The notes below the pieces were generated by a model that saw only the letters and a program-made list of their open reading frames with translations, ran no database searches and was not told where the DNA came from. Shown here one piece after another: positions 1-26,142 of a stretch of 26,142 nt of DNA; the first letter of the stretch is position 1, and every line of letters starts with the position of its first letter. The position numbers and the translations under genes were made by a program. The DNA is taken from the IMG/VR virus record IMGVR_UViG_3300033145_001750, positions 1-26,142 of that record, one strand, 5' to 3'. Source of the DNA: a virus.

Positions 1-384
1 GATGGGACGGCAATAGCTAATTTCAGCATAGCTACATCGGACGAGTGGAAGGATAAGCAGACAGGGGAGAAAAAGAGTAAAGTTGAATGGCATCGTATAG
101 TAGCTTTTAAGCGGCTGGCTGAAATATGTGGGGAATTCCTTCATAAAGGGAGTCAGGTATATATCGAAGGTAAACTGCAAACCAGATCATGGGAAGATAA
201 AGACGGTAATAAGAGGTATATAACCGAGATTGTTGCTAATCAGATGCAGATGTTGGGTGGTCGGGATCAGGGTGAGAGTGGTTACCATCCACCGGCGAGA
301 GAGCCAGTAAAACCGCCTGAGCCGGAACAGAAATCATTAGCTGATGATGTCCTGGGTCAGATAGGGGGTAGTGAGCCGTTTTAA
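1..384 (+). CDS. ssb: Single-stranded DNA-binding protein, 3' part (5' end outside window)
   Basis: The frame is open from base 1 to the TAA at 382-384, giving 127 residues with no start, so the N-terminus lies upstream. The visible part reads as an OB-fold SSB: a Trp-rich stretch ([15 protein letters not shown]) is the usual core strand and helix, followed by [15 protein letters not shown] and the [15 protein letters not shown] strand. A Pro/Glu-rich linker leads to an acidic C-terminal tip ending in Glu-Pro-Phe, the tail by which SSBs recruit partner repair and replication proteins. It would coat single-stranded DNA during phage replication in the cytoplasm. Its position before the terminase genes marks the end of the replication region. 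About 25-30 residues are probably missing. The family call is firm; nothing looks broken in the visible part. Confidence 0.93.
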
Positions 385-402
385 AAAAAAAGGAGAATAA
401 AC

Positions 403-675
403 ATGAATTTTATTAAAAAAATCAAGGCACATAGGCAGAAAAAAAACACAAAAATTAATCGTATTGACTTCCCAAAAAAACATCTACTTAAATTGGCAGA
501 ACTACAGAATGCTTACATCTACTGCCAGGAAGGAAAACGCAGTGTCGCTGCATATGAACTTTGGGCTTTTATAAACAAAGTTACCAGGGCAACTATTTTA
601 AATCCTAAAGCATTCTGGTGTTTTGGCGGTACTCCGTCAGCACCGTATCTAACCAATATTAAGCCAAATGATTAA
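403..675 (+). CDS. Small basic protein of unknown function
   Basis: This 90-residue protein starts at an ATG preceded by an A-run and GGAG (383-395), seven bases upstream, which is a strong ribosome binding site. It begins with a Lys/Arg-rich stretch (KKIKAHRQKK), then has a mixed helical middle and a Trp/Phe-containing end (FWCFGG). No signal peptide or membrane segment is visible, and I do not recognise a family. The basic start would suit nucleic acid binding, but that is inference only. Its stop overlaps the start of the next gene by 8 bases, so the two are probably translated together and it belongs to the early gene block with the SSB. Confidence 0.65.
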   Translation: MNFIKKIKAHRQKKNTKINRIDFPKKHLLKLAELQNAYIYCQEGKRSVAAYELWAFINKVTRATILNPKAFWCFGGTPSAPYLTNIKPND

Positions 676-970
676 ACATAAATTCAACGCTGTCCGTACA
701 GAGCGGGACGGCATCAAGTTTCCGTCCAAGAAAGAGGCGGCACGGTATGATGAGCTTGTTCTCATGCAAACCCTGGGGGAGGTCTGTTTTTTTCTCAGGC
801 AACCGCTTTTTGACCTGGGCGGTGGCACTACCTACAGAGCCGATTTTATCATTTTTTGGTGTGACGGGACGGCCACGATTGAGGATGTCAAGGGGATGCA
901 GACGAAAGCTTTCAAAAAAGCGAAGCGGCAAGTTGAGGCTAAATATCCGGTGAAAATAATTGTTGTGTAG
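668..970 (+). CDS. DUF1064 family protein, predicted PD-(D/E)XK-type nuclease
   Basis: The 100-residue protein matches the phage DUF1064 pattern: KFNAVRTERDGIKFPSKKEAARYDEL at the start, carrying the conserved Glu23 in KKEA, then RQPLFDL, the YRADF strand with Asp59, and IEDVKG with Asp73 and Lys75. Asp59 plus Asp73-x-Lys75 form a plausible PD-(D/E)XK metal-binding site, and members of this family are often described as endonuclease-like. In a phage it could resolve branched DNA or process replication or packaging intermediates; the substrate is not shown by the sequence. It overlaps the upstream gene by 8 bases and is followed directly by a strong promoter at 974-1003, so it is the last gene of its transcription block. 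Length is normal for the family. Confidence 0.82.
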   Translation: MIKHKFNAVRTERDGIKFPSKKEAARYDELVLMQTLGEVCFFLRQPLFDLGGGTTYRADFIIFWCDGTATIEDVKGMQTKAFKKAKRQVEAKYPVKIIVV

Positions 971-973
971 GGG

Positions 974-1003
974 TTGACATCCAACCGCTATATGTGGTAT
1001 AAT
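974..1003 (+). promoter_or_regulatory. Consensus sigma70 promoter with extended -10
   Basis: A perfect TTGACA at 974-979 and a perfect TATAAT at 998-1003 are separated by 18 bases. A TG dinucleotide at 995-996 also gives an extended -10. Transcription should start near 1010, just upstream of an AGGAGA ribosome binding site (1018-1023). It drives the PLD-like gene and possibly reads into the terminase and structural genes, since no terminator is visible between them. No clear operator repeat is seen around it. Confidence 0.88.
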
Positions 1004-1041
1004 TAGCGAAACAACACAGGAGAAATATTATTAATTTCCAA

Positions 1042-1725
1042 GTGCCTGAAATATCACCGGCTTTTCCTATTTCGATAGGAGACCCTTCTTTCCTCCCTGA
1101 CAGGGGAGCGGATAAGTTTGAGAAGTTTACGGACAAAGCAAAACTGTTCATGCACGAGAATAAAATATTTCTGGATCAGAACAAAAAACAATATAATATC
1201 GTTTATGATGTTCTTGAAAACTTAGAACTCCCACATGCGGGAACCACTTTCAGGATCAGGACGCAACAGCAAATTTCATTGTTTGCGATTATTGCAAAAA
1301 TTTTATATGAACATCCATCCATAGACAACCTGACAATAGCTACGTATACCATCAACACTAAGTTTTTTGATTTGATAATGTCTCTATTTGATAGTGGTAA
1401 AATCAAGAAGCTTTCTTTTTTAATTGCGTCTTCATATACTTTCAGATCACCCGAAAATTACGAGTATTTTAAAAAAGTTTGTTTAAAACGCCATAAGGCT
1501 GGGGCTGATATCAGTCTGATGTTCGCGTGGTCGCATTTTAAAATTACATTAGTTAAATGTGGGGATGATTTTTATCAGTTCGAGGGCAGTATGAATTACT
1601 CAATTAATAATATGGCTGAGAATCTGATTCTATGCAATTCGGAAGAAATTTATAATCAAGATTACGATTTTATTAAAAATATTATGATGGATAGCGAAAA
1701 TAAAGCGTTAGAATTGGTGTGCTGA
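1042..1725 (+). CDS. Phospholipase D-like superfamily protein (degenerate single HxK motif), probable cargo gene
   Basis: The protein has 227 residues from the GTG at 1042. Near the C-terminus it has His165-Phe-Lys167, then Asp175/Asp176, then Gly182-Ser183-Met-Asn185, which follows the order HxK...D...GSxN of the phospholipase D superfamily but with the wrong spacing for the canonical Asp. One motif copy fits the single-domain members that dimerise, such as Nuc-type nucleases, so nuclease or phosphodiesterase activity is possible but unproven. The start is uncertain: AGGAGA (1018-1023) is 18 bases before GTG, but only 6 bases before an in-frame ATT at 1030. The gene is AT-rich (13 G+C of 60 bases at 1621-1680), has its own consensus promoter, and interrupts the early-to-terminase order. 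These are the marks of an acquired cargo gene (moron). It could act in defence, counter-defence or lysogenic conversion. Confidence 0.62.
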   Translation: MPEISPAFPISIGDPSFLPDRGADKFEKFTDKAKLFMHENKIFLDQNKKQYNIVYDVLENLELPHAGTTFRIRTQQQISLFAIIAKILYEHPSIDNLTIATYTINTKFFDLIMSLFDSGKIKKLSFLIASSYTFRSPENYEYFKKVCLKRHKAGADISLMFAWSHFKITLVKCGDDFYQFEGSMNYSINNMAENLILCNSEEIYNQDYDFIKNIMMDSENKALELVC

Positions 1726-1770
1726 AAAAAAAGAGATTAAAAAACGAATAATTATCATATATAAAAAAAG

Positions 1771-2115
1771 ATGGCAGACTTAACAATAAAACAGATAGAG
1801 GCAGGGTTAAGGGCCACTGGGGGATTTATCTCACAGGCGGCTAAGAATCTTGGAGTAACTCAAAGTGCAATTTCAAAAAGAATAGCCAGAAGCGATATTT
1901 TGAAGGCTGTTCTGGAGGAGATTGTTGAAAGCACACTCGACTTTGCAGAGTCAAAGCTGCTCGGTCTGATAAAAGAATCACACCCTGCCTCGATTTATTT
2001 TTATTTGAAATGCAAAGGCAAACATCGGGGATACGTGGAAAGGCAGGAAGTAACAGGAGCAGAGGGAAAGGATCTCGGGGTGGTATTATTACCGCCTAAA
2101 AAAAATGCCAAATGA
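1771..2115 (+). CDS. terS: Terminase small subunit-like DNA-binding protein
   Basis: The 114-residue protein begins with a helix-turn-helix of Fis-like or terminase-small-subunit type: TIKQIEAGLRATGGFISQAAKNLGVTQSAISKRIARS, where AAKNLGVTQSAISKRI is the turn and recognition helix. The following helices (LKAVLEEIVESTLDFAESKLLGLI) and HPASIYFYLKCKGKHRGY are the usual oligomerisation and C-terminal parts of such subunits, which recognise the packaging site on phage DNA and present it to the large subunit. It overlaps the large terminase gene by 11 bases, which supports the role. No good Shine-Dalgarno sequence precedes the ATG; the leader is A/T-only. Length is at the short end for the family. 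Confidence 0.82.
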   Translation: MADLTIKQIEAGLRATGGFISQAAKNLGVTQSAISKRIARSDILKAVLEEIVESTLDFAESKLLGLIKESHPASIYFYLKCKGKHRGYVERQEVTGAEGKDLGVVLLPPKKNAK

Positions 2116-3448
2116 CAAACACGAAATCATATGGCAGCCACAACCAGGGCCACAAACACACTTTTGCGAATCTTCCGTTTTCGAGGTGTTCTACGGTGGG
2201 GCTGCCGGTGGTGGAAAGTCTGATGCACTATTGGTCGAGGGGCTAAGACAGGCACATATCCCAGAATACCGTGGTGTCGTTTTCAGGCGGACAACAAAAC
2301 AGCTTAGGAAGCTGACGGATAGAAGTCAGGAGATCATACCGAAAGCGTTTCCTTCCGCCCGATGGAGCGACCAAAAACTAACATGGACGTTTGAGAGCGG
2401 GGCCAAATATATGCTATGGCATATGGAGCACGAAAAAAATAAGTATGACCATGACGGTATCGAATATCAATATATCGGATTTGATGAGATTACACATTTT
2501 TCAGAGACGCAATATTCGTATTTGTTTTCGAGATGTAGAACAGCTAATAAAAAATTGTATTGCTACATTCGAGCGACGGGCATGCCGGTAGGGGTTGGAG
2601 TCGGTTGGGTAAAACAGCGATTTATTGACAATGGGCCTTACAATATTATTACAGACGATGAAACCGGGTTAGAACGGATGTTCATCCCTGCCACGTTGGA
2701 TGACAATAAAAAGCTGATAGGGAGCGACCCTTTCTATGAGCGGCGATTAAAAGCTATGGGGCCTAAGTTATTTAATGCCCTGAGGCATGGTGATTGGTCA
2801 GTCGTGGAGGGTGCTTATTTCGAGGAGCTGAACCAGCAAGATCATTCCTGCCCTTCACACACACCGCCACCTGGGGCATTGATTTTTAGGGCTATGGACT
2901 GGGGATATGCTAAACCATTTTCAGTGGGCTGGTATTACGAGGATTACGATGGTAATATTACTCGTTTTCGGGAGTGGTATGGCTGGGATGGAAAGGCGGA
3001 TGTTGGGCTGAGGATGGGGGCACGGGAGGTCGCTCAAAAAATCAAGGATTTGGAGTCTGATCTCAACGTGTCTTACGGAGTTGCTGATCCTTCGATCTGG
3101 TCGAAAGTAGATGACGGGCCAAGCATAGCTGAAAATATGGCAGACGAAGGTATTATGTGGGAACCGGCAATTAATGACCGAGTTCAAGGCTGGATGGAGT
3201 TTCACAACCGGCTCAGGGTGGATGATGAGGGCCGGGTCAGATTCAAGGTGACGGAAAACTGTAAGCAATTTTGGAGGACAGTCCCGGTCTTGCAGTCTGA
3301 CACTCGGAAGCCGGAAGATTTAGACACCAAAATGGAAGACCATCTGGGTGATGAGGTACGGTATGCCCTCATGTCTCGACCGTGCTTTATGGGGAGTGGG
3401 GATGTGAGTGTTGGGCCTGACAGAGCAACCGCGAGCATGGACTGGTAA
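2105..3448 (+). CDS. terL: Terminase large subunit (ATPase and nuclease)
   Basis: This 447-residue packaging motor has a Walker A loop GGAAGGGKS at residues 31-39, an arginine-rich VVFRRTTKQLRKL stretch after it, and a Walker B IGFDE near 124-128. The C-terminal RNase H-like nuclease shows the expected acidic triad: Asp265 in AMDWGY, Asp328 in GVADPSIW and Asp416 in HLGDEVRYAL. It cuts concatemeric or host-flanked DNA and pumps it through the portal. The start overlaps the small subunit by 11 bases, so translational coupling is likely, as no separate ribosome binding site is obvious. All key residues are present and the length is normal. Identification is secure; the packaging strategy (cos, pac or Mu-like) cannot be read from it. 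Confidence 0.96.
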   Translation: MPNDKHEIIWQPQPGPQTHFCESSVFEVFYGGAAGGGKSDALLVEGLRQAHIPEYRGVVFRRTTKQLRKLTDRSQEIIPKAFPSARWSDQKLTWTFESGAKYMLWHMEHEKNKYDHDGIEYQYIGFDEITHFSETQYSYLFSRCRTANKKLYCYIRATGMPVGVGVGWVKQRFIDNGPYNIITDDETGLERMFIPATLDDNKKLIGSDPFYERRLKAMGPKLFNALRHGDWSVVEGAYFEELNQQDHSCPSHTPPPGALIFRAMDWGYAKPFSVGWYYEDYDGNITRFREWYGWDGKADVGLRMGAREVAQKIKDLESDLNVSYGVADPSIWSKVDDGPSIAENMADEGIMWEPAINDRVQGWMEFHNRLRVDDEGRVRFKVTENCKQFWRTVPVLQSDTRKPEDLDTKMEDHLGDEVRYALMSRPCFMGSGDVSVGPDRATASMDW

Positions 3449-3662
3449 TATTACGGTGACGAAAAATCTGATTGAAGAATTGGAAGATATGTGGCAGGGA
3501 ATGAGATGGAGAGCAACATGCCAAGATGTACCTATTCGGGAAACGTGGGAGAACTCCCATATTGAGGATACTATTTTGATGAAAAAAACAGGGGTGGCCC
3601 CATGTTGGCACAATGAGATAGAAGACGCGATGATCAGGTGGATTGATAATCATGCTGAATAA
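3408..3662 (+). CDS. Small protein of unknown function between terminase and portal
   Basis: The 84-residue frame starts at GTG 3408, overlapping the terminase end by 41 bases, with a G-rich stretch (GGGGAG, 3391-3396) upstream. A second GTG at 3456, just after the terminase stop, would give 68 residues and avoid the overlap, and I cannot decide between them. The protein has an acidic helix (LIEELEDMWQGM), two cysteines (CQDVP and APCWHNE) and a helical end (EIEDAMIRWIDNHA). It overlaps the portal start by about 11 bases. I do not recognise a family. Its place between terminase and portal suggests a head or packaging accessory role, but this is context only. Confidence 0.6.
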   Translation: MLGLTEQPRAWTGNITVTKNLIEELEDMWQGMRWRATCQDVPIRETWENSHIEDTILMKKTGVAPCWHNEIEDAMIRWIDNHAE

Positions 3663-5850
3663 ATTAAAGGGCGGCATTAAGAAAATGTTTCAGGCAAGTA
3701 ACCCGCCTATGGGTGAGATTGCGACCACTGAATCTGCTATTTATAAAGACTTGGGTTTTCGGGAGTATAATCCTGATTCGCTAATTCGGAGTAAGGGGTT
3801 TAGCAAAACTTATGACGAAATGAGGGTGGATGACGAGGTGAAAGCCTCATTATCCCTCAAAAAGCATGCCGTGTTGGCCCCTGGGTGGGAAATTGAGCCA
3901 GCCAGTGAGGATGACGAAGACCAGGAGAAAGCGGAGTTCATAGAAACCGTTTTCGAGCAAATGGGAGGGGCACTGGATGACGCTCTTTTGCAGATATTAA
4001 CGGCCCTTGATTATGGGTATAGCATTACAGAGATCATCTGGGGTGTAATGGAAGAGGGGCAATACAAAGGCAAGGTCGGAATAAAAGCTTTAAAATCAAA
4101 ACGCCCCCACCTGTACGAGTTTGATACAGACGAATATGCGAACCTCAAACCAAAAGGATTAGTTCAGACGGGGCTTGGTATGGCGGACGAAAAAGCGTTG
4201 CCCGTCAACAAGTTCATCATATACTCGTACCAGAAAGAGTTCGGGAACTGGTATGGCATGTCAGATTTACGCGCGAGCTATCGGTCGTGGTGGTCGAAAG
4301 ATAATATAATAAAGTTCTGGAATATCTATCTTGAGCGGTTCGGCTCACCCCTTACGGTCGGGAAATATAAAACCGCTAATACTGCCAGCATCACAGACCT
4401 GAAAAACATCCTGAATAATTTGCAGTCAAAAACCTCTATCACCCACAGAGATGGAGAGTTTGATTTATCATTTTTGGAGCCACAGAGAAGATCAACAGCA
4501 GACTATCAAGCCGCGCTGGATTATCATAACAAATCAATAGCCCGGTCAATCCTTCTGCCGGACAGGCTGTCTTCCGCTGGAGAGACAGGCGCGTATGCCC
4601 AAGCTAAGGTTCATTTTGATGTCTTCTTGTGGGTCATTCAAAAGCTGCGACTTGACCTCGAAAGTGTTGTCATGCAAGAACAGCTGATCCGGCGATTGAT
4701 GGGCTGGAATTACCCTGATGCGGGGCAGTTACCAAAATTCAAGTTTCGCCCGCTGACGGAAGAACAACGTCTCGCACTGGCGGACGCGTTTGCTACAGCG
4801 GTACAGAAAGGGGCAGTGGTCGCAACCTCTGAGGATGGCAACCATATCCGAAAAGCACTCAATTTTCCAGAGCAGGAAGAAGCAGAGATACCACAGCCGG
4901 GGCCGAAAGAGACACCCACAAAACCAAAAGAGGAAGGCACGCCTGCCGACGCTGAAACTGGTGATGGCGAAAAAAAGAGCATGTCAGGGCTGTGGCGTGA
5001 GAAAACACAGTACGAGAAGAAGGTCGATTTCGCACGGATTGAAACAGACTTGGATAAAATAGAAACGGATGCCATATCAGATCTGCAAACAGTTCTCGAA
5101 AAACAAAAGAATGCCTTGACCGCATTCGTGGCAAATAAAATCTCAAACAACAAGCTGACCTCACGGCTTATCATGACTGGAATTGACCTGAAATATACGA
5201 GAGAGCTAAAGACAATAGTGTCCGGCATGTTTAGTTTGACGTATGTAAAAGGAAAGAAGGACGCATCAGCAGAAATCCCAAAACGATTCATAAAGGCGAA
5301 GCGTGATATTGCCGTTACCCCGCAGAAAGCTCTTGATTATTTCGAGGCCAAGACAGGATTTGTGGTCAAAGGAATCAAGGACCCGTTAGTTTCCGAAATA
5401 CAAGCTGTCTTGCTATCCACATTGCGGGATGGATTGTCCGTGCCGGACACGATCAAGAGGCTGGAAGACGTTTACCTGCCTTACTTATCAGCCGGTGATA
5501 TAATTATTGATCAGAAACAACTTACTCCGTACCGGATGGAAGCGATAATCAGGACGAACATGAGCGAGGCGTATAATTTCGGGCGGCGGGCGATAGGTGA
5601 AGACCCTGATCTTGAGGGTTATGTTATCGGGTATCAGTTTTCAGAGATTATTGACGCGCGGACGGCGGAAGTTAGCCAGTATGTGGACGGAAAAATCATA
5701 TCGGTGAAACATCCCAGCTTGTCGTCCTTGAGTTACCCGCTCCATTGGAACGAACGAGGCATGTTTGTTTTTATAACTACGGATGAGGCCCCGGTGACGA
5801 TGATGTCAGATGCGGAGGTCAGCCGGGCCATTAGCCTGAAAGGGATATAA
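3652..5850 (+). CDS. Portal protein (DUF935, Mu gp29-like) fused to Mu F-like minor head protein
   Basis: The ATG at 3652 is chosen because AGGTGG (3636-3641) lies 10 bases before it; an in-frame TTG at 3643 would leave only one base. The 732 residues hold two modules. Residues about 1-405 match the DUF935 portal family: RVDDEVKASLSLKKHAV near the start, ALDYGYSITEIIWG, YGMSDLRASYRSWWSKDN and LERFGSPLTVGKY. A Pro/Glu/Lys-rich linker covers about 407-443. From about 545 the protein resembles the Mu F/SPP1 gp7 minor head family, with TPYRMEAIIRTNMSEAYNFG, then IIDARTAEVSQYVDGKI and LHWNERG. In Mu these are separate genes 29 and 30. The portal ring is the DNA channel at one capsid vertex, and the minor head part sits with it inside the procapsid. 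Confidence 0.92.
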   Translation: MLNKLKGGIKKMFQASNPPMGEIATTESAIYKDLGFREYNPDSLIRSKGFSKTYDEMRVDDEVKASLSLKKHAVLAPGWEIEPASEDDEDQEKAEFIETVFEQMGGALDDALLQILTALDYGYSITEIIWGVMEEGQYKGKVGIKALKSKRPHLYEFDTDEYANLKPKGLVQTGLGMADEKALPVNKFIIYSYQKEFGNWYGMSDLRASYRSWWSKDNIIKFWNIYLERFGSPLTVGKYKTANTASITDLKNILNNLQSKTSITHRDGEFDLSFLEPQRRSTADYQAALDYHNKSIARSILLPDRLSSAGETGAYAQAKVHFDVFLWVIQKLRLDLESVVMQEQLIRRLMGWNYPDAGQLPKFKFRPLTEEQRLALADAFATAVQKGAVVATSEDGNHIRKALNFPEQEEAEIPQPGPKETPTKPKEEGTPADAETGDGEKKSMSGLWREKTQYEKKVDFARIETDLDKIETDAISDLQTVLEKQKNALTAFVANKISNNKLTSRLIMTGIDLKYTRELKTIVSGMFSLTYVKGKKDASAEIPKRFIKAKRDIAVTPQKALDYFEAKTGFVVKGIKDPLVSEIQAVLLSTLRDGLSVPDTIKRLEDVYLPYLSAGDIIIDQKQLTPYRMEAIIRTNMSEAYNFGRRAIGEDPDLEGYVIGYQFSEIIDARTAEVSQYVDGKIISVKHPSLSSLSYPLHWNERGMFVFITTDEAPVTMMSDAEVSRAISLKGI

Positions 5851-5851
5851 T

Positions 5852-6031
5852 ATGATATCGGTCAGCTCGTGCCAGCCAATAACGGATGTAGGCACACACG
5901 TTTTTATCAATCAATTTTTAGCTCAGTTCCGATGTGAAAAGTGTAACAAGCTCCTGGCGAAAAAAAATATATCAGGTTTTCTGGCAGGTGAAATTAAATG
6001 CCCAAGGTGCGGCGTAATTAACGAGACATAA
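5852..6031 (+). CDS. com: Com-like zinc finger protein
   Basis: The 59-residue frame starts at the ATG just after the portal stop and was read directly from the sequence. The C-terminal half is RCEKCNKLLAKKN followed by a short spacer and EIKCPRCGVINET, giving Cys28-x2-Cys31 and Cys50-x2-Cys53. This closely follows Mu Com, which begins RCKNCNKLLFK and has IRCPRC. In Mu, Com binds the mom mRNA and lets its DNA-modification product be translated. Com-like genes occur in many Mu-like head operons at this spot. No mom gene is present in this window, so the target here is unknown. The N-terminal 25 residues have no counterpart in Mu Com. A downstream in-frame start would trim them, but none with a ribosome binding site is obvious. 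Confidence 0.85.
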   Translation: MISVSSCQPITDVGTHVFINQFLAQFRCEKCNKLLAKKNISGFLAGEIKCPRCGVINET

Positions 6032-6041
6032 GGGGGACATG

Positions 6042-7106
6042 ATGGCGGACAAAGACAAACAAAAAAACATGAAATTAGACCAGACATTTAATATCCAGGG
6101 AATTGAAATCTTCGCGGAAGGTACGTGGAACGGCGACACCTACACTGTGGGCGACCTGGATGAGATGGTGTCTGCTTTTTCTGCTTCGGGAGTAGAACCG
6201 CCTTTAAAGCTGGGTCACAATACCGCCCAGGAGAAAGACGGCCAACCGGCATTCGGGTGGGTAGATAAGATATATCGTCAGGGGGGCAAACTCTTGGCGG
6301 ATTTCAGGGACATTCCTAAAAAGCTTTACGAAGCCATGAAGCGTGGAAATTATAAAAACGTTAGTTCAGAAATCTACTGGAATTTCAAGAATGGTGAAAC
6401 CTTTTTTCCACGGGTGCTTTCAGCAGTGGCATTGCTTGGGGCCGATATTCCGGCAGTAACAGACCTGGGTGCGATTGAGGGCCTGTATGAGCAGGCAGAA
6501 GGAGACATTAGGATATATGATTTTGAACGCCTTGGCGAAGCTGAGGAAACACATCAACAGGAGGAAATAGAAATGGCGGAAACAAAAGAAATGCAGACAA
6601 TTATTGAAAATCTCAAGAAAGAGAACGAAGCCCTGGAGGCTACATATGCAGAAGCTAAAAAATTGAAAGAGGATGCACTCGCTAAACTTGCCGAACAGCA
6701 AGCAGAAGCGATGGAAGCGCATACGAAGGAATTTATCAAAAATCAGAAAGATGCCGGGCGGATTCTACCAGCGTTTGAGGCGGAAGTTGAGGCTCTTTTC
6801 GACAGTGCTACGGACAAGAAGGCATACACCTACACGGACGATAACAAAAAAAAGGTGGAATTGACCCAACGTGAGTTGCTGGAACGGTTCGTTACATGCC
6901 TCCCAAAGATGATCGAGTTTAAGGAGTTGGGGAAAGACGATGGGAAAGATCTTACAAGAGACCATGATTTAGCCCCGGACGTAGAAGTTGACCGCCAGGC
7001 TAAAATGTTTATGGACTCGAACGAAAAACTAACATACGAAGATGCTATCGATCAGGTGCTCGAAAAAGATGCTGATCTGAAAAAGGCATATTTAGGAGGA
7101 TATTAA
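6042..7106 (+). CDS. Head maturation protease with C-terminal scaffold (Mu gpI-like)
   Basis: AGGGGG (6031-6036) lies five bases before the ATG at 6042; a second ATG at 6039 is directly adjacent and too close. The 354 residues split in two. The first 150 resemble the Mu I-type prohead protease: a LKLGHN motif with His59 and a NVSSEIYW motif with Ser108/Ser109 are the likely catalytic pair, followed by FFPRVLSAVALLGADIPAV. After residue about 165 the chain becomes acidic, Glu/Lys-rich and probably coiled coil (about 180-230), as in scaffolds. The protease would clear scaffold from the procapsid and mature the head. A strong internal ribosome binding site allows a separate scaffold product to be made from the 3' half, listed separately. 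Confidence 0.9.
   Translation: MADKDKQKNMKLDQTFNIQGIEIFAEGTWNGDTYTVGDLDEMVSAFSASGVEPPLKLGHNTAQEKDGQPAFGWVDKIYRQGGKLLADFRDIPKKLYEAMKRGNYKNVSSEIYWNFKNGETFFPRVLSAVALLGADIPAVTDLGAIEGLYEQAEGDIRIYDFERLGEAEETHQQEEIEMAETKEMQTIIENLKKENEALEATYAEAKKLKEDALAKLAEQQAEAMEAHTKEFIKNQKDAGRILPAFEAEVEALFDSATDKKAYTYTDDNKKKVELTQRELLERFVTCLPKMIEFKELGKDDGKDLTRDHDLAPDVEVDRQAKMFMDSNEKLTYEDAIDQVLEKDADLKKAYLGGY
6559..6564 (+). promoter_or_regulatory. Internal ribosome binding site for nested scaffold
   Basis: A perfect AGGAGG lies eight bases before the in-frame ATG at 6573, inside the protease gene. It is the best Shine-Dalgarno sequence of the head region, stronger than that of the protease itself, which implies more scaffold than protease. 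Confidence 0.85.
6573..7106 (+). CDS. Nested capsid scaffold protein (in-frame internal start)
   Basis: Translation from ATG 6573 gives a 177-residue protein identical to the C-terminal half of the protease. It starts MAETKEMQTIIENLKKENEA and runs as a charged, predicted coiled coil to about residue 55, followed by a helical acidic domain and a C-terminal end at LKKAYLGGY. The AGGAGG at 6559-6564 supports this start. The arrangement parallels Mu I/Z and lambda C/Nu3, where one gene yields a protease-scaffold fusion and a free scaffold. Its role would be to guide coat assembly inside the procapsid and then be degraded. Residues between 125 and 177 probably contact the coat protein, by analogy only. 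Confidence 0.8.
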   Translation: MAETKEMQTIIENLKKENEALEATYAEAKKLKEDALAKLAEQQAEAMEAHTKEFIKNQKDAGRILPAFEAEVEALFDSATDKKAYTYTDDNKKKVELTQRELLERFVTCLPKMIEFKELGKDDGKDLTRDHDLAPDVEVDRQAKMFMDSNEKLTYEDAIDQVLEKDADLKKAYLGGY

Positions 7107-7108
7107 TC

Positions 7109-7462
7109 ATGAGAATGGACGAGTCTTTTGTCGCGAATGAAAATTTGGAGTCATACCAGTATGCGTTAGTTGTCAATTCTGCCAGTAACCTTGTGGGCAG
7201 ATCAGGCACAGCCGGGGAAATGTGTCTTGGAGTTTTGCAGAACAAACCTCAAAGTGGTGAAAATGCGACCATAGTAATGATGGGCCGTTGCCGGATAAAG
7301 GCTGGGGGCACTATCGCTGCTGGAAATGAGATTACAGCAACCGCAAGTGGTACGGCTGCGGCGGTAGCATCAGGACAGTACATACTTGGTTTGGCGATTA
7401 CTGGCGTTGCCAGTGGAGGAAACTTTACCGGGCTAATCAATCACGCTGGATATAAAGGATAA
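7109..7462 (+). CDS. Capsid decoration/cement protein (DUF2190-like)
   Basis: An AGGAGG at 7094-7099 lies nine bases before ATG 7109. The 117-residue protein is Gly/Ala/Thr-rich and predicted all-beta, with MGRCRIKAGGTIAAGNEITATASGT in the middle and YILGLAITGVASGGNFTGLI at the end. This is the layout of small DUF2190-type proteins found just before the major capsid gene, which bind the outside of the capsid and stiffen it. The call rests on composition and the exact place between scaffold and coat. A second Met two codons in (7115) could also start it. It has no signal peptide. It is a candidate surface target for the glycosyltransferases encoded downstream. Confidence 0.78.
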   Translation: MRMDESFVANENLESYQYALVVNSASNLVGRSGTAGEMCLGVLQNKPQSGENATIVMMGRCRIKAGGTIAAGNEITATASGTAAAVASGQYILGLAITGVASGGNFTGLINHAGYKG

Positions 7463-7473
7463 AGGGGGGAAAA

Positions 7474-8427
7474 ATGGGAGCAACAGGCAGAGATTTACAC
7501 ATTGACACACCATTGACCAATATGGTGATTGGCTTTGAACCGCAGGGGTTTGTCGTGCAAAACATCTTCCCCTCAGTCGCGGTTAAAAAACAAAGTGACG
7601 TATATTATAAATGGGAAAAGGGTGATTTTTTCAGAATACCGGATACCCTGAGAGCACCTAAAACCAAAGGACGGAGCGTGGTTTTTAATGTTTCATCTGA
7701 CACTTATTACGCTCCGAATTATGCTCTTGTCCACGAGGAAGCTTTCGAGGACATGGGGAACGCTGACCAGGTATTGAAAGGCAGGCAAAAAAGGGTCCGG
7801 GCCTTGAAGAATTTGCTTTATCTGGATTGGGAAAACAGGGTAGCGTCAATGCTCACATCGGGCAGTAATCTGGGGTCATATACTACACTGTCGGGTACAA
7901 GTCAGTGGTCGGACTACGCCAATTCTGACCCGGTGAATGATATTGAGACTGGGAAGGAAGCGATCAGGTCAACTACCGGGCTGGACACTAATCTAATAAT
8001 TGTAGGCCACACGGCGCATAGGAAGCTTATACACCACCCTGATATACTTGATCGGATAAAATATGTACAGAAGGGTGTTGTCACTGCGGACGTTCTGGCG
8101 GCTGTTTTTGACGTCGAGAGGTACGTGGTCGGAAAAACAATCAAAAACACAGGTAGCGAAGGATTGACTGACAGTTTCAGCGATGTGTGGGGCGACAATG
8201 TTGTATTAGCGCATGTTACCAACGGCCCTGATCCTGACGGAAAAGACCCGTCTCTTGGATATTCTTTTAGATGGGAGGCTCCGGGCCTGGGCGGAAACCA
8301 ATGGGCGGCTGAAATCTGGAACGATCCTAACGGTGGCAATTATGAGAACCGGAGACTCCAATATTTCCAGGATGAGAAAATAACCGCCTCTGAATTGGGA
8401 TATCTGATTATAGACACGGTTGCTTAG
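7474..8427 (+). CDS. Major capsid protein
   Basis: The 317-residue protein follows the scaffold and decoration genes and is preceded by GGGGGG (7464-7469). Its start, with DTPLTNMVIGFEPQGFVVQN and IFPSVAVKKQSDVYYKWEKGDFF, resembles coat proteins of the HK97-fold family found in several Proteobacterial siphophages, where LTN...FPSVPV marks the N-terminal arm and first strand. The central HEEAFEDM, the long helix around LKNLLYLDWENRVASML and the C-terminal WAAEIWNDPNGGNYENRRLQY fit the spine helix and P-domain strands. It would form the capsid shell. Family membership below the fold level is not certain, but the genomic position leaves little doubt about the function. Confidence 0.9.
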   Translation: MGATGRDLHIDTPLTNMVIGFEPQGFVVQNIFPSVAVKKQSDVYYKWEKGDFFRIPDTLRAPKTKGRSVVFNVSSDTYYAPNYALVHEEAFEDMGNADQVLKGRQKRVRALKNLLYLDWENRVASMLTSGSNLGSYTTLSGTSQWSDYANSDPVNDIETGKEAIRSTTGLDTNLIIVGHTAHRKLIHHPDILDRIKYVQKGVVTADVLAAVFDVERYVVGKTIKNTGSEGLTDSFSDVWGDNVVLAHVTNGPDPDGKDPSLGYSFRWEAPGLGGNQWAAEIWNDPNGGNYENRRLQYFQDEKITASELGYLIIDTVA

Positions 8428-8438
8428 GAGATTGTGGA

Positions 8439-8606
8439 ATGAAAATAGAGGTTCTTTGCAGTATAAATAGCGGGGAATACGATAAAGGCATGACCATGAG
8501 CCTACCACGTAATGAAGCTTTGAGGTTAATCATGATTGGAGCTGCTAAAAAAATCCCGCTAAGGAAGAAACCCACTAAAAAAAAGGAGCAATTAGATGGG
8601 AATTGA
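8439..8606 (+). CDS. Small protein of unknown function with basic tail
   Basis: The 55-residue frame starts at ATG 8439, eight bases after an AGGAG (8426-8430). It reads as a short strand pair, then a helix, then a Lys/Arg tail: DKGMTMSLPRNEALRLIMIGAAKKI followed by PLRKKPTKKKEQ. The pattern of Gly..Thr/Met..(Leu/Val)..helix..G-A-A resembles many short phage proteins of the G.T...(E/D)..A..L...G.A type, and the gene at 14275 has the same layout. Its role is unknown. Its stop overlaps the next start by 11 bases, so it is translated with its neighbour. Small proteins like this often sit after the coat gene and could be involved in head joining, which is inference. Confidence 0.65.
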   Translation: MKIEVLCSINSGEYDKGMTMSLPRNEALRLIMIGAAKKIPLRKKPTKKKEQLDGN

Positions 8607-9003
8607 AAAAATAAGAAGACGGCTGGTAGGGAAGGGGGGAATGGATTCCCTTGCGGTCGGTTCGTTTGGCACAGTGAACGTGAACTCAGTAGTAAAAACG
8701 TTCAATGCTGCCATCACGGGTGTTGCTTCTCTTGCAGCGGCTACCTTAACAGCAATCAGCGGCGACGGTGCTTGGAGGGGGATTACTACCGTACTGAGTG
8801 GATTAGCGACCGCTACGATATCAGCCACCGCGGCGACAAGCGGGTTTCCTATCATGGTATCCCTGGGGGCTACATCGGTTACCAGTCATAGAGACCTTGT
8901 TGTCAGCGTTGATTCTATCGTCGATGGGGTAAGTTTTTCAGCGGTAACAAACCTGGCAACGGTAGATGATCAAGAAGTTGTATACACAATCATCGGGGGT
9001 TAA
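8596..9003 (+). CDS. Structural-type protein of unknown function
   Basis: The 135-residue protein has a good ribosome binding site (A-run plus GGAG, 8577-8588) and starts at ATG 8596. It is strongly Ala/Thr/Ser/Val-rich and predicted to be beta: FGTVNVNSVVKTFNAAITGV, then TAISGDGAWRGITTVLSG and a run of TATISATAATSGFPIMVSLG. Such low-complexity beta proteins after the coat gene are usually minor head or decoration proteins. No motif gives a firm family. The gene next to it (9006) has similar composition. Many Ser/Thr residues make it a possible substrate for the following glycosyltransferase gene, though nothing in the sequence proves this. Confidence 0.65.
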   Translation: MGIEKIRRRLVGKGGMDSLAVGSFGTVNVNSVVKTFNAAITGVASLAAATLTAISGDGAWRGITTVLSGLATATISATAATSGFPIMVSLGATSVTSHRDLVVSVDSIVDGVSFSAVTNLATVDDQEVVYTIIGG

Positions 9004-9005
9004 TC

Positions 9006-9290
9006 ATGGGATCGAGACACCTGCAAAATAGCTTTATGAGGATAACAACCGAGGGAACAACGGTGGTGCAGAGTGCCGGAAACTCAGGTGTGCTTGATGG
9101 CATTGTGCCTGGGATTGCTGGAGCCGCATCGTCAACTATCATTGCCCAAAACTCAGCGGGGGTAATTTTTATGAAGCTGGACGCAACGGATGTACATCCG
9201 AGGACAGGCTTAAATTTAAAGTTCCCGGATGGGCTGTCAATGGTTACATCGGGGACTACCCCGCCGGATTACACAGTTTTATTTCGATAA
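9006..9290 (+). CDS. Structural-type protein of unknown function
   Basis: The 94-residue protein starts three bases after the previous stop. It is Gly/Ser/Thr-rich with a beta pattern, including RITTEGTTVVQSAGNSGVLD, AASSTIIAQNSAGVIFMKLD and FPDGLSMVTSGTTPPDYTVLF. That composition fits a small capsid or connector surface protein, like the preceding gene. No ribosome binding site of its own is obvious, and it probably depends on coupling with the upstream gene. I do not recognise a family. It directly precedes the large glycosyltransferase gene by 24 bases. Confidence 0.62.
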   Translation: MGSRHLQNSFMRITTEGTTVVQSAGNSGVLDGIVPGIAGAASSTIIAQNSAGVIFMKLDATDVHPRTGLNLKFPDGLSMVTSGTTPPDYTVLFR

Positions 9291-9314
9291 TTTCAAAAAA
9301 AGGAGATTGCCTAA

Positions 9315-12167
9315 ATGAGCAACAAAATGAAACTTAATATTGTTTTTTATGTCAACGGGATGACATTTGACGGAAACTCGCTTAAGACTCATAGCCTGGG
9401 CGGGTCTGAAACAGCCGGATTGTGCATGGCCAGGGAGCTCGCAAAAAGAGGGCATGATATTACTATGTTTTGCAACACAAAAAACCCCGGCAAAGTAGAC
9501 AATGTCAATTACATCCCGATTGAGCATTTCAGCCCGTACATGGCATACACGGCAACGGACGTACTGATTGCTCAGCGAGTGCCCCAAATTTTCACCTCAC
9601 CAATGAAATCAAAAATCAATATCCTCTGGCAGCATGATGTTGGCCTGAAAAGGATGAGGACTGATTTCATGGGGAGCCTATGGAATGTGGCTGAGGTATG
9701 GGGCTTGTCAGATTTTCACATTAAGCAAATGTCAGAAACATACGGAGTGTCGGAAGATTTATTTTGGAAGACACGGAACGGCATTGATCCTATCAGACTC
9801 ACACCCCAAAAACGCAACCCGAAAAGATTAATTTACACTGCCCGGCCAGAGCGTGGAATGGACGTTCTTCTCCGAGATATCATGCCTAAGATATGGGCGC
9901 AAGACCCAGCTATGGAATTGCACCTCTGCGGTTATGACAACACCGTGCCTGAGATGGTGCAGTTTTATGATTCGCTGCATGCGATGATAAACGATTACCA
10001 AAAAAAAGGACTTAAAATAAAATGGTTGGGGGCACTTACCAAAAAAGAGCTTTACAAGGAATATCAGAGGGCTTCCTTATTTGTTTACCCAACCGAGTTT
10101 GAGGAAATCTCTTGCATCACAGCTATGGAATGCATGGCGTGTGGCCTCCCAATGATAGGGAGCAAGCTGGCAGCACTGCCTGAAACGATTGCTGATGGGG
10201 CTGGCATCTTGTTGGACGGCAACAACAAAAGCGAAGAATATCAGGAGAAGTTTATCAAGACAGTGTTTGACGTGCTGAATAATCCTGAGCAACTGAAACA
10301 AATGAGACAGGCGGGGCTGGATGCGGCTGGAAAGTTAGCGTGGTCAGATGTTGCGGTTGAGTGGGAATCTCATTTTTACGAGATGTTTGAAAAACTAACG
10401 GAAAACAAAGAAACCCTTGCGAAACATTTGTACCGCAATGAGGATATCATTACTCTGAAAGAAATAGCGAGCCCTACTTGGAAGGAAAAAATAGATAAAG
10501 AATACCCACTGCTACACAGCACAGAATCTTACAATGATATGTATAATCTACAAGGTCATACAGTGCCCCCACTGGAAAAACTGAATGAATACACACGTGT
10601 CAAGGTCGTTATGAATCTGTTGGCCGACTATGAACCTTTTAATCTGCTCGATTATGGCGGCGGGATTGGAAATGAAGCGATACAGTTCGTCAACACTTTT
10701 GGGTGTCAAGTCACCACGGCGGATATATCGCTCTCTCAGCAAGACGTAGGGAAGCGGATGGCTGATAGGCTATGTACCGCACCGGAAAAGATAACATGGA
10801 AGATATGTGACCAACCAAAAGACCTTAAATTCTCTTATGATGCTGTATTCGCGGGCGAAATACTGGAACACCAAATTAAACCATGGGACTTTGTTGACGC
10901 GCTGGAAAAACAGTGTGATGAGGGGGGGCTGTTAATTTTCACCGTGCCTCTTGGGCCGTGGGGGGATGTGGAGGGACTCGAATACAGAGGGCATTTGTGG
11001 AACTTCGAGAAATCAGATTTGAGGGACATGTTCGGGAATAAAAAAGACCTCATGATAAAAATGGTAGCAGGCCCAGCTAATGAAAAAAATGGAGAAACGT
11101 TGGGCTGGTACGTAATTGCCTACAAAAAAAATTCAAAGATACCCACGGGCAAAATAGACATGCAGCGTAAAATTTCCATACAAGCACCGAGGCAAACAAT
11201 ATCAACCTGTATGATCATAGGCGGAAAGCAAGAGGGCCTTCTCCACAGATGCCTTGATTCGATATTGTTAATATCGGATGAAATAATTATTGCGGATACT
11301 GGTATGAATCGCACATGCCTGGAAATTATTCAAAGCCCTAAATATCAGGGGCGTATAAAGGTTCTGCCTAACTCACCTGATCCTCTAAAAGATGGGTTTA
11401 ATAAAGCTCGAAATCATGTGATATCGAAAGCTAAATGTGACTGGATCCTCTGGATAGACTCAGACGAAGAATTGTTAACACCTGTGAATTTATTCAAATA
11501 TCTCAGGGAAAATATATATCAAGGATATTCGATTAAACAGCACCACTTTTCAGCACAGCCGCCTAACGCATTTAAGCCGGACATCCCTATCCGATTATTC
11601 AGAAATCACAAAGGAATTAAGTTTTTCGGGGTCGTACATGAACACCCGGAAAAATCATTAAATGAGGGGGTCGGAGTATCAACCTTATTATCTGATGTGG
11701 ATATAGCACATGATGGATATCTGACGGAAACAGGCAGGCGTAAACGCTTCAACCGAAACTTTCAATTGTTATTACGGGATAGAGAAAAGTATCCAGACAG
11801 GGAGTTAGGAAAGTTCCTTATTATGAGGGATTGGATTTTACTATCTCGCTACGAACTGGAAATGAACGGTGGAAAATTAACGCCTCAGATCGAAAAGAAT
11901 TGCCGGGCGGTTGTGAAAATGTACCAGGATGAATTTTTGGGCAAAAAGGGGCTTATGTCTGCTGATGGGTTGCAGTTTTATTCTGAGGCACTTGAGTTTT
12001 TAAGAGAAGGCTTTTCTTACATCTTCAACCTCAATGTCCACCCGCAAAAAGCTCAAATTGCAGGGGATGACACTACTGCCAGATTTGCAACCAAGGATGA
12101 TTTTATTACGTTCATGAAAGCGAACCTTGATACCCTAAAAGAACCGTTCGATGGGAGATATATATAA
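9315..12167 (+). CDS. Multidomain glycosyltransferase (GT4) - methyltransferase-like - glycosyltransferase (GT2)
   Basis: The ATG at 9315 follows an A-run plus GGAG (9295-9305). The 950 residues hold three domains. Residues about 1-370 form a GT-B, GT4-like glycosyltransferase: SLGGSETAGLCMARELAKRG near the start, ARPERGMDVLL, and the conserved Glu-x7-Glu at Glu264/Glu272 (EISCITAMECMACGLP). Residues about 430-610 look like an SAM-dependent methyltransferase, with the motif I loop DYGGGIG at 446-452 and FAGEILEH near 513. Residues about 625-950 form a GT-A, GT2-like domain with STCMIIGGKQEGLLHRCLDS, Asp715-Ser-Asp717 in WIDSDEE and FFGVVHEHPE. It would use nucleotide sugars and SAM in the cytoplasm. 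Lying between capsid genes and head-completion genes, it probably modifies virion proteins, but cell-surface glycans are also possible. No truncation is seen. Confidence 0.85.
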   Translation: MSNKMKLNIVFYVNGMTFDGNSLKTHSLGGSETAGLCMARELAKRGHDITMFCNTKNPGKVDNVNYIPIEHFSPYMAYTATDVLIAQRVPQIFTSPMKSKINILWQHDVGLKRMRTDFMGSLWNVAEVWGLSDFHIKQMSETYGVSEDLFWKTRNGIDPIRLTPQKRNPKRLIYTARPERGMDVLLRDIMPKIWAQDPAMELHLCGYDNTVPEMVQFYDSLHAMINDYQKKGLKIKWLGALTKKELYKEYQRASLFVYPTEFEEISCITAMECMACGLPMIGSKLAALPETIADGAGILLDGNNKSEEYQEKFIKTVFDVLNNPEQLKQMRQAGLDAAGKLAWSDVAVEWESHFYEMFEKLTENKETLAKHLYRNEDIITLKEIASPTWKEKIDKEYPLLHSTESYNDMYNLQGHTVPPLEKLNEYTRVKVVMNLLADYEPFNLLDYGGGIGNEAIQFVNTFGCQVTTADISLSQQDVGKRMADRLCTAPEKITWKICDQPKDLKFSYDAVFAGEILEHQIKPWDFVDALEKQCDEGGLLIFTVPLGPWGDVEGLEYRGHLWNFEKSDLRDMFGNKKDLMIKMVAGPANEKNGETLGWYVIAYKKNSKIPTGKIDMQRKISIQAPRQTISTCMIIGGKQEGLLHRCLDSILLISDEIIIADTGMNRTCLEIIQSPKYQGRIKVLPNSPDPLKDGFNKARNHVISKAKCDWILWIDSDEELLTPVNLFKYLRENIYQGYSIKQHHFSAQPPNAFKPDIPIRLFRNHKGIKFFGVVHEHPEKSLNEGVGVSTLLSDVDIAHDGYLTETGRRKRFNRNFQLLLRDREKYPDRELGKFLIMRDWILLSRYELEMNGGKLTPQIEKNCRAVVKMYQDEFLGKKGLMSADGLQFYSEALEFLREGFSYIFNLNVHPQKAQIAGDDTTARFATKDDFITFMKANLDTLKEPFDGRYI

Positions 12168-12640
12168 TGGCGGTATATACCACAGTCGCAAAAGTTACTG
12201 ATTTATTTCCAAAAATAAAAGATACCCAAATTTCTTCCGCTTCAATTGCGTTTTATATCAATCAGGCGGAGGCTGAAATAAACGGGCGGCTGGCTCCTCA
12301 ATACTCCCTGCCATTTTCAACAACTCCGGCCTTAATCGAAACGATTGCAACGGAATTGAGTTTAATAAAAGTACTTGACAGATTCTTTACATCGGAGGCC
12401 AGAAGCTCAAACAGTTGGCGTGACACACGGAAAAAGGACGCGCAAAATCTGCTTGATGGGATCGCGAACGGGAGTATGTCGCTGATCAACAGTTCCCATA
12501 CGATCATTAATCCTCGATCTGATTTGCACGGGATAGTCTCTAATACATCAGAATACACACCAACCTTTTCGCACTTGGGAGAGGGGAGCCAAGAAATTGA
12601 CCCTGACAGGCTCGATGATGAAACGGACGATCTGGACTAA
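12167..12640 (+). CDS. Head completion/connector protein (DUF1320, Mu gp36-like)
   Basis: The 157-residue protein starts in a TAATG overlap with the glycosyltransferase stop. Its N-terminal part, VAKVTDLFPKIKDTQISSAS and YINQAEAEINGRLAPQYSLP, is the DUF1320/gp36 pattern, followed by a helical ETIATELSLIKVLDRFF and an acidic, probably flexible tail (DPDRLDDETDDLD). These proteins bind under the portal and extend the head exit channel to the tail. The next gene is a gpG-like protein, as in Mu (36, then G region). The acidic tail is a mild oddity. The call is well supported by sequence and order. Confidence 0.84.
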   Translation: MAVYTTVAKVTDLFPKIKDTQISSASIAFYINQAEAEINGRLAPQYSLPFSTTPALIETIATELSLIKVLDRFFTSEARSSNSWRDTRKKDAQNLLDGIANGSMSLINSSHTIINPRSDLHGIVSNTSEYTPTFSHLGEGSQEIDPDRLDDETDDLD

Positions 12641-13086
12641 TGGCTCACATCGTAGGAGCAGACGCATTGCAGGCCAAGTTCAGGAAATTGGCTAAAAAAC
12701 TGAAAAACAAAAAAGGCATGTATAAACGGATCGGTGTTAAGCTGATGAACGAGATCAGCTATACCTTCAAAAAAGAGAGCCACGAAGGAGACCCCTGGAA
12801 GCCCCTGAGTCAACGAACGATAGACAAAAGGCGGAGGGGGGACAAAAAATCAAAGGCCAGGCCAAGAATACTACATGACACGGGGACATTGAGGCGGTTT
12901 GTGCGACATGCGACACCTTCCCGGCTCACGGTAGGGTCTCCGATAGAGTACGCCCCAAAACATGAATTTGGTGAGGGTGTACCGGAAAGGCCAATGTTGC
13001 CCTCGAAGGAAATGGCCTTGAAAATTAGTGTGGAAGTCACAGACAAATATATTAGCCAGCAACTAAAAAAAGCAGGACTAAAATGA
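12640..13086 (+). CDS. Virion morphogenesis protein (Mu gpG-like)
   Basis: The 148-residue, strongly basic protein starts in a 1-base TAATG overlap with the previous gene. It follows the phage virion morphogenesis family, with a Lys-rich N-terminal helix (LAKKLKNKKGMYKRIG), PWKPLSQRTIDKRRRG, then ILHDTGTLRRFVRH, a strand pair (SRLTVGSPIEYAPKHEFG) and PERPMLPSKEMALKI. In Mu, gpG works at the head-tail interface or in tail completion. The signature GxGVPERPxLP is clear, so the family call is good. The exact step, head or tail side of the junction, is uncertain. Confidence 0.86.
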   Translation: MAHIVGADALQAKFRKLAKKLKNKKGMYKRIGVKLMNEISYTFKKESHEGDPWKPLSQRTIDKRRRGDKKSKARPRILHDTGTLRRFVRHATPSRLTVGSPIEYAPKHEFGEGVPERPMLPSKEMALKISVEVTDKYISQQLKKAGLK

Positions 13087-13523
13087 CAGAGATTAATTAT
13101 TACACGATTGAGACTACATTGAAAAGCCTGTTAGAACAAGACTCAAGGCTGATTGACTTGGGCGCGACTGTCATGGTGGAAGAATCTTTCAACCTCTTGG
13201 CGGACTTATGCCCGTGGGTGGGAATCTACCTCACCGAGTGGGAGTCACCTGAAGACGAGGAAAGGATTGGCGGGACTTCCCCTGTCCTCACTTACCTGAC
13301 CCTTGAGATTTGGCTTTATGAGTGTGCAATTGAGCTGAAAACGGCGGCTAAGAACAGAGACACCCTCCTGAAAAAAGTAAAAGAGGTCTTGAAAGAAAAC
13401 AGAACAATCAGCGACACGGTCTTAATCACCAGGTTTGATGGTGGTGAGTTTGATAGCGGTGCCACGGATGACGGATATTTCAAGGGCGTGTCTATCAGGA
13501 TGGAATGTGAGGTCAGGGAATGA
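13083..13523 (+). CDS. Tail terminator-like protein
   Basis: The 146-residue protein starts in an ATGA overlap with gpG-like. It has an N-terminal helix (YYTIETTLKSLLEQDSRL), strands ATVMVEESFNLLADLCPWVGIYL and YLTLEIWLYECAIEL, a helix KNRDTLLKKVKEVLKEN and C-terminal strands ending VSIRMECEVRE. This alpha/beta order is that of the small tail-terminator or tail-completion proteins (Mu gp37-like or lambda gpU-like) that cap the tail tube next to the head. No catalytic motif exists or is expected. The call rests on fold pattern and on position between gpG-like and the tail tube gene, so it is a moderate one. Confidence 0.68.
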   Translation: MTEINYYTIETTLKSLLEQDSRLIDLGATVMVEESFNLLADLCPWVGIYLTEWESPEDEERIGGTSPVLTYLTLEIWLYECAIELKTAAKNRDTLLKKVKEVLKENRTISDTVLITRFDGGEFDSGATDDGYFKGVSIRMECEVRE

Positions 13524-14278
13524 TCATAGTTTCTTGCTGCAACAGGGACGGCGGAATTTTCACGATTGATGAAGATAACCTGAAAGTGAAAAAAGTGATC
13601 ACTCGTGAAACAAGGGGGGTCGATATTGATGGTGACATTCTTTACGCTTGCAGCTCAGACGGGTTACAGGTTTATGACGAAGGTTTCAACCTAATTAATA
13701 AACTCCATATACCGAACGATTGGCACGGGCTGAGAATCTACAATAACAAGATATGTGCCTTGGTAGCTAATAAAGACACTCTCTTTATGTTTCTGAAAGA
13801 CATGACGCCGAAAGGGTCTGTCTCTATGAGGTACGGGGACTCTAAAGAGGGGCGGAATCATATCAATGACTTGTTTTTTTATGGTGGCAGTTCTTTTTTT
13901 TCGATGTTCAGCGCAGAGGCAAGGCCGAATTATACCAAAGGTGACGGTTGTATAAAAAACGACACGGGCAGCAGCAAAACGGTTATTTCTGGCTTAGTTC
14001 AGCCCCACACGCCTTATGTTTATGAGGGAGAACTCTATTATTGCAACTCAGCGAAGGGCACAGTTGAAAAAGAGGGAGAGGTACTTTTCAGCACGGGGTC
14101 TTATCCACGAGGGATTGAAATAACAAAAAAATACATGTGGGTAGGATGCTCAGAAAATAAGCACGATCACACTAAAGGGGAATGCGGGATTGTTAGGCTG
14201 TCAAGGGAAGGGGATTCTGTGTTCATTCCATTGCCAGCTCATGAAGTTTACGGGATTGTAAGGAGGGGAGGAGCATGA
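13520..14278 (+). CDS. Beta-propeller-like protein (DUF4915-like), unusual in this position
   Basis: The 252-residue protein starts in an ATGA overlap. It shows repeated propeller-blade strands: RGVDIDGDILYACSSDGLQVYD, WHGLRIYNNKICALVANKDTL, HINDLFFYGGSSFFSMFS, QPHTPYVYEGELYYCNSAKG and PRGIEITKKYMWVGCSENK. Spaced motifs such as His-Asn/His-Asp-Leu-(Phe/Tyr)-(Tyr/Asp)-Gly and Pro-His-(T/S)-Pro resemble DUF4915 and TIGR03032-type propellers. No signal peptide or membrane segment is visible. Standard siphophages have no such gene between the tail terminator and tail tube, so it may be a virion decoration or adhesion protein, or cargo. Function is not established. The propeller reading is moderately sure, the family name less so. 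Confidence 0.6.
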   Translation: MIIVSCCNRDGGIFTIDEDNLKVKKVITRETRGVDIDGDILYACSSDGLQVYDEGFNLINKLHIPNDWHGLRIYNNKICALVANKDTLFMFLKDMTPKGSVSMRYGDSKEGRNHINDLFFYGGSSFFSMFSAEARPNYTKGDGCIKNDTGSSKTVISGLVQPHTPYVYEGELYYCNSAKGTVEKEGEVLFSTGSYPRGIEITKKYMWVGCSENKHDHTKGECGIVRLSREGDSVFIPLPAHEVYGIVRRGGA

Positions 14279-14463
14279 AAAAAATAACATGGATAATCGG
14301 GGGGCTGGAAGTTCCGGGAGTAGGCATATCACAGGAGGGGCAAACTGTAAATGCAGATAATGAAACGGCTGTTAGCTTAATAGCTCAAGGCATTGCGGTT
14401 GCTGAAAAGCCGAAAAAACCTCCTAAACAACCCAAAACATCAATAATCGAGGGGGTAAAGTAA
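14275..14463 (+). CDS. Small protein with basic Pro/Lys tail, unknown function
   Basis: The 62-residue protein starts in an ATGA overlap with the propeller gene after a GGAGGGGAGG stretch (14262-14271), which is a strong ribosome binding site. It reads WIIGGLEVPGVGISQEGQTV as strands, then ETAVSLIAQGIAVAEK as a helix, and a Lys/Pro tail. The core Gly-x-T-V-x6-A-x2-L-x3-G-x-A resembles the gene at 8439, so the two may be distant relatives. Such short proteins often lie before the tube gene in siphophages, but no role is known to me. Confidence 0.65.
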   Translation: MKKITWIIGGLEVPGVGISQEGQTVNADNETAVSLIAQGIAVAEKPKKPPKQPKTSIIEGVK

Positions 14464-14464
14464 A

Positions 14465-15427
14465 ATGGCATACGGTCAACTGGGGCATATTGGGATTTCA
14501 AAGCAAGCGAGTTTTGGGACTGCTACAAGTTCGTGGGATTATTTTCCAATCATCAGCGAAACGCTGACCACCAACATTGAGCAGTTAGTTGAGGAGGGCA
14601 TGAGGGCCCGTTTCGAGGAGGGGGCTACTCATACCGGGTTATTGACAGTGGGTGGTGATATTGTATTCGAGCCAAACCCTGTTATGGTTGGACATTTTTT
14701 GAGGGCAGTCACAGGCATTGCAAGCTCAAGTGAGGTGACATCAGGGACGCCGGTGTACGAATGGGAGTTTGTGCCCGCACAGACAGATTTCAGTACAAAT
14801 TGTGCCCTCCCGCCTTATACGCTACAGGTCTATAGGGGTGTTGGTAGTGCGTGGGAGTTTGCTGACTCGCTGGTTACAGGGCTTACACTGGATATTTCAG
14901 GCGGAGCGATCGTGAAAGCAACAGCCAATGTAGTCTCCAGAATTTCAAGCCTCATGACAAAAACCACACCGTCATTTCCTCTTGGGGACCCTTGGACGTG
15001 GGATGCTGCGAGCTTATCAATTGCTGCGACGGCAAACGGCGACATGGAGAACATGACTATTATAATTGAAAACCCGATTGAAGGAAAAACGGTGCTGGAT
15101 ACTAACAAATATCACGGGAAGTTTGTCAGGACAGGCGATAGATCTACCAGGGTGTCTGGTTCTATGGATTTTGAAAGTCAAACACAATACAACATTTTCA
15201 GAGCGCAGACTGAGCAGCGTTTTTTACTGGGGCTGACAGGGGCGACTCTCACTACGAGCGCGAACGCTCTCACAGTTGATATGCCGAACCTGCGTTACAC
15301 CTCGTACCCTGTCAATATGGGCGGGCCGGGGCGTATTTCAGCTAGCTTTGAGGGTGTGGCGAAGTATGACACTACATCCAGTTATGCCGTGAGGATCACC
15401 CTTACTAACACGAGGGCATCATATTAA
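14465..15427 (+). CDS. Major tail tube protein
   Basis: The 320-residue protein begins YGQLGHIGISKQASFGTATSSWDYFP, a strong N-terminal signature of siphophage tail tube proteins, and continues with alternating strands, including LTVGGDIVFEPNPVMVGHFLRAV, SLVTGLTLDISGGAIVKATANVV and PNLRYTSYPVNMGGPGRISAS. It would form the hexameric rings of the tail tube. No sheath gene lies before or after it, so the tail is non-contractile. It is followed by the chaperone pair and the tape measure, which is the standard order. The ribosome binding site (GAGGGGG, about 14449-14455) is good. The identification is secure from sequence and order. Confidence 0.9.
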   Translation: MAYGQLGHIGISKQASFGTATSSWDYFPIISETLTTNIEQLVEEGMRARFEEGATHTGLLTVGGDIVFEPNPVMVGHFLRAVTGIASSSEVTSGTPVYEWEFVPAQTDFSTNCALPPYTLQVYRGVGSAWEFADSLVTGLTLDISGGAIVKATANVVSRISSLMTKTTPSFPLGDPWTWDAASLSIAATANGDMENMTIIIENPIEGKTVLDTNKYHGKFVRTGDRSTRVSGSMDFESQTQYNIFRAQTEQRFLLGLTGATLTTSANALTVDMPNLRYTSYPVNMGGPGRISASFEGVAKYDTTSSYAVRITLTNTRASY

Positions 15428-15452
15428 TCTTTTGGAAAAAAAAGGAGAACCA

Positions 15453-15734
15453 ATGAAAGTTAAAGTCGGTGAAAAAGAGTTCCTGCTAAAAACGTTGAAG
15501 CTCAATGACTGGGTGGTGGCGGAAGAAAAAGGCCTCGATATTGGCAGATTGCAGAGGGGAGATTTTAAGCTGAAAGATCTGCGTGTTCTGTGTTTTATTG
15601 CGCTCCATTGCGTTGATCCAGAAATCACCGAGGAATGGGTCGGTGACAATATCACCCTTGAGGACATGACCCTCACGGACAAGATTGTAAATTTTATCAT
15701 GCCCAAGGGAGCCAAAAAAAGCAAAACTACATAG
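15453..15734 (+). CDS. Tail assembly chaperone, short form (gpG-type)
   Basis: ATG 15453 is chosen because A8 plus GGAG (15436-15447) lies just before it; an upstream in-frame TTG lacks such a site. The 93-residue product resembles tail-assembly chaperones: VKVGEKEFLLKTLKLNDWVV, KDLRVLCFIALHCVDPEITEEWV and MTLTDKIVNFIMPKG. The gene ends in a run of A (15714-15720) just before its TAG, where a -1 shift would join it to the second frame. These proteins bind the tape measure and tube subunits during tail assembly and are absent from the finished virion. Position, size and the second frame support the call. Confidence 0.85.
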   Translation: MKVKVGEKEFLLKTLKLNDWVVAEEKGLDIGRLQRGDFKLKDLRVLCFIALHCVDPEITEEWVGDNITLEDMTLTDKIVNFIMPKGAKKSKTT

Positions 15735-15874
15735 ATTATCTGGACTTGTTTGGGCGGGAATACGGATGGTCGAAAACAGAAGTTCTTGATTTGTCAATGC
15801 CGGAAATAAATCACCTTGTGAGGCTCATCGAGGCCAGGAATAAAAGAGAGGGTCAAACCTTAAATGCCCCGTAA
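15453..15874 (+). CDS. Tail assembly chaperone, frameshifted long form (gpGT-type)
   Basis: The frame -1 to the short form stays open from upstream of the A7 tract to the TAA at 15872-15874. It would add about 50 residues, including YIDYLDLFGREYGWSKTEVL and MPEINHLVRLIEARNKREG, which are typical chaperone T-domain features. The extension has no start codon with a ribosome binding site. A -1 slip, or an extra A inserted by polymerase slippage, at 15714-15720 gives a continuous protein of about 140 residues. The last codons overlap the tape measure start at 15864. The zero-frame reading of the tract is GCC AAA AAA AGC, which does not match the ideal X-XXY-YYZ pattern exactly, so the mechanism is less sure than the fusion. 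Confidence 0.8.
15714..15720 (+). promoter_or_regulatory. Probable -1 frameshift site (A7)
   Basis: Seven A residues lie four codons before the short-form stop. Slipping back one base on this run changes the frame from the 93-residue product to the extension frame. Other A7 runs occur in intact genes here, so the run alone is not evidence; the open, chaperone-like -1 frame after it is. Confidence 0.75.
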
Positions 15875-18800
15875 AAATAAAATAGAAGTTGTTATATCCG
15901 CAAAAGATCAGATTTCAAGGTCGCTGCAAGGTATTACAAAACGAGTTTTTAGTTTAAAATCTGCGGTGGCAGGGATAGCGGCAGGGTATGGCCTGAAAAA
16001 GCTTGCTGATGGGTTTATCGAGGTTGGTTCCAGCATGGACAAAATGAGGATATCGCTGGACACTATCACGAAAGGAGAGGGTAATAAGTGGTTTAAAGAA
16101 TTGAACGAATGGGCCTTAAAAATGCCTATCAACACTGAAAAAGCAATACAATCTTTCACTATGATGCGGGCTATGGGATTACGGCCCACGATTGAGGATA
16201 TGACGGTCCTGGTAGATACAACCAGTGCGCTTGGCGGTGATGGTGGGGCATTAGCAGGTATTGCCAGAGCATTAGGGCAGATAAAAACCAAAGGGAAGGT
16301 CTCAGCCGAAGAACTGATGCAGCTTGCCGAGCGTGGCATTCCGGCTTATGAAATATTAGCAGAAAAACTGCACCTCACCAAAAAACAATTAGGAAGCATT
16401 GGGAATGCTGGGATTGATGCCGGTGTGGCAGTCAAGGCACTGCTGGAAGGTATGGCTGATCGTTTCGGCGGCCAGAGCAAGAAGATACAGAACACATGGG
16501 CTGGCTTAATGGAGAGCCTAAAATCATATTGGAAAGAATTCCAGCGGCTCGTGATGAGTTTTGGTGTGATGCAGTTTCTTGAAAAAAGTTTAGGGAGACT
16601 CATCTCTAAAATTGACGAACTCAAAAAAAGCGGCGGTCTGGAAGTATGGGCTAAAAGGACAGCGGCGGCGGTCTTAAAATCGTTCAAATCTATGGTGTTA
16701 GGCTTAGGCACTATGATTGACACATTTATGAAAATGTGGCGGCCATTCAAGCGTACAATTTCATCTTTATGGAAGGATTTCAGGTCTCTTCCTGGATGGG
16801 TTCAGCAAGTGGGTGTAATGGGCGCCATCCTGTTTGGGAAACTTGGAGTTGTCGCTTTGGTTGCGGGAATAGAAGTTTTCAGCAAAATCAGTCTCGAAGC
16901 TCGTGGCTGGATGGCCATTATGAAAGGAGAGCTGAAAGTATCTGACCTGTTGAACAAAAGCTATGAGGAGGCCTCTAAACTCCTGGCTGATCTTGCCAAA
17001 AAAAAGGAACTTACTTCGAGAGGTCAAGTTGTCAGGGGGAAAATATATTACCCTGGCACAGCAGGGGCGGTGGCTCAAAACGTAGCAGGTGAGATTGACA
17101 AGATCATTCAGGAAATGCAAGCTGCCAGTGACGTAAGTGTTAATGCATTAAAAAAAGCAGAAACGGCGGCAATCCAAACCAGCCAAACCGTAACAACCGA
17201 GACCGAAAAAGCAACCATTGAAAGGCTTGCGGCCTACAAGACCATGTATGAGTCCCTGTCCGATTGGGGATATTCTGACTATAAAACCCAGCTTAAATTA
17301 ATAGCTCAACAAAAAAAAGAGTTTCTGAAAGCGACAAAAAACAAGGTCCTTGTTGAAAAATGGGCATCCGCGGAACGTCAAAAGGCATGGGAAAAAGACC
17401 GCTTGAAGTTTGGCAAGTTTTCTGAAGGGATTGCGATTGCTTACGAACAAATGAAACGGAACGCGACCAGCTTTGCACAGGTGGCATTTGATTCTTTCAA
17501 CTCGTTTGTCGAAAAAGCGACCAGTGTTTTTTCGGACGTGTTTTATGATGGACTGACAGGAAAACTCAAGAAGCTCAAGGATTATTGGGACGATTTTTGG
17601 GACTCGATGAAACGTACCTTCGCGGACTCGTTGGCCTCGATGCTGAAAGATTGGGTGTTCAGTCTTGGGAGGATGTCAGGGGCGAAGATCACTTTATCCG
17701 GTGCTGGCGGTGGCGGTGGGGTCAGCCTCACAGGTATGATGAGTGCTGTCACCAGTTTTTTCGGGGGTGGTGGGAGTGCTGGCGGTTCGTCAGCCCTGTC
17801 AACCCTTGCATCGGCTGGATCACAGGCTTGGGGTGCTCTGAGTACCGGGGGCGGAATTTTCACAGCCCCCTCTATGGTAGAAGCGGGTGTTGGATTCCGG
17901 TCTCTGGCGAGCATACCCGGTATGACAGTACAGAGGGGGGTGGAAGGCGCAACACTGGCTTTCAAAGGAGTCCCTTTAGGCTCTTATTTTACGGCAGGAG
18001 GGTTAGGGGCGTTAGGTTATGGGACGGTCGGAAAATGGGTCGGACTGCCGCAGAGTAAATACAGTGGGTACACAGCCGGAGCTGGTGCTGCGGGCGGGAT
18101 GTACGCTGGGACTGCGGTTGGTTCAGCGTTGGTGGCATCAGGAACAGTTGGGGCGACAGTAGGGACTTATGTTTTGCCTGTGGTAGGCACCATTATTGGA
18201 GCGGTTCTCGGCGGCTTAGCAGGCTCTCTCTTTGGCGGGTCGAAAAAAAAGCACAAAGGTACTTACGCGTGGAAATTCGGGCTCGAAGACAGGCAGCTTG
18301 ACCTCTCCAGGGTCCACAGTTACAGGGGGCCTGGCCATGTTCAGTACGGTGCTGGTTGGGGAGGCTTCCAGGAAAAGCTGGACAAGGTTTTTGAAAACTT
18401 TGACAGACGATTTGAAGCTTTCCCGAAATACATCCAAGAGGCGATGAGACCGACCGTGGAGCAGACAGAGGCACAACTCAGTGAAACGATTTTCTCACGA
18501 TACCTGAACCGCCAAAGACGGCAGGCGAAGGCACTGCGAAAATATTTTGACAAAACATACCTCCCTGAGATTGAAAAAGCATACAACAAAATTATTGAAG
18601 TTACGATAAAAATGGCAACTGAACTTTTCGATAAAAGCAAAGAAATTATTTCAGGTACAATGATATCCGCCCTAAATGAAACTGATTCTGTGTCCGCTTG
18701 GGAAAAATTCGCAACCAATGTGAAAACAGTCATGTATGAAAATATCGTGAGCGGGATCGTGAATGCCCTTGCGGAGTCGGCAATATATCAGGAAGTTTTA

Positions 18801-19271
18801 GCACCAACCATGGTCGCAATCTCTACCGCCTTTAATCAGGCTTACGAAAACGGCATGTTTAACGTTATTAAATTTCAACAGTTAGTTGCCCCGGCAATCC
18901 AAACTTTTAAAACCGGGTTAGGGGCATTACAACCAGCATTCGAGGCGGCATATGGGGTGGTCAGCGAGATAAAAGGAACATTGTTACCACCTCCACCACC
19001 TCCACCACCTCCACCTCCATCTGAGGCTCCATATTATACCACCCCGGAAGGTGAGAGAGTTTTTACCTCCGCCACAGACGCGTCAGCAAGGGCGTTAGGC
19101 GGTGTGATCGTAGAGCAGTTACAGATCATGCCCAACGCCAATATCGACGAAGCGTTATTTGATAAACCTCTCGACTGGTGGATTGAACTCGCGAAAAACA
19201 AAGTGCTCCCTGCCCTGAACGAATTAGGTGAGGCGGGGGCCCTAACAACTCTGACATATGAGGGGGCATAA
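15864..19271 (+). CDS. Tail tape measure protein
   Basis: The 1135-residue protein is the longest in the window. The first 220 residues carry a tape-measure domain, with MRISLDTITKGEGNKWFKEL, MPINTEKAIQSFTMMRAMGL and KVSAEELMQLAERGIPAYEI. Hydrophobic segments lie at about 318-341 (VMGAILFGKLGVVALVAGIE) and about 754-793 (ASGTVGATVGTYVLPVVGTI and following), as expected of a protein that enters the host membrane. Coiled-coil and Gly/Ser-rich stretches lie between them. Eleven consecutive prolines (residues 1042-1052, bases 18987-19019) occur near the C-terminus. It sets tail length and helps DNA cross the envelope. The start follows the chaperone frame. At about 0.15 nm per residue the tail would be near 170 nm, a rough estimate. 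Confidence 0.94.
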   Translation: MPRKNKIEVVISAKDQISRSLQGITKRVFSLKSAVAGIAAGYGLKKLADGFIEVGSSMDKMRISLDTITKGEGNKWFKELNEWALKMPINTEKAIQSFTMMRAMGLRPTIEDMTVLVDTTSALGGDGGALAGIARALGQIKTKGKVSAEELMQLAERGIPAYEILAEKLHLTKKQLGSIGNAGIDAGVAVKALLEGMADRFGGQSKKIQNTWAGLMESLKSYWKEFQRLVMSFGVMQFLEKSLGRLISKIDELKKSGGLEVWAKRTAAAVLKSFKSMVLGLGTMIDTFMKMWRPFKRTISSLWKDFRSLPGWVQQVGVMGAILFGKLGVVALVAGIEVFSKISLEARGWMAIMKGELKVSDLLNKSYEEASKLLADLAKKKELTSRGQVVRGKIYYPGTAGAVAQNVAGEIDKIIQEMQAASDVSVNALKKAETAAIQTSQTVTTETEKATIERLAAYKTMYESLSDWGYSDYKTQLKLIAQQKKEFLKATKNKVLVEKWASAERQKAWEKDRLKFGKFSEGIAIAYEQMKRNATSFAQVAFDSFNSFVEKATSVFSDVFYDGLTGKLKKLKDYWDDFWDSMKRTFADSLASMLKDWVFSLGRMSGAKITLSGAGGGGGVSLTGMMSAVTSFFGGGGSAGGSSALSTLASAGSQAWGALSTGGGIFTAPSMVEAGVGFRSLASIPGMTVQRGVEGATLAFKGVPLGSYFTAGGLGALGYGTVGKWVGLPQSKYSGYTAGAGAAGGMYAGTAVGSALVASGTVGATVGTYVLPVVGTIIGAVLGGLAGSLFGGSKKKHKGTYAWKFGLEDRQLDLSRVHSYRGPGHVQYGAGWGGFQEKLDKVFENFDRRFEAFPKYIQEAMRPTVEQTEAQLSETIFSRYLNRQRRQAKALRKYFDKTYLPEIEKAYNKIIEVTIKMATELFDKSKEIISGTMISALNETDSVSAWEKFATNVKTVMYENIVSGIVNALAESAIYQEVLAPTMVAISTAFNQAYENGMFNVIKFQQLVAPAIQTFKTGLGALQPAFEAAYGVVSEIKGTLLPPPPPPPPPPPSEAPYYTTPEGERVFTSATDASARALGGVIVEQLQIMPNANIDEALFDKPLDWWIELAKNKVLPALNELGEAGALTTLTYEGA

Positions 19272-19274
19272 TAA

Positions 19275-19643
19275 TTGGGGGATATCAAACTTGGGCCTGT
19301 TGGGTCTTATGTCACACTCACCAATATAGCAGGGTACGGATATCGATTCGCTGAGACTATTGACCGTAAAGATATCCGCACAAAGGGCCAATTGTACACT
19401 TATATCCAAAACGGAAGCTGGCACAAACTTAAAATTCCGGCAAGCTACGTCAACTCCGCGGACAGGTCGTTAATCAACAGCTGGTGGAAAACCGCGACAA
19501 ACCTTTTGTTTTTCGAGGACTCTGACCAAACCTCAACATATCACACTGTACGGATTATGGGTGTTCAGGAACCTTTTCAAAGCTTTGTCCGGCCATATTT
19601 CCGCACCTACTACGCTGGTGAGATTATATTGGAGACCGTGTAA
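19275..19643 (+). CDS. Putative distal tail protein
   Basis: The 122-residue protein starts at TTG 19275, with a GAGGGGG-rich stretch about 10 bases before. It is predicted mostly beta with a helix: PVGSYVTLTNIAGYGYRFAET, QLYTYIQNGSWHKLKIPASY, ADRSLINSWWKTATNLLFFE and FQSFVRPYFRTYYAGEIILE. The reading is like small tail-tip proteins between the tape measure and the hub of siphophages, but I see no diagnostic motif. The next gene follows without a gap. The call is from position and fold, so it is moderate. Confidence 0.6.
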   Translation: MGDIKLGPVGSYVTLTNIAGYGYRFAETIDRKDIRTKGQLYTYIQNGSWHKLKIPASYVNSADRSLINSWWKTATNLLFFEDSDQTSTYHTVRIMGVQEPFQSFVRPYFRTYYAGEIILETV

Positions 19644-20858
19644 ATGAGCACTACGGTTACAAGCTTTTTTCAGTCTCAGATGGAATCCACCAACCCATCA
19701 TCACGGCTACTCCGATTTACATTCAATGGCTCTGATATATCCCCCCATGTTTTATCTTACGGCACGTTGAGCCGAAACATCTCAGAATCAATCGGAAACC
19801 GTGGATACACCATTGAGATCGAAAACACAAGCCAGTTGCTGAACTCATTAATGACGGAAAAGGCTCAGTTTTTGACGACCGGGACTTTCGATTATGGGTT
19901 CACAACAGACACAGGCAGCGAAGAGACCTTGCAGCTTTTCAGCGGGGATTTGCTGAAAGCTCGATTTAGGGAGAAAAGTGTCAGCCTGTTTTTCAGGGAT
20001 AAATTATTACGGCTAAAAGCCCGCACGGTAGGGTCGGATGATACACCCGTTTCTTTCACCAGCACGAACGTAAACCCGGCTGATCTGGTGTGGTGGATGG
20101 CAACCTCATACGGCAACCTGAGCCTCATCACTTCCACCTCTAATCCCGACATTGATTACGCATCCTGGGAAACTTGGAAAGCGATTTTTACAGACAATAA
20201 TACAGTCGTCAATGCCCGATTCACAGGGGAAAATGTTGTTGAGATTATCGAAGAAGCACAGGAGATCACGGACTCTGTAATATACGCGGAGGGTGATAAC
20301 AAGCTCTATTTTACCCGATGGACAGGCGTATCAAGTGACGTGATTACAATCACTGATTCTGTCACTACTCGGATCGCGGACATTACGGTCGAGGGGACGC
20401 ACATCACAAACAAAGCACGGGTTCTGATCGGATACAACCCCACAAGCGGGGCATGGGCAGGAGAAATAACCCGGCAGAACACCACATCAACTAACAGCTA
20501 CGGCGTCTTTGAAAAAGCGTACTACGGGAAAAAGGTCTGGCTGGTGGATAGTGTTTCAGCCATCAATCTTGCGGACCGGATTGTTGCCAGGCGCAGGGAA
20601 CCGAACATCAAAGCTCAAATCACAACCCCGATTATATACCTCAATGCGCAGGTAGGAGACGAAATATCTTTAACTTCTCAGGTATTCAGCTTTTCAAATA
20701 AATCTTTTGCTCTTTTGGGATATCAAATTGACGCGAAAAACGACACAATGACATTGATTGCTGACGAAGGTTTTGGGAAAGTTGGTTTTATGAAGGGCTT
20801 TATTTTAGATGACGCAACTTGGGGTTTGCTGGATCAGGAAGAAAACCCGATCCTATAG
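19644..20858 (+). CDS. Tail hub/baseplate-like protein (Tal-like)
   Basis: The 404-residue protein starts right after the previous stop. It begins SRLLRFTFNGSDISPHVLSYG and has a tail-protein core around EITDSVIYAEGDNKLYFTRW, ITNKARVLIGYNPTSGAWAG and PIIYLNAQVGDEISLTSQVF. The last strand pair of this type (VGDEISLTSQ...YQIDAKNDTMTLIADE) is shared by many hub proteins of siphophages that follow the tape measure. The hub closes the tail tube and carries fibres. No lytic domain is visible in the C-terminus. The call rests on position and sequence pattern. Confidence 0.72.
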   Translation: MSTTVTSFFQSQMESTNPSSRLLRFTFNGSDISPHVLSYGTLSRNISESIGNRGYTIEIENTSQLLNSLMTEKAQFLTTGTFDYGFTTDTGSEETLQLFSGDLLKARFREKSVSLFFRDKLLRLKARTVGSDDTPVSFTSTNVNPADLVWWMATSYGNLSLITSTSNPDIDYASWETWKAIFTDNNTVVNARFTGENVVEIIEEAQEITDSVIYAEGDNKLYFTRWTGVSSDVITITDSVTTRIADITVEGTHITNKARVLIGYNPTSGAWAGEITRQNTTSTNSYGVFEKAYYGKKVWLVDSVSAINLADRIVARRREPNIKAQITTPIIYLNAQVGDEISLTSQVFSFSNKSFALLGYQIDAKNDTMTLIADEGFGKVGFMKGFILDDATWGLLDQEENPIL

Positions 20859-20870
20859 GGAGTATAAAAC

Positions 20871-21581
20871 ATGGCATGGACTGATCTAACTTTTTCTTTC
20901 GGATCATTATTGACGGCTACAAAAATGACACAACTTGATGACAATCTTGACGCGCTCGCGGCCGGGGATGCGGGGGCACCTGAGATCCAGTCAGAGGCTT
21001 TAGCGGATAATATAACTTTAGCAGGAAACCTTTATGCCAATGGTGGCAGTGTTTATAGTGATAAAAACGCAGGGGGCAGCGCACATTTTTGGTTAAGGGA
21101 CGCTGGCATTGTACGAGGATTATTTTATTGGGACAGTACAAATAGTAGAGTTGTATTGAGAAAATATGATACTGACGGCACGACTGTATTAGGCGAACTA
21201 AAGCTGGATGAGAACAACCTTGTTTATGGTTCTAATACTGTCTGGCACGCGGGCAATCTAACCACCAATGAAATTATCAAAGGCTGGATTAACTTCAACG
21301 GTACGGGCACGATTGCAATAAACGATAGTTACAATATCACCTCTATTACTGATGATGGTGTGGGTATTTACACGATCACTTGGGATACTGATTTTGCGAA
21401 TGCGAATTACGCTATTTCCGGCATCGCTCGAAGGACACCAGCAGATGGTGGCAATGGGGTGGTCTGTCTCTCCTCGGGGACGGCCCCAGCGGTTGGGAGT
21501 GTCAAAGTGCTAACCTCAGATCTGGGGGCCACAGAAGTTGATATGGAAGCTGTGAGCATTATAGCCATAGGAGACCAATAA
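20871..21581 (+). CDS. Tail fibre protein
   Basis: The 236-residue protein has GGGAG (about 20859-20863) eight bases before ATG. The N-terminal 25 residues (WTDLTFSFGSLLTATKMTQL) resemble the attachment part of fibres. The middle has repeated short beta strands and a VWHAGN motif around 123-128, which is a common tail-fibre shaft signature. The C-terminus, with IKGWINFNGTGTIAINDSYN and WDTDFANANYAISGIARR, is the common phage-fibre receptor domain. It would bind the host surface. It is short for a fibre, so it may be one of several receptor proteins here, along with the repeat protein at 23342. Confidence 0.82.
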   Translation: MAWTDLTFSFGSLLTATKMTQLDDNLDALAAGDAGAPEIQSEALADNITLAGNLYANGGSVYSDKNAGGSAHFWLRDAGIVRGLFYWDSTNSRVVLRKYDTDGTTVLGELKLDENNLVYGSNTVWHAGNLTTNEIIKGWINFNGTGTIAINDSYNITSITDDGVGIYTITWDTDFANANYAISGIARRTPADGGNGVVCLSSGTAPAVGSVKVLTSDLGATEVDMEAVSIIAIGDQ

Positions 21582-21583
21582 TT

Positions 21584-22096
21584 ATGAAAGTACGAGCAAT
21601 TTATAAACCCGATGGTTCCGTAAGCGTGATTCATCCTGCCCCCAATTCCCGGAAGTTTTCTATTCAAAAGACAAAACTTGATGCTTTTGAAACTGCGTCA
21701 GAGGATCCAAACACACAAGATGTATTCGTAACAGTTGAAATGCCGCTATGCTTGAAGATTTTAAGGGAAAACAAATGCGGCTTGGCATTGGAGCATGAAA
21801 AACAGTATCCGGGGTCATTTGATTTTGAACCCGAAGATCAATGGTTAAGCAGAGTGTTTGAAAAGGCAACGCCAGAAGAGCTTCCATACGAGGATATTGA
21901 CGATTCCACATTACCGAACAGCAGGGAAGACAGGGAGGCATGGGAGCATAATCCTTCCGGTGGCGTGAGAGTCAACGCCGCGAAGGCACTGCAAATAAAA
22001 GAAGCCAAGTCTAAAGCTGTTTTGATTGCATCAGAAGAAAAAAGGATTGTGAATGAACAAGCGATTGCAAACTTAACAGCGCAAGGGAAAATATAG
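21584..22096 (+). CDS. Putative tail fibre assembly/accessory protein
   Basis: AGGAGA (21569-21574) lies nine bases before ATG 21584. The 170-residue protein starts MKVRAIYKPDGSVSVIHPAP and ends with an acidic DREAWEHNPSGGVRVNAAKA helix-rich tail. Small proteins with an N-terminal Ile-Tyr-x-x-D/N-G-x-(V/I) pattern and a DR..W...-type C-terminus commonly follow phage fibre genes. They are often fibre chaperones, although they can also be structural. Position directly after the fibre gene supports this. The function is inferred, not shown by a catalytic motif. Confidence 0.55.
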   Translation: MKVRAIYKPDGSVSVIHPAPNSRKFSIQKTKLDAFETASEDPNTQDVFVTVEMPLCLKILRENKCGLALEHEKQYPGSFDFEPEDQWLSRVFEKATPEELPYEDIDDSTLPNSREDREAWEHNPSGGVRVNAAKALQIKEAKSKAVLIASEEKRIVNEQAIANLTAQGKI

Positions 22097-22151
22097 AAAT
22101 AGTTATTATAGTATTTCCAGGATTATTAGATTTATAAAATAGGAGGAAACA

Positions 22152-22679
22152 ATGGACCTTGTACCAATTAAAGTAAAAATAGGGCTACGGCCTAACGGCC
22201 ATGCTGATCATCCAGACTGGACGAAACTGCCTATGATTAATGATAGCAAAGAGGTGTGGCTTAACGCACCACAGGGGTGGATTTATGACAAGTCTTGTGG
22301 CCACAAAGAGCACAGGGCTGACAGCCCACAAGGAATGCAATGGGGGTGTCTGTTGTGCACTAAAGAATTTGCAAATGAAGCCTTAGCAGTTTTCCCTACG
22401 TTGGTCACTAAGATAACAGAAGCGGAGTTTGAGGATTTTTATAACAATTATGCCAGGGCGCATTTACCGGAAAATAGAGTTGATATAAATGTTATGCAAG
22501 GTTATCAAATTGAACTCGACCTTAAAGAAAAGCTTGGGCTAAACACAACTGCCTTAAAAGCAAAGATAGCTAAAGCTCTTGATCCTGAAGATAAGGAGGC
22601 AGGAATAAAGAAAAGCAAGTTGAGATATTGGTCAGACCTTAAAAGCAACTGTGGTATCACAATAGAGGCAGCTAAGTAA
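22152..22679 (+). CDS. Protein of unknown function with possible Cys/His zinc site
   Basis: AGGAGG (22141-22146) lies five bases before ATG 22152, a strong site. The 175-residue protein has Cys49-x-His51 and Cys66-x2-Cys69, which could bind a zinc ion. Other parts are ordinary: WTKLPMINDSKEVWLNAPQG, ITEAEFEDFYNNYARAHLPE and a Lys-rich helical C-terminus. No family is recognised. The 55 bases before it are AT-rich and hold no clear promoter. Its neighbours are fibre-assembly and glycosyltransferase genes, so a role in fibre processing is possible but unsupported. Confidence 0.6.
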   Translation: MDLVPIKVKIGLRPNGHADHPDWTKLPMINDSKEVWLNAPQGWIYDKSCGHKEHRADSPQGMQWGCLLCTKEFANEALAVFPTLVTKITEAEFEDFYNNYARAHLPENRVDINVMQGYQIELDLKEKLGLNTTALKAKIAKALDPEDKEAGIKKSKLRYWSDLKSNCGITIEAAK

Positions 22680-22682
22680 ATA

Positions 22683-23342
22683 GTGAAAAAGACTCGAAAA
22701 TCAGTTTTAATTTCATTCCCGAACTTATATTGGATTCATAAACATGTTGTTCATAAGGCATTGCTTTTACAACAAGATGGCCGGTATAAACTCAATATCA
22801 TAATGCCATCCCATAAACCTTATGAAAACAATCTGCATCATATTGTCAATGATTTTATGAGTGGTGATTATGATTTTTGGCTGAATATAGACTCTGATAA
22901 CCCCCCGATGAGGAACCCTCTGGACCTTGTTGTATTAAATAGGGATATCATAGGCCTTCCAACTCCGGTGTGGCATTATGACCCTAATAATAAAAAAAAG
23001 GGTGAAAGGCCAATATATGAGAATGCTTATGCCTATGATGAGCAGGTTGATGCCTACAGAGAATATCAAAATAAAAAAGGATTACAAGAGGTGGATGCCA
23101 TTGGTACTGGGTGCTTTCTTGTAGCTAAGAGAGTCTTCGAGAATGAAAACATGCGGAAAGCTCCATTTGAAAGAAAACTGTACCATGATGGCACGGTGCA
23201 TAAAGGGAATGATATCAGTTTCTGTGAGAGGTTGAGGGAAAATGGGTTTCATATCTACGCCCACTTTAACTACCTGTGTGACCACTTCTCGGAAAAGAGT
23301 TTAATCGAAACCAGCAACGCTTTTAGGAACCTATACGTATAA
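22683..23342 (+). CDS. GT-A-fold glycosyltransferase
   Basis: The 219-residue protein starts at GTG 22683, three bases after the previous stop. It contains a GT-A nucleotide-sugar and metal site Asp70-Ser-Asp72 in LNIDSDNPP, followed by VVLNRDIIGLPTPVWHYDP, then DAIGTGCFLVAKRVFE and GNDISFCERLRENGFHIYAH, which carries the acidic catalytic region typical of these enzymes. It would add a sugar to a cytoplasmic acceptor. The gene ends in a TAATG overlap with the repeat-protein gene, so the two are probably translated together, and that protein is the first candidate acceptor. It is more AT-rich than the surrounding tail genes. The fold call is good; donor and acceptor are unknown. Confidence 0.82.
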   Translation: MKKTRKSVLISFPNLYWIHKHVVHKALLLQQDGRYKLNIIMPSHKPYENNLHHIVNDFMSGDYDFWLNIDSDNPPMRNPLDLVVLNRDIIGLPTPVWHYDPNNKKKGERPIYENAYAYDEQVDAYREYQNKKGLQEVDAIGTGCFLVAKRVFENENMRKAPFERKLYHDGTVHKGNDISFCERLRENGFHIYAHFNYLCDHFSEKSLIETSNAFRNLYV

Positions 23343-25120
23343 TGGCAGACACTCTGTGGTGCGGAAACGAAGCGGATAAGCTCTATCTGCAATCAGGACA
23401 ATTTGATGCCAATGTGTTAGAAAGCATAGAGGTAGGAGGTACCGATACAGACCCAAGCGGTATTGCATGGGACGGCACCAATACACCTTGGTGTGGTCGA
23501 AACGATGATAAGCTTTACCTGCAATCAGGTCGGTTTGAGGCTGATATCAAGTACAGTTTTGATGCTGGCGGAATTGACACATATCCCTCGGATGTTTCAT
23601 GGGATGGGTTCGACACCCCATGGATTGGGCAGGATGATGATAAGCTCTATCTGCAATCAGGTCAGTTTTACTCACCAGTAAAAGATAGCCAGGCTATAGT
23701 AGATGCGTATTCTCATGGCGTTTCATGGGATGGGACGAACACTCCATGGTGTGGTTACGGAGACCAAAAACTTTACCTTCAATCAGGGAAGTTTGAGTCT
23801 ACAATCAAGTTCAGCTTTGATGTAAGCGGGATTGATATTTACGCAACTGGTATATCTTACAATGGGACAGATACAATATGGAGTGGCAGTGAAAATGATA
23901 AGTTATATGTTCAATCAGGTCAGTTTTACTCACCAATAAAAGAAAGCCAGGCAGTAGGAAGCCTTGACACCTCTCCATGGGGGATTGATCATGGCGATTT
24001 TAATGAAAGGGTGGGAGAAGCAGCGGATGCGCTGACCTCAGACGATATTTCAGCCAGTGCGGCTACTGTTGGAACCCCGACCATCAGTGTTCTGGAGAAT
24101 CTCACGTCTGCGGATATTTCTGGTTCCGCAGCGGCTGTTGATACCCCAACCATAGGGCAGGAACACGAATTCTCCAGCACAAACATAAGCGCAGGTGCGG
24201 CGACTGTTGGAACGCCCACCATCGGCCAAGAACATGCGTTAGCGTCTCAAGACACAGATGCAGGAGCGGCCACAGTTGGAAGCCCTACACTTGGGCAGGC
24301 GCATAAAATAACCAGCGCAAACATAAGCGGGGCAGCCGCTACGATTGAAGCCGCAACGATTGGGCAGGAACACGGATTAGCAAGCTCTGATATTTCAGCC
24401 GGGGCAACTACGGTTGAAACTCCAAACATCGGACAAGAACACGCCTTGGCCAGTGCTAATGTAGATGCTGGAGCCGCCACAGTCGAAGCGGCCACCATCG
24501 GCCAGGAACACGGGCTGGCAGGGCAAGACGTATCAGCCGGGGCGGCAGTAGTTGGAACGCCAAGCATGGCAGGGGAAACAGCCTTAAACTCTGCCGACAT
24601 TTCAGCCGGGGTGGCAACCGTTGGAGCTCCCACTCTTGGCCAGGAGCATGCGTTAGCATCTGAGGACATAAGCGGCTCAAGTGCTACGGTAGGGACTCCA
24701 ACAGTAGGCCAGGAGCATGCGTTAGCATCGGCCAACATAGATGCTGGTGCGGCGGAGGTTGGCACTCCTACCATTGGTGTTGTGCACGTTCTTGTGTCTG
24801 CGGACGTTTCCGGCCAAGCGACCACGGTAGAGGCTCCAACCATCAGCCAAATACATGCCTTGCTCTCAACAGATATCGATGCAGGGACGGCGGCTGTTAT
24901 ATTAGCGACTATTAGCCAAGAGCATGCATTACTTTCATCGGCAGTTGAGACGGACACCCCGATTATAGGCGAACCGACACTGCTTGAGGTTTTGGATCTC
25001 CCGCCTCCTATATTCAGGGTGACGAAGATTGAGGCAGAAAACAGAATCATGGTGATACCGCAGGAAAACAGGGTGACGAAGATTGAGGCAGAAAACAGAA
25101 TCATGGTGATCGTTAATTAA
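23342..25120 (+). CDS. Repetitive fibre-like surface protein (propeller-like repeats plus 23-residue array)
   Basis: The 592-residue protein has three parts. Residues about 4-215 hold five repeats of 42-44 residues, each with (T/D)-x-W-x-G-x4-(D/Q)-K-L-Y-(L/V)-Q-S-G-x-F and SWDGTNTPW, which look like beta-propeller or beta-solenoid units. Residues 231-about 552 form thirteen 23-residue repeats of the type LASADISAGAATVGTPTIGQ plus EHA, then a degenerate fourteenth. The C-terminus has two 18-residue copies of RVTKIEAENRIMVI. No signal peptide or membrane segment is seen. Ser/Thr-rich repeats in this place suggest a virion fibre or adhesin-like protein. It overlaps the upstream glycosyltransferase stop by one base. 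The repeats are likely to vary in number between relatives. Confidence 0.8.
   Translation: MADTLWCGNEADKLYLQSGQFDANVLESIEVGGTDTDPSGIAWDGTNTPWCGRNDDKLYLQSGRFEADIKYSFDAGGIDTYPSDVSWDGFDTPWIGQDDDKLYLQSGQFYSPVKDSQAIVDAYSHGVSWDGTNTPWCGYGDQKLYLQSGKFESTIKFSFDVSGIDIYATGISYNGTDTIWSGSENDKLYVQSGQFYSPIKESQAVGSLDTSPWGIDHGDFNERVGEAADALTSDDISASAATVGTPTISVLENLTSADISGSAAAVDTPTIGQEHEFSSTNISAGAATVGTPTIGQEHALASQDTDAGAATVGSPTLGQAHKITSANISGAAATIEAATIGQEHGLASSDISAGATTVETPNIGQEHALASANVDAGAATVEAATIGQEHGLAGQDVSAGAAVVGTPSMAGETALNSADISAGVATVGAPTLGQEHALASEDISGSSATVGTPTVGQEHALASANIDAGAAEVGTPTIGVVHVLVSADVSGQATTVEAPTISQIHALLSTDIDAGTAAVILATISQEHALLSSAVETDTPIIGEPTLLEVLDLPPPIFRVTKIEAENRIMVIPQENRVTKIEAENRIMVIVN
23345..23985 (+). 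repeat. Five 42-44-residue coding repeats
   Basis: Trp codons at residues 6, 50, 94, 136 and 180 mark the repeats; spacing is 44, 44, 42 and 44. Repeats 2 and 4 are most alike (FEADIKYSFD and FESTIKFSFD), and so are 3 and 5 (FYSPVKDSQA and FYSPIKESQA), so the pair 2-3 seems to have been duplicated as a unit. Bases near 23657 and 23916 are almost identical. Confidence 0.9.
24032..24994 (+). repeat. Tandem 69-base coding repeats (23 residues), 13 full plus 1 degenerate
   Basis: Copies begin at 24032, 24101 and every 69 bases to 24929; the last is degraded. Each encodes an L-x-S-x-(D/N)-(I/V) strand, Gly/Ala-rich turn, and V-x-x-(P/A)-(T/S)-(I/L)-G-Q-E-H end. Copies differ at DNA level except for short identical stretches such as the repeat-boundary segments near 24640 and 24709. 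The array is in frame throughout, so it is a protein repeat and not a CRISPR array. Confidence 0.93.
25015..25110 (+). repeat. Exact 42-base direct repeat, 54-base offset
   Basis: Bases 25015-25056 are repeated exactly at 25069-25110. Both copies are in frame and encode RVTKIEAENRIMVI. Exact identity suggests a recent duplication at the end of the repeat protein. Confidence 0.95.
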
Positions 25121-25138
25121 TAAAAAATAGGATTGCCA

Positions 25139-25165
25139 ATGAGCAACGAGTTCAACAGGAGGTAA
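25139..25165 (+). CDS. Possible 8-codon leader peptide
   Basis: An ATG with eight sense codons (MSNEFNRR) ends in TAA at 25163-25165. The AGG-AGG codons at its end form the ribosome binding site of the next gene, whose ATG lies at 25170. It could couple or delay translation of the next gene. It has only a weak AGGAT upstream and may be chance. Confidence 0.25.
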   Translation: MSNEFNRR

Positions 25166-25169
25166 GAAA

Positions 25170-25541
25170 ATGGCAGCAACAATATTTGACAATGTATTCG
25201 ATAATGGACTTTCGATTTTAGACCTAAACGCGGACAGGCTGGACATATGCAGCCAGCAACCGACTACCTATGCGGAGGCAGTGAACTCTTACTCTTTGGG
25301 ATGTGAGCTTTCCATTACAGTAGGTGCACCAGAAGACGGGGCGACCGGTAGAAAAGTTACCGTTTCAGCAATCACGGCGGGGTCGGTATCGGGGACAAAC
25401 ACGGCTACCCATTTCGCGCTCACGGATGTGAGCTCAGTTACCTTGCTCGTAACTCAGGCTTTAGCTTCCCCGCAAGCAGTGACGGCGGATAATTCATTTA
25501 CGCTGACCGCGTTTGATATCACCTTACCTGATCCTGCTTAA
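25170..25541 (+). CDS. Small phage structural protein of unknown function
   Basis: AGGAGG (25157-25162) lies seven bases before ATG 25170. The 123-residue protein starts TIFDNVFDNGLSILDLNADR and continues LDICSQQPTTYAEAVNSYSL, then VTVSAITAGSVSGTNTATHF and VTLLVTQALASPQAV, all beta-like. The pattern DRLDICSQQPTTYAEA-(N/T)-x-Y-S-L-G recurs in small tail-region proteins of temperate phages, as far as I recall, but its function is unknown to me. It is Thr/Ala/Ser-rich and lacks a signal peptide. Position suggests a fibre or tail-tip accessory. Confidence 0.68.
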   Translation: MAATIFDNVFDNGLSILDLNADRLDICSQQPTTYAEAVNSYSLGCELSITVGAPEDGATGRKVTVSAITAGSVSGTNTATHFALTDVSSVTLLVTQALASPQAVTADNSFTLTAFDITLPDPA

Positions 25542-25565
25542 AACCTAAACGGGGGAGGTTAAAAA

Positions 25566-25862
25566 ATGGCTGAAACATTTTTGAAAGACCCACAGGCTCT
25601 GCTGGATTGGGGCTGGGACTGGTCGAATTGGTTAAAATCAGGCGAAACGGTCAACTCAAGCTCCCTGTCTGTGACGGTGAGTAGCAGTCTGACGGTGGCT
25701 ACGAGTCCTGCCCCAACGGTCAGCCAAGCATCCGCGGGGGTCGTGGTAGCATGGATATCGGGTGGAATATCCGGTACGGACGAGACCGCCACATGCACAA
25801 TGATGACTTCGGCGGGGCGGCGGGACGTGAGGACAATCGTAATCGATGTCGATAATCGTTAG
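25566..25862 (+). CDS. Small fibre-tail adaptor-like structural protein
   Basis: GGGGGAGG (about 25551-25558) lies before ATG 25566. The 98-residue protein begins TFLKDPQALLDWGWDWSNWL and continues GETVNSSSLSVTVSSSLTVA, AGVVVAWISGGISGTDETAT and an end ending in Arg-Thr-Ile-Val. The DPxAxLDWGxDW-xxW-L plus VWLSGG-x-AGTD pattern occurs in small phage proteins described as fibre-tail adaptors. The call is by that pattern and position with the other small structural genes, not by a tested function. Confidence 0.68.
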   Translation: MAETFLKDPQALLDWGWDWSNWLKSGETVNSSSLSVTVSSSLTVATSPAPTVSQASAGVVVAWISGGISGTDETATCTMMTSAGRRDVRTIVIDVDNR

Positions 25863-25875
25863 AGGGGAGAAAAAT

Positions 25876-26142
25876 ATGAGCTGCAAAAAACTCATTATTT
25901 ATGTTGCGATCACGGTCTTGTTTTTCTGGTTTCCATTGGCTTATTCCGTTTTTGCGGCTGAAAAAACAGCGACAATTACATGGACGATACAACCGGAATC
26001 ACCAGCACCGACACACTTCCAGATATATCAGGCAGACAACCAAGATATGACCGGGGCGACTTCTCAGGGGCTGCAACCTGAGACGCTCAACCCTTACTCT
26101 GCCCCGTTAGCAATATCTGTGCCAAACAACGCCGTGACAATA
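25876..26142 (+). CDS. Secreted Fn3-like protein, 5' part (continues past window end)
   Basis: ATG 25876 has GGGGAGA (about 25863-25869) just before it. The frame is open to the window end, giving 89 codons. Residues 1-29 form a signal peptide: MSCKK, a hydrophobic core (LIIYVAITVLFFWFPLAYSV) and a cleavage site around SVFA-A. The mature part (TATITWTIQPESPAPTHFQI and YSAPLAISVP) resembles a fibronectin type III or Ig-like domain. A signal peptide in a tail-region gene is unusual for a virion part. It may be a host-surface-directed protein or the first gene of a different module. The rest lies outside the window. Confidence 0.75.
   Translation, partial: MSCKKLIIYVAITVLFFWFPLAYSVFAAEKTATITWTIQPESPAPTHFQIYQADNQDMTGATSQGLQPETLNPYSAPLAISVPNNAVTI

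Follow-up and report, generated by a model that had tools for sequence, protein, structure and literature searches.

Why would a virus encode two glycosyltransferase (GT) domains and a methyltransferase (MT) domain in one protein, and why among the genes for its particle? The window analysed here is a complete virus record of 26,142 bases (IMG/VR record IMGVR_UViG_3300033145_001750). In it, an open reading frame on the plus strand at 9315–12167, stop codon included, encodes a protein of 950 residues and follows a Shine-Dalgarno-like AGGAG (9301–9305, +). Profile matches place terminase, portal, protease, a cement/scaffold-type head protein (7109–7462, +; Phage_cement_2, 1e-5; phrog_673, 2e-17) and the major capsid protein (MCP; 7474–8427, +; phrog_1005, 1e-73) upstream, and a gp36 head-tail adaptor (12167–12640, +; Phage_Mu_Gp36, 4e-11; phrog_195), a tail completion gene and a tail terminator gene downstream. 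Elsewhere in the window, a single 735-residue frame (3643–5850) fuses the portal (Portal_Mu) to a MuF-like domain, and the portal frames of relatives are likewise long (635–788 residues). A 252-residue protein with a DUF4915 match (13520–14278; 9e-10) is inserted after the tail terminator and ahead of the following tail gene, and no homologue of it was present in the related loci fetched. A second glycosyltransferase-like gene (22683–23342; phrog_1574, phrog_12406; NIDSD motif) lies 3' of the tail fibre gene.

A first-pass annotation, made from the sequence alone, had read the 950-residue protein as a GT4-MT-GT2 fusion from Glu264 and Glu272, a DYGGGIG loop (residues 446–452) and a DSD site (residues 715–717), all of which are present in the single frame. 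Consistent with this reading, Pfam returned the C-terminal GT4 domain Glyco_trans_1_4 (1e-16, residues 171–315), Methyltransf_23 (3e-9, residues 438–572) and Glycos_transf_2 (7e-10, residues 640–720), each above its curated cut-off. The GT4 domain (9315–10424, +; approximately residues 1–370) has the E-x7-E of retaining GT-B enzymes together with a Foldseek match to MshA (1e-16), and its nearest folds are MshA/PimA, which identifies it as a general GT4. Across 64 distinct sequences, H107, R177, R180 and E272 are invariant, and E264 is kept in 62 and replaced by Asp in 2. The GT2 domain (11178–11894, +; approximately residues 622–860) is of the GT-A class by its invariant D-x-D and SunS/ThuS fold; D715, D717, E718, H775 and E776 do not vary in the same 64 sequences. 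Between them, the class I SAM-dependent MT domain (10578–11150, +; approximately residues 422–612) carries motif I as DYGGGIG (D/E-x-G-x-G-x-G) and matches PDB profiles of small-molecule methyltransferases, including a D-glucose O-methyltransferase. Of the three catalytic domains it varies most, but most members keep motif I (D446 in 60/64, G452 in 57/64). Residues 861–950 (11895–12164, +) form a mainly helical C-terminal region in the AlphaFold2 model.

Are these domains an integrated enzyme? An AlphaFold2 prediction of the full chain, made with 48 relatives, reached a pLDDT of 91.8 and a pTM of 0.89, indicating that the chain folds into one defined unit whose domains are not loosely strung. 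Profile searches and structure prediction, two of the checks that the annotation had proposed, recovered three intact domains and a confident fold for the whole chain. The enzyme is under purifying selection, with dN/dS values of 0.04–0.08 in 12 close pairs and of 0.01–0.13 for the separate domains. It contains no membrane-spanning segment (maximum 19-residue hydropathy, 1.37), and a soluble enzyme is indicated. Some members are over-long (L115:386-4444, L118:7395-11246, and also L132, L275 and L263). We considered the approximately 300 extra residues of the 1283–1352-residue versions as a fourth enzymatic domain and rejected this for the two examined, in which the extra residues are inteins lying within the GT2 part (LAGLIDADG type in L115, HNH type in L118); in L275, the interruption falls in the GT4 part, near residue 268. 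Inteins typically occupy conserved sites in important genes.

When IMG/VR was scanned with the window enzyme as the only sequence, no relatives came back, because the six patterns used are private to it. An alignment-based scan that used the enzyme alone recovered 147 relatives and 80 were retained; nearly all match along their whole length. Adding the loci retrieved by way of the capsid protein brings the full-length loci to 169, in 105 clusters at 90% identity; the IMG/VR relatives are 32–57% identical to the window enzyme. So many full-length homologues, together with the low dN/dS, show that the reading frame is more than a chance one. The tri-domain protein was not found in 50,697 named phage records, where the best match covers 34% of it and no cultured member is present, or in 84,980 prokaryote genomes. 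A prokaryotic source was therefore rejected: the genomes gave only GT4-level matches at 25–29% identity, at most one or two of them with another weak segment. In the data searched, the family is known from uncultivated viruses only, and in the literature we found no described GT adjoining the MCP for this clade.

How firmly is the gene tied to the head module? It lies between the MCP and the gp36/tail-completion connector in all 61 clusters in which both markers are visible and in none of them elsewhere; a first count of the same placement had given 47/47 loci. The gene had been placed within the structural operon from the window alone, and this position thus extends to its relatives. What the annotation took to be rare for a phage GT, a place between capsid and head-completion genes, is the rule in this clade. 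It had further argued from a stop/start overlap for late co-expression with the virion. The overlap is real in the window, where fusion gene and gp36 share base 12167 within TAATG (12165–12169, +), but it is not conserved in relatives: the gap to the connector is within approximately 30 nt in only 14 of 63 loci, and elsewhere it measures between 250 nt and 7 kb. Moreover, in three clusters (L004, L061, L063 and their near-copies) the enzyme gene occupies the unchanged slot antisense to the head genes, and must have a promoter of its own there. As a general argument for co-expression the overlap is therefore rejected, and because the gap varies, the conserved property is linkage to the MCP and not translational coupling.

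The converse search, of IMG/VR with the capsid protein alone, gave 144 loci: 95 contain a GT4-GT2 frame, which in 94 cases includes the MT domain, 30 have a partial frame at the contig end and 19 stop short. Every MCP-matched contig that reads far enough (125/125) thus carries the enzyme gene or its cut-off start or part, and none of the 144 has MCP and connector without it. From both directions, the GT is genetically tied to a structural protein. Outside the clade, related MCPs that lack the enzyme are followed by gp36 directly or by a beta-helix-like or unknown protein; the approximately 305-residue outgroup gene in this slot was examined as a shorter GT and rejected, being of the beta-helix-like or unknown kind. 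In a maximum-likelihood MCP tree, all GT-bearing MCPs fall on one side of a single branch (support 100/99), and GT and MCP identities are correlated (Spearman 0.63). Taken together, the reverse search, the tree and the correlation argue that the enzyme gene is a core gene, vertically inherited in this clade.

The slot between MCP and gp36 also holds other genes. A NUMOD4/HNH homing-endonuclease-like gene lies immediately upstream of the enzyme gene in L011 (9395-9931), L174 (9258-9794) and approximately 14 more loci, and a radical SAM gene occupies the slot in several relatives (for example L259:9325-10074 and L107:6989-7852). In the Arthrobacter phages Kovu (L154:5303-7606) and Ottawa (L157:5339-7642), an unknown 767-residue protein fills the slot between MCP and connector; the Kovu protein, the one searched, had no glycosyltransferase match in Pfam. 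Some islands hold further glycan genes: two GT4-GT2 genes in L097, an additional GT4 gene in L092, and a GT4-GT2-like gene with a GDP-mannose 4,6-dehydratase in L127. Such additions are expected of glycan synthesis and, with the arrangement in podovirus MW202524 described below, make it more likely that glycans are built close to the head genes.

What kind of acceptor does the GT2 domain resemble an enzyme for? Compared with solved GT2 structures in the PDB, its profile matched GmaR (1.7e-34), SunS (6.7e-26) and ThuS (5.6e-23), followed by TarF-type teichoic acid enzymes (1.6e-9). Among the top Foldseek matches, the GT2 folds are likewise SunS and ThuS, and SunS was the sole NCBIfam model matched by all 27 members. 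The score against this model (TIGR04195) was 52 bits for an equivalog cut-off of 350, and identities of GmaR and SunS to the domain are 15–22%. Judged from these profiles, the GT2 domain is a relative of the SunS peptide S-glycosyltransferase, not a member of that family. It appears nearest to protein/peptide glycosylation enzymes among GT2s of solved structure, a set that leaves out LOS glucosyltransferases of the same subgroup, which are not in the PDB. In NCBIfam, the GT2 domains of several members also match polysaccharide enzymes.

The domains with their catalytic residues, the fold, the selection, the lock beside the capsid gene and the presence throughout the clade lead us to a virion-glycosylation reading: this is probably a core enzyme, specific to viruses, by which a virion protein is glycosylated and likely also methylated. 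The annotation had proposed a single-chain machine for adding and methylating a glycan on capsid or decoration proteins; its three domains and capsid-side position stand, and the kinship of the GT2 domain to protein/peptide enzymes adds to them, whereas the overlap on which it also leaned is not general. The orientation antisense to the head genes in three clusters is evidence against the virion reading. As we picture it, the soluble enzyme would build a short, probably methylated glycan on its acceptor. The protein/peptide-type GT2 domain would attach the first sugar to a Ser or Thr, the retaining-type GT4 domain would add a second, and the MT domain would O-methylate, and so cap, one of the sugars; having all three activities on a single chain would hold the growing glycan in place. 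The acceptor, the sugars, the order of steps and the effect on the particle are all proposed by inference.

Which virion protein would be modified? The most likely acceptor is a bulk protein made alongside the enzyme, that is, the MCP, the cement protein or a decoration protein. Adjacency to the MCP does not prove that the MCP is the acceptor. A Ser/Thr loop (T/S-S-x-S-N-x-G-S) just past the predicted spine helix occurs in 88 of 134 distinct GT-bearing MCPs and in 0 of 27 GT-lacking ones; in the window it reads TSGSNLGS at the end of that helix (MCP residues 128–135; 7855–7878, +). All GT-bearing MCPs belong to a single clade, so descent may explain this association equally well, and we keep the loop as a lead only, a candidate acceptor site. 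Further candidates are two Ser/Thr-rich products encoded between MCP and GT: a 135-residue protein (8596–9003, +; Ser+Thr 23%), possibly a decoration protein, with homologues in a few relatives, and a 94-residue protein immediately upstream of the GT (9006–9290, +; Ser+Thr 21%), with no family match in Pfam or PHROG. A bolder proposal, which we hold as a tentative minority view, is that throughout this clade of tailed phages the methylated glycan is an obligatory head component and not an optional shield: as a core gene, the enzyme would have co-evolved with one MCP lineage, and particles would need the sugar to assemble or survive.

Could the enzyme act elsewhere? It might alter a host surface glycan (O-antigen, LOS core or capsule), excluding superinfecting phages or releasing progeny from receptors. 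Serotype conversion by phage GTs is classical, the fold neighbours of the GT4 domain include the lipid/LPS enzymes PimA and WaaG, and the polysaccharide-type NCBIfam matches point the same way. However, the gene belongs neither to a lysogeny nor to an early module but to the head module, and it cannot be separated from a single MCP clade. A Gtr serotype-conversion cluster would combine GtrA with a temperate lifestyle; in 20 long contigs, possibly incomplete, a GtrA flippase occurred in none and an integrase-family gene in one, so the setting of serotype conversion is absent, and we regard this reading as rather unlikely. Alternatively, the acceptor could be a part of the virion other than the capsid, such as a tail fibre or the connector, or a host protein during takeover. 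A protein-directed GT2 class is not specific to capsids, and the islands between GT and gp36 hold, among others, large Ser/Thr-rich proteins and tail-like ones (for example one of 690 residues in L195, with a phrog_5939 tail-protein match). Yet these island genes differ from phage to phage while GT and MCP are constant. We regard this reading as a whole as improbable, with a virion acceptor outside the capsid still quite plausible.

Some viruses encode GTs that act on DNA (Pyle 2024, as cited in PMC12619734), and the enzyme could in principle glycosylate a modified base of the phage genome. Looking for the base-hydroxymethylating enzymes of the thymidylate synthase family alone, we found the thymidylate synthase/dCMP hydroxymethylase family in only 2 of the 20 long contigs, possibly incomplete, while the GT is in 20/20; the late head-module position and a GT2 domain akin to protein/peptide enzymes also speak against DNA, and we think this very improbable. 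Cargo of other kinds does occur in the slot (HNH homing endonucleases, radical SAM genes and, in the outgroup, beta-helix proteins), as would suit a horizontally carried moron unconnected with the virion. Morons come and go, whereas this gene is in every member tested and is inherited with the MCP, so this is the remotest of the readings. Thus, we retain modification of a virion protein as the probable function.

So far, capsid glycosylation has been demonstrated in only a handful of cultured phages, where it is a trait of certain genomes; in the present case, a glycan-building enzyme seems to have become fixed next to the capsid gene across a whole clade of environmental phages. Confirmation would mean that virion glycans are far commoner in nature than cultured phages imply, which would bear on particle stability and on how particles adhere and are recognized. 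The fused enzyme would offer a compact, testable tool to write methylated glycans onto proteins, and its gene a precise genomic marker with which to find glycosylated phages.

How does this enzyme compare with known systems? Its residues 1–370 share the fold of MshA/PimA-type GT4 enzymes, but these are single-domain proteins with small-molecule or lipid acceptors and an identity of just 13–20%. The GT2 domain shares its fold with SunS and ThuS (7msp, 7msn, 7msk), and the F/G-x-VHE and GY motifs align over approximately 200 residues; in contrast, SunS and ThuS are stand-alone glycocin S-glycosyltransferases, to whose family cut-off the fusion enzyme does not rise. GmaR of Listeria (22ao), a flagellar glycosyltransferase/anti-repressor, is the top sequence relative in the PDB and keeps D-x-DE, HE and H-x-GYLT, but it is bacterial and flagellum-related, and the matched chain is without a GT4 or MT domain. 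A parallel in gene arrangement is the Manatee Spring podovirus MW202524 (locus L057), in which a GT2-TPR-GT4 gene and further GT and MT genes stand straight behind the MCP; its domain order is reversed, its methyltransferases are separate and its head genes unrelated, so the arrangement apparently arose independently. Virion glycosylation is itself known from mycobacteriophages: Che8, Rita and relatives are described as bearing phage-directed glycans on capsid and tail-tube subunits (Freeman et al. 2023, as cited in PMC11256854 and PMC12619734), and by that account they share phage-encoded glycosyltransferases with the viruses studied here. In the related mycobacteriophage Maravista, the GT genes are separate and are found towards the genome's 3' end, away from the MCP (PMC11256854). 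Set against these descriptions, a single methyltransferase-bearing chain, locked between MCP and connector and fixed throughout a clade, is new as far as we have searched.
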